Source: a virus. From it: a DNA stretch of 48,297 bases. The translations under genes and the position numbers were made by a program. The DNA is taken from positions 1 through 48,297 of IMG/VR virus record IMGVR_UViG_3300045240_000064; one strand, 5' to 3'. Below, one piece after another: positions 1 to 48,297 of this stretch (the stretch's first letter is position 1; each line of letters begins with the position of its first letter). The notes beneath the pieces were generated by a model that was given only the letters and a program-made list of their open reading frames with translations, did no database searches and was not told the origin of the DNA.

Positions 1-1956
1 GCGACCAATGCGACAAACCTGCTGATCAAATACCCCGATGGGCAGTATCGCCGCGTCGCGCCGATCTGGCACGGCTTTCTGAATTACTACGTCCCATTGC
101 AGGGAAACTTCCAGGGAGCCGTCGCGACGAAGCTTTATGATGTCTATAGCGGGCAGCACGCGACGACGAGAGGAGCCGGTGGGTTCTGGATGAACCAGTA
201 TACCGGGCAGAAGGGATTCGGGCTTCTTTATAATGGTTTTGCCGTGGGGGATACGATCGCCAATTGGGCTAATCAATTCGGTTCTCTGCCAGCGGCCGGC
301 TTCGTTGCGGCAACTTGGAATATGCAGAACTATGGCATTCCCTTTTCAGTAGGAACGACAACCACTGCCCTTATCGAGGCGTTCGCGCCGTTTCAGGCAA
401 GTAATATCGGGACGGCTTTTTTCGACTTTCTAAATCAGACCACAGGCCGGATAAGCTTTGTCCCGACGAATACGAGTGACGTGCTGCATATCTGGGGGTT
501 TTTGGCCGGCGGCACGTATCAGGCGATTTACTACGATCTGACAAAGGGCGTCTCGGCGGCTGCCAATCTGACCTTCACGCCCGACACGCACAAGGATTTG
601 GTCCTGGGGGCGGCTGGCGTGAGTGGAGCGACTAAGTCGCCGGTGATTAGTTATGGTTTTATGACCAAGCTCACTCAGCTCGCCGATGCCGATTACCTGA
701 CCCTGGCCAAATGGTTCAAGGCCGTGGAGATCCCGCGTGTCTATCCGCGGGCGCAGGCTTATTTGGCGCAAGTGATGCCGGCGGCCCCTCTGCTGACTGT
801 TCCGTCGAATGGGCTTGAACTGACGCCGGCCATGGGTTGGGACAGCTGGCGCTTTTTTGGCTTGAACGCGAGTGAGGCGAACACCAAGACCGCGGCTCTT
901 GCGATGAGTACCAACGGCATGGCGGCGGCGGGCTATCAGTATATCGAGCCGAGCGACAACTGGTCCACTTCAAGGGGCGCCGATGGGCACCTGGTCGTGT
1001 CGGCAAATTATCCGAGTGGCATGGCCTCGCTCGGGACGTATATCCATAGCCTAGGCTTGAAATACGGACTGTACTTGGCCCCGGGAATACAGGGTTGTGG
1101 AAACTTCAGCGGCTCAGCGACGTTCGAGACGACTGATGCGAATGACCTCGCGTCGTTCGGCGTGGATCGGTTGATGTACGATAGCTGCACAACCTGGCCT
1201 TCGGCCAACGCGGCGCGGTTTGGCTATCAGAGGATGGGACTGGCGCTACAGGCGACAGGCAGGCCAATTGAGTATCTCACGTCCACGCCGTGTTGCTCGA
1301 GCGGCTCAACGTATGGATTGATTGCTAATGGCTTTTTCAGCTCTACGGGGGCGAGTGGCTGGAGCAATTTGGCGGGCGGTAATGAAGTCTGGTCGTTTGG
1401 GGATACCGGCGGTATCATCTGGTCCAACGAAATGTTGGTGTTGGATGGACAGTTCGGGTTCGAGGTGTATGCCGGGCCCGGACATTTCAACATGCCTGAT
1501 TTTCTGTCCGTTGGCCCGAATGGGGTGAATACGCCGACCGACACTGAGTCGCAATCGTTCATGGCGTTGTGGTCGGTGTTGGCGGCGCCACTGATCGTAA
1601 GTTCGGATATAGTCAACCTCACGGCAAATCAGCTCGCGATTCTGGTCAACTCCGAGGTCATCGCTGTCGATCAGGACACCCTCGGCCTTCAGGGCAAACG
1701 CTATACGCGGGTGGCTTGCGGCAGCGCCAATTGCGAAACCTATGCACGGCAACTGACAGGCTCGAGGTGGGCAGTCGTCATGCTCAACAGGTCCACGACC
1801 TCGCAAAGCATCACCTCAACCTGGACCGACTTCGGCGGCACGGGGCCCTACACCGTCCGGGATGTGATTGCCCATAGCAACCTCGGCTCTATGGCCACGG
1901 CCTACACTACGACAGTGCCAAGCCACGGTGTCGCAATGATCGTGTTAACGCCATGA
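1..1956 (+). CDS. Tail-region protein with C-terminal GH27-like glycosidase domain (5' truncated)
   Basis: The frame is open from base 1, so the start lies outside the window; 651 residues are present. Residues 1-260 are an unrecognised Gly/Ala/aromatic region, probably a virion-attachment part. From about residue 274 the motif TPAMGWDSW opens a (beta/alpha)8 domain like alpha-galactosidases of family GH27. LMYDSC puts the candidate nucleophile at D394, WSFGDTGG the candidate acid/base at D468, and GPGHFNMPDF then SLWSVLAAPL-like strands follow. Known GH27 enzymes release terminal alpha-galactose. The usual DDCW is SDNW here and the lysine before the nucleophile Tyr-Asp is Met, so specificity or activity may differ. 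It ends in a 4-base overlap with the next gene. Likely a receptor-binding or depolymerising tail protein (inference from position). Confidence 0.75.
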   Translation, partial: ATNATNLLIKYPDGQYRRVAPIWHGFLNYYVPLQGNFQGAVATKLYDVYSGQHATTRGAGGFWMNQYTGQKGFGLLYNGFAVGDTIANWANQFGSLPAAGFVAATWNMQNYGIPFSVGTTTTALIEAFAPFQASNIGTAFFDFLNQTTGRISFVPTNTSDVLHIWGFLAGGTYQAIYYDLTKGVSAAANLTFTPDTHKDLVLGAAGVSGATKSPVISYGFMTKLTQLADADYLTLAKWFKAVEIPRVYPRAQAYLAQVMPAAPLLTVPSNGLELTPAMGWDSWRFFGLNASEANTKTAALAMSTNGMAAAGYQYIEPSDNWSTSRGADGHLVVSANYPSGMASLGTYIHSLGLKYGLYLAPGIQGCGNFSGSATFETTDANDLASFGVDRLMYDSCTTWPSANAARFGYQRMGLALQATGRPIEYLTSTPCCSSGSTYGLIANGFFSSTGASGWSNLAGGNEVWSFGDTGGIIWSNEMLVLDGQFGFEVYAGPGHFNMPDFLSVGPNGVNTPTDTESQSFMALWSVLAAPLIVSSDIVNLTANQLAILVNSEVIAVDQDTLGLQGKRYTRVACGSANCETYARQLTGSRWAVVMLNRSTTSQSITSTWTDFGGTGPYTVRDVIAHSNLGSMATAYTTTVPSHGVAMIVLTP

Positions 1957-3356
1957 CCCGCAAAATTCGCAGACGATCGGTGTTGAAGGGCGCGGGGGCC
2001 GCGGCCGTCACTTTCACCATGCCTGCACAGGCGCAATTCTTGGTTGGGGCTCCGGTCTCGCCGCCCCCGCCCCCACCTCCACCCGGACCTCCTCCAGGGC
2101 CGCCGCCCGCAGATTTTATCCGAGTCAATCGCGGGGCCAGCCAAGCGATCATTCAGACCATCCAGCCAGATGCCAGCAAGGTCGTGACGCAGATTGCAGG
2201 CGGACCGCATGTCGTAGGTCCGAGCTACGCATACTGGATCGATGGAGGGGCTGTGGATTGGACGCTGGACGGATCAGCGCTTCCCGATGCTGCTTTGCTT
2301 AACGCCCTAATCACTGAGCAACTCCCCCTACAGAACTGGGATCATTGGCACATCACACATGAGATTCCGGTGGCTGATGCTGCTGGCGACATCATCACGG
2401 TGATTCAGGTGGATGCGGTCGGGGCGACTATCGTCCCGCTGACATTTGCCCAAGTGAAGGCCCTGGCGCCTCAAATCTTTCTCCCTTACGCACCGGGCAG
2501 CTTGCCGTTCTTGATGGGCGCGTATCCGGCTGTGGGGAATGCAAATTCTGGTTCCAGTTGGAACTTGGGGATACCCATAACCTCGGCCGGGGCGACCACC
2601 GTTTCTTACACGTCTATTGTGTCGTGGCCTGTCAGCACAGGTAGCAATTATGGGGTGGACTGGGCTGCGAATTCGCCGGGGGTCTATTACACGAGCTCGG
2701 CGGATCAGGCGGTGACAGTGACGGTGTCGGGCACGCTGCTCGGATGGGCCGCTGGGAACGTGACGGTGCATCTACCGGCGAGCATTAGTGGGGCAAGCGG
2801 GAACGGGGCGATTGTCATTGTCGACGGGACCACCGTTTTCAATTTCCTCGGCTTCTCGCGCACCGGTCTGGGCACGGCTACGGCGACCTTCTATGGCCGG
2901 TGCGATGCGATGACTGACACCGGCTGGGGATTGGGGGGCACGAGCGCGGGGATGACGGCGGTCGGGTCGAGCATGCTGGCGGGGCTGCTGGTCCAGGCCG
3001 AGACCGATCAGGGCGAGCTCAATCACGCGCTGCAGTTGGTCACCCAAACGTCGATCACGTCTGCGGGGCATACGGGCGAGGCGATTGCAGGCGCGGGCGG
3101 CTCGGGGAGCTTGGTGCAGGAAGGGCAGCGGCTTGCGATCCCCTACAACACGGCGATGCCTGGAGGGTTGTCTGCCCTGGGCCAGAAAGTCTTTAGGACG
3201 CTGCAGAATTATGGTTGCTTCGTCGTCGATGTGGCGGCCGGGATTACTAAGCTCCGGGCGAATCTCAATGGCTATGACAGCACGATCATGGCGAATCTGG
3301 CAACCGACATGGGCAGCGTTCTCCCGTTGCTGCAGCATGTGACGATGGCGGGATAG
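1953..3356 (+). CDS. Tat-signal protein with proline-rich linker and repeated surface module (copy A)
   Basis: Begins inside the stop of the GH27 gene (ATGA). The N-terminus has a twin-arginine motif, RRSVLKG at residues 7-13, a hydrophobic stretch and an AQA cleavage site near residue 27, so it looks exported folded through the Tat pathway. Residues 35-52 are almost pure Pro/Gly. Residues about 190-460 form the module also found in three other genes of this window: [55 protein letters not shown]. No catalytic motif is recognised. Similar-looking sequences occur in secreted actinobacterial proteins, from memory only. A Tat signal on a gene among tail proteins is unusual. Confidence 0.8.
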
Positions 3357-3360
3357 GAAG

Positions 3361-6258
3361 ATGGCATTTAGCATAATCGACGAAGTCCCTAATCCGGCTA
3401 CACCGTGGGCGCTGCCGACTTGGGTCTCGGGAGCATCGCGCATAGGGCACACGCCGCGCTTGTTCATGACCGCAGCCAATAAGGCGAGGTTTATAACAAA
3501 CTGGAATGCATGTGCCCAAACCCCCTTGGGCGGACATGGAGTTACCAGCACATTTCCATTCCCGGATACCCTGACGATTGGGGTGCTTTGGCAATCCGGC
3601 ACTCCCGGCAACATTGCGTTGCAGAATTTGTTTAAGTGGCTGGCGAGCGGGACTCTATCTTTCCTCACTACTGCGGTCACTAACGCTCTTGCTGAGCCTT
3701 TTGGCTGGGGTTCGCAGTTCTGCTGCGCATCACATGCCGCTGCATATGTGCTCGATTGGGGTTACGATGCTCTGACGGCCGGGCAGCGGACTAGTTTGAT
3801 AAATTTGCTCGAAAACTACATGGCGCAGAGGGTCGTTTTGTTTCGGGGAGGACTTTCTGCAAATTTATGGGCAACTCATGAAGAACCATTTCATGGTTAC
3901 TGGTTAGGATTCTTGACCGGGCAGATCGCTATTCAGGGCGAAGTTGGTGCGACGGACAGGAATCTGCTGCTGCGCAATATGATCCAGAATGTCGTTTTGA
4001 GTGTCGATGATGCTCTTGGCGATGGTGTTCGGGCAGACTATGCCTACCAAGACGGATTTCTAGAGGTTTACTCAGTCATTTGGGAAATAGCGACAGGACA
4101 GCCGGCAGCGGACAACGCATACAATACCAATCGCGCCGAGGCGCAGGTGAGGCAATTGATCGGGGATGGATCGGGATGGGCGCCCTCAATAACGGGGGAC
4201 CAGACGGTCAATGACGATGGGAGCGTCTGCGGAGGTGGGAGCGGTGAGGCGTCCCCTTCCAGTCATCTTCATACCATCGGCCCCGCCTGGAATGCCGCCA
4301 TGATGGCGACAATGGCCCATGGAAATAATGGGATGTGGAAATGGCTTGAGCATCAATGCCAGATCGGGGGTGCTCAGCTAGCTATGAATCATGGTATGAA
4401 CGATTGCCCGATGTGGATCGGCTTGATATTTTATGACGCGACGATCACGCCCACTCCCCCGGAAACGCTGAGCTTACCGCTCAATAAAGCCCTGTTCAAC
4501 GCCAAGAGTGTTAATTTCCGCTCGGGCTGGACGGCTATGAACGCAGCGAATAGGGATGTACGGGTGTGGTTTACAAATCCGCCTTTTACAGAGCACGCCA
4601 AGTATGGTGCGGGGGTGGTGGAAGTTTGGAGGGGGATGGACGATCTTTTCCCAAAAGGAGGCTCTTATTTCTCTCATGGAGGGCAAGGTCATACGCTATA
4701 TTCTAATCTTTGGTATGGCAATAGCTTTTCGACTAACAGCATGGTGTTCTGCCCAGCCGGAGACAAGCATCCCGATACCAACGGGAGTCAGGAAAGTTTC
4801 GGGCAATATTCCTTTGCTAAGCCCGCCAATATGTATAATTCAAGCGCTCTTAGATATGCCATATATTCGTCGAGGTATATAGTTGGTGGTCAACTTAGAC
4901 TGGGCGAGCTTACGCATGTCGATTTGCCGGCAGGTGGTGCTTATGGCCTGGCCCATTCGGAGGTGGCCGAGGCGTATTACAGGACGACTAACCCCCCTGG
5001 AACCCCGATAACGAATTACACCCGCAAGGTCTGCTGTGTGCCGCAAGGCGTGGGGCGGATGCTGATTGTTATCCGGGATCAGTTCACGCCGGTCGCCGGG
5101 GTGGATAAGGTCAAGGTGGGCTGGCACGTTAGGGAAAAGCCGACTGTATCGTCGAGCTACCCGGCAGTGCAGGTGGCGGGAAATGCGACAGCAGGGGTGA
5201 TAAGATACAATTCGAAGCTGCCGCTGTTCTCCGAGGCCCAAATTCCGTTCACGGCGGCCTCGCCGTGGAACACTCAGATCGCGGCGAGCCCGACTTACAC
5301 CTCTATTAGTTGGCCGGCCGACACCGGTTTCAACTACGGCACCGGCTGGGATAACTTTTCGCCAGGAGTATATATCGCAAGTGCAACCGACCCGCTTGTC
5401 AACGTGACCTATCCGGCAGGTAGTTGGGGCAATCCGGGGCCTTTGGTGCAGGTCCGCATTCCGGCGGCGACTTTCACTGGCTCGATTTCTGGCACCACCT
5501 TGACCGTGACCGCGGTGGCCAGTGGGACGGTTCAGCGCGGCATGGTGTTGAGCGGCGGCTCCATTACCGCCGGAACGCGGATCGTTTTCAGTGATCCTCC
5601 ATTGACTGGCACAGGTGGAATAGGAACCTACACGGTTGACACGAGCCAAACGAGAGGATCGACCGCTATTACGGGACTTGTCTCCGGGGCAGCTGGGTCG
5701 GACAGCCAGATTCTGTGCATTGATGGCACGGTCTGTCATGAATTCTGGGTATTTAATCGAACGGGTCTGAACACCGGAACGGCCAGTGCTTATGCCTTTT
5801 CTGATACGGTAACCGGCACTGGCTGGGGATCTGGAGGCAATGGAGCGGGAACCGTCGCAGCAGGAGCTAGCCAGCTCGGTGGCCTGCTTAGACAACAGAT
5901 ATCCGATAGACAGGAAATTAATTACGCTTTGCAGATACAGATAGATGTCGCGCATTGCTTAACCGGCTTCGTTGCCCCTGCAATTGCAGGGGACGGGTCG
6001 GCAGTAGCAAATCCACCTGGTATTGTGCAGACGGGCCAAAGGCTGGGGATTCCAAGGACGACAGCGATGCCGGCAGGCATGTCGACACTCGGGCAGAAAG
6101 TGTTCCGGTGCTTGCAGAATTACGGATGTTACGTGGTTGATACTACTGGTGGTGTCTATGCATTCCGCGCCAATCAACTTGACTACACCGCTGCGACAAT
6201 CATCTCGTTTATCGCTGACTGCCCCAAGCTCATTCGGATATTAAGTAGGGTCACATAG
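3361..6258 (+). CDS. Heparinase-II/III-like polysaccharide lyase candidate with C-terminal surface module (copy B)
   Basis: 965 residues, RBS GGATAGGAAG just upstream. Residues 1-380 are helical ([26 protein letters not shown]), as in the alpha/alpha toroid of heparinase II/III and alginate lyases. Residues about 385-620 start with [23 protein letters not shown] and GGSYFSHGG, resembling the beta-sandwich where a His sits near the active site. Residues about 635-965 repeat the module of the preceding gene ([47 protein letters not shown]), interrupted at about residues 705-772 by another domain (see nested insertion). Probably degrades a host capsular or exopolysaccharide; enzyme class is inferred from fold-like pattern only. 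Confidence 0.65.
5475..5680 (+). other. Nested domain inserted into surface module copy B
   Basis: About 65 codons starting at [14 protein letters not shown] and ending near RGSTAITG interrupt the module exactly where copies A, C and D have a short Gly/Ala loop before the VIDGT strand. The pattern (LTVTAV.SG, GMVLSG, ITAGTRI, GTGG.GTYTV) is a small beta-domain seen in many phage tail proteins. Insert boundaries are judged by comparing the four paralogues and are approximate. Confidence 0.6.
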
Positions 6259-6259
6259 C

Positions 6260-7222
6260 ATGACACGCACAGCATCTGGCACGCTCAGCGACGGGACGCC
6301 GTTCACGCTCTCGGTCGGCGACATTCCGGTTTCACCGCCGCCTCCTCCTCCGGTGTCGCCGCCAAGCCCGCCCCCGGCAACAGGCTTCCGGCTTGGTCAG
6401 GTTCCATTCGCAGCGTCTTCACCGTGGAATACGCCTGTGATCTCGACAGCAGTGTTAACTAACCTAGCGTGGCCGGCTCCTATTCTTTTCCAAGGAGGCC
6501 CCAAGGCAACTAACTACGGCGCGGCCTGGGATGGCTATAGCCCGGCAGTATATGTCTCGGCGTCGACCGATCCGGTGGTTGCAGTGCCAATTGCTGCCGG
6601 TTGGGGTTGGCCGGCGCAGACGCTTCATGTGCGGATGCCTAAGGGCGCGACAGGAGCGACAGGCACTGACGGTGAGTTGCTCGTTATCGATGGAACGATC
6701 GTGCATAATTTCTGGGTGTTCAAGCGCACCTCGGACACCACAGCAACATGCCAGTCGTATGGTGCATGTGATGTGTTAACGGGCTCAGGCTTCGGCTCGG
6801 CGAATCCATTCAAAGCGGCCGGCATCACGGCGATCGGGGCTTCCATGCTTGGCGGTCTAGTTATGAAAGCCGAGACTGACGCCGGGCCAATCCTGCATGC
6901 CATTGCCCTCAAGGTTGACTTCCCGCTTGCCAAGCCTGGTTTTGTCGCTCCGGCTATTGCTGGTGACGGAGGCTCTTCTAGCGGACTATTTCAGGAAGGA
7001 CAGCGTTGCGCCATCTCAGCGTTGACGCAGATGCCTAGTGGATTGTCGCCGCTCGGCCAGAAAATCTTCGTTGCTATGCAGAAATATGGCGTGTTCATCA
7101 ACGACGTGGCAGGAGGCGTGTCTGGCATAAGAGTGCAGGCGAACGCCTACGATGACCCGACCATCACGCTTCTGGATGGCGATTTGCCGAAGATCATCCC
7201 GCTACTGAAGAAGGTCGGCTGA
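6260..7222 (+). CDS. Surface-module protein (copy C)
   Basis: 320 residues; starts one base after the previous stop. N-terminus SGTLSDGTPFTLSV matches the start of copy D (GIFSDGSTFTLSV). Residues 28-45 are Pro/Ser rich, then the module runs to the end: SSPWNTPV, NYGAAWDGYSPAVYV, LLVIDGTIVHNFWVFKRTS, PAIAGDGGSS, EGQRCAIS, LSPLGQKIFVAMQKYGVFIND. No signal peptide is seen, unlike copy A. It is likely a virion-surface or tail-associated protein; the function of the module is unknown. Confidence 0.8.
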   Translation: MTRTASGTLSDGTPFTLSVGDIPVSPPPPPPVSPPSPPPATGFRLGQVPFAASSPWNTPVISTAVLTNLAWPAPILFQGGPKATNYGAAWDGYSPAVYVSASTDPVVAVPIAAGWGWPAQTLHVRMPKGATGATGTDGELLVIDGTIVHNFWVFKRTSDTTATCQSYGACDVLTGSGFGSANPFKAAGITAIGASMLGGLVMKAETDAGPILHAIALKVDFPLAKPGFVAPAIAGDGGSSSGLFQEGQRCAISALTQMPSGLSPLGQKIFVAMQKYGVFINDVAGGVSGIRVQANAYDDPTITLLDGDLPKIIPLLKKVG

Positions 7223-7225
7223 GCG

Positions 7226-7444
7226 ATGAAGAAGCGTCGCTGGACCCTGGCCGAAGCTCTTCGTCGATATGAGCTAGGCGGCCCCGCCAAGCTGGAGAGG
7301 GCGGCGCTTAATGTCATCCGCGATGCGGCGGTAGCCGCATCCCCGGCCCGCACCGGGAAAAATAGCAGCGGGCATACCGATGTGTGTCGGCGAGCGGATG
7401 AGAAGCCCGCGCCCCTTTCCTCAACATTAGGAGATCCCCAATGA
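7226..7444 (+). CDS. Small basic hypothetical protein
   Basis: 72 residues, starting three bases after copy C with GCGATGAAG. N-terminus MKKRRWTLAEALRRYELGG is helical and basic; the C-terminal third is Pro/Ser rich and low in structure. No family recognised. Position at the head of the lysis block and tight spacing support translation; it could end earlier in evolution as a decayed gene. Confidence 0.5.
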   Translation: MKKRRWTLAEALRRYELGGPAKLERAALNVIRDAAVAASPARTGKNSSGHTDVCRRADEKPAPLSSTLGDPQ

Positions 7445-7454
7445 TGCGCCCTTT

Positions 7455-7805
7455 TTGGGAGGCCACGCCTTAGAGGATAGGCGGATATTTCGCGCCATCG
7501 CCATCCTCTCGGTGGTGGCTTTCTGTTTCTTCCACACGCCGGCGTTTGCGCATGAGCGTTGGGCAACCGGAGGGGCTGTGCCCTCCTGGGTCGGGGCGTC
7601 GTGCTGCGGGCCCGCCGATGCTCACCATCTGGAGAGCGATCAGGTTCACGTCCGACCGGACGGCTGGCACATCGATCTTGTCAGGCAGGTAATCCCCTAT
7701 GGTCGTGAGCTACCATCGCAAGACGGAGACTATTGGCTGTTCTACAAAAGCGATTGGACGGGTGAGCATGTCTATTGCTTTTTTGCGCCTGTAAAGGGCT
7801 TTTGA
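7455..7805 (+). CDS. Small exported protein with conserved cysteines
   Basis: TTG start at 7455; residues about 10-31 (FRAIAILSVVAFCFFHTPAFA) form a signal peptide, followed by HERWATGGAVPSW, CCGPADAHHL and a C-terminal VYCFFAPVKGF. The Cys-Cys...Cys layout and closing CFFAP resemble short periplasmic proteins seen in rhizobial phages (from memory). A good RBS (AGGAG at 7429-7433) serves ATG 7441, which is in another frame and stops after 10 codons, so the true start or a frameshift is uncertain. Confidence 0.6.
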   Translation: MGGHALEDRRIFRAIAILSVVAFCFFHTPAFAHERWATGGAVPSWVGASCCGPADAHHLESDQVHVRPDGWHIDLVRQVIPYGRELPSQDGDYWLFYKSDWTGEHVYCFFAPVKGF

Positions 7806-7806
7806 G

Positions 7807-8055
7807 ATGCCCAGGAAAGGCATCACAAGCCCGCACTGCTTAAGAGGCAGGCCTGAGACGACGGCGCTATGGATTCCGCCGACTACTCAAAGAGAATGGG
7901 AACGGCGGATCGCGCTTCAGCCGGCGAGCCTGACGGCGCTGATCTGCGGAGATCCGCTGCCGGGATATTCAGCCCTCGATCGGAGGCAGACATGCAGGGA
8001 CGCACCTGGATTATCCCACGCGACGATGGACGCCCGTCGATCACCAGCACGGTGA
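7807..8055 (+). CDS. Hypothetical protein, overlapping the next gene
   Basis: 82 residues from ATG one base after the preceding stop. Sequence such as ETTALWIPPTTQREWERRI looks protein-like up to about residue 60; the last part lies in the shadow of the next gene. No family recognised. An alternative frame (7869-8228) covers the same DNA, but its first 41 residues look unlike a protein and lack an RBS. Confidence 0.4.
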   Translation: MPRKGITSPHCLRGRPETTALWIPPTTQREWERRIALQPASLTALICGDPLPGYSALDRRQTCRDAPGLSHATMDARRSPAR

Positions 8056-8228
8056 CCCGTGACGCCTGCCGGCTTCATGTCCTCGAATGGCTGCGTTGGT
8101 TCCTCCACGATCCGGGACCGGCCGCATTGCAACAAGTTCGCCAGCTACGGCTCTCTGCTGATCTGCAACGAATGCAGTGGGAAGACTTCGACAACGCCTG
8201 GAACAAGCGTTCGGAGTATGACCTGTGA
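7992..8228 (+). CDS. Hypothetical protein
   Basis: Start chosen at ATG 7992, preceded by GGAGG at 7982-7986. 78 residues: MQGRTWIIPRDDGRPSITST, then a helical stretch with LHVLEWLRWFLHD and two further amphipathic helices ending WNKRSEYDL. No recognised domain. Its stop overlaps the start of the tiny lipoprotein-like gene (TGATG). Confidence 0.6.
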   Translation: MQGRTWIIPRDDGRPSITSTVTRDACRLHVLEWLRWFLHDPGPAALQQVRQLRLSADLQRMQWEDFDNAWNKRSEYDL

Positions 8229-8308
8229 TGCGCTATTTCTGGTGGTGGTGGCTCGTTGTGATGTTCTTGGTGGTTAGTTGCGGGCATTCGAGCCAGTGGA
8301 GGATGTAA
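8228..8308 (+). CDS. 26-residue tryptophan-rich mini-lipoprotein candidate
   Basis: ATG overlaps the previous stop and the stop abuts the next start. The peptide begins MRYFWWWWLVVMF and continues to a lipobox-like LVVSC, leaving a mature part of about ten residues (CGHSSQWRM). If lipidated it would be a tiny membrane-anchored peptide; in a lysis block an outer-membrane spanin remnant is conceivable. Evidence is the perfect gene packing and the signal-like sequence only. Confidence 0.45.
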   Translation: MRYFWWWWLVVMFLVVSCGHSSQWRM

Positions 8309-8533
8309 ATGCGCATTTCGGCCTATTTCTATGGTGGCCCCGACGACCTGCTCGATAAGGCTTGCCGTTCGATATTTGAGGAGCACTTAGGCAAGTTTAT
8401 CGGAGCGGGCACGATGCTCGTCGGCAATGGGGCTGGCGAGCGTGATGTTGAATACGATGTTCCCACCGATGAGTCCTTCAAGGTGAGAGCCGCTCTGAAA
8501 AAGGCTGGCTTCCGTCTTCAGCCCACCTCCTGA
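8309..8533 (+). CDS. Small conserved phage-type protein
   Basis: 74 residues; RBS GGAGG at 8297-8301 and start directly after TAA. MRISAYFYGGPDDLLDKACR, then GAGTMLVGNGAGERDVEYDV and AALKKAGFRL suggest a compact alpha/beta fold of the kind common next to phage lysis genes. No function known to me. Confidence 0.65.
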   Translation: MRISAYFYGGPDDLLDKACRSIFEEHLGKFIGAGTMLVGNGAGERDVEYDVPTDESFKVRAALKKAGFRLQPTS

Positions 8534-8549
8534 CGATAGGCAACAACCT

Positions 8550-9125
8550 ATGAACGCCAACCTTCCCGCCGCGCTCGACTTCCTGATCCATGATGAAGGG
8601 GGATGGGTGCAACGCAAAAGCGGGGCTCTCGGCAACATGGGCTTGGGGATGCAGGCGCTGATCGACTACCATAAGCTCATGAATTTGCCGCGGCCCGCTG
8701 TCCAAGACCTCAAGGATCTGACCAGCGACGACGCTAAGGCGATCTATACAAAGCTTTTCGCAGAGAAGGTCGGCTTCGATGCGCTGCCATCGGGCGTAGA
8801 CTATGCAGCGCTGGACGCTGCGTGCAACGAAGGCGCGGGGCAGGGCACCGTTGAGAAGCCGGGCGCCATGAGGCTCCTTGAGATGACAAAGGACATTGTC
8901 GATCCGCTGGAGCGCGTGAAGGCGATGAGCGACATTCGCCTCGACCGCAAGCGCAAGCGCCCCGACTGGAATGATCAGACTATCGATGGTGCATTCCAAA
9001 AAGGCCACGGCGAGGGGTGGACTAATCGCATCGGCACATGTGTGCCCGCGCGAGCGGCCGAGATGATCTCGCCAACACAAAGCGCAAAATCAACAGAGGC
9101 GCCCGAGAGCGATTGCACATTATGA
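8550..9125 (+). CDS. Endolysin, GH108-type muramidase with C-terminal cell-wall-binding region
   Basis: 191 residues. FLIHDEGGW at residues 11-19 carries the catalytic Glu (E16) typical of glycosyl hydrolase family 108, followed by the helical body (MGLGMQALIDYHKLMNL, LTSDDAKAIYTKLF, DAACNEGAGQG). The C-terminal part IRLDRKRKRPDWNDQTIDG..FQKGHGEGWTNRIG resembles the peptidoglycan-binding half of this family. It would cut the glycan strands of peptidoglycan. No signal peptide, so it needs a holin. It overlaps the amidase gene by four bases (ATGA). Confidence 0.85.
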   Translation: MNANLPAALDFLIHDEGGWVQRKSGALGNMGLGMQALIDYHKLMNLPRPAVQDLKDLTSDDAKAIYTKLFAEKVGFDALPSGVDYAALDAACNEGAGQGTVEKPGAMRLLEMTKDIVDPLERVKAMSDIRLDRKRKRPDWNDQTIDGAFQKGHGEGWTNRIGTCVPARAAEMISPTQSAKSTEAPESDCTL

Positions 9126-9685
9126 GCTGGTTAGGTTTTGACCCCAAGGGCTACTCCCGTGACGGCTGGGCGGCTCACGTCGCCAATACCGCATTGGCCA
9201 CGATGAAGTGGAAGCCTGTGGGCATTGTCATGCACGCAACCGGCCTCCCCACGCTTGCAATGTGGGCGGAGTTTGGGCCAGCGCATGATGCTCGCCTCAA
9301 GAACCTACAAGCCTACTACGAAGGGATGGGATGGCAGCATGGTCCCCACGCTTTTGTCTCTCGCAACTACATCAACGGATTTTCTGCCCTCACTCAGCGA
9401 GGAACCCATTGTAGTTGTCACAATTCTACGCACTTCGGAATTGAACAAGTCGGGAATTACAACAAGGGTCACGACGACTACAACAGTGGAGAGGGGGCGA
9501 AGGTTAAGGGTAACGCCATCTGGGCCGCCGCTGTATTGTGCCGACACTTCCAGATCAACCCCCTGACCAGCATTATCCCGCACAGCGAATGCAAACGCGA
9601 TGGGCATTCTCAGTGCCCTGGTGACGAGGTTGATATGGCTGATTTTTGTAAGAAAGTCAGCGAAACGATGGAAGCGATCCTATGA
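9122..9685 (+). CDS. N-acetylmuramoyl-L-alanine amidase (Amidase_2/PGRP-like)
   Basis: 187 residues from ATG 9122. VMHAT gives zinc ligand H38, HFGIEQVG the expected Glu near 108, PHSEC ligand H154 and QCPGDEV C165, matching the zinc amidase pattern. It would cleave the bond between muramic acid and the stem peptide. It partners the preceding muramidase, so the phage carries two wall hydrolases. The frame is open further upstream but that part is in the shadow of the endolysin. Cytoplasmic, no signal peptide. Confidence 0.85.
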   Translation: MSWLGFDPKGYSRDGWAAHVANTALATMKWKPVGIVMHATGLPTLAMWAEFGPAHDARLKNLQAYYEGMGWQHGPHAFVSRNYINGFSALTQRGTHCSCHNSTHFGIEQVGNYNKGHDDYNSGEGAKVKGNAIWAAAVLCRHFQINPLTSIIPHSECKRDGHSQCPGDEVDMADFCKKVSETMEAIL

Positions 9686-10170
9686 TGCTCACCCTGGCCG
9701 TTGCCCTCATATTCTGTGCCACCTCGGCCATGGCACAGGATGCCGTGCCGCCCTCGGTTCCGACCGGGCTCGTGGCGACGGTCATGTCCGATTCGGAGAT
9801 CGATCTGACCTGGACTGCCAGCACCGCAACGTTGTCGGTAAAGGGCTACCGTATTCGTCGCAACGGGACGCAGGTAGCGGCGATGTCGGGGCCATCCTTC
9901 GCCAGCACCGGCCTTGCCGCAGGAACCCCTTACACCTACACGGTATCGGCCTATGACACGGCCGGCAATGCCAGCGCTTGGAGCGCGCCGGTCACCGCGA
10001 CGACAAAAGCCGGGGGCACATACACGCCCCCAAGCGGCACTGTGCTGATAGCCATACCTCCTTGTGTTGCTCCATTCCAGCCGGCGACCCTTGGGGCATA
10101 CCTGGGACCGCCATCCACCACACAGCCGCCGTCCACGCTAGGTGCGGTCTGCATGTACACGGTGCCATAA
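9682..10170 (+). CDS. Exported fibronectin type III protein
   Basis: 162 residues, 4-base overlap with the amidase. Residues 1-19 are a signal peptide ending AMAQ. Residues about 23-110 are one FnIII domain: PPSVPTGLVATVMSDSEIDL, TWTAS, GYRIRRNG, GTPYTYTVSAYDTAGN. The last 45 residues are Pro/Thr rich with two cysteines (PPCVAP, GAVCMYTVP). FnIII domains in phages usually help binding to cell surfaces or glycans. Confidence 0.8.
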   Translation: MMLTLAVALIFCATSAMAQDAVPPSVPTGLVATVMSDSEIDLTWTASTATLSVKGYRIRRNGTQVAAMSGPSFASTGLAAGTPYTYTVSAYDTAGNASAWSAPVTATTKAGGTYTPPSGTVLIAIPPCVAPFQPATLGAYLGPPSTTQPPSTLGAVCMYTVP

Positions 10171-10964
10171 TGACCGATCCCATCGTTCGTTTCTATGGTC
10201 GCAACCCAGACAGCGGCCCCAAGCACCTAGACACGCGTTTCATGCACGCTCATCGCCATGAGATGGCGGTGCCGTTGCCGCCGAAGGTCGACCTGAGCGA
10301 TCGGCTCCTGCCAGCGCTCGACCAAGGTGAGCTTGGGAGCTGCGAGCTGAATGCCGCTGCAAAGCTTCTCGAATTCCACTATCCCGGCTTCGCGGCCTCG
10401 CGCCTCCAAATGTATTACGATGTCCGCACCAAGGAGGGCACGGTAACCGAGGATGCTGGTTGCGAGACCCGTGACGTGTTCTCGATGCTCGCCGAGACAG
10501 GCGCGATGCCTGAAGACGCATGGCCCTACGATATCGCGAAATTCACCGAGGCCCCGCCGCCCTGGCCGCACCGCAAAAAGATCAAGTCCTCCTCGCGCTT
10601 GATGGACGCTCATGAGGTTCTTGCGTGCCTCGCTAGCGGATTTCCGCTGATCCTCGGTTTTCAAGTGCCTAAGAGCTTTGAGGCCCCTGAGATCGCGCGC
10701 ACTGGCGTCCTGCGCAGCCCGCAGCAGGCAGAGCCTACGATTGGCGGCCATGGCGTCATCGTGGTGGCTTACGACATGAACTTTCGCCAAAGCGCTGTGT
10801 TCAAGGCCAGCGGTGTCGATCCCACACTGATGCAGGATCACGCCATCGGTATCCTAAACTCGTGGGGACCGTGGGGCTATCGCAAGACAGGCATATTTTG
10901 GATGAGCCTGCGATATGCGGTGGACCAGTCTACGGGGGCAGACCTGTGGACAGGCAGAATATAG
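10170..10964 (+). CDS. Papain-like C1 family cysteine peptidase
   Basis: 264 residues; ATG 10170 overlaps the previous stop (TAATG). The papain signature is clear: DQGELGSCELNA with nucleophile C58, GGHGVIVVAYD with H194, and ILNSWGPWGY with N230 followed by GIFWMSLRYA. There is no pro-peptide and no signal peptide, so it is a short bacterial/viral C1 type. Target unknown: candidates are phage structural precursors, the neighbouring surface proteins or host proteins. It sits between the lysis genes and surface-module copy D. Confidence 0.88.
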   Translation: MTDPIVRFYGRNPDSGPKHLDTRFMHAHRHEMAVPLPPKVDLSDRLLPALDQGELGSCELNAAAKLLEFHYPGFAASRLQMYYDVRTKEGTVTEDAGCETRDVFSMLAETGAMPEDAWPYDIAKFTEAPPPWPHRKKIKSSSRLMDAHEVLACLASGFPLILGFQVPKSFEAPEIARTGVLRSPQQAEPTIGGHGVIVVAYDMNFRQSAVFKASGVDPTLMQDHAIGILNSWGPWGYRKTGIFWMSLRYAVDQSTGADLWTGRI

Positions 10965-10976
10965 GGTGAATAGACC

Positions 10977-11894
10977 ATGGCAACAAAGACCGCTACTGGC
11001 ATATTCAGCGACGGCTCTACATTCACGTTATCGGTGACCGATGCTGTATCCCCTCCTCCGCCCCCGGCGGGCTGGAGCCTTTCGGTGGCTCCTTTCGCCG
11101 CCACGTCTCTATGGAACAAGCTCATTCCGGCGGGAGCAACATACACATCGCTCAGCTGGCCGACCTCGACCGGATGGAGTTACGGCGTAACCTGGGACCG
11201 AACCGGTGTCCCGGTCTACATTGCCTCGTCGTCCGACCCGGTTGTTGCGGTGAGCTGTCCCGCCACCTGGGGGTGGCCGGCGAACCCAAGTCTTCACGTG
11301 CCCGTGGGCGCGACTGGCTCGCCCGGTGGCGGCAGTCCTCCCGACAACCCGATCGTCGTTGTCGATGGTGATACGGTTTGGAATTTCTGGCGGTTTGTCC
11401 GCACGAGCAACACGGCCGCGACGGCAGGGGCCTATGGCAAGTCAAGCGTGACCGTCGGCACGGGGTTTGGTGCCTCCGGGGTAGGCGCAGGCATTACCGG
11501 CGCAGGCAGCAGCCAGCTCGGCGGGCTCCTGGTCCAGGCGCAGACGGACACCGGCACGATTACGCACGCGCTAGCTCTTGCCGTTGCAAGCCAATTGCTG
11601 CTGCCGGGGCACATTGCTCCTGCTATTGGCGGCGACGGCTCGAGCTCCACCGGCATCGTGGAGGAGGGCCAGCTTTTAGCCATTCCCGCGAACACTGTAA
11701 TGCCCTCCGGTCTTTCGGTGCTCGGCCAGGAGGTGTTCCGTGCTCTCCAGCAATACGGCGCCTACGTCATCGATAATGCGGGCAGTCAGACCACCGTCCT
11801 TCGCGCCCAGTTCAATGCCTATAATGCGACGATAATGGGCGCTCTCAATACCGATATGATTAAGATCATTCCCTTGCTCAGGAAGGTAAGCTAA
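10977..11894 (+). CDS. Surface-module protein (copy D)
   Basis: 305 residues, closest in layout to copy C: N-terminal GIFSDGSTFTLSV, Pro linker at residues 25-30, then WNKLIP, YGVTWDRTGVPVYIASSSDP, IVVVDGDTVWNFWRFVR, GTITHALALAVASQ, EEGQLLAIPANTVMPSGLSV, ALQQYGAYVID. No signal peptide. It is separated from copies A-C by the 3.7-kb lysis block, implying duplication followed by cassette insertion or rearrangement. Confidence 0.8.
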   Translation: MATKTATGIFSDGSTFTLSVTDAVSPPPPPAGWSLSVAPFAATSLWNKLIPAGATYTSLSWPTSTGWSYGVTWDRTGVPVYIASSSDPVVAVSCPATWGWPANPSLHVPVGATGSPGGGSPPDNPIVVVDGDTVWNFWRFVRTSNTAATAGAYGKSSVTVGTGFGASGVGAGITGAGSSQLGGLLVQAQTDTGTITHALALAVASQLLLPGHIAPAIGGDGSSSTGIVEEGQLLAIPANTVMPSGLSVLGQEVFRALQQYGAYVIDNAGSQTTVLRAQFNAYNATIMGALNTDMIKIIPLLRKVS

Positions 11895-12202
11895 TGCGAA
11901 CCCGTGTCCAAGTTGTCCTCATCGCCGGCCTATGTGCAGCATCGCTGTCCGCTTGCGTCACGCCGACGACAGGCAGCGGAAACATCACGACTATCGTCAA
12001 TGACGTGAAGCTCGCCTGCGGGTTTGCGCCGGAGCTTGCAGCCATCTCGCTGCTTCTCGGCGCCGGTGAAGGCCCCGCACAGATCGTCTCCGAGATCTGT
12101 GCGGCAGTGGTTCAGCCGGCCGCGGCATCACGTCGTCGCGGCGGTCGTTCGCTCGCCGTTGTCGTACATGGCGTGACGGTTCGCGGGCGGTTCGTTTCAT
12201 GA
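11894..12202 (+). CDS. Small lipoprotein
   Basis: Stop/start overlap TAATG with copy D. Residues 1-21 are a lipoprotein signal peptide with lipobox SLSAC. The mature part has TTIVNDVKLACGFAPELAAI and IVSEICAAVV, two further cysteines, then a basic tail RRRGGRSLAV. Could be an envelope component of the lysis system, but it lacks the proline-rich build usual for outer spanins. Confidence 0.65.
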   Translation: MRTRVQVVLIAGLCAASLSACVTPTTGSGNITTIVNDVKLACGFAPELAAISLLLGAGEGPAQIVSEICAAVVQPAAASRRRGGRSLAVVVHGVTVRGRFVS

Positions 12203-12420
12203 CGCGGTTCAAAAAAGAATATGAGCAGGCGGTAGCAAGACTTTGTTGGAAAAATGCGCCGTCCTCATATGTAGAAATACATAATTGGGGCTTGCGCCTT
12301 GGACACCTTTGCGTGATTTGGATCGACTACTGGCCTCGTGCCGTGCCGCTGCCTAACGGTGGCACTCGATACAGCGTCGGTCGCAAGTGTGGCTTGTGGT
12401 TCGAGTGGAACCGTCAATGA
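12199..12420 (+). CDS. Small hypothetical protein
   Basis: 73 residues with ATGA overlaps on both sides. MTRFKKEYEQAVARLCWKN begins a helix; aromatic-rich middle (YVEIHNWGLRLGHLCVIWID). No family known to me. Locally lower GC than its neighbours, suggesting a recent insertion. Confidence 0.55.
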   Translation: MTRFKKEYEQAVARLCWKNAPSSYVEIHNWGLRLGHLCVIWIDYWPRAVPLPNGGTRYSVGRKCGLWFEWNRQ

Positions 12421-13016
12421 CACGCAGGCTCCCCCTCATATGGGGCGACTGGGCTATGCTGGTGGTTTTCGCGGCAATGGTCGTGATCCTGATCATCGGC
12501 CAAATCTGGCCGGCGCAAGCTGCCATTGACACCACGACGGGCTCGAGCATCGATCTCGCACCGATCCTCAATCCGCTGATCCAGGCCGCAGGCGTCTTCA
12601 TGTCGGTGGCAGCACCGATTATCGTGGCCATGGCGATCGACTGGTTGAGGAAGAAGAGCGCCTTGGCCGGCATGTTGGTCGACAAGGCGTTGCAGGACAA
12701 GATCTCAGCCGGTGCTCAGACGGCGATCGGCGGTGCGATCAGCCGCCTTCAGATCAAGCCTGGCGAACTCACGGTCGACGTGCATAACGCCATCGTGGCA
12801 GATGCCGCAGACACGCTCGCGAAGAACTTCGGCGATACGCTGACGACCCTCGGCTCGAAAGACAACATCGCCAAGGCAGTCGAGGTCATCCAGAACCGGC
12901 TGGGCATGATGACGGCAGCTGCCGCCGGAACGCCTATCCCTAATCCTTCCACGACGCCTAGCGTGCCTATTGCAGCGGCCCCTGTGGTTGCTGCACCTGC
13001 AATTCGCCAAGGATAG
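12417..13016 (+). CDS. Two-TM membrane protein, holin candidate
   Basis: 199 residues from ATG 12417, overlapping the previous stop. Two hydrophobic segments at about residues 13-33 (AMLVVFAAMVVILIIGQIWP) and 54-76 (IQAAGVFMSVAAPIIVAMAI), then a soluble helical domain and a Pro/Ala tail (PSVPIAAAPVVAAPA). Its place after two lysins without signal peptides fits a holin, but it is longer than most; a tail-sheath or envelope protein is possible. Confidence 0.55.
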   Translation: MTRRLPLIWGDWAMLVVFAAMVVILIIGQIWPAQAAIDTTTGSSIDLAPILNPLIQAAGVFMSVAAPIIVAMAIDWLRKKSALAGMLVDKALQDKISAGAQTAIGGAISRLQIKPGELTVDVHNAIVADAADTLAKNFGDTLTTLGSKDNIAKAVEVIQNRLGMMTAAAAGTPIPNPSTTPSVPIAAAPVVAAPAIRQG

Positions 13017-13144
13017 CATTAACGCGAACGACGGGCAGTGGGGACTGCAAAGGACTAATCGTGACTAAACAGACCTTAGGGGGCGCAAGTTTGCAATGAA
13101 AGAAGGAGACAGTGCCAGGAACCAGGAGAATGGGGGAGGCCCAT

Positions 13145-13840
13145 ATGCCAGAGAGTGACGATAACGGTGCTGCCTCTTCGGGCGGTCGCGGCAAGGGGGT
13201 GGATGCTTTCGGCTGGCCCGTGATCGACCCGACGAAAAATGTGTTAAATCTCGTCGCCGCAGAAAGCAAATACCAAGATGGGATGAGGGACGCTCTCGAA
13301 AAATACGTTAGCCAGGCCCGTGAATACGAAAGCAAGATGCAGAACTCCGCGAAGGACGCGGAGTCAAAATTGCAGATGCTGCGAGCCGAGGCCGAAAGCA
13401 AGAGGATCGATCAGCTAGCCGAGCTCCGAATGCGATACGACACCCGCATTGCGGACATGCTTAGCGCCTCGGTGCAAAGCACGTCGTCTCTTGTTTCGAC
13501 GCAGTTGGTCCAAATTCAGGCGACGTTCGACGCACGAGTGAGCAAGCTCGAGCAATTCCGATGGGAGAGTGGCGGCCGATCCAGTGCGGCCGACCCGCAA
13601 CTCGCCGATACCTTAAGCCGTATGTCAATTGCGATCACCACAAACAAGGAAAGTGAGATCGCGGCCCTCGAAAAGCTAACGTTGTCTCTTGGCGCGCTGA
13701 AGGAAACTGGCAAGCTCGGCGAGGGGCATGCCAAGGGAATCGGCGACTTCTCTGGCTGGATCGCGACCGGGATCGCGACCTTGTGGGCATTTGGTGCAAC
13801 GCTCGCCCTTGTCTACGGAGCGCTGCACTCAACACATTGA
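13145..13840 (+). CDS. Coiled-coil protein with C-terminal membrane anchor
   Basis: Start chosen at ATG 13145 behind a GGGGGAGG box at 13132-13139; a GTG at 13112 is in frame but has no such box. 231 residues: disordered acidic/Gly start, long Ala/Glu/Lys coiled coil at about residues 40-120 (AKDAESKLQMLRAEAESKR), a second coil near 175-195, and one TM at the end (SGWIATGIATLWAFGATLAL). Function unknown. Confidence 0.65.
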   Translation: MPESDDNGAASSGGRGKGVDAFGWPVIDPTKNVLNLVAAESKYQDGMRDALEKYVSQAREYESKMQNSAKDAESKLQMLRAEAESKRIDQLAELRMRYDTRIADMLSASVQSTSSLVSTQLVQIQATFDARVSKLEQFRWESGGRSSAADPQLADTLSRMSIAITTNKESEIAALEKLTLSLGALKETGKLGEGHAKGIGDFSGWIATGIATLWAFGATLALVYGALHSTH

Positions 13841-13861
13841 TCGGAGCGTGCCATGAACCAT

Positions 13862-14656
13862 CTAGAATGGCAAAGCGAACTGGTCCTTTAGGTCTCCGGT
13901 GGACCGCCTGCGGTTTCTAGCAATAGTCAGGGCTCGAAGTTCGTTCCTGCGTTCCTCCGAAAGCATCATCTTCTTGCCTCTCTTCGCGCGCCCTATGTTT
14001 GCGCGATGCTTCTCCGTGAACGGACCTAACTTTTTCCCTCTTCGTGTCTCGCTGAATCTTTTGCGCGTCGCATCTGATGCCTTAGTGCCTAATCTCGCAG
14101 CGCTTATCTTGGGAACTTTCTTTCCTTTTTTTCCGGCACTGATCGCGGACCGATGACTTTCCGTGAATGGCGCGATCGTCTTCCCCTTTCGTTGGGCGCT
14201 CATCTTCGCTCGGGTTTCATCTGAGGCTTTTGTGCCTTTTTTGCTGGCGCTTATTGCGGCTCGATGTTCGGCTGAAAAGGGCGGCAGCTTTCGGCCTTTT
14301 CGGGACGAACTCATAAGCGCTCTTTGTTCGGCAGATCTCCGGCTCCCGAGGGGGCTTCCTGCAATGGGGTATGCGTTAAATCCTCTAGCCGGATCGGTCG
14401 ATTTAAGAGTGTCTATCCAATGCTGTTCACGCGCTATAAGGTCTTTTCTATCAGAGACATGTTCGATGACTTCGAAGACAAATGCGTCGGGACCATACTT
14501 CGTCCAGGATCGCTGAAGAAGCGGCGAGTGATGCACGCCTTGACGTAGCATCTTTAAATGAACGGACCATCTTTGGCGTAAATTGATTGCAGACCCCACA
14601 TAAACCTTACCGTTTATCGTGTTGCGAATTACGTATATTCCAGAAACCTCAGGCAA
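13862..14656 (-). CDS. GIY-YIG homing endonuclease with NUMOD3 repeats
   Basis: TTG start, supported by GGGAGAGG a few bases upstream on the minus strand. 264 residues: GIY at 6-8, VYVGS at 18-22, RQRW with the conserved Arg and REQHWID with the conserved Glu make a GIY-YIG nuclease core. From residue 105 there are five or six copies of a DNA-binding motif like SAEHRAAISASKKG (NUMOD3). It runs against all neighbours, the mark of a free-standing mobile gene. Flanked by ATGAACC on both sides. Confidence 0.88.
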   Translation of the reverse strand: MPEVSGIYVIRNTINGKVYVGSAINLRQRWSVHLKMLRQGVHHSPLLQRSWTKYGPDAFVFEVIEHVSDRKDLIAREQHWIDTLKSTDPARGFNAYPIAGSPLGSRRSAEQRALMSSSRKGRKLPPFSAEHRAAISASKKGTKASDETRAKMSAQRKGKTIAPFTESHRSAISAGKKGKKVPKISAARLGTKASDATRKRFSETRRGKKLGPFTEKHRANIGRAKRGKKMMLSEERRNELRALTIARNRRRSTGDLKDQFALPF

Positions 14657-14696
14657 CGACCTCTCCCAGGGCTAGAACATAGAAAAGGACTTTATC

Positions 14697-14855
14697 ATGA
14701 ACCTGGTTGTGATTCTAATAATTTTGTTAATTTTGTTCGGCGGCGTCGGGTTCCATTCAAATTGGGGCTATTACGGCGCCGGACCTTTTGGCGGCATCGG
14801 CGGCCTCTTGGTGCTGATCTTCATCATCTGGCTAGTAACGGGAGGTCTGAGATGA
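14697..14855 (+). CDS. DUF3309-like small membrane protein
   Basis: 52 residues. MNLVVILIILLILFGGVGFH forms one TM, a Gly/aromatic loop (SNWGYYGAGPFGG) follows, then a second hydrophobic helix (GGLLVLIFIIWLVTGGLR). This is the DUF3309 pattern, common in Proteobacteria. Its stop overlaps the next start (ATGA). Confidence 0.7.
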   Translation: MNLVVILIILLILFGGVGFHSNWGYYGAGPFGGIGGLLVLIFIIWLVTGGLR

Positions 14856-15073
14856 TCAACCTAGCAGTGGGCATCTTGTGGTTATGCATAGGCGTAATTA
14901 TCTTAGGTGGAGTGATCTGGATCGCGCTGAATGTGATCCGTCGTTTCTTTCCCGGAATGGACGCGAATATTGACTATGCCGTCTGGGCGATCTTTGGCAT
15001 CTTGATTCTCATCTACGTCTTGCTTGCTGTTGCCGGCGGCGGAGGTCTGCCGAACCCCCAATTGTTTCGGTAA
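14852..15073 (+). CDS. Two-TM small membrane protein
   Basis: 73 residues from ATG 14852, coupled to the DUF3309-like gene. Two hydrophobic helices (ILWLCIGVIILGGVIWIAL and YAVWAIFGILILIYVLLAVA) around a short basic/acidic loop RRFFPGMDANID. No function known; could be a lysis-accessory or superinfection protein. Confidence 0.7.
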   Translation: MINLAVGILWLCIGVIILGGVIWIALNVIRRFFPGMDANIDYAVWAIFGILILIYVLLAVAGGGGLPNPQLFR

Positions 15074-15363
15074 GCGTCAGAGCCGCATTCCCGATCGCGT
15101 AATCATCCCAGCTGCGCCTCCGAGCATCTGCCGCGGCTGTGATCCCTGAAAGCAAACGGCCCGACACGAGGCCGGGCCGTGTGGAGGGTTTAGCCTCCGG
15201 GGATCATGATCGCCTCCTTGTAAAGGGGTAAAGCGGTTGGATCGCCTTACTATAGCTAATTGTCTCTCCCCAAGGGACGGTGACAATCATGCTTTAGCAC
15301 TCGCAAGTTGTCAAACAGAATTCGGCGAGCCTCGCCGGATACGAGCCCTCAAAAGGAGGGAAC
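15074..15363 (+). other. 290-bp intergenic region
   Basis: No convincing gene. An opposite-strand frame (15077-15286) has no RBS and a composition unlike protein. The stretch holds the hairpin at 15156-15180, a small GGAGG/CCTCC hairpin just after it, ATTGTC...GACAAT arms near 15259-15287 and a CGGCGA/TCGCCG hairpin just before the RBS AAAAGGAGGG of the next gene. It may be a terminator plus promoter or leader region. Confidence 0.5.
15156..15180. terminator. Hairpin, possible terminator
   Basis: ACGGCCCG and CGGGCCGT pair perfectly over eight bases with a nine-base loop. No T-run follows on the plus strand and only TTTGCTTTC on the minus strand, so it may be a weak terminator or an RNA-end protector after the small membrane genes. 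Confidence 0.45.
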
Positions 15364-15786
15364 ATGTCCAATGTAATGGACGGGCCTAGCCATGCCTTAC
15401 TTCTCGAGATCCGTGACGGTGTGCATCAGGTGCGAGAGCGTGTCGACATTCTCGGCGGGCTCTCCCAACTCAGTGCACAAGTCAAAGTGATCAGCGGGAA
15501 GCTCGATATGGTCATAGCCAAAGAGGATTCCATCATGACTGACCTTTCCGACCTCCAAGACCAGATGACTGCCCTTGAGGCCGCTGTGTCCAAAAATGCG
15601 GCTGACACCGCTACCGACACCGCGGAGATCAAGAGCCTGCTCGACCAGATCGCTACTGGTGCTGGAACCGGTGCCACTCCTGCCCAGCTGCAAGCCCTCA
15701 CTGCGCGGGCCAAGGCTCTCGTGGACAACATCAACACCAATAATGCGGCTCTTGAGGCAGCCATCCCGGTTCCGCCGACTGCCTGA
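15364..15786 (+). CDS. Coiled-coil protein
   Basis: RBS AAAAGGAGGG three bases before ATG. 140 residues, almost all alpha-helical with heptads: LEIRDGVHQVRERVDIL, LSDLQDQMTALEAAVSKNAA, TAEIKSLLDQIATG, then a Gly/Thr break and a final helix. An internal ATG at 15535 could give a shorter product. Probably a multimerising structural or regulatory protein; no family assigned. Confidence 0.75.
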   Translation: MSNVMDGPSHALLLEIRDGVHQVRERVDILGGLSQLSAQVKVISGKLDMVIAKEDSIMTDLSDLQDQMTALEAAVSKNAADTATDTAEIKSLLDQIATGAGTGATPAQLQALTARAKALVDNINTNNAALEAAIPVPPTA

Positions 15787-15819
15787 TTTTACAGGACTTA
15801 TTGGAGTGGTATAAGAAGC

Positions 15820-15854
15820 GAAGCGCGGAGACGTTTGAGCCGTTTCCGCGCTTC
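15820..15854 (+). terminator. Strong hairpin after coiled-coil gene
   Basis: GAAGCGCGGA and TCCGCGCTTC pair over ten bases; ACG/CGT inside the loop can extend the stem. No T-run follows, so rho-independent termination is uncertain, but placement right after a stop and before the HNH gene fits. Confidence 0.5.
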
Positions 15855-15883
15855 TAACCACCACAAGCGTAGGAGCGCTCGTC

Positions 15884-16417
15884 ATGGCTGACCATATCAA
15901 AAGACCTAATCCCTTCAAAGGCAAGCCGCTCACGGCCGAAAGGTTGCGAGAAATGCTGAGTTACGAGTCTCTGACAGGGATCTTAATTTGGGCAAAATTT
16001 CCAAGTGGTGGCAGGAAGGCTGGCGACATCGCTGGAAGCATTCATCGTAGCACGGGGTATAGGCGCGTTAGGATTGACAAGCGCGACTATCTTGCACACC
16101 GATTGATATGGTTGTGGTTTTATGGAAAATGGCCGTCCGATGAAATAGACCATATCAACGGCGATAGAAGCGACAATAGATTTTGTAATTTGCGTGCAGC
16201 TACTGCATCACAGAACAGGTGCAACACGAAACTACTTAAAAGAAATTCGGCTGGTCTAAAAGGCGCACATAGAATTAAAAAATCAAATAGATGGGGGTCT
16301 AGCATTCGGGCTAATGGGATTACACATCATCTAGGGACATTCACAACGGCTGAAGAGGCTCACTCAACTTATGTTGAGGCCGCCAAAAGGATGTTTGGAG
16401 AATTTGCTAGATATTAA
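15884..16417 (+). CDS. HNH homing endonuclease with AP2-like DNA-binding domain
   Basis: 177 residues. Residues about 84-112 (DEIDHINGDRSDNRFCNLR) are an HNH_3 nuclease core; the C-terminus (GAHRIKKSNRWGSSIRANG, HHLGTFTTAEEA) is AP2-like. Codon use and base composition are clearly more AT-rich than the neighbours (many AAA, AAT, ATA codons), pointing to recent transfer. RBS GTAGGAG upstream. Lies between two hairpins at the end of the rightward block, so it disrupts nothing. Confidence 0.88.
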   Translation: MADHIKRPNPFKGKPLTAERLREMLSYESLTGILIWAKFPSGGRKAGDIAGSIHRSTGYRRVRIDKRDYLAHRLIWLWFYGKWPSDEIDHINGDRSDNRFCNLRAATASQNRCNTKLLKRNSAGLKGAHRIKKSNRWGSSIRANGITHHLGTFTTAEEAHSTYVEAAKRMFGEFARY

Positions 16418-16500
16418 AGGAATCGCGTCGGCCCGATACCCTCGGCCGGCGTGCTGAGCGCGGCGGCTCTATTCCGCTGCATATCCCTCCTGCCCTAACT

Positions 16501-16538
16501 GGCCCCGGCTCGCTTAACGCGGGTCGGGGCCTTTTTTG
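16501..16538 (+). terminator. Rho-independent terminator
   Basis: GGCCCCGGCTCGC and GCGGGTCGGGGCC form a 13-pair stem (with G-U pairs) around TTAA, followed by TTTTTTG. It ends the rightward block at the convergence with the leftward early operon, whose last stop is at 16541. Confidence 0.9.
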
Positions 16539-16540
16539 TT

Positions 16541-16846
16541 TCATGGCTGCTTCTCGATGAGGGCGCGGATGGCTCTGGCGGCATACATGCCGTGATTATT
16601 GGCAACGACCTTAGCCGCCTCCTCAAGCGCGTCTCTGCGGGCTTGGGCGATATCGGCATCCGCAGCGGCGAGAGCGTCGGCGGCTTCGGCAAGAAGCGGC
16701 AATTGTATCTGAACCTTGCTCGGCGTCTCATAACGATATGAAGAGGAATCTTTGCTCCCGCCTCCTGCTCCATAGGTGACGACATGCACGGCGGCAGCGC
16801 GCAGCCTCGCGATCAGACCAGCATGGGCGGATGGCGTGTCAGTCAT
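16541..16846 (-). CDS. Small phage early protein
   Basis: 101 residues, last gene of the leftward operon. Starts MTDTPSAHAGLIARLRAAAV and ends in DALEEAAKVVANNHGM..AIRALIEKQ, a helical pattern common to many small early phage proteins of unknown role (Ea22-like style). ATGA overlap with the gene upstream. Confidence 0.7.
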   Translation of the reverse strand: MTDTPSAHAGLIARLRAAAVHVVTYGAGGGSKDSSSYRYETPSKVQIQLPLLAEAADALAAADADIAQARRDALEEAAKVVANNHGMYAARAIRALIEKQP

Positions 16847-17106
16847 GGGGCGTCCTTCCGTTTGCGGCGCTTCGTGACACGGTAGCCGTGGCGATCGATG
16901 ATGCGCATGGCGTTTATAAGCTCTGCCTTATCGTCACGATCTCGTCTCTCGGATTTGATGCGAGCCACCTCATTAGGGCTTAGCATCCGGGTGACAAAGC
17001 CGGATGAGCATGTGCATCCGGCAAGCGGAGTGCTAGGATTGCATTGGTGGTGCCGGCATATTTGACGGTAAGACACCAGGACAAACATATCCGGATCATA
17101 GCTCAT
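16843..17106 (-). CDS. Small basic cysteine-containing protein
   Basis: Start taken at ATG 17106, which overlaps the preceding stop; the longer frame is a shadow. 87 residues: MSYDPDMFVLVSYRQICRHH, then CTCSSGF and a basic C-terminus (RVTKRRKRKD). The His/Cys cluster may bind zinc. No family recognised. Confidence 0.6.
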   Translation of the reverse strand: MSYDPDMFVLVSYRQICRHHQCNPSTPLAGCTCSSGFVTRMLSPNEVARIKSERRDRDDKAELINAMRIIDRHGYRVTKRRKRKDAP

Positions 17107-17336
17107 CCGCCGCTCTTGTCGGGGAGGGAGGGACGAGGCGGCGGAGGTAAGTCGCCCCAAACCAATTCGACTCCTGCCATGGTTCCGTCACTGGCGATGT
17201 CTACGATCGCCGTGACTTCGATTTGCCTCTTATAGGGCGGCGCGGTTCGCTCGGCCGGCGCGAAATAGTAGAGCGGACCGTCCTCAAGCTGGCAGGTGTA
17301 CCAAGCGGCGCGTTGTTCGAGCTTTTGTTTGGTCAT
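17103..17336 (-). CDS. Small hypothetical protein with PSLPDKS tail
   Basis: 77 residues: MTKQKLEQRAAWYTCQLEDG, a beta-rich middle (IEVTAIVDIASDGTMAGVEL) and a tail ending PRPSLPDKSGG. The tail is encoded by the 21-bp repeat shared with two neighbouring loci. Overlaps both adjacent genes by four bases. No family recognised. Confidence 0.6.
   Translation of the reverse strand: MTKQKLEQRAAWYTCQLEDGPLYYFAPAERTAPPYKRQIEVTAIVDIASDGTMAGVELVWGDLPPPPRPSLPDKSGG
17111..17132 (-). repeat. Start-linked direct repeat, copy 1
   Basis: On the minus strand this reads as a C-rich block followed by GACAAGAGCG, ending about five bases before the ATG at 17106. Copies 2 and 3 sit the same distance from the next two affected starts. 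Copies 1 and 2 also encode the tail PSLPDKS of the upstream gene. Confidence 0.75.
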
Positions 17337-17602
17337 GTGTCGCTCTTGTCGGGGAGGGAGGGGGGATCAAGGCGATCAAGTTCCGGCAAGATCCACAGGC
17401 GATCTTCATCACCCGTATAGGGACCATATTGCTCCTCTCGGATCTTTTGATGCACCAATCTGGCGAGCAAAAGTCCCCGTAACATGACCTCAAAATTAGG
17501 AGATCGGCCATACGCTGACTTGAATCTAATCAGGGCATAAGGCAGAGAGACGTCCAAGTCGCACAAATCGTGGATGATGCGTCCGCAGTCACGTTTTCTC
17601 AT
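17333..17602 (-). CDS. Small hypothetical protein with PSLPDKS tail
   Basis: Start at ATG 17602, overlapping the DUF551 gene stop; the longer frame upstream is a shadow. 89 residues: MRKRDCGRIIHDLCDLDVSL, ARLVHQKIREEQYGPYTGDE, then LDPPSLPDKSDT. The tail repeats that of the next gene although the bodies are unrelated. Confidence 0.6.
   Translation of the reverse strand: MRKRDCGRIIHDLCDLDVSLPYALIRFKSAYGRSPNFEVMLRGLLLARLVHQKIREEQYGPYTGDEDRLWILPELDRLDPPSLPDKSDT
17341..17362 (-). repeat. Start-linked direct repeat, copy 2
   Basis: Identical over 21-22 bases to copies 1 and 3; it precedes the ATG at 17336 by four bases and is followed on the plus strand by GGATCA as in copy 3. Confidence 0.75.
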
Positions 17603-17838
17603 CTGGCGCTCTCGGGGGGAGATGGGCGGGCGGGAAGTGGTTGCCAGTGCGTGGGGCGATAAAATGGGCCAAGCCACGTCGATCCTGAGCTACACCACGC
17701 CTCGTCAATCGAGTCCCAATAGCCTGTGAAGATAATGGGACCGTCAAGGCCGATTAAGCCATCAAACGGCTTCATTTCGCCGAACAGCAAAAGTGACCTA
17801 TCCTTCGGCGCGGTCTCGATCGGGTTCCAATCGGTCAT
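17599..17838 (-). CDS. DUF551 domain protein
   Basis: 79 residues. MTDWNPIETAPKDRSLLLFG opens the DUF551 pattern (W.PI.TAP.D), with TGYWDSIDEAWCSSGSTWLG and the closing THWQPLPARP. DUF551 proteins are very common in phage early regions; function unknown. Preceded by repeat copy 3. Confidence 0.85.
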   Translation of the reverse strand: MTDWNPIETAPKDRSLLLFGEMKPFDGLIGLDGPIIFTGYWDSIDEAWCSSGSTWLGPFYRPTHWQPLPARPSPPESAR

Positions 17839-17843
17839 GATAT

Positions 17844-17864
17844 GCTCTTGTCGGGGAGGGAGGG
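17844..17864 (-). repeat. Start-linked direct repeat, copy 3
   Basis: Same block as copies 1 and 2, five bases before the DUF551 start at 17838. Unlike the other copies it is intergenic, because the upstream gene stops at 17867. Confidence 0.75.
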
Positions 17865-17866
17865 GA

Positions 17867-18376
17867 TCATTGGTCGAGCACGACCTTGGCGAACCGAAGA
17901 CAACGCATCATCGTGCCTATTACGGGCTCAGCCGCCTTGAACCATTCTCCTTCGACGCGGAAGCGGTTAAGGAAGACATGAAGCCGCTTCTCGTCAGCCG
18001 GAGATCCACGCACGACCACGAAGGCATCGATCTTCATTGGTAGACCCGTCTTCAATGAGCTGATCCTGCCGCCCGGGGTGGTGGATCTCCCTATTTTGAT
18101 GCGGTCTCCGACCCTCAGGAAATAAACCCATTCGCCTTTGGGTGGCTTCTCCCGCACAAAAAGTGATGCCGCGCGCGGCTGACTCAGAGCTCCAGGGTCT
18201 TTTACGTATCGCCAATAGGCGTCTAAAAACTCTGGCGATCCATAGCCGCCAGGAAGCGCGACGCGAGCGTGTCCTTTGCGGCGAAAGTAGTGCCTAGGAT
18301 GCCCGTGTCGATCCACGTAGCTGTGGATGAATTTTAGCCTCCTGGCGGTGATGTCGTTGGTCTTAAGGCGGTTCAT
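17867..18376 (-). CDS. Fusion of integrase N-terminal DNA-binding domain to GIY-YIG-like (T5orf172/Mug113) nuclease
   Basis: 169 residues. Residues about 13-58 (RLKFIHSYVDRHGHPRHYFR, ALPGGYGSPEF, DAYW) match residues 4-46 of the integrase in this window (KLKYIHAYIDRHGHARHYFR, SLPGLPGSSEF, AAY) at roughly two thirds identity. Residues about 82-150 (WVYFLRVGDRIKIGRSTTPG, RISSLKTGLP, DEKRLHVFLNRFRVEGEWF) form a GIY-YIG-related T5orf172/Mug113 domain. The N-terminal domain in integrases binds arm sites, so this nuclease may bind the same DNA. A candidate attP lies directly upstream. Function inferred. Confidence 0.8.
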   Translation of the reverse strand: MNRLKTNDITARRLKFIHSYVDRHGHPRHYFRRKGHARVALPGGYGSPEFLDAYWRYVKDPGALSQPRAASLFVREKPPKGEWVYFLRVGDRIKIGRSTTPGGRISSLKTGLPMKIDAFVVVRGSPADEKRLHVFLNRFRVEGEWFKAAEPVIGTMMRCLRFAKVVLDQ

Positions 18377-18564
18377 TTTTTCCTCTGGTTCGAGAGCGTA
18401 ATTGGCTCACCCGATTTTCAACTGGCTCACCCGTAGAAAACATAATGCAATTACAATTGGTTACTATCATTGACACATGGGGGTCGAAGAACAAGGAGTT
18501 CTAAGGTTTCGTTGAAATATTTGCATAATTTTCAGGCTACCCGGTAGAAACCACTCACTGAGAT
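18377..18564. other. AT-rich intergenic region, candidate attP with arm-like repeats
   Basis: The only sizeable gap in the leftward operon. TGGCTCACCCG occurs at 18403-18413 and 18423-18433, exactly 20 bp apart, and a related GGCTACCCGGTAGAAAC lies at 18535-18551 (compare GGCTCACCCGTAGAAAAC at 18424). Between them is an AT-rich stretch. Direct repeats flanking an AT-rich core near an integrase gene suggest arm-type sites of an attachment site, or an operator. Core site not identified. Confidence 0.4.
18403..18433. repeat. Two 11-bp direct repeats, 20-bp period
   Basis: TGGCTCACCCG appears twice, spaced two helical turns apart, so a protein could bind both on one face. A degenerate third copy is at 18535-18551. 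Confidence 0.75.
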
Positions 18565-18861
18565 TCAAGGCTTTTTGGCGATAGTGTCTACCTTTGTCGG
18601 CCATAGACGCTGGGCTTCCTCAAGGATCGGGTTGATCCACTCATCTTCGTCTGTGACTGTATCGGTGGCGTTCAACATATCGCCGAGTTGCTCCATGAAG
18701 AACGTGGTTCGCCTTCCCACCATGTCCTCGCAACCTTCAAGACCGCCATCGCTGGTCTCGAATATCGAGGCGTAGTCGGAATGGACTTGTGCGAGGACAG
18801 TTGCCATATGGGCTATGGCCTTGCACTGATCCGATATCTGCTTGCGCCTTCTGTCGCTCAT
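18565..18861 (-). CDS. Helical hypothetical protein
   Basis: 98 residues: MSDRRRKQISDQCKAIAHMA, VHSDYASIFETSDGGLEGCE, acidic C-terminal half (ATDTVTDEDEWINPILEEAQ). Mostly helical, acidic; no family recognised. Start overlaps the stop of the zinc-ribbon gene upstream. Confidence 0.65.
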   Translation of the reverse strand: MSDRRRKQISDQCKAIAHMATVLAQVHSDYASIFETSDGGLEGCEDMVGRRTTFFMEQLGDMLNATDTVTDEDEWINPILEEAQRLWPTKVDTIAKKP

Positions 18862-19094
18862 TTACCGCTCCCGCTTGCTTCGGCCTCGCGCACGTCTGGC
18901 GGATATGCTTCATCGCGGGCGTCGTAATTGCAGTCATTGCATTCCCATCCCGTATCGAGTTCTCCACCGCATTCGGGGCACACATCGCGTCGCGCGTAAG
19001 ACCGGCGCAGCGGAGCCGATTTGATCGGAAACAGACCGGATGCCCGTCTTTCCTCGATGCGCTCAAGTTGCCGACGTGTTGGTTCAATGCTCAT
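18858..19094 (-). CDS. Zinc-ribbon protein
   Basis: 78 residues. Basic start (MSIEPTRRQLERIEERRASG) and a four-cysteine ribbon CPECGGELDTGWECNDCNYD at about residues 39-58, likely binding one zinc. Ends EASGSGK, the same tail as the next gene upstream (LSGSGK). Overlaps both neighbours. Confidence 0.7.
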   Translation of the reverse strand: MSIEPTRRQLERIEERRASGLFPIKSAPLRRSYARRDVCPECGGELDTGWECNDCNYDARDEAYPPDVREAEASGSGK

Positions 19095-19360
19095 TTACCG
19101 CTCCCGCTCAGCTTGCCGATTGCAGCGTCGATCATGCCTCTCCAAGCGGCGGCTAGATCGTCCTTATCGCCCAAATTCCAGCTTTGATGAGTATCGAAGC
19201 CGCACTGAAGCATCTCTTCTGTCGGCTCGCGCATGGCCTCGATGGCGGCTCTGGCAAGAGCGAAGTAGTGCGCCTTAGCATCGGTCTGTTGTCCGAGTCT
19301 CCAAGGCTCCGAAGCGTCAGCAATCGCCATCGCCACGCGCTCCTCAAATATTGAGCTCAT
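19091..19360 (-). CDS. Small early protein of the PTEEM family
   Basis: Start at ATG 19360, overlapping the integrase stop by four bases; the longer frame is integrase shadow. 89 residues: MSSIFEERVAMAIADASEPW, REPTEEMLQCGFDTHQ, AAAWRGMIDAAIGKLSGSGK. The PTEEM...W..MIDAAI pattern recurs in many phage early proteins and also, in part (PTEEM), at 21729-22256. Function unknown. Confidence 0.7.
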   Translation of the reverse strand: MSSIFEERVAMAIADASEPWRLGQQTDAKAHYFALARAAIEAMREPTEEMLQCGFDTHQSWNLGDKDDLAAAWRGMIDAAIGKLSGSGK

Positions 19361-20463
19361 TTCAATTTCCCTATAGCCGTCTCGCCAAGCCTGTCCTGGC
19401 TGGCGTCTCGTGTGTAGCGCTCGACCTCGCTCAATGAGGCGTGGCCGGTGATGGCGGCGATCTCGTGGGCGGTGCAACCGGCTTCGGCTAGACGGCGCGC
19501 AGCGGCCTTCCTGAGCCCGTGCGAGGCGCATTCCTTGGGAAGGCCGGCCCGACGCACCATCTTCGCGAACCACCCGCCATAGCCGTCCGTCGTAAACGGT
19601 CGGCCGTATTGCGTGGTTAGGATTGCGATATGCTCGCGGGGCGCAGCATCGAGCGCTGCGGCGAGGTTCGGGTGGATCGGGATGCGCAGGCGCTTGCCCG
19701 TTTTGGCCTGTTTAATTTGGATCGCGCCCCCGCTCAGCGCTAATTGCCGGCGGGGGCTAGTGTCAGAATTGGTCCTGGCGTTGGTGTCAGCTGGCATCAC
19801 CTCCTCTCGGGTCACGATGTCCCGCCACGTCATGCGGATAACGTCTGAGCGGCGCTGCCCAGTGTAGAGATGCAAGGCGAATGCTAGACGCGCCTTTGTG
19901 CCGATCGGCCAGTGTTGCTCAAATCGCTCGATCTCCTCATCCGTCCATGGGTGATAGCCGCCGCTCCGGATTCTGATGCGCTTAATTCCGGCAACAGGAT
20001 TGTCGTCGCGATAGCCTTCATCGACGGCAAACTCCATAAGGACGCGCAGGACAGCCAGGAAATTGTTAGCTCCGCTAGGTGTAGCCGCCTTTGAGGCAAA
20101 TAGCTTTTTCACGATATCGCGGCTCAAGTCCTTGACGAGCCGGTGCCCATGCTCTGCACGGAACGGATCGAGGATGCCGCGGTAAGCTCTCTGGGATGGA
20201 CGCTTGAGCCCCAGGAAACCCGCAGAGGCAAGATAGTCCGTCACGAGGGCCTCGATGCTGCCTCGGGGAGCGATCGGCCTCACCGCTCGTTTCTGTGGCT
20301 TCTGGATGCCATCGAGCGCTGCCTGATAGGCGGCCATGAACTCGCTAGAACCCGGCAAGCCCGGCAGCGAGACCTTCGGCGAGCCACGGCGGCGAAAATA
20401 GTGGCGCGCATGCCCGTGCCGGTCGATATAGGCGTGGATGTATTTTAGCTTGAAGCGGGTCAT
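19357..20463 (-). CDS. int: Tyrosine-recombinase integrase
   Basis: Start at ATG 20463, overlapping the excisionase-like stop; upstream frame is shadow. 368 residues: N-terminal arm-binding domain 1-50, core-binding domain about 65-155, catalytic domain 170-360. Catalytic set: R204 (TGQRRSD), K254 (AKTGK), H315 and R318 (SHGLRK), H341 (TGHAS), nucleophile Y350 (VERYT). A loop of about 25 residues (around 218-243) is inserted before the K strand. Catalyses integration into and excision from the host chromosome. Embedded within the leftward operon rather than at a genome end. Confidence 0.95.
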   Translation of the reverse strand: MTRFKLKYIHAYIDRHGHARHYFRRRGSPKVSLPGLPGSSEFMAAYQAALDGIQKPQKRAVRPIAPRGSIEALVTDYLASAGFLGLKRPSQRAYRGILDPFRAEHGHRLVKDLSRDIVKKLFASKAATPSGANNFLAVLRVLMEFAVDEGYRDDNPVAGIKRIRIRSGGYHPWTDEEIERFEQHWPIGTKARLAFALHLYTGQRRSDVIRMTWRDIVTREEVMPADTNARTNSDTSPRRQLALSGGAIQIKQAKTGKRLRIPIHPNLAAALDAAPREHIAILTTQYGRPFTTDGYGGWFAKMVRRAGLPKECASHGLRKAAARRLAEAGCTAHEIAAITGHASLSEVERYTRDASQDRLGETAIGKLK

Positions 20464-20696
20464 ATATCGCTCCACGAATTTGCTGAGACCGTATTCTGCC
20501 CCGTAAGCTTGTCGAATGCCAAGTCCAGCGCCCGGATGTCCCAAACCTTCCTCGAGCGGATATGCACGGGTTGCGGTAGCGATCCCTCGCGCACGAGCTC
20601 ATCGAACATCGTTACGCCGATACCGACGTAGCTCGCGGCTTCCTCGCGGTTGAGCGCGCGTCTAGGATCGACGACGACACGTTGCTGCGTGCTCAC
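20460..20696 (-). CDS. Excisionase-like winged-helix protein
   Basis: 78 residues: ALNREEAASYVGIGVTMFDE, LVREGSLPQPVHIRSRKVWD, the AlpA/Xis-type MerR-like fold. ATGA overlap with the integrase start gives coupled translation. Probably the recombination directionality factor, bending attP DNA; it could also regulate transcription. Confidence 0.75.
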   Translation of the reverse strand: MSTQQRVVVDPRRALNREEAASYVGIGVTMFDELVREGSLPQPVHIRSRKVWDIRALDLAFDKLTGQNTVSANSWSDI

Positions 20697-20935
20697 GTCC
20701 GCTCTCCCCGCTCAGGCGTGCGCGCGGCATCGGCCTTGGCTCGCTGGATTGCGCGATTAGTTATCGAAGCTCTCTCTCGGTTTAAGCGCTGCCATTCTGC
20801 CTTCGCCGCGTCTGCCCTATCTAAAATAGCCGTCTCTTCCGCGGTCAGATAATCGCGCCACGCCCATTTTGGTGATCGGCGCGCCCACGCCTTGATGACC
20901 GACTTCGGGATATGAAGAAGCTCGCGCGTGCTCAC
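20693..20935 (-). CDS. Small helical DNA-binding candidate
   Basis: GTG start at 20935, chosen because GTGA overlaps the previous stop; a longer ATG form from 20971 is possible. 80 residues: MSTRELLHIPKSVIKAWARR looks like a short helix-turn-helix, then acidic and basic helices (ETAILDRADAAKAEWQRLNR). No family assigned. Confidence 0.6.
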   Translation of the reverse strand: MSTRELLHIPKSVIKAWARRSPKWAWRDYLTAEETAILDRADAAKAEWQRLNRERASITNRAIQRAKADAARTPERGERT

Positions 20936-21138
20936 GAGGTCGCCCCAAGCCGCATCGGGCGTGCATTGCAAACATCACAGCGTCTCATGCATTCATCGCA
21001 CCCGTCCTCCGGATTGACGCAGGCATATTCCTCAAAGCAATTATAGACGTAGCCTTCGCCACCGCAGTTCCAACATTCATCATCGCTGGACATGTGGTCG
21101 TCGATCTGTTCGCGCTCAGCATCCGTCAGCTCACGCAT
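20932..21138 (-). CDS. Cysteine-rich zinc-binding small protein
   Basis: Start at ATG 21138 (MRELTDAEREQIDDHMSSDD), 8-base overlap with the upstream gene. 68 residues with CWNCGGEGYVYNC, ACVNPEDGCDECMRRC and CNARP: nine cysteines arranged like a double zinc ribbon of the DnaJ type. Probably a zinc-stabilised adaptor; function unknown. Confidence 0.65.
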   Translation of the reverse strand: MRELTDAEREQIDDHMSSDDECWNCGGEGYVYNCFEEYACVNPEDGCDECMRRCDVCNARPMRLGATS

Positions 21139-21541
21139 CTGCGTCTCCCTTGCGCGCGTGTAACTTGGCGTATTCCAGCCAATCGACTTCCTCGCATTTA
21201 TCCAAATATTCGGCCGGCTGTTGATCTTCTCCGTCACCGGCCTCGATTGCGTTCACTCTCCAGCCAGCTTTGAATGCGGCTTTGATCTTTGCCTCGCACT
21301 CCGCGAGCAGCGCTTCACGGGCGGAGGCGCGGGATTCGGCGGCGATCGTAAGTCTGCCGGCCTCCTCCGTTAGCGTGCGAGCGTAGTCCCGCTCCCGTTC
21401 CGCTTCCTTGAGGGCGGCGCGGAGCGGATCTATGTGCTCCCTGAGGATGATGTCGGCAATATGGATCGCCATTATGTCTGGTCGATCTCGTGCTTCCGCA
21501 ACGATTTGCGCCACCGCCTCCCGCTCTGTGCGCTCGGTCAT
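21131..21541 (-). CDS. Coiled-coil early protein
   Basis: 136 residues. MTERTEREAVAQIVAEARDR, then a long coil (LRAALKEAERERDYARTLTE) to about residue 95, and an acidic C-terminus. Similar helical proteins are frequent in early phage operons. ATGA overlap upstream. Confidence 0.65.
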   Translation of the reverse strand: MTERTEREAVAQIVAEARDRPDIMAIHIADIILREHIDPLRAALKEAERERDYARTLTEEAGRLTIAAESRASAREALLAECEAKIKAAFKAGWRVNAIEAGDGEDQQPAEYLDKCEEVDWLEYAKLHARKGDADA

Positions 21542-21732
21542 TTCGGCCTCGCGTAAGTCACGACGCGAATAAGCCCAAGCCCTCTAAGTATCGACGGAGG
21601 TGCATTCTGCTTTCCTTTCAGGCATTCGCTAACCATGCTTTTGCTCACTCCATTTTTGCGTGCCCAAGCCGATAGACCACCTGCCTCTAGGCATTGGGCG
21701 ATGAGTAGCCTTTTGAGTGATGCTTCGTTCAT
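21538..21732 (-). CDS. Small helix-turn-helix protein
   Basis: 64 residues. CLEAGGLSAWARKNGVSKSM followed by VSECLKGKQNAPPSILRGLG is a Cro/C1-type helix-turn-helix with a short beta end (IRVVTYARPK). Probably a DNA-binding regulator made early; target unknown. Overlaps both neighbours by four bases. Confidence 0.7.
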   Translation of the reverse strand: MNEASLKRLLIAQCLEAGGLSAWARKNGVSKSMVSECLKGKQNAPPSILRGLGLIRVVTYARPK

Positions 21733-22256
21733 TTCGGCCTCGCGGGGAGAGGGAGGGAGCGGATATTGGCTGCGTAATAGTCTGTGATTAATCCATCCTC
21801 GATGTTCTCACAGTATATTTGTTGGGCGTTGCCAACGCGATCTAATTCCGCTGCGCACGCCTCGCGCATCGCCGTTGCGCCAGCGTCCCATTCGTCAACA
21901 AGGCGGCTGTGGCGGTGAGCTAGGATGTGCTCGGCGACTATCTTCGCAATTGACTCCACCGTCTCGCCAGCGAGTGGGATCGAGATGCGGTGTGGGGTAT
22001 ATTCTGCGTCGGTCCAGGCGTCGAATGTCTCCCTCACCTGCGCGTCCGAGGGCGGGAGGGAGGAGGACGGAGCAGCGGCGAGCATGGCGCGATAAACATC
22101 ATTCGGCCAACCACTGGATTTACAACCAGCAAGACCCATCTCCTCAGTTGGCTCTTTCGGCACGAGCTGCCACCTCTCTCCCGTCCCGCCGTGGAGCTTG
22201 GCGGCGAGAAGGGCGGCGCGCATTCCTGTAATTTTCAGCTTCTCGGTGTCGGTCAT
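21729..22256 (-). CDS. Early protein with MTDTEKLK start and PTEEM segment
   Basis: Start at ATG 22256. 175 residues: MTDTEKLKITGMRAALLAAK, WQLVPKEPTEEMGLAG, DVYRAMLAAAP, then IAKIVAEHI and DEWDAGATAMREACAAEL. The first eight residues equal those of the next gene upstream although the rest differs. Ends SLPLPARPK. Built like a mosaic of small early-protein modules; no enzymatic motif seen. Confidence 0.65.
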   Translation of the reverse strand: MTDTEKLKITGMRAALLAAKLHGGTGERWQLVPKEPTEEMGLAGCKSSGWPNDVYRAMLAAAPSSSLPPSDAQVRETFDAWTDAEYTPHRISIPLAGETVESIAKIVAEHILAHRHSRLVDEWDAGATAMREACAAELDRVGNAQQIYCENIEDGLITDYYAANIRSLPLPARPK

Positions 22257-22519
22257 GAGGCGTTCACTTCTCTCCACAGAGCCGCAGCGGCAAGAGCAAC
22301 AGCGGCTCGTTCCGGTTTAAGCTTGACCACAAATATACGCTGGTAGGCTTCGCAGGCTGCCGTGACCTCGCCCGGCGCGCTCCGTGCCGCGTACACGAGG
22401 CGGGCGGCGTCGAGGAGGATGTCCATAGCGGCAGCGCGACTTGTCGTTCCGATGGGATAGTCAATTAGGTATGCCGTTATGGCGTCGATCGCCGCTTTCA
22501 GCTTCTCGGTGTCGGTCAT
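22253..22519 (-). CDS. Small helical early protein with MTDTEKLK start
   Basis: 88 residues: MTDTEKLKAAIDAITAYLID, then alanine-rich helices (AAAMDILLDAARLVYAARSA) and a final helix. No family recognised. The sequence around the start, TTTCAGCTTCTCGGTGTCGG on the plus strand, is repeated at the next gene's start. Confidence 0.65.
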   Translation of the reverse strand: MTDTEKLKAAIDAITAYLIDYPIGTTSRAAAMDILLDAARLVYAARSAPGEVTAACEAYQRIFVVKLKPERAAVALAAAALWREVNAS

Positions 22520-22791
22520 GGCGCTTCCGCCTCGTCTGATTTGTATTTCTGAAGCGCGAGATTGCTCAAAAGACCCTTATCCACAAACATCCGACACTTG
22601 CCGTTTTCGATGCCATCGCGCGGAATGAGCATGTGAAGAATGCTGTCCTTTTTGTTGCATTCATCGTAGTTTAGTATCAGGTGAGCGCTCCAGATGGGGC
22701 ATAGGGTGTCTGGCTCGCCATTGTGAAGGCAGCGCGAGCACCATTCTTCGTAGTAGATTTCGCCAGAGGTTCCATTTGGAAAATAACCCAT
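22516..22791 (-). CDS. Conserved phage Cys/His protein
   Basis: Start at ATG 22791. 91 residues: MGYFPNGTSGEIYYEEWCSR, CLHNGEPDTLCPIWSAHLIL, then MLIPRDGIENGKCRMFVDK. The CxxC...C..W.AH layout with a late Cys-x-Met-Phe recurs in many alphaproteobacterial phages, from memory. Possibly zinc-binding; function unknown. Confidence 0.75.
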   Translation of the reverse strand: MGYFPNGTSGEIYYEEWCSRCLHNGEPDTLCPIWSAHLILNYDECNKKDSILHMLIPRDGIENGKCRMFVDKGLLSNLALQKYKSDEAEAP

Positions 22792-22795
22792 CTCT

Positions 22796-23191
22796 TCACC
22801 TGTAAAGCTGTTTCGGCGGCAGCGCTTGCTTAGGCGCACGCTTGCTGCGGTCGAGCGTGCGCTGGGTGGGGCGGAATCCGGCCGACCGAATTGGGGCGGA
22901 TGGCGCGGGCTTGGCACCGACATGCGCTGCCTCAAGCCGCTTCGCGCGGGCAATGTCGGCCTGATCGACCTTCGTCTTACGCCCGTGGCAGCTATCATCG
23001 CCGGCCACACACAGCAGGCGGCAGTTATCGAATGTCGGCTCTCCGGTCATCCCGTCCGGGTCATCGTGGTCGAACGCGAACTGCCCGGGCTTGACCATGA
23101 CGCCGCAGCCCTCGCAGCGGATGATGCCGTCGCGCGTGGCGTGACGTAGGCGCGCGACCTTCACGGCTTTGGAGAATTCGCGGCGCATCAT
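22796..23191 (-). CDS. HNH nuclease
   Basis: 131 residues. CEGCGVMVKPGQFAFDHDDP (zinc Cys pair and first catalytic His), DNCRLLCVAGDDSCHGRKTK (Asn and last His) form an HNH/Cys-knot nuclease core. Sits right after the recombination genes like the NinG/Rap or HNH nucleases of other phages, suggesting a role in resolving recombination intermediates (inference). Basic C-terminal tail. Confidence 0.8.
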   Translation of the reverse strand: MMRREFSKAVKVARLRHATRDGIIRCEGCGVMVKPGQFAFDHDDPDGMTGEPTFDNCRLLCVAGDDSCHGRKTKVDQADIARAKRLEAAHVGAKPAPSAPIRSAGFRPTQRTLDRSKRAPKQALPPKQLYR

Positions 23192-23586
23192 GCGGCCTCT
23201 CGCGCGTCGTCAGCGAAATTGACGCCATTCTGCGCGCCCCAGGAAAATAGAAGCTCGATCATATCCGTCATCTCCTCTTTGGAGAGGTCGGAGGAACTCT
23301 GTCCGATCGGAATGAACCCGGTGCCGTCTAGCGAAGGAATGAAGCGCGTCTCGCGGCCTAGCGCATTGAGGAAGATGATCTTCCAGTCGTCGGGCGAGTA
23401 CTTACGACCAAAGTGTTCCTTCTGGATGGAGATATGAGTCAGCAAAACCCACATCAACGCGTTCTGCGGCAATGTCCGCTTAGATGCCTTGAATTCGACG
23501 CGCGTCCCCGGAGGAGCCTTGCCGATCCACGACGTGGCCTTGATACGGTCGTGCGGCCCGTGGAGGACGATGAGAGCGCGTCCCAT
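23188..23586 (-). CDS. ninB: NinB-like recombination protein
   Basis: 132 residues, matching the NinB/Orf family: GTRVEFKASKRTLPQNALMW, LLTHISIQKEHFGRKYSPDD, WKIIFLNALGRE, SLDGTGFIPIGQSSSDLSKE and EMTDMIELLFSWGAQNGV. In lambda, Orf (NinB) binds single-stranded DNA and helps load the recombinase in place of RecFOR. Context with exonuclease and annealase supports this. Confidence 0.9.
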   Translation of the reverse strand: MGRALIVLHGPHDRIKATSWIGKAPPGTRVEFKASKRTLPQNALMWVLLTHISIQKEHFGRKYSPDDWKIIFLNALGRETRFIPSLDGTGFIPIGQSSSDLSKEEMTDMIELLFSWGAQNGVNFADDAREAA

Positions 23587-23589
23587 GAC

Positions 23590-24243
23590 TCAACCCGCCA
23601 TCAGAAGATTTGTCGGCTCTGGCGCACCGTAGATCGAATTGAGCTTCGCGATCTTCTCGTCCAACTCGGCGAGGAAGGCGCGGATGCTCTTTTCAAGATC
23701 AGCGATCATCACGTCATCTCGCCGCACCCGCTGCACGAATAGTTGCATCGCTGCGGGCAACCGCGGATCATAGGACACAAAGTCGCACCATGCCCGGCAC
23801 GCGCACGCCATCTGCCATTGCATCTGGACGACGTATTTTTTGTCTATCGCCTTGCCGATCAGGGTATCTATGTGGGTTGCGGTAAGGGGCGCCTTGATCT
23901 CGACCATGCCGTGCTCCCCCACGAGGCCGTCAGGGCTCGCACCCGAGTCCTTAATCGTCGGGTGTTGAACGAAGCCGATCTCCACGACTTCGGCGTCGCG
24001 CATGAACTCGTAGGCGCTTCTAGCTTCTGGCTCTTTCTCCGTGCCCCAAGACATGGCAGAATTTGTGAAGCTTTCGGTTGGGACGCCCGTCAGACGCTCG
24101 GCGACGAGCTGCGCCATATAGTTTGACCGCGACGCGCCAAAGCCTGATTTCGTGATCGCGATCACGTCCGCTACGCGAGAAGCCGTGACCTTGCCCAGGC
24201 GCGCAGCAAACCATTCAGGCGTGCCCTGCACGATATCGTTCAC
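23590..24243 (-). CDS. YqaJ/lambda-exonuclease family nuclease
   Basis: 217 residues. GTPEWFAARLGKVTAS is the family's N-terminal motif; SPDGLVG with D105 and MVEIKAP with E115 and K117 give the D...ExK active site, and VQMQWQMACACRAWCDFVSY the following helix. It would resect 5' ends of double-stranded DNA to make 3' tails for the annealase next door. Four-base overlap with the annealase gene. Confidence 0.9.
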   Translation of the reverse strand: MNDIVQGTPEWFAARLGKVTASRVADVIAITKSGFGASRSNYMAQLVAERLTGVPTESFTNSAMSWGTEKEPEARSAYEFMRDAEVVEIGFVQHPTIKDSGASPDGLVGEHGMVEIKAPLTATHIDTLIGKAIDKKYVVQMQWQMACACRAWCDFVSYDPRLPAAMQLFVQRVRRDDVMIADLEKSIRAFLAELDEKIAKLNSIYGAPEPTNLLMAG

Positions 24244-25010
24244 GGTTGTGGCTCCTTTGCGCGGGCCGCCTTCTTGGCATTGAGCATGCCGATCACCTCC
24301 GCAAATTTTGCGGCGCGAATATCGCTGATGCTCTCTGCCTTGAAGTGATTGAGCATCTTGGCTATGTCAGCTTTGACTTCGAGCGCGAGCGCCGTGATCT
24401 GCGAGGCCTGCTCATCGGACACGGAAACGGGGCTGCTATCAGCCGCATTGCCATCGTCATCCGTGGTCGCGATGTTGAAGATCATCGAGAGCAGGTAGCG
24501 CCGACCATACATTGCGGCAGATCCGGTCGCGTGAGTCTTGGTCATCACATCGCCGCCCTTGGCTCCCTTGCCATCGGCTGGCATGTCAATGTGCGGGCGC
24601 TCAGTGTGGCCGCCGCGGTGTGCGACCTTGCAGCAGACGCGCAAATGTCCTTCCGGCGCACCGTCGCCGCTATAGAATGACAGCGAGAATCCGTGCTTCG
24701 TGTAGATCGGGCGAAGAGCGGTATCGAGCGCGAAATACGAGGCGTATCGGCTTCGCGTCTGCGGATTGTTGGCGTCCCTGACGACAGGACGCATTTCTGA
24801 CTGCGCGTCTGCCATGCAGTTGTCGAACTCGCGCTCGGCCGCCTGCATCTCGACCTCGCGTTTCATCAGCATGAGTTCGCGGAACTTAACGATGTCCACG
24901 GCGGGATCACGAGAGGCGCGCTCGATCATCTGCAAGAATGCAGAAGTCTGGGTGACCATCACAGCTCCAGATGGCATAATCTCTTCTTCGAGTTTGACGA
25001 CTGCGTTCAT
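24240..25010 (-). CDS. erf: ERF-family single-strand annealing protein
   Basis: 256 residues. Motifs of ERF recombinases: SRYASYFALDTALRPIYTKH, GFSLSFYSGDG, GDVMTKTHATGSAAMYGRRY, LLSMIFNIATTDDDGN. The C-terminal third is a variable helical tail. It anneals complementary single strands, working with the exonuclease gene in recombination-dependent replication or circularisation. First major enzyme gene of the leftward operon. Confidence 0.9.
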   Translation of the reverse strand: MNAVVKLEEEIMPSGAVMVTQTSAFLQMIERASRDPAVDIVKFRELMLMKREVEMQAAEREFDNCMADAQSEMRPVVRDANNPQTRSRYASYFALDTALRPIYTKHGFSLSFYSGDGAPEGHLRVCCKVAHRGGHTERPHIDMPADGKGAKGGDVMTKTHATGSAAMYGRRYLLSMIFNIATTDDDGNAADSSPVSVSDEQASQITALALEVKADIAKMLNHFKAESISDIRAAKFAEVIGMLNAKKAARAKEPQP

Positions 25011-25261
25011 GCCGCGATCTCCTTGGACTTGGATTTGTGCTCTTTGGTGCGGGCCACGATGAAGTCGCTGATTTCGCGCATGCAGACTTCCTCGAAGCCG
25101 CTACCCGGTCCTGGATAGAAACAATATTTGCGCCAAGGGCCATACCAATTGATATATCCTAGTGCCTCACCTGATTTAGTGTGCACGTACCAGATGCTGG
25201 TTTCGCGGCCTGGGATCTGATCCCTCAAATGGAAGTTGATGTATCGCCCTTCGTGGTTCAT
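25007..25261 (-). CDS. Small conserved aromatic-rich protein
   Basis: Start at ATG 25261. 84 residues: MNHEGRYINFHLRDQIPGRE, TSIWYVHTKSGEALGYINWY, GPWRKYCFYPGPGSGFEEVC. This WRKYCF pattern with a C-terminal DFIVARTKE helix recurs in bacterial and phage small proteins of unknown role. Overlaps both neighbours by four bases. Confidence 0.75.
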   Translation of the reverse strand: MNHEGRYINFHLRDQIPGRETSIWYVHTKSGEALGYINWYGPWRKYCFYPGPGSGFEEVCMREISDFIVARTKEHKSKSKEIAA

Positions 25262-25464
25262 GGCGTTGCGCTCCACACGATGAGCCAGCCGCCGATAAAT
25301 AGCGCCAGCCCGATCGCGTCGATGATGACCGCCTGCCAGTAGAACCGCCGCGCGGCTGCGGCTATGGCGGCGTCGAGCCGGTCGCGCGGGATCGGCTTGA
25401 GGGCAGCGCGCAACTTGTTGTGGGTGGTGCGGTATTTGCGAGTGTGAGCGTAGGGCGTCAACAT
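25258..25464 (-). CDS. Small membrane protein
   Basis: 68 residues: basic helix (MLTPYAHTRKYRTTHNKLRA), DRLDAAIAAAARRF, then one TM at about residues 44-65 (WQAVIIDAIGLALFIGGWLI). N-terminus probably cytoplasmic. Function unknown; paired with the next tiny membrane gene. Confidence 0.6.
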   Translation of the reverse strand: MLTPYAHTRKYRTTHNKLRAALKPIPRDRLDAAIAAAARRFYWQAVIIDAIGLALFIGGWLIVWSATP

Positions 25465-25574
25465 TACACCCCTCCGGGAGCAAAGATCGTCACCAAGACA
25501 GAGAGGCCAATAATGAATACGGCCAAGCCGATTGCCTCGATCGAGGTTGTGAGGATAAAGCGCGCCAGGGTCAT
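25464..25574 (-). CDS. 36-residue single-TM protein
   Basis: MTLARFILTTSIEAIGLAVF continues as one long hydrophobic helix and ends APGGV. The stop TAA shares a base with the next start (TAATG) and the start overlaps the previous stop, so it fits the operon perfectly. Similar in build to the adjacent membrane gene. Confidence 0.6.
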   Translation of the reverse strand: MTLARFILTTSIEAIGLAVFIIGLSVLVTIFAPGGV

Positions 25575-25738
25575 GGTTTCGCCTCCTGCAATGCCACGCG
25601 GCGCCTTGCGTGCGCGTTCAGGTATCGATCGGGGTTTTTGATCTTGATCGTTGGGCCGCCTTCACGGCGAAGGTGCTTTGCCCACGCCTTGGCGCCCATC
25701 CCGCGAGACCGTGGCGCGAGCTTCTTGCCCTTGTTCAT
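25571..25738 (-). CDS. Small basic protein
   Basis: Start at ATG 25738 (overlaps upstream stop). 55 residues, strongly basic: MNKGKKLAPRSRGMGAKAWA, KHLRREGGPTIKIKNPDRYL, NAHARRRVALQEAKP. May bind nucleic acid. No family recognised. Confidence 0.6.
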   Translation of the reverse strand: MNKGKKLAPRSRGMGAKAWAKHLRREGGPTIKIKNPDRYLNAHARRRVALQEAKP

Positions 25739-26211
25739 GGCTTCCCTCTCCATCCCGCAATCGTCGATCTCAGCCGCTTAAACGACGCGCGCTGCTCTGC
25801 GAGGGAGCGCGTATCCTTAAGCGTTAGTGCGCTTTCGCCGCCGACAGCGGAGTGCTCCGTCTCGATGATGGTCGCCGGCTTCCAGCTGACGATGAGGCCG
25901 TAATTATCAAGCTGCGCCTGCAATGAGCCTACCGTCAGCGGCTCACCGTCATAGGCGTCTTGGATGGCGCACACTAAAGACCACATCAGATCGTCGGCTT
26001 CTTCGGCTTCTTCGATCTTGGCGATCAGCGCGTCGCGCTCATCGTGCAACGCGCGCAGTTCGTTGCGCTTATCGTTGAGGACGTACTTGCGTCGGAATTG
26101 GGATTCGAAACAACTTGATACTTCGAATTCGGCGCGCTCGATCTTCCCGTCGAGTTCCTGCACGCTTGCGCGGAGCGAGGCGAGAAGCTGTGTGCGGATA
26201 AGGGTGGACAT
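25735..26211 (-). CDS. Coiled-coil protein, first gene of leftward operon
   Basis: 158 residues: MSTLIRTQLLASLRASVQEL, then a charged coiled coil (KRNELRALHDERDALIAKIE) and a C-terminal helical part (QRASFKRLRSTIAGWRGKP). Begins about 40 bases after the proposed PL -10 box, with GGAG upstream. As the first gene of the operon it is made earliest after derepression. Confidence 0.65.
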   Translation of the reverse strand: MSTLIRTQLLASLRASVQELDGKIERAEFEVSSCFESQFRRKYVLNDKRNELRALHDERDALIAKIEEAEEADDLMWSLVCAIQDAYDGEPLTVGSLQAQLDNYGLIVSWKPATIIETEHSAVGGESALTLKDTRSLAEQRASFKRLRSTIAGWRGKP

Positions 26212-26251
26212 TGCGTGTCTCCTGCGTGCTGCGTGTCAGGCGGCGAGGAGA

Positions 26252-26280
26252 GTGTTACCGTATCGGCAACATCGATGCAA
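26252..26280 (-). promoter_or_regulatory. PL: leftward early promoter
   Basis: On the minus strand TTGCAT, a 17-base spacer and TAACAC. Operator OL1 covers the end of the spacer and the -10 box; OL2 lies nine bases upstream of the -35 box. The same layout is found at PR. Drives the whole leftward operon in this reading. Confidence 0.6.
26254..26270. promoter_or_regulatory. Operator OL1
   Basis: GTTACCGTATCGGCAAC, a 17-bp dyad fitting GTTRCCG-NNN-CGGCAAC. Overlaps the PL -10 box, so a bound repressor would block polymerase. Confidence 0.8.
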
Positions 26281-26288
26281 GAAAAATC

Positions 26289-26305
26289 GTTACCGCATCG
26301 GCAAC
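26289..26305. promoter_or_regulatory. Operator OL2
   Basis: GTTACCGCATCGGCAAC, differing from OL1 by one base, 35 bp centre to centre away and upstream of the PL -35 box. Confidence 0.8.
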
Positions 26306-26356
26306 AAAATGAGTTGCAGAATTAATTCAATGATTTATGGGTTACCGAAAGAAGGG

Positions 26357-26668
26357 CTATTGCCGCAGAACGAGCCTAGCCACGATATCCACGGCCGCGT
26401 CGTGAGTTTCTTTGTCAGCCCCGGTCAAGATCGCATCGATGCTTCGCCGGCCTGGCGGGTAATAGAGTTGTGGCGCGGTAATATCTAGAACGGCCGCCAG
26501 CTTAGCCATCTTGTCAGGATTTAGTCGGTGCTGCTCATTGGACCAGCGCCAAACCGTTTCGCGCGCCACGCCTAGCTTCTCGGCAACGTCCTCGTCGCTG
26601 AGGCCGCGGAAGGCCATCCATTCATCAATGTGCAGGTGCCAACGCACGGATCGGGGCTTCGTTGCCAT
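26357..26668 (-). CDS. Phage repressor (XRE-type helix-turn-helix)
   Basis: 103 residues. HTH at about 22-46: GLSDEDVAEKLGVARETVWR; the rest is a short helical tail (SIDAILTGADKETHDAAVDI). No LexA/S24 peptidase domain, so RecA-driven self-cleavage is not expected. Start codon lies inside operator OR3, suggesting autorepression. Divergent from a second HTH gene; this one sits between the two operator clusters, as cI does in lambda. Which of the two is the lysogeny repressor is inferred. Confidence 0.8.
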   Translation of the reverse strand: MATKPRSVRWHLHIDEWMAFRGLSDEDVAEKLGVARETVWRWSNEQHRLNPDKMAKLAAVLDITAPQLYYPPGRRSIDAILTGADKETHDAAVDIVARLVLRQ

Positions 26669-26677
26669 GCCGGCAAC
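26661..26677. promoter_or_regulatory. Operator OR3, over the repressor start codon
   Basis: GTTGCCATGCCGGCAAC matches the operator consensus at 13 of 14 fixed positions (A for G at the seventh). It contains the complement of the repressor ATG (26666-26668), so binding would shut repressor synthesis. Confidence 0.65.
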
Positions 26678-26702
26678 CTAGCAAAGCTAAGCTGCAAAGG
26701 CG

Positions 26703-26719
26703 TTTGACGCATCGGCAAC
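26703..26719. promoter_or_regulatory. Operator OR2
   Basis: TTTGACGCATCGGCAAC: perfect right half, three mismatches in the left half. It lies ten bases upstream of the PR -35 box, the same relation OL2 has to PL. Confidence 0.6.
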
Positions 26720-26728
26720 AAATAATGC

Positions 26729-26757
26729 TTGCGCGGTTGTTGCCGATCTGGTAACAA
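26729..26757 (+). promoter_or_regulatory. PR: rightward promoter for the Cro-like gene
   Basis: TTGCGC, 17-base spacer, TAACAA. Operator OR1 covers the spacer end and -10 box. The start codon at 26766 is only eight bases after the -10 box, so the transcript may be leaderless or nearly so. Confidence 0.55.
26739..26755. promoter_or_regulatory. Operator OR1
   Basis: GTTGCCGATCTGGTAAC; its reverse complement, GTTACCAGATCGGCAAC, fits the consensus with one mismatch. Centre-to-centre spacing to OR2 is 36 bp, against 35 bp between OL1 and OL2. Confidence 0.75.
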
Positions 26758-26765
26758 GCTGCCTT

Positions 26766-26999
26766 ATGCAAGGGATAAAGGCTCTTACCGAATACCGCGA
26801 ACGGCTGAAAATCAGTCGCACGGAGCTTGCCCGAGATCTGGGCGTGTCGAAGGCGACTATATCGCGATGGGAAAGCGGAGAGCGCCGCCCCGATCAAAGT
26901 CTCGTTTCTTCGATTAGCGAGAAAACGGGAATATCGCCGGCCGAGCTTCGGCCTGACCTCGTTGAGTTTGCTGATCTGATGCGGGGAGAGGCTGCGTGA
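26766..26999 (+). CDS. Cro-like helix-turn-helix regulator
   Basis: 77 residues. MQGIKALTEYRERLKISRTE, LARDLGVSKATISRWESGER and a C-terminal helix pair (PAELRPDLVEFADLMRG) form an XRE/Cro-type domain. No RBS is visible between the -10 box and the ATG, consistent with leaderless translation. Divergent from the repressor and under OR1/OR2. The next gene on the right faces it. Confidence 0.8.
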   Translation: MQGIKALTEYRERLKISRTELARDLGVSKATISRWESGERRPDQSLVSSISEKTGISPAELRPDLVEFADLMRGEAA

Positions 27000-27001
27000 C
27001 C

Positions 27002-27298
27002 TCAGCAGTTCCCCATGCTGGGGCCCATATCCGCGTCGGCGGCGTAATTCTTCCATGCCAGAGCCGCGATGACTCGGCTCTCCTCGATGGCACTGATCGG
27101 AATGGTCACCTTGGCGATGATAACGCGCTCCATGATAGGGATGCCATCCCCGTAATAGGTCGGCTGCCAGATATAATGCACGTAGGTCACGCGCCCATTG
27201 GCGATGATGACCTCGGCGAGGCCGTCCGCATAAATAGGTGCGATAGGCATAGGTTCGACGAGCGGCCGATGCGCCGCATTTTCCGCAAACTTTGCCAC
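27002..27298 (-). CDS. Hypothetical protein facing the Cro-like gene
   Basis: GTG start at 27298 chosen for the GGGGAGGA box seven bases upstream; ATG 27325 is the alternative. 98 residues beginning MAKFAENAAHRPLVEPMPIA, beta-rich middle (ADGLAEVIIANGRVTYVHYI), RVIIAKVTIPISAIEESRVI. No family recognised. Its transcript would run antisense into the Cro-like gene, and it lies inside what would be the PR transcript. Confidence 0.65.
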   Translation of the reverse strand: MAKFAENAAHRPLVEPMPIAPIYADGLAEVIIANGRVTYVHYIWQPTYYGDGIPIMERVIIAKVTIPISAIEESRVIAALAWKNYAADADMGPSMGNC

Positions 27299-27346
27299 GG
27301 TGGGTCCTCCCCACGCGCCTGTCATATACGGGCGCGAAGGGACGGA

Positions 27347-27400
27347 GTGTCACGTATGAGACACAATTCGTCAAGTTCGAAAATGCACACGTCACCGTGT
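27347..27400. promoter_or_regulatory. Two dyads between divergent genes
   Basis: GTGTCACGTATGAGACAC (27347-27364) is an imperfect palindrome with GTGTC/GACAC arms; ACACGTCACCGTGT (27387-27400) has perfect five-base arms. A minus-strand TTGACG (27374-27369) lies between them. Probably the control region for the leftward gene at 27002 and the rightward operon at 27503. The binding protein is unknown. Confidence 0.4.
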
Positions 27401-27499
27401 TTTGCATTGCATCAATTGCTTAGCCGCAGAATGAGCTTCGCACGCCTGCTTGAGGCTTTCATGTTCGGTTTCATGATCGTCACATGGATGGGAGTATGA
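27356..27499 (+). CDS. Short peptide with hydrophobic C-terminus
   Basis: 47 residues; a shorter start at 27431 would give 22 residues (MSFARLLEAFMFGFMIVTWM then GV). The stop lies just before the next gene's ATG. The hydrophobic part could be a membrane helix. Weak evidence, and it overlaps the dyads at its 5' end. Confidence 0.35.
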   Translation: MRHNSSSSKMHTSPCFALHQLLSRRMSFARLLEAFMFGFMIVTWMGV

Positions 27500-27502
27500 G
27501 CG

Positions 27503-28117
27503 ATGGGGTTAGCACCGACGGCCTTTGGACCGTACCGCTCGGCGCGGCAGATCATGTGGAGCATGTGCAGGGGAACAGAGGTGACGCCTGAGGACATTCT
27601 CGGCGGGAGCCGTCTGCCTCACATCGTCGAGATCAGGAATAGAGTCGCAAAGACGCTTCACGGCGAACTTCACTGGGGCCTGTCAAGGATAGGTCGTTAC
27701 CTGCACAAGGACCATTCCACTATATGGCACGCGATGAAGAAACCTTGGCGTGACCTCGAAAGCCTCCCGCCGCTGCCTCGATCGATACCACCCAAGGCCG
27801 AATTACCCACCGTAATCTCTGCCGATCCTGCCACCACTGTTGTTGCTCCCGGCACTATCCGGCCGTCCAACGAGGAACCCTCTAACGCCATGGATGCCGA
27901 TGGACGGCGCCAGCTTGCTAGGCTTCTCTTCATCCATGGGCCGAATTGCTTCCGTCGCTTTAACATCGACACGTCTATGCCGCGCAAGATCCTGCAAGAT
28001 CCGTCGCGCGGCTATCTCCAGGGAAATGAACATACGCAACTCTTTTCGTGTCCCAAGCAAACACGGATGGAGCTGCAACGTGCGCAAAATGAATTTGCGG
28101 GATCGTCAAGTGTCTGA
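27503..28117 (+). CDS. Protein with DnaA domain IV-like DNA-binding region
   Basis: 204 residues. Residues about 30-80 (VEIRNRVAKTLHGELHWGLS, RIGRYLHKDHSTIWHAMKK) match the helix-turn-helix of DnaA domain IV, where the DHST signature contacts the DnaA box. No AAA+ domain is present. The C-terminal 100 residues are Pro-rich then basic, unrecognised. As first substantial gene of the rightward operon it may mark the replication origin or compete with host DnaA. Confidence 0.75.
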   Translation: MGLAPTAFGPYRSARQIMWSMCRGTEVTPEDILGGSRLPHIVEIRNRVAKTLHGELHWGLSRIGRYLHKDHSTIWHAMKKPWRDLESLPPLPRSIPPKAELPTVISADPATTVVAPGTIRPSNEEPSNAMDADGRRQLARLLFIHGPNCFRRFNIDTSMPRKILQDPSRGYLQGNEHTQLFSCPKQTRMELQRAQNEFAGSSSV

Positions 28118-28457
28118 CGCGGCGTATCGCGACGAAGCCAGGGATTGGGCTCGCGAGCTTATTCAGCGCGAGAGCCGAGGACCTGGAGATACGGAGCCTG
28201 CCATGCGGCGCCTGGAAGCGCGCTACGGCATATCCTTCAATACATTATGGTCATTACGGTATCGGCCTCCCAAGGACGTGATGACCTCAATATACTTCCG
28301 CATAAAGGCCGCTTGGGAAGATGCGCGGCTGAGGCAGTTCAGGGCACTGCAACATGAACTTAGAATCACGGAAACCATTGCCGGGATTGATCACCATTCT
28401 TTGGCATCGACTAAAGCTTTGGTGGGTGAGGCTATGGACGAGAAAGTGAAGCCATGA
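28080..28457 (+). CDS. Hypothetical DNA-binding-type protein
   Basis: GTG start at 28080 picked for GGAG seven bases upstream; ATG 28089 and GTG 28110 are alternatives. About 125 residues: SDAAYRDEARDWARELIQRE, AMRRLEARYGISFNTLWSLR, YRPPKDVMTSIYFRIKAAWE. The middle looks like a helix-turn-helix. Known to me only as a recurring rhizobial-phage hypothetical. ATGA overlap with the next gene. Confidence 0.65.
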   Translation: MRKMNLRDRQVSDAAYRDEARDWARELIQRESRGPGDTEPAMRRLEARYGISFNTLWSLRYRPPKDVMTSIYFRIKAAWEDARLRQFRALQHELRITETIAGIDHHSLASTKALVGEAMDEKVKP

Positions 28458-28663
28458 CCGAACTTAGCGCTCAGCTTAAGAACGATGTCGAGCGTGCTCT
28501 CGACGACACGGGGCGTCCTCTTCGCGAGGTCCATGAACGCATGGGTATGTGGGCTAAGAGCACTGTGTCCAATGCCCTGCGTTTACTTGTTAATGAGAGG
28601 CGGGCGACCTTTCATCAATACTTTGGCGGACCTCGGCTTTATAAGCGGGCCGCAAAGCCATGA
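28454..28663 (+). CDS. Small winged-helix protein
   Basis: 69 residues: LKNDVERALDDTGRPLREVH, ERMGMWAKSTVSNALRLLVN, ERRATFHQYFGGPRLYKRA. The pattern is a winged helix with a beta-hairpin wing, probably binding DNA. Four-base overlaps on both sides. Confidence 0.65.
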   Translation: MTELSAQLKNDVERALDDTGRPLREVHERMGMWAKSTVSNALRLLVNERRATFHQYFGGPRLYKRAAKP

Positions 28664-28761
28664 CCTTCCTGCACATTGTTGAATGGTGGCTGATTGTGAA
28701 TCTCATCATGTTCGAATGTGCCATCGAGGCTGTAGCGGACGAGGATCGCAAGCCATGGTGA
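28660..28761 (+). CDS. 33-residue membrane peptide
   Basis: MTFLHIVEWWLIVNLIMFEC, then AIEAVADEDRKPW. One hydrophobic helix and an acidic/basic tail. Overlaps the stop of the previous gene and the start of the next, consistent with a translated gene in this tightly packed operon. Confidence 0.5.
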   Translation: MTFLHIVEWWLIVNLIMFECAIEAVADEDRKPW

Positions 28762-28925
28762 CGTCGCTCAACCTAACGGCCGGCATACTGGCCTTCGTGA
28801 TCCTCGCGGTTTGTATCGCGGCGCCGATGATGCTGCGCGACAAGCCCAAGCTTCCTGAGCCTGACTATGGCGATCTCGAGCCCCTCTCCAAGCCTTGGTC
28901 ACGCAAGACAACGGACGAGGGGTGA
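28755..28925 (+). CDS. Small single-TM protein
   Basis: 56 residues from ATG 28755: MVTSLNLTAGILAFVILAVC, IAAPMMLRDKPKLPEPDYGD, LEPLSKPWSRKTTDEG. One N-terminal TM and a short cytoplasmic tail. Function unknown. Confidence 0.6.
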   Translation: MVTSLNLTAGILAFVILAVCIAAPMMLRDKPKLPEPDYGDLEPLSKPWSRKTTDEG

Positions 28926-28928
28926 GCC

Positions 28929-29297
28929 GTGGCGAGAAACGCCGAAGCTCGCATCCAAGCCAGCGTAGTCGCCTGGGTGCGCCTCGTTGCGCCACAGGTG
29001 CTTTGCTTCGCCGTGCCGAATGGCGGGCTACGCACCAAGGCCGAGGCGGCCCTCATGCGTTGGACTGGTGTGGTTGCCGGAATTCCCGATCTCGTCCTCG
29101 TCTTTCCCGGCGGCCGCTGTGCCTTTTGGGAAATCAAGACCGGAATCGGCAAGCTCTCTTTAGCCCAGGAAGACATGCTGGCACGCCTCGACGACATGGA
29201 CGTTCCTTACGCAATCATACGCAGTATAGACGACGCCAGGCGCGATCTACATGCCCTTGGTATATCGACCCGTGAGCATGCCGAGGCGGCCGCATGA
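28929..29297 (+). CDS. VRR-NUC domain nuclease
   Basis: GTG start at 28929, three bases after the previous stop. 122 residues: EARIQASVVAWVRLVAPQVL, FAVPNGGLRTKAEAALM, GIPDLVLVFPGGRCAFWEIK and the following TGIGKLSLAQEDMLARL give the IPD...EIK PD-(D/E)xK core of the VRR-NUC family. Likely cuts branched or structured DNA during replication or recombination. Confidence 0.9.
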   Translation: MARNAEARIQASVVAWVRLVAPQVLCFAVPNGGLRTKAEAALMRWTGVVAGIPDLVLVFPGGRCAFWEIKTGIGKLSLAQEDMLARLDDMDVPYAIIRSIDDARRDLHALGISTREHAEAAA

Positions 29298-29575
29298 TCC
29301 GCGCCGCCGCCCTTTGCGCGCTCGTGCTCGCGGCAACTCCGGCCGAGGCGCGACATCATCGCTATGCCTACGATTGGCACGGATACCATCATGGAAAACA
29401 CCATCAACTTCGTTCTAACTGGCACGATGATATTCGCCCTGTTTCTGCTCGTCGTATGGACGATACCGTAGATCGCTGCACCGTCGTCCAGGCCGTGCCC
29501 GTCACATTCTCCGCGCTGCCCTGGTGGCGGACGAGCCTGATGACCCCGCCCTCAAAATTCGAATTACTCAGATGA
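29294..29575 (+). CDS. Signal-peptide protein, uncertain
   Basis: 93 residues with ATGA overlap. MIRAAALCALVLAATPAEA is a good signal peptide, followed by a His/Tyr-rich stretch (RHHRYAYDWHGYHHGKHHQL). The second half is compositionally odd and shares its DNA with a 26-residue membrane peptide in another frame, so only the first part is convincing. Confidence 0.45.
   Translation: MIRAAALCALVLAATPAEARHHRYAYDWHGYHHGKHHQLRSNWHDDIRPVSARRMDDTVDRCTVVQAVPVTFSALPWWRTSLMTPPSKFELLR
29391..29471 (+). CDS. 26-residue TM peptide inside another frame
   Basis: MENTINFVLTGTMIFALFLL then VVWTIP, one clean TM helix, encoded in frame +0 within the signal-peptide gene. No strong RBS (CACGGATACCATC precedes). 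Similar to other tiny TM peptides in this window. Confidence 0.4.
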   Translation: MENTINFVLTGTMIFALFLLVVWTIP

Positions 29576-29621
29576 AACTTATCGTCACGATCCGTTACTT
29601 AAACACCCAAGGAGAAATTAC

Positions 29622-30026
29622 ATGGGCGCCGACCCGATCACTGCCGCAAGAAACGTCACCAAGCTCGACGATATCGAGCGCCGCGCGACCGAAATTCGCA
29701 CACTGGTGGCAAAGGGCATTATTTCTGATGGTGTGGGGCAGCTGGCCCGCATTATGGCCAATAGACTAGTGTCCGGCCCCGAGGAAGAGAAGCTCAAGGA
29801 CGTATTTCTGCGCGAAGCCATCCGCTACGTGCAAGCCGTCACGTCCGGCCCGGCCGCGCTGGAATACATGAGCCCCAACGACCAGGCCCGGCGCGTCGAG
29901 GAGCAGTCCCGCGGCCTCGCCGAGCTAGAGCATCAGCGCGCCGAGGCGGTCGGCGGCGACCTCGAGCAGGGCTTGCGGCAACTCACCGATGCCGGCGTTG
30001 CGCTGCCTAAGGCTAAGGTCGCGTGA
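29622..30026 (+). CDS. Helical hypothetical protein
   Basis: RBS AAGGAGAAATTAC before ATG. 134 residues, helical and acidic: ARNVTKLDDIERRATEIRTL, GQLARIMANRLVSGPEEEKL, a long C-terminal coil (VEEQSRGLAELEHQRAEAVG). No family recognised. Stop overlaps the GTG start of the methyltransferase. Confidence 0.7.
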   Translation: MGADPITAARNVTKLDDIERRATEIRTLVAKGIISDGVGQLARIMANRLVSGPEEEKLKDVFLREAIRYVQAVTSGPAALEYMSPNDQARRVEEQSRGLAELEHQRAEAVGGDLEQGLRQLTDAGVALPKAKVA

Positions 30027-30724
30027 GCGAAGCTGCCGCCCGTCCCGTGAGCGCGCGCGGGCTATTCCGCGCCACGGGTAAGGCATCGAGGCCGGTTGCA
30101 GTAGTTGGTCACCATGACCTCGGAGGTCATTACGCAAAGGCCTCATACCTTGAGCGTGAGGCGGATGAATTCTATCCAACACCGCCTGAGCCCGTTAGAG
30201 CTTTGCTAGCGGCTGAAGGCAAAAGGCTGCGTGACTTCCCGATAATATGGGAACCAGCCGCCGGAGATGGCGCCGTTGTGCGGGAAATAGAACGCGCCGG
30301 CCACATGTGTTTCGGCAGCGATCTGATCGACCGCGGATGTGGCGCCGAGATTCGCTCGTTCTACGATTTCGACAGGCCCCTCGCGCCTGCCATTGTGACG
30401 AATCCACCCTTTGCCGAGTGCAATTGGCGAGACGGCAAGGGCCGATGGATATTCCACGCTCTAGACGAACTCGGCGTCGAATACATGGCGCTACTCTTCA
30501 GCTGGTCGTGGCCCGGCGCTGGCGGCCATGCGCGCCTCTGGCATCTTCATCCGCCGGCCCGCGTCTACCTCATGCGGTGGAAGATCGATTTCACGGGCCA
30601 AGGTGCGCCACCAATGCTCAATGGCTGGTTCGTCTGGGATAAGGCTCACAAGGGCGAGACCGTCCTGCGCATGCTCGATCGATCCGATGCGGCCCAATCA
30701 GAAATGTTTGCGGAGGTTGCCTGA
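30023..30724 (+). CDS. DNA methyltransferase (amino-methyltransferase type)
   Basis: GTG start in a GTGA overlap. 233 residues: DEFYPTPPEPVRALL, WEPAAGDGAVV at 76-86 (S-adenosylmethionine-binding motif I), GSDLIDRG, then NPPF at 127-130 (catalytic motif IV of N6-adenine/N4-cytosine enzymes). Compact, without a clear target-recognition domain. Probably protects phage DNA from host restriction or marks it. Confidence 0.85.
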   Translation: MSEAAARPVSARGLFRATGKASRPVAVVGHHDLGGHYAKASYLEREADEFYPTPPEPVRALLAAEGKRLRDFPIIWEPAAGDGAVVREIERAGHMCFGSDLIDRGCGAEIRSFYDFDRPLAPAIVTNPPFAECNWRDGKGRWIFHALDELGVEYMALLFSWSWPGAGGHARLWHLHPPARVYLMRWKIDFTGQGAPPMLNGWFVWDKAHKGETVLRMLDRSDAAQSEMFAEVA

Positions 30725-30924
30725 TGTCGCGCGCCAGAGCCGTTGTACGTGGCTGGGACGGGCCGCGCCTCGACCTTGAGCCTGTCCTGCCACCGGCATT
30801 TCAAATGGAGGCATGGCGCAAGGACATGCTGTGCGACACCTGCCGGCAGGCATGCAGCATCGTCTGGAAGCGCGATAACGGCGAGCGCGTCCGCAGATGC
30901 GAGAAGTGCGAGGAGGGGAAATGA
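30724..30924 (+). CDS. Small zinc-ribbon protein
   Basis: 66 residues with stop/start overlap. CDTCRQACSIVWKRDNGERV then RRCEKCEEGK gives two CxxC knuckles likely binding zinc. N-terminus Arg/Pro rich. Function unknown. Confidence 0.65.
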   Translation: MSRARAVVRGWDGPRLDLEPVLPPAFQMEAWRKDMLCDTCRQACSIVWKRDNGERVRRCEKCEEGK

Positions 30925-30928
30925 TCCA

Positions 30929-31618
30929 ATGAGCCTGTCAGCCGTCATCGATTCCATGTTGGCGTCCGGTTGCTCCCGGGAGCAGATCGCCGCGGCGGTT
31001 AAGGCTGACGAGGCCGAACGTTTAGCAATGGAGGCAGCTCGTCTTGCGGCCAAGAGGCTATCAGGAGCGCAACGTCAGAGACGCAAGAGAAAGCGCGACA
31101 AGTCTTCGAATGTAACGCCTGTAACGCGTGACGCGCGTGACATCCCGTTACCTGTTGTTACATCGCGTGACACTCCGCACCCTCCCCCATCCCCCCCCGG
31201 ACCCCCCCCTTATCCCCCACCTTCCGAGCCAAGAGGCTCGGGCAGCGCTGACGCGCCGCCGTTGAGCTATCCGGCTGATCCTGTCGATAGACTTTGGGCG
31301 GAAGGCCTTGAAGCGCTGATGGCGCTTGGCGTCGAGGAGCGCTCGTCGAGGTCGAATATCGGCCGATGGATGCGCGACACCGGAAACGATGCTGTCGGCG
31401 TCTTGGCGGCGATAATCAGGGCTCGCTCGCATAGCAGTGGAGATCCGATAGCGCTTGTCTCTCGAATTCTAAAGCCGACAGGAAAAACCAATGGCATTCA
31501 AAGAGATAAGTCAGTCGTTTCCGCCGCTGACAGGCTCATTGACGGTGGCGTCACATTCGGCCCCAAGCCGGTCCTTGGAACGGGCGAGGGTGCTCCTCGG
31601 CTGCTTTCGCAAAGGTGA
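30929..31618 (+). CDS. Replication-associated protein candidate with proline-rich linker
   Basis: Start at ATG 30929. 229 residues: LSAVIDSMLASGCSREQIAA, AVKADEAERLAMEAARLAAK, a basic segment (SGAQRQRRKRKRDKSSN), a Pro/Ser linker at about 85-115, then a helical C-terminal domain (SNIGRWMRDTGNDAVGVLAA). The N-terminal motif recurs in alphaproteobacterial phage replication-region proteins. Role as initiator or helicase loader is a guess from position. Confidence 0.65.
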   Translation: MSLSAVIDSMLASGCSREQIAAAVKADEAERLAMEAARLAAKRLSGAQRQRRKRKRDKSSNVTPVTRDARDIPLPVVTSRDTPHPPPSPPGPPPYPPPSEPRGSGSADAPPLSYPADPVDRLWAEGLEALMALGVEERSSRSNIGRWMRDTGNDAVGVLAAIIRARSHSSGDPIALVSRILKPTGKTNGIQRDKSVVSAADRLIDGGVTFGPKPVLGTGEGAPRLLSQR

Positions 31619-32105
31619 TGCGGAAGACCCGGAGACCTATGTCGCCGCCGTCGCGGCGATCATGGATGGATATCCCGATGACGTTGCGGCGTTTGTCACA
31701 GATCCTCGCACCGGTATTGCCGGCAAAGTCAAGTTCCTACCGACCTTGAGCGAGGTCCGTGACGCTTGCGAAGCCGCTATGGAGCCTCGCCGGCAAGCCG
31801 AGCGCCGGGCTGTAGAATTCGAGCGCCGACAACGGCAACTCGATGAGCGAGAGCGTTGGCAAGCCGATCAGGCCGCCATGCGAGCGGAGGACGTGAAGCG
31901 CCTCGAGGACTGCGCGGCTGAATTACGTTCGCACGGCGATCCGCAAAGGCGTCTGCCAAACACCATGACGCCAGCCGAGGCCGAGCAGAAGCTTGCCCAC
32001 GCAAAGCCGATTGGACCAGAGCTGGCGGATGACCTCAAGCGGCTGATGGCATTGCCACGCTCGCGCACCGGCCTCCCGGATCACGACAACGGAGAGCGGG
32101 GATGA
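31491..32105 (+). CDS. Conserved phage replication-region protein
   Basis: 204 residues, sharing 128 bases with the previous gene in another frame. RARVLLGCFRKGDAEDPETY, VAAVAAIMDGYPDDVAAFVT, GIAGKVKFLPTLSEVRDACE form a compact domain, followed by a charged coil (RRAVEFERRQRQLDERERWQ). Such proteins follow the replication initiator in several phages. A later start within the frame is possible. Confidence 0.65.
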   Translation: MAFKEISQSFPPLTGSLTVASHSAPSRSLERARVLLGCFRKGDAEDPETYVAAVAAIMDGYPDDVAAFVTDPRTGIAGKVKFLPTLSEVRDACEAAMEPRRQAERRAVEFERRQRQLDERERWQADQAAMRAEDVKRLEDCAAELRSHGDPQRRLPNTMTPAEAEQKLAHAKPIGPELADDLKRLMALPRSRTGLPDHDNGERG

Positions 32106-32311
32106 GCAACCCACGAAAAGCCGCCAACCTTGGCGTTTCCGTCTGCGAATGCTGCGATAGCGTGACGTTCCACCTCTTTGACAAGCAGGGGCGGGCCTTC
32201 GCAACCGCCGAACTCGATGAGGCAGAGATCGCCGAGCTCACCATCAAGTTGATGGGCCATTTGGGCATGATCACCGACGAAGGCGACGAAGCCCAAAGGC
32301 TAGACGCATGA
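32102..32311 (+). CDS. Small hypothetical protein
   Basis: 69 residues: LGVSVCECCDSVTFHLFDKQ, then acidic helices (AELDEAEIAELTIKLMGHLG). A CxCC pair near the N-terminus might bind metal. Four-base overlaps both sides. Confidence 0.6.
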   Translation: MSNPRKAANLGVSVCECCDSVTFHLFDKQGRAFATAELDEAEIAELTIKLMGHLGMITDEGDEAQRLDA

Positions 32312-32889
32312 GCCGTGCCGGACGCCGCAGGGCCGCTCTCGCAAAGCGCGAAGCCAGCGGCGATACGCAACGCCTATCGAGGCCTGAGCAGAGGGACAAG
32401 ATCATGGGAGTCGTGCTGTCGCAACCGCACCGAAGAGGCGAAACTTCTCACCTCGCGGGCTTCGTCCTCGGCCGCCTGCGCCTGTCCCAGCAAATCAGCG
32501 AGGATCAATTCTCGGCCGGAGAGCGCTACGGTCAGCTCGCATCCCGATACATGACCGATGTGCTAGGCGCCAGATACCGCTGGCCCTCGGCCTCGATCTC
32601 AGCCCGCATCGGAGGCCGCGATGCCGGAGACCCGGACCCCGACAGCGCATTCGAGACCGAGCGCCAATGGCACGATGCCATGTCAGCCCTCGCCGATCAT
32701 GGCTTGCTCTACACAGGCACATCGGCACTCAGCCGCATTTGCCTCATGGATGTCGAGCCTTTCGGCCAAGACGTAGGCAACGCGCGCCTCGCCCTGAATA
32801 TCCTCCACCGCCTCTGGTCGGTCGACCCCAGAAGGCGCAATTTGACAACCCGCCAGAATTACGGTATCTGCGCGGTAAATGCACTCTGA
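32308..32889 (+). CDS. Conserved phage protein
   Basis: 193 residues. GFVLGRLRLSQQISEDQFSA, GERYGQLASRYMTDVLGARY, then an acidic loop and RQWHDAMSALADHGLL. The GRL....I...Q..AG..Y pattern appears in rhizobial phage proteins near the late switch; it might control late expression, but I cannot assign a function. Confidence 0.65.
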   Translation: MSRAGRRRAALAKREASGDTQRLSRPEQRDKIMGVVLSQPHRRGETSHLAGFVLGRLRLSQQISEDQFSAGERYGQLASRYMTDVLGARYRWPSASISARIGGRDAGDPDPDSAFETERQWHDAMSALADHGLLYTGTSALSRICLMDVEPFGQDVGNARLALNILHRLWSVDPRRRNLTTRQNYGICAVNAL

Positions 32890-32891
32890 AC

Positions 32892-33392
32892 ATGTCGCGC
32901 CCGGGGCCAAAAGCCACTGGGCGTTTTGCATTTGAGGCACTGAAGATGCCGAAAGACTATCGCGTCGTCATCCGCATCTCAGCCGAAGACCACGCATGGC
33001 TCGCCACCGAATCCGAGCGCATCGGATGCGACATGGCCACATGGGTACGGATGATGATCAAGCGCGCGATCAGCGGAGAGCTCGAAACCGAGCCCGCCAC
33101 TGTGGCCCCATGGCTGGCACCGGCACCCATCAGGCCGTTCGAGTCCCAAGCTCATTTCGAAAATATGCCACCTAGCGAGCCCGCACAGCCCGATCTCGAG
33201 CCGCAGGGTTACGACGAGCCATTAGACCATGAACAACGTTCTAGTGCCGCCCCAGTCGATCCTGCGGACATTCTAGCGCGACGCCTCGCAGAAGCCGAAG
33301 CGCAGCCAGAACCAGAAACCGCCTACGACACCCCGCCCGCTATCCAAATGCGGCGCATCCCACGCGAGCGATACAATCCCGGATATCGTTGA
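32892..33392 (+). CDS. Ribbon-helix-helix-like protein with long disordered tail
   Basis: Start at ATG 32892; ATG 32946 is the alternative. 166 residues: MPKDYRVVIRISAEDHAWLA, TESERIGCDMATWVRMMIKR resemble an Arc/MetJ-type ribbon-helix-helix. The rest is acidic and Pro/Ala rich. Possibly a regulator of the late or reversed genes. Confidence 0.55.
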   Translation: MSRPGPKATGRFAFEALKMPKDYRVVIRISAEDHAWLATESERIGCDMATWVRMMIKRAISGELETEPATVAPWLAPAPIRPFESQAHFENMPPSEPAQPDLEPQGYDEPLDHEQRSSAAPVDPADILARRLAEAEAQPEPETAYDTPPAIQMRRIPRERYNPGYR

Positions 33393-33415
33393 AAAAGTAA
33401 CACAAAACGACAGAA

Positions 33416-33706
33416 ATGACGTTCAAAAAAGGCGAACCGAGACCTGCAAAGGCAGGCCGCAAACCTGGGGTGCCCAATAAAGCGACACGCGATATCAAGG
33501 AGTTAGCGGCCTTGCATGGCCCTGCCATCATCGCTGGTCTAGCGATCATCGCTAAGACGAGCAAGAACCTCCCCGCCCGGGTGGCGGCCGGCAAGGAAAT
33601 TCTCGACCGTGCCTACGGCAAGAGCCCGCAAAACGTGACAGCCGACGTGAATGTCAATATCGCGCTCGCTACGGCGCTCGATATGATCAAGCGCAGGGGT
33701 GGATAG
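33416..33706 (+). CDS. Small terminase-like/DUF5681-like protein
   Basis: 96 residues: MTFKKGEPRPAKAGRKPGVP, NKATRDIKELAALHGPAI, LPARVAAGKEILDRAYGKSP. The GRKPGVPNK start and LDRAYGK end are typical of proteins encoded just before large terminases. Likely DNA-recognition small subunit, though two reversed genes separate it from terL. Confidence 0.6.
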   Translation: MTFKKGEPRPAKAGRKPGVPNKATRDIKELAALHGPAIIAGLAIIAKTSKNLPARVAAGKEILDRAYGKSPQNVTADVNVNIALATALDMIKRRGG

Positions 33707-33714
33707 CACTGCCC

Positions 33715-33731
33715 CGGCCTGAGTGAGGCCG
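33715..33731. terminator. Small hairpin between convergent genes
   Basis: CGGCCT and AGGCCG pair around GAGTG, between the stops of the rightward gene at 33706 and the leftward gene at 33767. No T-run; weak call. Confidence 0.35.
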
Positions 33732-33766
33732 AGGCGCTTGCTCCATGCGATGAGGATTTTCGGGTG

Positions 33767-33997
33767 TCATTCGTCGAGGTCGCCTGCAATCCACCATTTC
33801 GGAGCCCGCCATTTCAACCCTGATGGCGTGACTCGGTAGCATTCATTTGTGCCACGGTCCTCGACGATGACACTGCGGCCTTTCTCGTGTGCAATCGAGC
33901 GGGCAGTATTAATTGTGGCGTCGCAAATTCGCTGAGACTGGATGCCATCAGTGATTGTGTAGCCGCGCGCCATATCGTAAATTGTGCTGTAGCTCAT
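33767..33997 (-). CDS. Small hypothetical protein on the reverse strand
   Basis: Start at ATG 33997. 76 residues: MSYSTIYDMARGYTITDGIQ, SQRICDATINTARSIAHEKG, RSVIVEDRGTNECYRVTPSG. Compact alpha/beta build. With the next gene it forms a two-gene reversed unit between the early and late regions. Confidence 0.65.
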   Translation of the reverse strand: MSYSTIYDMARGYTITDGIQSQRICDATINTARSIAHEKGRSVIVEDRGTNECYRVTPSGLKWRAPKWWIAGDLDE

Positions 33998-34034
33998 CTC
34001 TCGTCTCCGTATGTGTGAGGGGAAGGGAAGAGGC

Positions 34035-34352
34035 TCACGCGTCCTCAATAACCTTGCCGAAGCCAGCCTCGACTTCTGTCGTCGTCAGATTCCGCTCAGC
34101 CCATTCGAGCGCGTCATCCTTGTCGAGCGGCTTGATACCGCTTCCGCCCGTCCAGCTATTGAGGCCGGTCGAGGTCGCCCATCGGGTCATCGGCCCGCCG
34201 TGACCAGCGAGAAAATAGCGGCCGGAGCGAGGCGTCCTATACAAGACGGCTTCCCACCATTGGAAGTCTGATCGCGAACCGCAGTAGCCGCTCTCACCGA
34301 TCAGCGTGGCCTTTTCCGTATCGTAGCGCAGTCCGTTGATGATCGCTTTCAT
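34035..34352 (-). CDS. Conserved small protein on the reverse strand
   Basis: Start at ATG 34352 after AGGAGGAC. 105 residues: MKAIINGLRYDTEKATLIGE, WWEAVLYRTPRSGRYFLAGH, GGPMTRWA, KDDALEWAERNLTTTEVEAG, FGKVIEDA. A widespread small protein of plasmids and phages without known function (from memory). Its own sigma70-like promoter lies upstream, so it may be expressed in the lysogen. Confidence 0.75.
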   Translation of the reverse strand: MKAIINGLRYDTEKATLIGESGYCGSRSDFQWWEAVLYRTPRSGRYFLAGHGGPMTRWATSTGLNSWTGGSGIKPLDKDDALEWAERNLTTTEVEAGFGKVIEDA

Positions 34353-34377
34353 GTCGTCCTCCTGGGTTGATGACGAC

Positions 34378-34406
34378 AATATACACCCTCAAGGTGCGCG
34401 CGTCAA
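34378..34406 (-). promoter_or_regulatory. Sigma70-like promoter for the reversed genes
   Basis: Minus strand TTGACG, exactly 17 bases, TATATT: close to consensus. The spacer contains CACC/GGTG inverted arms and a TGCAC...GTGCA dyad lies just upstream (about 34417-34433), so it is probably regulated. Confidence 0.8.
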
Positions 34407-34439
34407 TGACATAATGCACTACGAAGGTGCATAGCAGGA

Positions 34440-35945
34440 ATGAAGATGCGTAACGTCATCGAGGAAGCCGCTGAGTGGCTTCACCGTTGGTCGGCCGATC
34501 CGCCGCTCTTCGTCCAGGAAGCTTTCCCATGGGGCGAAGAAGGCCCGCTGCTCGAGCATGACGGCCCTGACGAGTGGCAGCGCGATATCCTGACGGCAAT
34601 CAAGGAGGGCCTCAGCCGCGATAAGGCCCTGCAGCTCGCCATTGCTTCCGGTCATGGTCCCGGCAAGTCCGCCTTGGTCTCATGGATCACGCTCTGGGCA
34701 CTTTCCACCGAGGTCGATGCCCGCGGCGTCGTCACGGCCAACACCGAGATACAGCTTAGGACCAAGACGTTCGCAGAGATTTCAAAGTGGTATCGGCTGG
34801 CCTCGCTTCTGGTCCCCCTTTTCACGTTGACCGCAACGGCGCTCTATGCGACGGACGAAGCCCACGCCAAAACCTGGCGCATTGACCAGATCCCATGGTC
34901 AGAGCACAAGGTCGAGGCGTTCGCAGGCCTGCACAACCAGGGCCGGCGCGTCCTGGTGATCTACGACGAGGCCTCGGCCATCCCGGATATCATCTGGGAG
35001 ACGACCGAGGGCGCGCTGACCGACGATGATACCGAGCGGATCTGGTTGGTCTGCGGCAACCCGACGCGCAACACCGGCCGCTTCCGAGAATGCTTCGGCC
35101 GTTTTCGCCACCGCTGGATCACCAAGCAGGTCGACAGCCGCACGGCTAAGCTCACCAACAAGGCTCAGATCGAACAATGGATCAAGGACTATGGCGAGGA
35201 TTCGGATTTTGTTAGGGTCAGGGTCCGTGGCGTGTTTCCCCGCGCGGGCTCTATGCAGTTCATCTCCTCGGAAGTGGCCGAGGCTGCGGCGTCGAGCGAA
35301 AGAGAAGCTCAGCACCATCTTACCGATCCTCGAATCATGGGTGTGGACGTTGCAAGATTTGGAGATGATCAGACAGTCATCTGTATCAGAATCGGTCGAG
35401 ATGCGCGCTCGGTGGCACCGATCAAGCTCCGCGGTGCCGATACGATGCAAGTGGCAGCTCGGGTGGTCGAGGAGGCCGCACGTCACCATATCGACGCGAT
35501 CTTCGTTGACGGCGGTGGCGTCGGAGGAGGCGTAGTCGATCGCCTGCGATATCTCCGGCAGCCCGTTCACGAGGTCCAATTCGGCGGCAAGCCTGATCGA
35601 TCCAGTTCCACCCAGGAAGGCGCGATAGTCTACTTCAACAAGCGCGCCGAGATTTGGGGCACGATGCGAGACTGGCTCGCAGGCGGCGTGATCCCCGATG
35701 ATCCCGAGCTCCTCGCGGATCTGACTGGCGTTGAATACGGCTACACGCTCAAGGACGGCAAGGACGCCATTCAGCTAGAGCGCAAGGTCGACATGAAAAA
35801 GCGCGGGCTCGCTTCGCCCGACAATGGCGATGCTCTGGCGCTCACGTTCTCGTACCCGGTGCAGCACTCGGACCACACGCAAGAGCTTTCAGGCGGCACG
35901 CGAGGGCATGTTTTTGAATACGATCCGTATGCGAGGGCCTCATGA
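34440..35945 (+). CDS. terL: Terminase large subunit
   Basis: 501 residues. SGHGPGKS at 70-77 is Walker A; VLVIYDEAS at 171-179 is Walker B with E177; GNPTRNTGRF the coupling motif. The RNase-H-like nuclease has GVDVARFGDD (D303), IFVDGGGVG (D357) and PDNGDAL near the end. It pumps and cuts DNA into the prohead. Opens the late region about 90 bases after the reversed promoter. Confidence 0.95.
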   Translation: MKMRNVIEEAAEWLHRWSADPPLFVQEAFPWGEEGPLLEHDGPDEWQRDILTAIKEGLSRDKALQLAIASGHGPGKSALVSWITLWALSTEVDARGVVTANTEIQLRTKTFAEISKWYRLASLLVPLFTLTATALYATDEAHAKTWRIDQIPWSEHKVEAFAGLHNQGRRVLVIYDEASAIPDIIWETTEGALTDDDTERIWLVCGNPTRNTGRFRECFGRFRHRWITKQVDSRTAKLTNKAQIEQWIKDYGEDSDFVRVRVRGVFPRAGSMQFISSEVAEAAASSEREAQHHLTDPRIMGVDVARFGDDQTVICIRIGRDARSVAPIKLRGADTMQVAARVVEEAARHHIDAIFVDGGGVGGGVVDRLRYLRQPVHEVQFGGKPDRSSSTQEGAIVYFNKRAEIWGTMRDWLAGGVIPDDPELLADLTGVEYGYTLKDGKDAIQLERKVDMKKRGLASPDNGDALALTFSYPVQHSDHTQELSGGTRGHVFEYDPYARAS

Positions 35946-36151
35946 GAATGAGCATCCAGCCAGAAGATCTCGGGGATTATGGCGTTGTGCCCGAGCATGG
36001 GCCGATTGATCTGGCTGACTGGCCAAACGTGGTCAAGCAGGCCGAAAGATGCACCAAGGAAGATCTGCTGCGTGATTTGATTTGGCTGTGGCGAGAGAAG
36101 CATGGCGGATTTCTCAAGGATGAGCATATCAGGTGGGAAGGACGATCTTGA
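35942..36151 (+). CDS. Small hypothetical protein after terminase
   Basis: 69 residues: MRMSIQPEDLGDYGVVPEHG, KQAERCTKEDLLRDLIWLWR, EKHGGFLKDEHIRWEGRS. ATGA overlap with terL. No family recognised. Confidence 0.6.
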   Translation: MRMSIQPEDLGDYGVVPEHGPIDLADWPNVVKQAERCTKEDLLRDLIWLWREKHGGFLKDEHIRWEGRS

Positions 36152-36335
36152 GCAGCGCCTCGTTGATCACATTGCCAAGACCGCGGTAGGCGCACGCCTT
36201 GCCGACATTGCGGACTTCGTGACGACGGCCACGCCGCAGCAGCTCGCCCTGATCGAGACTGAGATGCACATGGCGAGACAGGAACAGCCGATGCACACAT
36301 TCGACTACCACCCGCTGGATCCGCTGGGAGGCTGA
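36102..36335 (+). CDS. Small hypothetical protein
   Basis: 77 residues, overlapping the previous gene by 50 bases from ATG 36102 (GAGAGAAG upstream); ATG 36120 is an alternative. GGKDDLEQRLVDHIAKTAVG, ADIADFVTTATPQQLALIET. Helical; unknown function. Confidence 0.55.
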   Translation: MADFSRMSISGGKDDLEQRLVDHIAKTAVGARLADIADFVTTATPQQLALIETEMHMARQEQPMHTFDYHPLDPLGG

Positions 36336-36338
36336 ACC

Positions 36339-36512
36339 ATGACACCCGAAGAGATCGAGGCATTGGTGCGCCCGTCAATCAGGCCTGGGCTCTTGGTTAC
36401 CCACCTGATGACGCGGGATGAACTGATCAAGGAATGTGCTTCCTTGGCCAAAATGCTCGATGCTGAAAGGCGCGTGGTCAAAGCGCTTGAGCGCAAGCTG
36501 AGCGGAGGCTGA
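36339..36512 (+). CDS. 57-residue helical protein
   Basis: MTPEEIEALVRPSIRPGLLV, THLMTRDELIKECASLAKML, DAERRVVKALERKLSGG. A two-helix, coiled-coil-like peptide with a gap of two or three bases to each neighbour. Unknown role. Confidence 0.55.
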   Translation: MTPEEIEALVRPSIRPGLLVTHLMTRDELIKECASLAKMLDAERRVVKALERKLSGG

Positions 36513-36514
36513 TC

Positions 36515-36754
36515 ATGGGCTCGATGTTCGGCGGCGGCGCCAAGCGCGAACTGGCCCCGCCTCCTCCGCCTCCATTGCCTCCTGCAGCCATTGCCCCGAC
36601 GCTGGCTAATGTGCAGGCGCAGGGCGCGGGGCAAAACCAGCGAGCAAGAGCCGCGGCCGCGATGGGCTCCGGCTTCGACAACACCAACCCGACCGGATCG
36701 AAGGGCGATCTCGTGCCGCCGCCGCGGGCTAAGACGGGGCTTGTGGGCGCCTGA
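36515..36754 (+). CDS. Small Pro/Ala-rich protein before portal
   Basis: 79 residues: MGSMFGGGAKRELAPPPPPP, NQRARAAAAMGSGFDNTNPT, GSKGDLVPPPRAKTGLVGA. The GSGFD.TN.TG motif with a preceding proline block is found directly upstream of portal genes in many podoviruses. Stop overlaps the portal start. Confidence 0.75.
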   Translation: MGSMFGGGAKRELAPPPPPPLPPAAIAPTLANVQAQGAGQNQRARAAAAMGSGFDNTNPTGSKGDLVPPPRAKTGLVGA

Positions 36755-38589
36755 TGCTCGACGAGGGTAGCGGCTCTACGGCCTATTACGAGCAAGCTAC
36801 CTCCTCGCTTCTCGCCCGTACGCCGGCACGCATTCCGGACCGGGAGTGGTCGCCCTCGGAGGACTGGCACGACTTCCGCGCCTATCTTGAGAGCCGCCTG
36901 TTGCAGATGCGGAATTGGCGTACGCCATGGTGGCTGCACTGGGCCGAGCTTGCCGCGAACATCCTGCCCCGGCGGTATCATTTTCTGATCACGCCCAACC
37001 AGATGACGCGCGGCCTGCCGATCAACCAGGATGTGGTGGACTCGACGCCAACCCAGGCAGTTGGGGTTTGCGCGGCGGGCATGATGGACGGGATGAGCTC
37101 GCCCACGAAGTTGTGGTTTCGTTTCAAGCCGAAGGACGACAGGTTCAAGCCTGACACGCAAGGACAGCGTTGGCTCGACGATTTCCAGGCCCGCGTCTAT
37201 GACGTGATGAACGGCTCGAACTACTATGACTGCAAGCACCAGATGTATGAGGATGAGATAGTCTTCGGCACTGGCCCGATGATCATTTACGAGCATCGTG
37301 ACCACATCATCAATTGCCAGAACCCATGTGCGGGTGAGTATTATTGCGCCACGGCCGCCGATAATTCGATCGGCTCGTTTTATCGCGAGTTCACCAAGAC
37401 CAACTTGCAGATCGTCGAGGAGTTCGGCCCAAAGGCCGTGCAGAACACCGAGGTGGCGACGGGCTGGACCAACAAGGAACTTGAGACGGAGCAACTGGTC
37501 GCTCACGCGATTGAGCCGAACTTCCCTGCGTCGAGGTATGGGCAGAACACCAAGCTTGGGGTGGTTCCCGGTGGCTATGCCTATCGTGAGGTCTATTGGC
37601 TCCGTGGCAAGTCCACGCCGCAGCCGCTGTCGGTTAGGGGCTTCCACGAGAAGCCGTTGATGTGCCCGCGCTGGAACACCAGGAGCAATGATCCGTATGG
37701 GCGAAGCCCCGGCATGGATGCCCTGCCGGACGTGCGTCAGTTGCACCAGATGACGCGGCGGCTAGCCGAGGCGATCGACAAGATGGTGCGGCCTCCGATG
37801 CTGGCCGATGTCGGGCTAAAGAACGAGCCTTCGAGCATTCTGCCGGGCCGGGTTACCTATGTGGCGAACCTCGGCAAGGACAGTGGGATGCGGCCGACCT
37901 ACACGGTCGAGCCGAAGGTCGGCGAGATGATGGAGTTGATCAAGCAGATCCAGAGCCGCGTGGAGCGCTGGTTCTTCAACGACGTGTTTTTGATGATCTC
38001 GCAAATGGAGGGTGTGCAGCCGCGGAACGAGCTGGAGCTCAACGAGAGGCGCGGCGAGAAGCTGTTGAGGCTTGGGCCGGTGATCGAGCGCAACCTGCGA
38101 GAGGATGCAGCCGGGATCACCCGCATCGTGTCGATCATGGCGCGTCGGGGCTTGATCCCGCCGAAGCCTGAATCGTTACGAGGCATTCCGGTCGAGATCG
38201 ACTTTGTGTCCAAGCTCGCCCTGATCCAGAAGGCCGCGCAGACCGGCTCGATGGAGCGGGTGCTGGCCATGGCCGGCAAGATGGAGGCTGCGCTGCCTGG
38301 CACGCTCGACAACATCAACCCGGACAAGTTCATCCGCGACTATGGTGAGAAGCTCGACTTCCCGTCCAACGATTGGCAGGACGACGAGGTTATGGCGCAG
38401 ATCCGGCAGAACCGCTCTGCGGCGGAGCAGAACGCGCAGATGGAGCGGCAGGCGAAGGAAGTCACGCCGGCCGTAACGCAGGCTGCCAAGAACCTGTCCG
38501 ATGTCGATACCGGTGGCGGGATGAACGCGATCCAGGCGCTGCTGGGTGGTGGTGGCGCGGCTGGTGCGTCGCAGCCGAGGAACCCATGA
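36754..38589 (+). CDS. Portal (head-to-tail connector) protein
   Basis: 611 residues. Matches the T7/BPP-1-type head-tail connecting family: WHDFRAYLESRLLQMRNWRT, DVVDSTPTQAVGVCAAGMMD, MYEDEIVFGTGPMIIYE, PYGRSPGMDALPDVRQLHQM, NDVFLMISQMEG. It forms the dodecameric vertex through which DNA enters and leaves. C-terminal 80 residues are a helical tail ending in a Gly-rich stretch. Confidence 0.92.
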   Translation: MLDEGSGSTAYYEQATSSLLARTPARIPDREWSPSEDWHDFRAYLESRLLQMRNWRTPWWLHWAELAANILPRRYHFLITPNQMTRGLPINQDVVDSTPTQAVGVCAAGMMDGMSSPTKLWFRFKPKDDRFKPDTQGQRWLDDFQARVYDVMNGSNYYDCKHQMYEDEIVFGTGPMIIYEHRDHIINCQNPCAGEYYCATAADNSIGSFYREFTKTNLQIVEEFGPKAVQNTEVATGWTNKELETEQLVAHAIEPNFPASRYGQNTKLGVVPGGYAYREVYWLRGKSTPQPLSVRGFHEKPLMCPRWNTRSNDPYGRSPGMDALPDVRQLHQMTRRLAEAIDKMVRPPMLADVGLKNEPSSILPGRVTYVANLGKDSGMRPTYTVEPKVGEMMELIKQIQSRVERWFFNDVFLMISQMEGVQPRNELELNERRGEKLLRLGPVIERNLREDAAGITRIVSIMARRGLIPPKPESLRGIPVEIDFVSKLALIQKAAQTGSMERVLAMAGKMEAALPGTLDNINPDKFIRDYGEKLDFPSNDWQDDEVMAQIRQNRSAAEQNAQMERQAKEVTPAVTQAAKNLSDVDTGGGMNAIQALLGGGGAAGASQPRNP

Positions 38590-38786
38590 TGGAAGACGAA
38601 AATATTGCCGCGGCCGATGCGATCCTTAAGGCTCCTTTCAGTCGTTGGTTTTGGAAGATTAGCTTGACGGTTGAGCCGGTTGACGAGCGCGCTGCTTTTC
38701 TGAAGCGCAATGGCATCTCATGCCCGACTGAAATTGGGCTTGCCGACACGATTGCGATCGACAATGCGATTAGAGGCGACAAATGA
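38586..38786 (+). CDS. Small hypothetical protein
   Basis: 66 residues with ATGATG at the portal stop. MMEDENIAAADAILKAPFSR, WFWKISLTVEPVDERAAFLK, RNGISCPTEIGLADTIAIDN. No family recognised. Confidence 0.6.
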   Translation: MMEDENIAAADAILKAPFSRWFWKISLTVEPVDERAAFLKRNGISCPTEIGLADTIAIDNAIRGDK

Positions 38787-38989
38787 GCGCTGCTAGGCGG
38801 CAATACGACTCTGACGCCGTGGGGAAGCTCGCTACCTCCGGCGCCGCTTTTTTGATCCCGGCCGATCTGAGCCCGGCTCGGCTCGAAATACAGATCCGCG
38901 CGCTTGAGAAACGGGTCAAGAGGCTGGAAACCTTCGTTCGCGAACTCTCCTCGGGCAACGTCAATGCGAAGAGGCGCGATACCACGTGA
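38783..38989 (+). CDS. Small coiled-coil protein
   Basis: 68 residues: MSAARRQYDSDAVGKLATSG, AAFLIPADLSPARLEIQIRA, LEKRVKRLETFVRELSSGNV. One coiled-coil helix at the C-terminal half. Function unknown. Confidence 0.6.
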   Translation: MSAARRQYDSDAVGKLATSGAAFLIPADLSPARLEIQIRALEKRVKRLETFVRELSSGNVNAKRRDTT

Positions 38990-39408
38990 GGTTCGGGCTC
39001 GACTGGGATGACATCCTCCCTAAAGATGTGGCTATGCGTCAGACGGCGTGGGATAGGGCCGAATATGTCTATCGTGCTCATTTAGCCGGGGTTACGTTCA
39101 AATCCTTAGCTCAAAAATTAGGAATAGGCCGACATCGAGCTTGGCAGATATTTCATAAGGAACGGGGACACACATCACCTGTAGAGAAGTACTTGGCAGG
39201 ACCCGCAGTCTTTGAAATTTTGGAGTTTCACAGCGCTTCTCGAGCCTCGAAGCGCCGCCGTAAGGCGGAGCAGCAAGCGCGGCAGCAGGCTAGGGCGAAT
39301 GAGCCACGCAAGATGATGTCCCGCGAAGAGTTCCTTCGTGTTTTGGAGGGGCGGATGACGGATGATCTGGAAAAATGCGCCGCCCCCCGAGCGAGCGTCT
39401 ATGACTGA
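38986..39408 (+). CDS. HTH-containing protein
   Basis: GTG start (GTGAGG) in a four-base overlap. 140 residues: AEYVYRAHLAGVTFKSLAQK, LGIGRHRAWQIFHKERG is a clear helix-turn-helix, followed by a basic coil (ASKRRRKAEQQARQQARANE). Possibly late regulator or DNA-associated virion protein. Confidence 0.65.
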   Translation: MRFGLDWDDILPKDVAMRQTAWDRAEYVYRAHLAGVTFKSLAQKLGIGRHRAWQIFHKERGHTSPVEKYLAGPAVFEILEFHSASRASKRRRKAEQQARQQARANEPRKMMSREEFLRVLEGRMTDDLEKCAAPRASVYD

Positions 39409-39973
39409 ACTTCCTGACGATGACGCACTACCCGCGGACGGCTCCTTCGAGCCCACGAAGGAGCATGCTGAAGGCGACAACGCCCTCGTGCTTTTGAACC
39501 AGGAGGGCGATCCGCTGCCCGACGTGCGTGGGTCGCTCATGATCGAGCGCCAGGCCTATGAGCGTGTAATCGAAGGGCTGAAGATGTGCGCCGATGCTTG
39601 TGCCCATCTCGCAAGGCAGGAGCCGCAGCATGGCGAGACCTGGATGAGTATTGCAAGGATGCTCGATGGGATCAGGAGGCAGGCTTGCCAGTTGGCCGGG
39701 CTTGAGGCCACGAGCACGCAGCGCGAGACGCAAGGCGCACGGGGCAACCCATATGGCTGGCGGCGCGCCAGGGATCGCTTTCTCGATGGTCTAAAGCAGG
39801 CGACGGGCGGCATGCGCCAGCTTGCGACATGCTTCCGCGGCGAGCTTCAATGGTCGATCATGGCGCAGGGTTTGGAGCGGCGCGAGGAGAGCTTCCGGCG
39901 GTTGCTGACTGGCCGGTTGCCGCGTCCAACGGTGTCGCCGCTGATCCTGCCCTCGGACTTCGTGAGGCACTGA
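39401..39973 (+). CDS. Hypothetical protein
   Basis: Start at ATG 39401, overlapping the previous stop. 190 residues: acidic start (MTELPDDDALPADGSFEPTK), then helices (MIERQAYERVIEGLKMCADA, CAHLARQEPQHGETWMSIAR, MLDGIRRQACQLAGL) and a basic end. No family recognised. Confidence 0.65.
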   Translation: MTELPDDDALPADGSFEPTKEHAEGDNALVLLNQEGDPLPDVRGSLMIERQAYERVIEGLKMCADACAHLARQEPQHGETWMSIARMLDGIRRQACQLAGLEATSTQRETQGARGNPYGWRRARDRFLDGLKQATGGMRQLATCFRGELQWSIMAQGLERREESFRRLLTGRLPRPTVSPLILPSDFVRH

Positions 39974-40359
39974 TGGACCTGTCCCGCCTCAACGGCCGCG
40001 AGGTCCGCATTCCGGCGGACATCGATCGCCGCTACCGTGCGGCACTTTTGGAAGGCTCCAAGGCTGGCGGCCACCGTGCGCACTGGCACATCAGCAATGC
40101 GCTACAGAACGGCCCATCGCGTGGCGGGCTCGCCGAGACCCTGGCGTATTTCAAGGAGCATGACGCCTCGTTTCTGGCCTGCACTGCCGAGCTCGTCGAC
40201 GGGCTCGAGATCACCGTGCCCGGCTTCAAGCGATGGCTCGAGGCCACGGGCTTTGGGAACGATGTGCGAATGGTGCGCGGTTTTCTCGCATGGGCCGAGC
40301 ACGTCGACGGCAAGGGCGCGATCCTGCCTAACGCCGAGAAGGCGTTTTTGGACTCTTAG
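39973..40359 (+). CDS. Hypothetical protein
   Basis: Start at ATG 39973, overlapping TGA. 128 residues: MDLSRLNGREVRIPADIDRR, GGHRAHWHISNALQNGPSRG, AETLAYFKEHDASFLACTAE, GNDVRMVRGFLAWAEHVDG. Compact and helical; no function known. Its last 32 bases overlap a reverse-strand gene tail to tail. Confidence 0.65.
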   Translation: MDLSRLNGREVRIPADIDRRYRAALLEGSKAGGHRAHWHISNALQNGPSRGGLAETLAYFKEHDASFLACTAELVDGLEITVPGFKRWLEATGFGNDVRMVRGFLAWAEHVDGKGAILPNAEKAFLDS

Positions 40360-40528
40360 TTGCCGCGTAATAGCTGCACCACATGGCCCTTGGCAGGTGT
40401 TTGTTCGAATAGTGGGTCTCGTTGCAGAGATCGCATAGAGCGGTGTTGTCTGGGTAGATAATCTCTGGGGGCATTCCGTCCAGTTCCGCTAGCTCGGCAA
40501 GCGTGTAGCTCTGCTGTTTCTTCGGCAT
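40328..40528 (-). CDS. Reverse-strand cysteine-pair protein in the head operon
   Basis: 66 residues with AAAGGA upstream of ATG 40528. MPKKQQSYTLAELAELDGMP, PEIIYPDNTALCDLCNETHY, SNKHLPRAMWCSYYAATKSP. One CxxC with nearby His residues may form a zinc knuckle. Opposite to all head genes, so probably expressed separately (moron-like). Confidence 0.6.
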   Translation of the reverse strand: MPKKQQSYTLAELAELDGMPPEIIYPDNTALCDLCNETHYSNKHLPRAMWCSYYAATKSPKTPSRR

Positions 40529-40583
40529 TCTGCAATCCTTTCGTTGACGCGACCCTACGCTGTTCTGGAGGCGTCATCAACAT

Positions 40584-40964
40584 ATGTCCTACACCGGGCA
40601 CTACGACGCTGGAGATCAAGCAGCAGTCGACAACCAGGCCAAGGAAGCCGCGCGCCGCGAGCGCCAGGATGATGAGACGGTCAAGGCTTGGCTGAGCCAC
40701 CCGAACGGGCGCGATCTGATCTTTCGTATGCTCGAGAGCGCCAACATATTCGGCGACTGCCGCGGCGAGGATACTCACGCAACATACTGGATGCTCGGCG
40801 CTCGCAATATGGGGCTCCAGCTCCTTATGCGCGTCCAGAAGCATAGTGCCCTCTACGTCCGCATGATGGACGAGCAGCAGGCCGAGCGCGAATTGCGCAA
40901 TACCCGCCTTTTGAAGCAGAACGAACGCAAGGACGAGCGCGATGGCTACGACGGCAGCACCTGA
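40584..40964 (+). CDS. Bbp19-like head-region protein
   Basis: 126 residues: DQAAVDNQAKEAARRERQDD, VKAWLSHPNGRDLIFRMLES, NIFGDCRGEDTHATYWMLGA, RNMGLQLLMRVQKHSALYVR. The HPNGR...L...I and G.RN.G..L...V patterns are typical of a small protein before the scaffold gene in BPP-1-like phages. Overlaps the scaffold start. Confidence 0.7.
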   Translation: MSYTGHYDAGDQAAVDNQAKEAARRERQDDETVKAWLSHPNGRDLIFRMLESANIFGDCRGEDTHATYWMLGARNMGLQLLMRVQKHSALYVRMMDEQQAERELRNTRLLKQNERKDERDGYDGST

Positions 40965-41850
40965 AACCCCAGTTCCTGCCGCTCCTGCTATCGCCACTCC
41001 CTCTCCCGAAGTTGCCGCCGCGACGAGTGCAGCTCCTGTCCCCCTCCCTGTAACAGTTGAGCCAGCGCCCGCGGCGGCAGCGCCTGAAGCAAAGATACCC
41101 GAATCCACGCCATCGCTTCTTGCGGCGGCGGATGCAGGCAAGCGCGAAGGTGCGCCGAAGCCTGCGGATACGCCGCCCCCGGACGGCGCCAATAAGGCCG
41201 AGCCTGCACCTCAAGCCGAAAAGCCGGCAGAAGAGGTCAAGGCAAAGCCCGAAGGCGAGCCCGCTGCGGCACCTGATGAGGCCCTGGCAGAGAAGCCCCC
41301 GGCACTCCCGACCTACGATGCGTTCAAAGTCCCAGAGGGACAGAAGCTATCCGACAAGGAACTCGGTCAGTTCACCGAGCTTCTCGGAAAGTTCGAGACG
41401 GAAACCAAGCTCGATCACGGCAAGGCCCAGGAGTTCGGGCAGCGCATGATCGACTTCTACTTGGCTGACGTGCAACGCATCGGGACTGAAATCCAGCAGC
41501 GACTGGAAACCAACCAGCGCGAAGTATGGGCCAGATACAACGAGACCGAGATCGGCCAGTTGAAGGCTGATCCCGAGATCGGCGGCACTCGCCTCGACGA
41601 AAAGCTGGGCAACGCGAAATACGTCATAGAGCAGTTTTTGCCGAAGGCGGATCAGGAACGTCTCCTGACCAAGTTCGACAATGGCGGGGTGGCAAACTCC
41701 GTCGAGCTCATTCGGATGCTCAACAACATTTATGAGCGGTATCGCGAGCCGAATTCCGTCGCTCCCAATCCTCCCGCCGCTACAAGCACCAATCGCAGCG
41801 AGCCCGGCCAACGCGGCTGGTATCGCAATGTGGACGGTCAAGCGGCCTAA
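40942..41850 (+). CDS. Capsid scaffolding/assembly protein candidate
   Basis: 302 residues: residues 1-120 Ala/Pro/Glu rich and disordered, then a helical domain (LSDKELGQFTELLGKFETET, MIDFYLADVQRIGTEIQQRL, KYVIEQFLPKADQERLLTKF). Disordered acidic start plus coiled core directly before the major capsid gene is the usual scaffold layout. It would be lost from mature heads. Confidence 0.8.
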   Translation: MATTAAPETPVPAAPAIATPSPEVAAATSAAPVPLPVTVEPAPAAAAPEAKIPESTPSLLAAADAGKREGAPKPADTPPPDGANKAEPAPQAEKPAEEVKAKPEGEPAAAPDEALAEKPPALPTYDAFKVPEGQKLSDKELGQFTELLGKFETETKLDHGKAQEFGQRMIDFYLADVQRIGTEIQQRLETNQREVWARYNETEIGQLKADPEIGGTRLDEKLGNAKYVIEQFLPKADQERLLTKFDNGGVANSVELIRMLNNIYERYREPNSVAPNPPAATSTNRSEPGQRGWYRNVDGQAA

Positions 41851-41868
41851 CGTTCAGGACTTCTCATC

Positions 41869-42900
41869 ATGGCATCATTGACCCTTGCCGATCTCGGTCG
41901 GCGAATGGATCCTGGCGGCAGGATCGCCGACATGTCCGAACTGCTCTCGCAGTGCAACGAGATGGACGACGATATCCCGCAAGTCGAGGGCAACCTGACC
42001 ACGGGGCATGTCTGCACGCTGCGCACCGCGCTGCCCAAGGGCACGTTCCGCAGGTTCAATCAGGGCGTCGGCTACACCAAGTCGAGTGCCGCACAGATCA
42101 CCTTCGGCATGGCGATGCTCGACGCCTACTCGCAGATCGACAAGAAGCTCGCCGATCTCGGCGGCAACACTGCAGCGAACCGCGAGAAGGAAGATGTGGC
42201 CCACATGGAGGGCTTGTCTCAGCAATGGGCCGGCGTCGAGGTCTATGGCAACGCCTGGACGACCCCGGAGCAGTTCTCCGGCATCTCGACGTTTTTCTCG
42301 GCAATTGCGAATACGCAGAACGGTGTCAATGTATTCGATTGCGGCGGGACCGGCTCGAGCAACACGTCGCTCTGGCTCATCGGATGGGGCGACCAGACCA
42401 TCTACGGCATCTATCCGAAGGGCACGAAGGTCGGCTTGACCTTTGAGAACAAGGGCGATGTTGTTCCTGCCTATGACGCATCGCAGCGCCGATATGAAGC
42501 CTACACCTCGTATTTCTCGCGCAATGGTGGCATTGCCATCGAGGACTGGCGCTACATAATCCGCATGGCGAACATCGACACGACCACGGCCGGGCTGGCC
42601 GGCCCGACGCCGCCCGATCTGTTTGCGATCATGTCGAAGGCCCTGGTTCGGCTGCCGACCGCCGGCCGCGTGCAGTCCGGTATCACCAAGACGGATGCGC
42701 CCGATCGCGTCTCCCCGCCTGTGCGGCTGAACTTCTACTGCGACCGCACCACGCGCGAGTATCTCGATATCCAGGCGATCCGCGACAAGAACGTCCTGCT
42801 TCGCCCCGAGGACTATGCCGGGCGCCCGATCGTGAACTTCCGCAACATTCCGATCAAGGTCGTGGATCAGATCCTAGACACGGAAAGCCGCGTGGTCTGA
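41869..42900 (+). CDS. Major capsid protein (BPP-1 Bbp17-like)
   Basis: 343 residues: MASLTLADLGRRMDPGGRIA, RRFNQGVGYTKSSAAQITFG, MAMLDAYSQIDKKLADLG, LWLIGWGDQTIYGIYPKGTK, YIIRMANID, VRLNFYCDRTTREYLDIQAI. This matches the major capsid family of BPP-1-like podoviruses, a rearranged HK97 fold. Forms the icosahedral shell with the cement protein encoded next. Confidence 0.88.
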   Translation: MASLTLADLGRRMDPGGRIADMSELLSQCNEMDDDIPQVEGNLTTGHVCTLRTALPKGTFRRFNQGVGYTKSSAAQITFGMAMLDAYSQIDKKLADLGGNTAANREKEDVAHMEGLSQQWAGVEVYGNAWTTPEQFSGISTFFSAIANTQNGVNVFDCGGTGSSNTSLWLIGWGDQTIYGIYPKGTKVGLTFENKGDVVPAYDASQRRYEAYTSYFSRNGGIAIEDWRYIIRMANIDTTTAGLAGPTPPDLFAIMSKALVRLPTAGRVQSGITKTDAPDRVSPPVRLNFYCDRTTREYLDIQAIRDKNVLLRPEDYAGRPIVNFRNIPIKVVDQILDTESRVV

Positions 42901-42946
42901 GGCGTCAGCCTCACCCCTTCCATCTCAATCTCGAAAGGAGTGCCCC

Positions 42947-43507
42947 ATGGGCATGCTCGATGTTTCCCTGCAATTCTCGAACGCCCAGGCCATTACGGCT
43001 TCGGCGGCTTCGACGAACTTCTACGATCAGCTCACCGGGCAGATCCTGACCACGGCCTATACGCCGACGCCAGCAGCTATCTTCTCGGTCAACCAGACCT
43101 TTTTCGGCGAAGACCTCGGCATCGGCAAGGGGCTCGGTACGCCTCGCGTCGTGGTCAACACCGGAACCGTGTTTGCAACCCTGACTTCGCTGCAAATCCA
43201 GTTCCGTGGCGCGCCGGAGAACGTGACCTCGCATGCGTCGGGCCTGCGCTCCGATCTCGTGTTCGTGATCTACATTCAGACCGACGCCATCGCCCTGGCT
43301 CTGCTTACCGTGAACACGCGCATTGCGGCGTTCGACTGGCCGATGCGCAAGGTCGGAGCGGCGCTGCCGCGCTTTGTCGACCTCAACTATGTCGTTGGCG
43401 GCTCGAACGCCACCACCGGCACGATCACTGCGGATGTCACGATTGGTGACGACGACGCGCAGAACACCGTTCAGCTGTATGGCTCGAACTACAAGGTCGC
43501 AGCCTAA
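42947..43507 (+). CDS. Capsid cement/decoration protein (Bbp16-like)
   Basis: RBS GGAGTGCCCC before ATG. 186 residues, beta-rich: MGMLDVSLQFSNAQAITASA, VNQTFFGEDLGIGKGLGTPR, LTSLQIQFRGAPEN, AAFDWPMRKVGAALPRFVDL, NYVVGGSNATTGTITADVTI. Corresponds to the cement protein that staples capsid subunits in BPP-1-like heads. Confidence 0.82.
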   Translation: MGMLDVSLQFSNAQAITASAASTNFYDQLTGQILTTAYTPTPAAIFSVNQTFFGEDLGIGKGLGTPRVVVNTGTVFATLTSLQIQFRGAPENVTSHASGLRSDLVFVIYIQTDAIALALLTVNTRIAAFDWPMRKVGAALPRFVDLNYVVGGSNATTGTITADVTIGDDDAQNTVQLYGSNYKVAA

Positions 43508-43519
43508 CTGATCGTCACA

Positions 43520-43543
43520 GGGGCGTCTCGTGTGGGACGCCCC
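43520..43543 (+). terminator. Hairpin after the cement gene
   Basis: GGGGCGTC and GACGCCCC pair over eight bases with an eight-base loop, 13 bases after the stop. No T-run. Likely attenuates or protects the highly expressed capsid-cement transcript. Confidence 0.55.
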
Positions 43544-43562
43544 ACCACTATGAGGAATTTCA

Positions 43563-44198
43563 ATGTCTGAATACGAAGACCTACCGGAATTCTACGTTGG
43601 CGAGAGCGGTCGCACCGCGGTCCCGACCTACGAGGCGAGGATGCCGTGCCATATGGTGATGAAGTCCATCGAGACCGGGCAGACCGGCCCAACTCTGGTC
43701 GAGGAAGGCGAGCGTTTCACCACGGACAATACGCCCTGTCATCAGTGGATGCCGCTCAACCGGGCCGCGGGCGAGCGCTATGACCGCTGGCTTGCATCGC
43801 TTCCGGTTGCGGGCCGCAATCTGTCCATGGAGGATATCAGCGAAGCGGCTCACGCCATGCGGCCCCGTGAAGGCGAGCCCGTCATCGATCACCGAGAATG
43901 GTGGGGCATCGTCATGAAATATGCCGTCACCATGAAGGAGCGGCGTTCCGGCGGCTCAGTGATGACCTCTCGCCCTGCAGTGATGCACCGTCCAGGCGAT
44001 CGGCCGATGCCGGTCATGCCGTTTGCATCGTCTGGCCCGGGCGCTCCGATGGAAGTCGGGCGAGCCCCGGAAGCCGCACCGGCCGTGCATCAGCCACAGT
44101 CGCCCGAGGCTGGCGCGCTGCGCGCCCGCAAGGCCCGTGTTGCTCCGCCGATGCCCGGCACGCTTGCCGGCGAAACCCCGCAACAGACCGCCGGCTGA
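43563..44198 (+). CDS. Head-region hypothetical protein
   Basis: 211 residues: MSEYEDLPEFYVGESGRTAV, RMPCHMVMKSIETGQTGPTL, CHQWMPLNRAAGERYDRWLA, then a Pro/Ala-rich half. The first half looks like a small folded domain with LNRAAGER, seen near capsid genes in similar phages; the second is disordered. RBS GAGG upstream. Confidence 0.7.
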   Translation: MSEYEDLPEFYVGESGRTAVPTYEARMPCHMVMKSIETGQTGPTLVEEGERFTTDNTPCHQWMPLNRAAGERYDRWLASLPVAGRNLSMEDISEAAHAMRPREGEPVIDHREWWGIVMKYAVTMKERRSGGSVMTSRPAVMHRPGDRPMPVMPFASSGPGAPMEVGRAPEAAPAVHQPQSPEAGALRARKARVAPPMPGTLAGETPQQTAG

Positions 44199-44219
44199 CC
44201 CACCCTTAAGGAGATCGCC

Positions 44220-44702
44220 ATGCGCCTTCGCAATTACGTGCTTGCCGCCCTGGCGGCTCTTGCCTGTGCCTTTGGTGGCTATTATGCGATCGCGCAGAAT
44301 GCCGGGCAGATCCTGTTCACGATGCTTGGCAGCGAGCTGATCCAGATCCAGCCGAGCGGCACGGCCGCCAATGTCTATGTGTCGACATCGGCGATGCGGG
44401 ATGGGCGGTTCTATGTAGCCGCCGCTCCGGTTACCGGCTTCACGATCACCATGACCGTGCTCCAGTCTGCGCTTTCGCTCAATCCGTTAGGCACGTTGGC
44501 GACAGGCACCGTCGTTCTGCCGCCTGTTCAATATGACGGCAAGATGGTGGGTATCTTCTCGTCGCAGACCATCACGGCCCTGACGCTCTCGACCTCGAAT
44601 GGTGCGACCTTCACGCCGGCTGCCGTTACGACGCTGCCCGCCAACACCGCCGTTGAATATGTCTATAGCCTGTCGGCTAATACCTGGTACCGGATGCAAT
44701 AA
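44220..44702 (+). CDS. Exported or virion protein with signal-like N-terminus
   Basis: RBS AAGGAG before ATG. 160 residues: MRLRNYVLAALAALACAFGG is signal-like, then a beta-rich body (MRDGRFYVAAAPVTGFTITM, QYDGKMVGIFSSQTITALTL, STSNGATFTPAAVTTLPANT). Could be a minor head or decoration protein whose hydrophobic start is not cleaved. Confidence 0.65.
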   Translation: MRLRNYVLAALAALACAFGGYYAIAQNAGQILFTMLGSELIQIQPSGTAANVYVSTSAMRDGRFYVAAAPVTGFTITMTVLQSALSLNPLGTLATGTVVLPPVQYDGKMVGIFSSQTITALTLSTSNGATFTPAAVTTLPANTAVEYVYSLSANTWYRMQ

Positions 44703-44884
44703 TGCCTCCGGTCTCAAAGGCGCAGGCGCGGTTTATGTTTGCGCACGCCAAGGACAAGGGAGGCAAGCTCGGCAAGGTCGCGCGCGAGTTCACGTCTGAC
44801 CTGAAGCCGGGCTCGATCAAGAAGCTGCCGCAGAAGGTCAAGGACGGCAAGCCGCGCGGCGAGCGCTGGTACGGAAAATCGTGA
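44702..44884 (+). CDS. Small basic virion-type protein (DUF3008-like)
   Basis: 60 residues, overlapping the previous stop (TAATG). MPPVSKAQARFMFAHAKDKG, GKLGKVAREFTSDLKPGSIK, KLPQKVKDGKPRGERWYGK. The SKAQ..FM...A....GKV..EF....LP.KV layout occurs in many phage virion-gene clusters. Confidence 0.75.
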   Translation: MPPVSKAQARFMFAHAKDKGGKLGKVAREFTSDLKPGSIKKLPQKVKDGKPRGERWYGKS

Positions 44885-44885
44885 G

Positions 44886-45257
44886 GTGTATTACCCGTCG
44901 ATACTAGGCGGCCCAGGCGCCGATCCGAACACCCGGCCAGGAGTATTTGGGCCAGGGCCGCTCTACGCCAATATCAGGCCAGTTTCCGCCAGCACGACGA
45001 TCGATGATACCTATGCTGGCACAGTGATCCGGTCTGATGCCGCCGGACCTATTACCCTGACCTTCCCGGATACGCCGCGGCTCGGGTTCAACTGCGCGGT
45101 CGTTCAAGCCGGGGCTGGGGCCGTGACGGTTATTGCAGGCGGTGGCGCCACGATGAACAATCGCCAGTCGTTCACCAAGACGGCCGGTCAATGGGGAACG
45201 ATCGGGGTGCTTGCGATAGCCCCGGATACCTATGTGCTGACGGGCGACGGCGCGTGA
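44886..45257 (+). CDS. Virion-region protein
   Basis: GTG start at 44886. 123 residues: MYYPSILGGPGADPNTRPGV, STTIDDTYAGTVIRSDAAGP, ITLTFPDTPRLGFNCAVVQA, GAGAVTVIAGGGATMNN. Beta-rich with the ITLTLP...G....V.Q.G.G.V of phage particle proteins with jelly-roll-like strands. Overlaps the Gly-rich gene's GTG start. Confidence 0.7.
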   Translation: MYYPSILGGPGADPNTRPGVFGPGPLYANIRPVSASTTIDDTYAGTVIRSDAAGPITLTFPDTPRLGFNCAVVQAGAGAVTVIAGGGATMNNRQSFTKTAGQWGTIGVLAIAPDTYVLTGDGA

Positions 45258-46270
45258 GCATCTACCAGACTTCGCCCATCTATCTGGTGCTGAAGTCTGG
45301 AGCATTACCACCCACCACCAAAGTTATCTTTCTACCTCCCGGAACGACGACCTGGACCGTCCCGAGCGACTGGAATAACGCCAACAATTCGATAGCGTCA
45401 ATTGGTGGCGGCGCTGGAGGTGCCGCTGGTTTATCATCCGGACAGGCCGGGGGCGGCGGTGCTGGGGGCGCGTATGCGATCAAACCCAACGTCACCCTCA
45501 CTCCTGGCGCAGTCATCAATATTCAGATCGGGGCGCCCGGCTCCGGCGGCGCCTCGAACGGGGCCAATGGCACTGCTGGGACGGATACGATCTTCGACAC
45601 CAGCGGCAACGTCGTGGTTGCCAAAGCGGGAGGGCCGGGGTTAGCCACTAGCAATGGTGGTGCGGGCGGTCTTGCGGCGTCCTGCACGCCGAGCACTGGC
45701 GCTCATTCCGGCGGCAACGGCGGTAATGGCGGCGTCGCCTTTGTTGGCGCTGGGTCCGGGGGTGCAGGTGGCGGCGCGGCGGGTCCGCATGGAGATGGCA
45801 AGCTCGGCGGAGCCGGCGCTGGCAATAATGCCGCGACTGGCGGCCCTGGTGGTGGAGCTTCCGATAACGGGTCGGCGGGCGTCAGTTCCGTGGCCGGCAC
45901 GGCTAATGGTGCCGCTGGGGGCGCAGCGCAGGACACGACGGCTGGCGGTATTGGCGGCACGGTTGGAACGCCAACGGGCGGGACGGGATCGCACGGTTCG
46001 GCCGGCGGAGGTGGTTATCAAAGCGGCGGTGGCGGCCCAGGCGGGCCTGGCATCGGCTACGTCCAGACCTCCGACTCGGCCGTTGCCGGGCCTGGCGGCG
46101 GCGGCGGCGGCACTGGCGCATTGGCGGCGAGTGCCGGAACAGCGCCCTCAGGGTCTGGCGGTAATTATGGCGGCGGTGGCGCAGGCGGTGCTGCCGGTAA
46201 TTCCGGCGCAGGCTGGACGCCAGCAGCTAATGGCGCCCCGGGCATCATCATCATCAGTTATACGTCATGA
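45254..46270 (+). CDS. Glycine-rich virion protein
   Basis: GTG start at 45254 in a four-base overlap. 338 residues. Residues 1-60 resemble a short anchor ending TTTWTVPSDWNNANNSIASI; residues 60-330 are glycine-rich (about half Gly) with IQIGAPGSGG and YQSGGGGPGGPG. Gly-rich domains of this kind form polyglycine-II-like sheets in phage tail tips and adhesins. Likely a receptor-binding or surface fibre component. Confidence 0.75.
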   Translation: MSIYQTSPIYLVLKSGALPPTTKVIFLPPGTTTWTVPSDWNNANNSIASIGGGAGGAAGLSSGQAGGGGAGGAYAIKPNVTLTPGAVINIQIGAPGSGGASNGANGTAGTDTIFDTSGNVVVAKAGGPGLATSNGGAGGLAASCTPSTGAHSGGNGGNGGVAFVGAGSGGAGGGAAGPHGDGKLGGAGAGNNAATGGPGGGASDNGSAGVSSVAGTANGAAGGAAQDTTAGGIGGTVGTPTGGTGSHGSAGGGGYQSGGGGPGGPGIGYVQTSDSAVAGPGGGGGGTGALAASAGTAPSGSGGNYGGGGAGGAAGNSGAGWTPAANGAPGIIIISYTS

Positions 46271-46470
46271 CCCCTGAAACCAAGAAGTCCTCAAAGGTCG
46301 AGGCCGAATATCAGCACTACCCGCATCAGCACAGGCGTTGCAGCCAGTGCTCGTATTTCCAAGCGCCCGATGGCTGCGAGAAGGTCGAGGGCGAGATCAG
46401 CAAGCACGGCTACTGCAAGTGGTTCGAGGCATCTCGCTCGACGCGCTGGTATCAGAAGGAAACAAAGTGA
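46267..46470 (+). CDS. HiPIP-like four-cysteine protein
   Basis: 67 residues: KVEAEYQHYPHQHRRCSQCS, YFQAPDGCEKVEGEISKHGY, CKWFEASRSTRW. The spacing CxxC...C...G.IS..G.C is that of high-potential iron-sulfur proteins, where four cysteines hold a 4Fe-4S cluster. No signal peptide. Zinc binding is the alternative. Confidence 0.7.
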   Translation: MTPETKKSSKVEAEYQHYPHQHRRCSQCSYFQAPDGCEKVEGEISKHGYCKWFEASRSTRWYQKETK

Positions 46471-46790
46471 TGGCCGAAGGTCGCGACTGGTACAAGAAGG
46501 GCGGCGGCAAGGAGGGAGAGCATCACTCTGGCAAGCCCGAGAACACGCACGAGCGTCATTCTCGCGAGCGCGGCGAGACGCATGCCCGCCACATGACGGA
46601 GCATGGCGACATGGCCAAGCGGCATGAAGCCGAGATGAACGACATGGCGGCCCGTCATGATGCGGAACTCGCCGCCGCGGCTCCTCCGCCTGGTGCGGCC
46701 GCCCCGCCTCCTCCCGGCGCTGCGCCCCCGCCAGGGGCCGCTCCTCCGGGTGCTGCGCCGCCCGCAGCCGCACCGATGCCGGCCGCTTGA
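46470..46790 (+). CDS. Histidine-rich protein with proline/alanine tail
   Basis: 106 residues from ATG 46470. Residues 18-70 repeat His about every four residues (THARHMTEHGDMAKRHEAEM, NDMAARHDAEL), then a Pro/Ala tail (APPPGAAAPPPPG). Could bind metals or form a pH-sensitive coil. DMAARH.AEL-type motif recurs in the protein at 47404. Confidence 0.65.
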   Translation: MAEGRDWYKKGGGKEGEHHSGKPENTHERHSRERGETHARHMTEHGDMAKRHEAEMNDMAARHDAELAAAAPPPGAAAPPPPGAAPPPGAAPPGAAPPAAAPMPAA

Positions 46791-47006
46791 AAGATAGGCG
46801 ATGCGGGCCGGGCTCGACACCGGCTGCCACGAGCTACCCCGACTATGCCGGCCGGGTGAGGGGCACCAATCCCCCTTCCTCCGCGCTGAGCCTTGCGGGG
46901 CGCGGTGCTCTTAACGGTGCTGGCCACTCTTCGGCTGGTGAGCGTTTCCTTCAACGCCGCCGCATCCTCGTCCTGTCTATACGAACTGAACTAGCGAGGC
47001 AATTGC
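46791..47006 (+). other. 216-bp intergenic region
   Basis: No convincing gene: the overlapping frames have no RBS and read like shadows. CCGCG...CGCGG arms near 46879-46906 could form a hairpin. Might hold a promoter or terminator for the following genes; none fits consensus well. Confidence 0.4.
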
Positions 47007-47387
47007 ATGGACCACAAGTATGTCAGCATGGCCAGAGACCCGGAGAGGGTCAAGGCGGCGCGTGGCATCCCGGCGATGAACGCCGAGATCACCAAGCCGG
47101 TCTACAATCCGATGCTCAGCCTGACCTTGGGCGAGGAGGAGATCGAGGCTCTCAAACTTGACGTCTCACAGGTCAAGAAGGACGACATTATCCCGGTGTG
47201 CTGTCTCGGCCGGGTGATGTCGGTTAAAAGTGCAACTGACGAGCACGGTGGAGACAGCATCCACATCCAGATAATCGGCGTCGACTGCGGCCATGAGGAA
47301 GCAGAAAGCGAAGCCGAGGAGGCTGAGGAGCGAACCGAAGCGCGCCGTAGTCGGTTCTACAGCACGGTTGACGGCGAAGCTGCCTGA
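47007..47387 (+). CDS. Head-region hypothetical protein
   Basis: 126 residues: KAARGIPAMNAEITKPVYNP, MLSLTLGEEEIEALKLDVSQ, VKKDDIIPVCCLGRVMSVKS, then an acidic C-terminus (EEAESEAEEAEERTEARRSR). The P.Y.P.L.L...E...L pattern is reminiscent of small T7-like head proteins. GAGG box precedes ATG. Confidence 0.65.
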   Translation: MDHKYVSMARDPERVKAARGIPAMNAEITKPVYNPMLSLTLGEEEIEALKLDVSQVKKDDIIPVCCLGRVMSVKSATDEHGGDSIHIQIIGVDCGHEEAESEAEEAEERTEARRSRFYSTVDGEAA

Positions 47388-47403
47388 CAAAGGAGAAATG
47401 ATC

Positions 47404-48066
47404 ATGGCAACACGGTATCGCTTGCTTGAGAGGGCGCAGATCGACGGCGCCGTTCAGGAGCCCGGCTACATCTTCACGCTGCCGCCCGGGGTGCGTCCGC
47501 CCTATGAATCCCGTCACGCCGGGCACCAGACCATGAACCCGGTCGACGGATCCATGAACCTGCCGCCGATGACGCCGGACAGGCCCATGTTCGAGCCGGT
47601 CGATGAGGCCGTGGAGAAGGAGAGCGCCGACATGGCCGCAAGGCACGCCAAGGAATTGGACGAGCTCGACCTCACCAAGAAGCGCGAAGCGCTGCTCAAG
47701 AAGCACGCCGAGGAGCGCGCCGCGTTGCGGGTGAAGGCCGCCGACGCCGCGGCAAAGCGTCGTCAGGACGAGGAGAGTGCGTGGCTGAAGGAGCGCCAGG
47801 CGGCCGAGGCCAAGGCATACAAGGACAAGGCGCCCGTCTCTGTCCCGACGCCGACCGATGCGACCGAGGCCGATCTCAAGGCAAGGCATGCCGCCGAAGC
47901 CAAGAAGCTGGCGGAGGATCACGCCGCGGAAGAGAAGGCGCTGAAGGAGAAGAATGCGCCGCCCGCAGCCGCAACTGCCGCCCCGGCTGCGGCGCCTGTA
48001 ACACCGGCAAAGGCATGGTCCGTCGCCGACGAGCACCCGAAGCCGCCTGCGACGCCACAGGTCTAA
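47404..48066 (+). CDS. Charged coiled-coil protein
   Basis: Start at ATG 47404, eight bases after AAGGAG; ATG 47398 is too close. 220 residues: MATRYRLLERAQIDGAVQEP, GYIFTLPPGVRPPYE, then a long charged helix (ADMAARHAKELDELDLTKKR, KEKNAPPAAATAA). Shares ADMAARH.AEL with the His-rich protein. Perhaps a tail or assembly factor. Confidence 0.7.
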   Translation: MATRYRLLERAQIDGAVQEPGYIFTLPPGVRPPYESRHAGHQTMNPVDGSMNLPPMTPDRPMFEPVDEAVEKESADMAARHAKELDELDLTKKREALLKKHAEERAALRVKAADAAAKRRQDEESAWLKERQAAEAKAYKDKAPVSVPTPTDATEADLKARHAAEAKKLAEDHAAEEKALKEKNAPPAAATAAPAAAPVTPAKAWSVADEHPKPPATPQV

Positions 48067-48070
48067 AGCT

Positions 48071-48297
48071 ATGACTTCAGCGGTGGATGTCGCAAACCAA
48101 GCCCTCGATTCCATAGGAGCTCGGTTCTCGATATCCTCGCTGACGCCGCCTACGCCGCCGCCAAATGCCAATGTGGTGGCGCGTCTCTATGGGCGAGTGA
48201 TCGATTCCCTATTCCGGGCGGCTCATTGGAACATGGCGCGGGTCCAGCAGCCGCTTACCCTGCTCCGCGCCGCCCTCGGAACACCTGAGAACCCCTC
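48071..48297 (+). CDS. Tail-tube/tail-adaptor-like protein (3' truncated)
   Basis: First 75 residues only. SAVDVANQALDSIGARFSIS, VVARLYGRVIDSLFRAAHWN, MARVQQPLTLLRAALGTPEN: the AL..IG..I......A..Y..V...L..A.W..AR...LT.L pattern matches podoviral proteins that form the adaptor or tail tube below the portal. Continues beyond the window. Confidence 0.75.
   Translation, partial: MTSAVDVANQALDSIGARFSISSLTPPTPPPNANVVARLYGRVIDSLFRAAHWNMARVQQPLTLLRAALGTPENP

Follow-up and report, generated by a model that had tools for sequence, protein, structure and literature searches.

Why should a phage carry, one kilobase beyond its integrase gene and at what looks like its own attachment site, a second gene that begins as the integrase does but ends as a nuclease? 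The question is raised by a reading frame, termed here P0001, in a viral record of 48,297 nucleotides (IMGVR_UViG_3300045240_000064), the whole of which is referred to below as the window. The answer favored here, for which the odds seem evenly balanced, is that P0001 is an attachment-site-directed nuclease, derived from a homing endonuclease and aimed at the arm sites of attP, serving either homing or attack on rivals.

Composition and setting of the fusion gene

The reading frame lies exactly where the preliminary description had placed it (Table 1); it is uninterrupted, and a Shine-Dalgarno-like AGAGGA precedes its ATG, while no sigma-70 promoter was found before it by consensus. Its N-terminus is, as had been claimed, paralogous to that of the phage's own integrase (P0002): residues 13-54 share 27 of 42 positions (64%) with residues 5-46 of the integrase (E=3e-17 in a single comparison), and the match is not due to chance, because a profile made solely from integrase N-termini detects P0001 with 75 bits and E=1.3e-21. 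Its C-terminal half (residues 84-159) matches the Pfam families MUG113 (PF13455, 4.9e-8) and T5orf172 (PF10544, 2.6e-4), both above the cut-off, and Pfam finds in the protein neither the recombinase domain (PF00589) nor RepA_N, HNH_3 or AP2; the earlier statement that a T5orf172/Mug113 domain has replaced the recombinase part is thus borne out. PADLOC, which covers known anti-phage defence families, reports nothing for P0001. Within the nuclease domain are found Tyr85, KIG (94-96), Arg104, Glu129 and GEWF (143-146), and because Tyr85, Arg104 and Glu129 are kept in near relatives, the nuclease is probably active. Judged by its sequence, then, P0001 is a chimera: its N-terminal module is that of its own integrase family, and its nuclease domain is of the GIY-YIG (MUG113/T5orf172) kind, the catalytic Arg and Glu being conserved. 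Nor is it a recent copy or an assembly artefact--a point on which the preliminary description was also right--because its nucleotides have diverged from those of the integrase (~64% identity over 46 codons, with one 61-nt block at 79%) and other integrases are equally close or closer at the DNA level.

Structure prediction, which had been proposed as a check, yields an AlphaFold model with two confident domains, a beta-beta-beta-alpha fold at residues 17-59 (strands 17-21, 27-31 and 39-41; helix 48-59) and a GIY-YIG-type fold at residues 83-162, joined by a linker of which residues 66-77 are disordered. In integrases the module is N-terminal and has the same predicted topology, which is that of arm-DNA-binding domains; this position and topology, together with the arrays of arm-type sites described below, suggest that the module would itself be an arm-binding domain. 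Foldseek returned no solved arm-binding structure matching it at E<0.001, and a search for a relative in the PDB likewise found none; the integrase of Pseudanabaena phage Pam5 matches Arm-DNA-bind_3 (PF13356) weakly (E=0.11).

Table 1. Positions of the fusion gene, the integrase, the predicted attachment site and related features of the window
Feature	Position	Strand	Remarks
Fusion ORF P0001, integrase-type N-terminal module plus MUG113/T5orf172 GIY-YIG domain	17867..18376	-	169 aa
N-terminal module of P0001	18197..18343	-	residues ~12-60; integrase N-termini profile and AlphaFold model
GIY-YIG-type nuclease domain of P0001	17891..18130	-	residues ~83-162; Pfam, conservation, model pLDDT ~90
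Predicted attP, four arm-type sites, inverted relative to int	18403..18594	+	best match in the 48-kb window
Arm-type site A	18403..18412	+	TGGCTCACCC
Arm-type site B	18423..18432	+	TGGCTCACCC; 20 bp from A
B-C gap, expected attP core	18433..18533	.	analogy: the published phi2LM21 core falls between B and C
Arm-type site C	18534..18543	+	AGGCTACCCG; weaker
Arm-type site D	18585..18594	+	TGTCTACCTT; 51 bp from C; overlaps 3' end of ORF 18565-18861
Tyrosine integrase P0002, with same N-terminal module	19357..20463	-	368 aa; PF00589 6e-20, phrog_1 4e-44
N-terminal module of P0002	20308..20451	-	residues ~5-52; predicted beta-beta-beta-alpha
Small HTH, possible excisionase	20460..20696	-	AlpA-like by eye; directly upstream of int; from sequence
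HNH_3 plus AP2 homing-type nuclease gene	15884-16417	+	Pfam domains
GIY-YIG plus NUMOD3 homing-type nuclease gene	13862-14656	-	

Small ORFs occupy the interval between integrase and fusion gene. The small HTH gene has no Pfam match; in the Sinorhizobium prophage phi2LM21 an annotated AlpA regulator occupies the same position directly upstream of int. Two identical 20-mers recur at gene junctions of the window: CTCTTGTCGGGGAGGGAGGG at 17113, 17343 and 17845 (plus-strand coordinates), three junctions of the minus-strand block, and GCTCATTTACCGCTCCCGCT at 18856-18875 and 19089-19108, two junctions. No tRNA that could mark attB was found in the window, and a search for a close relative of the int-fusion locus found none.

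Arm-site arrays and the predicted attachment site

In the 700 bp that follow integrases of this family on the 3' side, the motifs TGTCAAAC, TGTCTAAC, TGACTAAC and GTAAACCC show a 20- to 60-fold enrichment and recur within a locus. A de novo plan of attP, built from other phages, consists of four TGNCNAACC-like arm-type sites at fixed spacing whose variable bases are specific to each locus: A, 13-30 bp, B, ~80-112 bp, C, ~45-53 bp, D. Scored with a weight matrix plus this spacing, 41 of the 65 loci lie above the 99th percentile of the 192 control tiles, though 17 loci served to train the matrix and their scores are circular. An independent check is provided by phi2LM21, whose att core corresponds to the first 17 bases of the record, within tRNA-Phe (PMC5537653). 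After its int, GTCCAG sites occur at +25, +54, +161 and +209, and the published core, at +105 to +121, falls between B and C as the plan predicts (PMC5537653). The matrix alone does not call this prophage, because its motif differs enough; its sites were recognized as a repeat with the right spacing. The array is also present in the cultured Agrobacterium phage Rivra (score 54.2) and was not seen in Pan3 or ctOK67. The predicted attP of one contig (L138), +737 to +911 from int, has the same inverted orientation as that of the window; in another (L041) a stand-alone HNH-like ORF without the module directly follows the predicted attP, at +565 to +894 from int.

Similarity between modules predicts similarity between arm motifs (p 0.0005; simple Mantel p 0.01), an effect that is no longer clear when the remainder of the integrase is corrected for (partial Mantel p 0.097).

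Applied to the window by a model trained without it, the plan gives the array upstream of P0001 a score of 42.2, and its second-best match anywhere in the 48 kb reaches 25.4; none of 192 null tiles (maximum 36.2) and none of 60 whole-window shuffles (maximum 33.5) attains 42.2, and the repeat formed by A and B is longer than that in any of 500 shuffles. The array begins ~27 bp upstream of the start codon of the fusion; the DNA proposed earlier for binding and nicking assays (18377-18564) does hold the predicted attP array (18403-18594). An IS21-type terminal repeat was considered as a source of the TGGCTCACCC repeats, and no match was found in plasmids.

Probable repeated capture of integrase modules by nucleases

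To what extent is this arrangement shared? The integrase or its N-terminus served as the query for retrieving loci, and the profile of integrase N-termini was run over all reading frames of the 145 loci. Integrase N-termini fused to nucleases--of the MUG113 type, a second GIY-YIG type, and HNH--were found in six further viral contigs, each beside an integrase gene. In L025 the partner is an HNH, endonuclease-VII-like domain (phrog_3322, 1.6e-19); in L084 and L092 it is the second GIY-YIG type, as it is in L146 and L147, which came from a further scan; and in L001 a MUG113 nuclease carries a different integrase N-terminus, one that is 50% identical to the N-terminus of the L144 integrase. All seven fusion genes lie just 3' of an integrase, overlapping it or coupled to it in L001, L092 (translationally coupled, with a 4-nt overlap) and L146, within 0.22 kb of it in L025, L084 and L147, and 1 kb from it in the window. 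Few such fusions are known (three in ~100 contigs fetched through integrases). One scan of bacterial genome contigs yielded a lone Curtobacterium GIY-YIG gene.

In five of the contigs the fused gene also adjoins attP-type repeats. Besides the window these are L025, with three AGTGACTAA between int and fusion; L146, where four GTCCCACC stand at the fusion's 3' end; L147, where arm-type repeats TTAGTAACC abut the fused gene; and L084, where arm-like TNGCTAAC (located by eye) lie on both sides of it, at 5261-5277 and 5851-5998, as if a nuclease gene had been inserted at attP. No clear array of this kind was recognized in L092.

The partners bear upon two rival explanations. In the 145-locus scan 129 module matches carry the recombinase domain and the other partners, fragments aside, are nucleases plus one DUF551 fusion; the many unrelated partners that the preliminary description had named as grounds against its proposal were not seen. 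According to the first rival, P0001 is an ordinary free-standing homing endonuclease whose integrase-like module is a generic DNA-binding bead with a target other than attP. Phage T5orf172/MUG113 and HNH genes do often carry swappable DNA-binding modules (PMC10448857), the window itself has an HNH-AP2 gene and a GIY-YIG-NUMOD3 gene, and MUG113-type genes without the module also adjoin integrases (L060, at 1369-1845, and L009, which is phage Pam5, at 2731-3330). The scan nevertheless lends no support to a generic bead, since outside the fusions the module was seen only in integrases; the fusions, moreover, occupy int-attP instead of being spread over the genome, and this explanation is considered improbable. 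According to the second, duplication and deletion at int-attP, a hot spot of recombination, joined the first codons of int to downstream DNA, yielding a by-product of evolution with no selected function. The one DUF551 fusion could be such a case: at 9995-10651 of L126, directly after an AlpA-like gene, an integrase module is joined to a DUF551-like protein and the recombinase part is lost. Yet every other non-recombinase partner of the module is a nuclease, a different integrase N-terminus (that of L001) was also joined to a nuclease, the active-site residues of MUG113 are conserved, and the ORFs are intact and diverged, all of which makes a mere by-product very improbable.

A third rival turns on whether each module resembles that of the integrase next to it. 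P0001 may be an accessory factor of the phage's own recombination, one that binds the attP arms of its own genome and adjusts integration or excision, whether through competition with Int, nicking or transcriptional repression, and attacks nothing elsewhere. When the fused modules are compared with 101 integrase modules, the own integrase ranks 1 for the window and for L084, 2 for L092, 49 for L147, 60 for L146 and 68 for L025; in the window it comes first by alignment score only narrowly. The integrase beside the L001 fusion belongs to a different type, and no second copy of the fused N-terminus is present in that record. Thus in four of the seven fusions (L001, L025, L146 and L147) the module is not the best match to the neighboring integrase. 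In a tree of the 56-residue modules, whose resolution is weak because the module is so short, the fused modules are scattered among those of integrases, and only L084 (bootstrap 94) and L147 (70, an exception among the four mismatches) group with their own integrase; the module of P0001 groups with those of the L072 and L087 integrases (88).

These comparisons reject an exact match to the own integrase as a rule: it is not general, and holds in about three of seven fusions. Of the earlier proposal that P0001 is a nuclease with the DNA address of its integrase, what remains is an integrase-type module on a nuclease with intact catalytic residues, whereas an exact match to its own Int is less well supported, given the narrow first rank and the tree; and when it is asked, as had been proposed, whether fusions accompany integrases with a matching N-terminus, six more fusions were found beside integrases, of which four are mismatches. 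Fairly read, the fused modules in some cases come from the phage's own integrase or have been kept close to it, and in others neither holds. A single ancestral fusion is not supported by the module tree, weak as that tree is, and because the fused modules are scattered within it, capture of an integrase module has probably happened repeatedly.

For an accessory role speak the high ranks in the window, L084 and L092, the proximity to attP-type repeats in five contigs, and the coupling to int in L092. Against it are the four mismatched modules, the recruitment of three unrelated nuclease types with their catalytic residues kept (competition with Int requires none), and the fact that most family integrases work without such a gene. 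On balance an accessory factor is regarded as rather unlikely.

A proposed attachment-site counterpart of origin-directed nucleases

The preliminary description knew of no described system of this kind; in that form the claim fails. Odn (Gp88), the origin-directed nuclease of the Vibrio phage ICP1, is a T5orf172 nuclease whose DNA-binding domain is borrowed from a replication initiator; the domain resembles that of a satellite's own initiator and aims the nuclease (PMC8263062), and Odn-like RepA_N-T5orf172 proteins occur in E. coli phages (PMC10448857). By analogy, Odn offers the strongest general support for the mechanism considered here: in both cases a protein by which a mobile element processes its DNA has lent its DNA-binding domain to a T5orf172/MUG113 nuclease, which would thereby be aimed at that element's key site. 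The two differ in that the address of P0001 is an integrase N-terminal module rather than RepA_N, that this address resembles the phage's own integrase, and that its predicted target is the arms of attP rather than a replication origin. Odn cuts the origin of a rival element and protects the phage, and for P0001 the corresponding activity is a prediction. A search covering part of the literature found no description of an integrase-GIY-YIG fusion.

P0001 also shares features with three other kinds of protein. Like GIY-YIG homing endonucleases it has a nuclease domain with catalytic Arg and Glu, a flexible linker and a separate predicted DNA-binding module, and its gene lies beside its presumed target. 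Like the HNH-AP2 homing endonuclease of the window it joins a small DNA-binding domain to a nuclease, and the AP2 fold is related to integrase arm-binding domains; AP2, however, is a separate sequence family, is C-terminal and has no link to a particular integrase. With the tyrosine integrases of alphaproteobacterial temperate phages it shares the type of N-terminal module and the location of its gene beside attP, but it has a nuclease in place of the catalytic recombinase domain. The T5orf172 homing proteins known to date have for the most part zinc-finger modules (CapR/DUF723/DUF4397), and no integrase module was found described in the same source (PMC10448857).

If P0001 is indeed an attachment-site-directed nuclease, its module would bind the arm-type sites of attP as it presumably does in the integrase, and the flexible linker would let the GIY-YIG domain cut DNA near them. 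P0001 may act on the attP regions of relatives or satellites that infect the same cell and have arm sites in common with the carrier, in which case repair of the cut from the DNA of the carrier would leave a copy of the gene in the relative (homing at int-attP), or the rival would be excluded, or both. A point against the proposal is that A and B are also present in the attP of the carrier, which must somehow avoid cutting itself. These two sites, lying before the fusion gene, could also let the fusion protein or Int repress its transcription; I-TevI is known to repress its own transcription. That the window holds two other homing-type nucleases was counted in favor of this explanation.

The module of L001, and by similarity that of L025, would point to a foreign integrase, which is what a weapon against rivals calls for; the prediction for the L025 protein is a preference for GTCCCACC-like arms rather than its own GTGACTAAC. 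For the window and L084 the module would lead to the phage's own attP, an arrangement compatible with homing between relatives, with autorepression at A and B, or with an accessory role. For the family as a whole it is proposed, more tentatively than for P0001 itself, that integrase arm-binding modules have repeatedly been captured to give nucleases that cut the attP of rivals or satellites, or that home into int-attP, as a counterpart of origin-directed nucleases.

Whatever the function of P0001, the attP plan (A-B-core-C-D, with TGNCNAACC-like sites) has a use of its own, namely to locate attP where a temperate phage is known from metagenomes alone, and the 192-bp predicted attP beside the fusion gene provides a testable target. 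If the proposal is true, three types of nuclease took the same route to attachment sites, and the principle embodied by Odn--the joining of an enemy's DNA-binding domain to a nuclease--would extend from replication origins to attachment sites.
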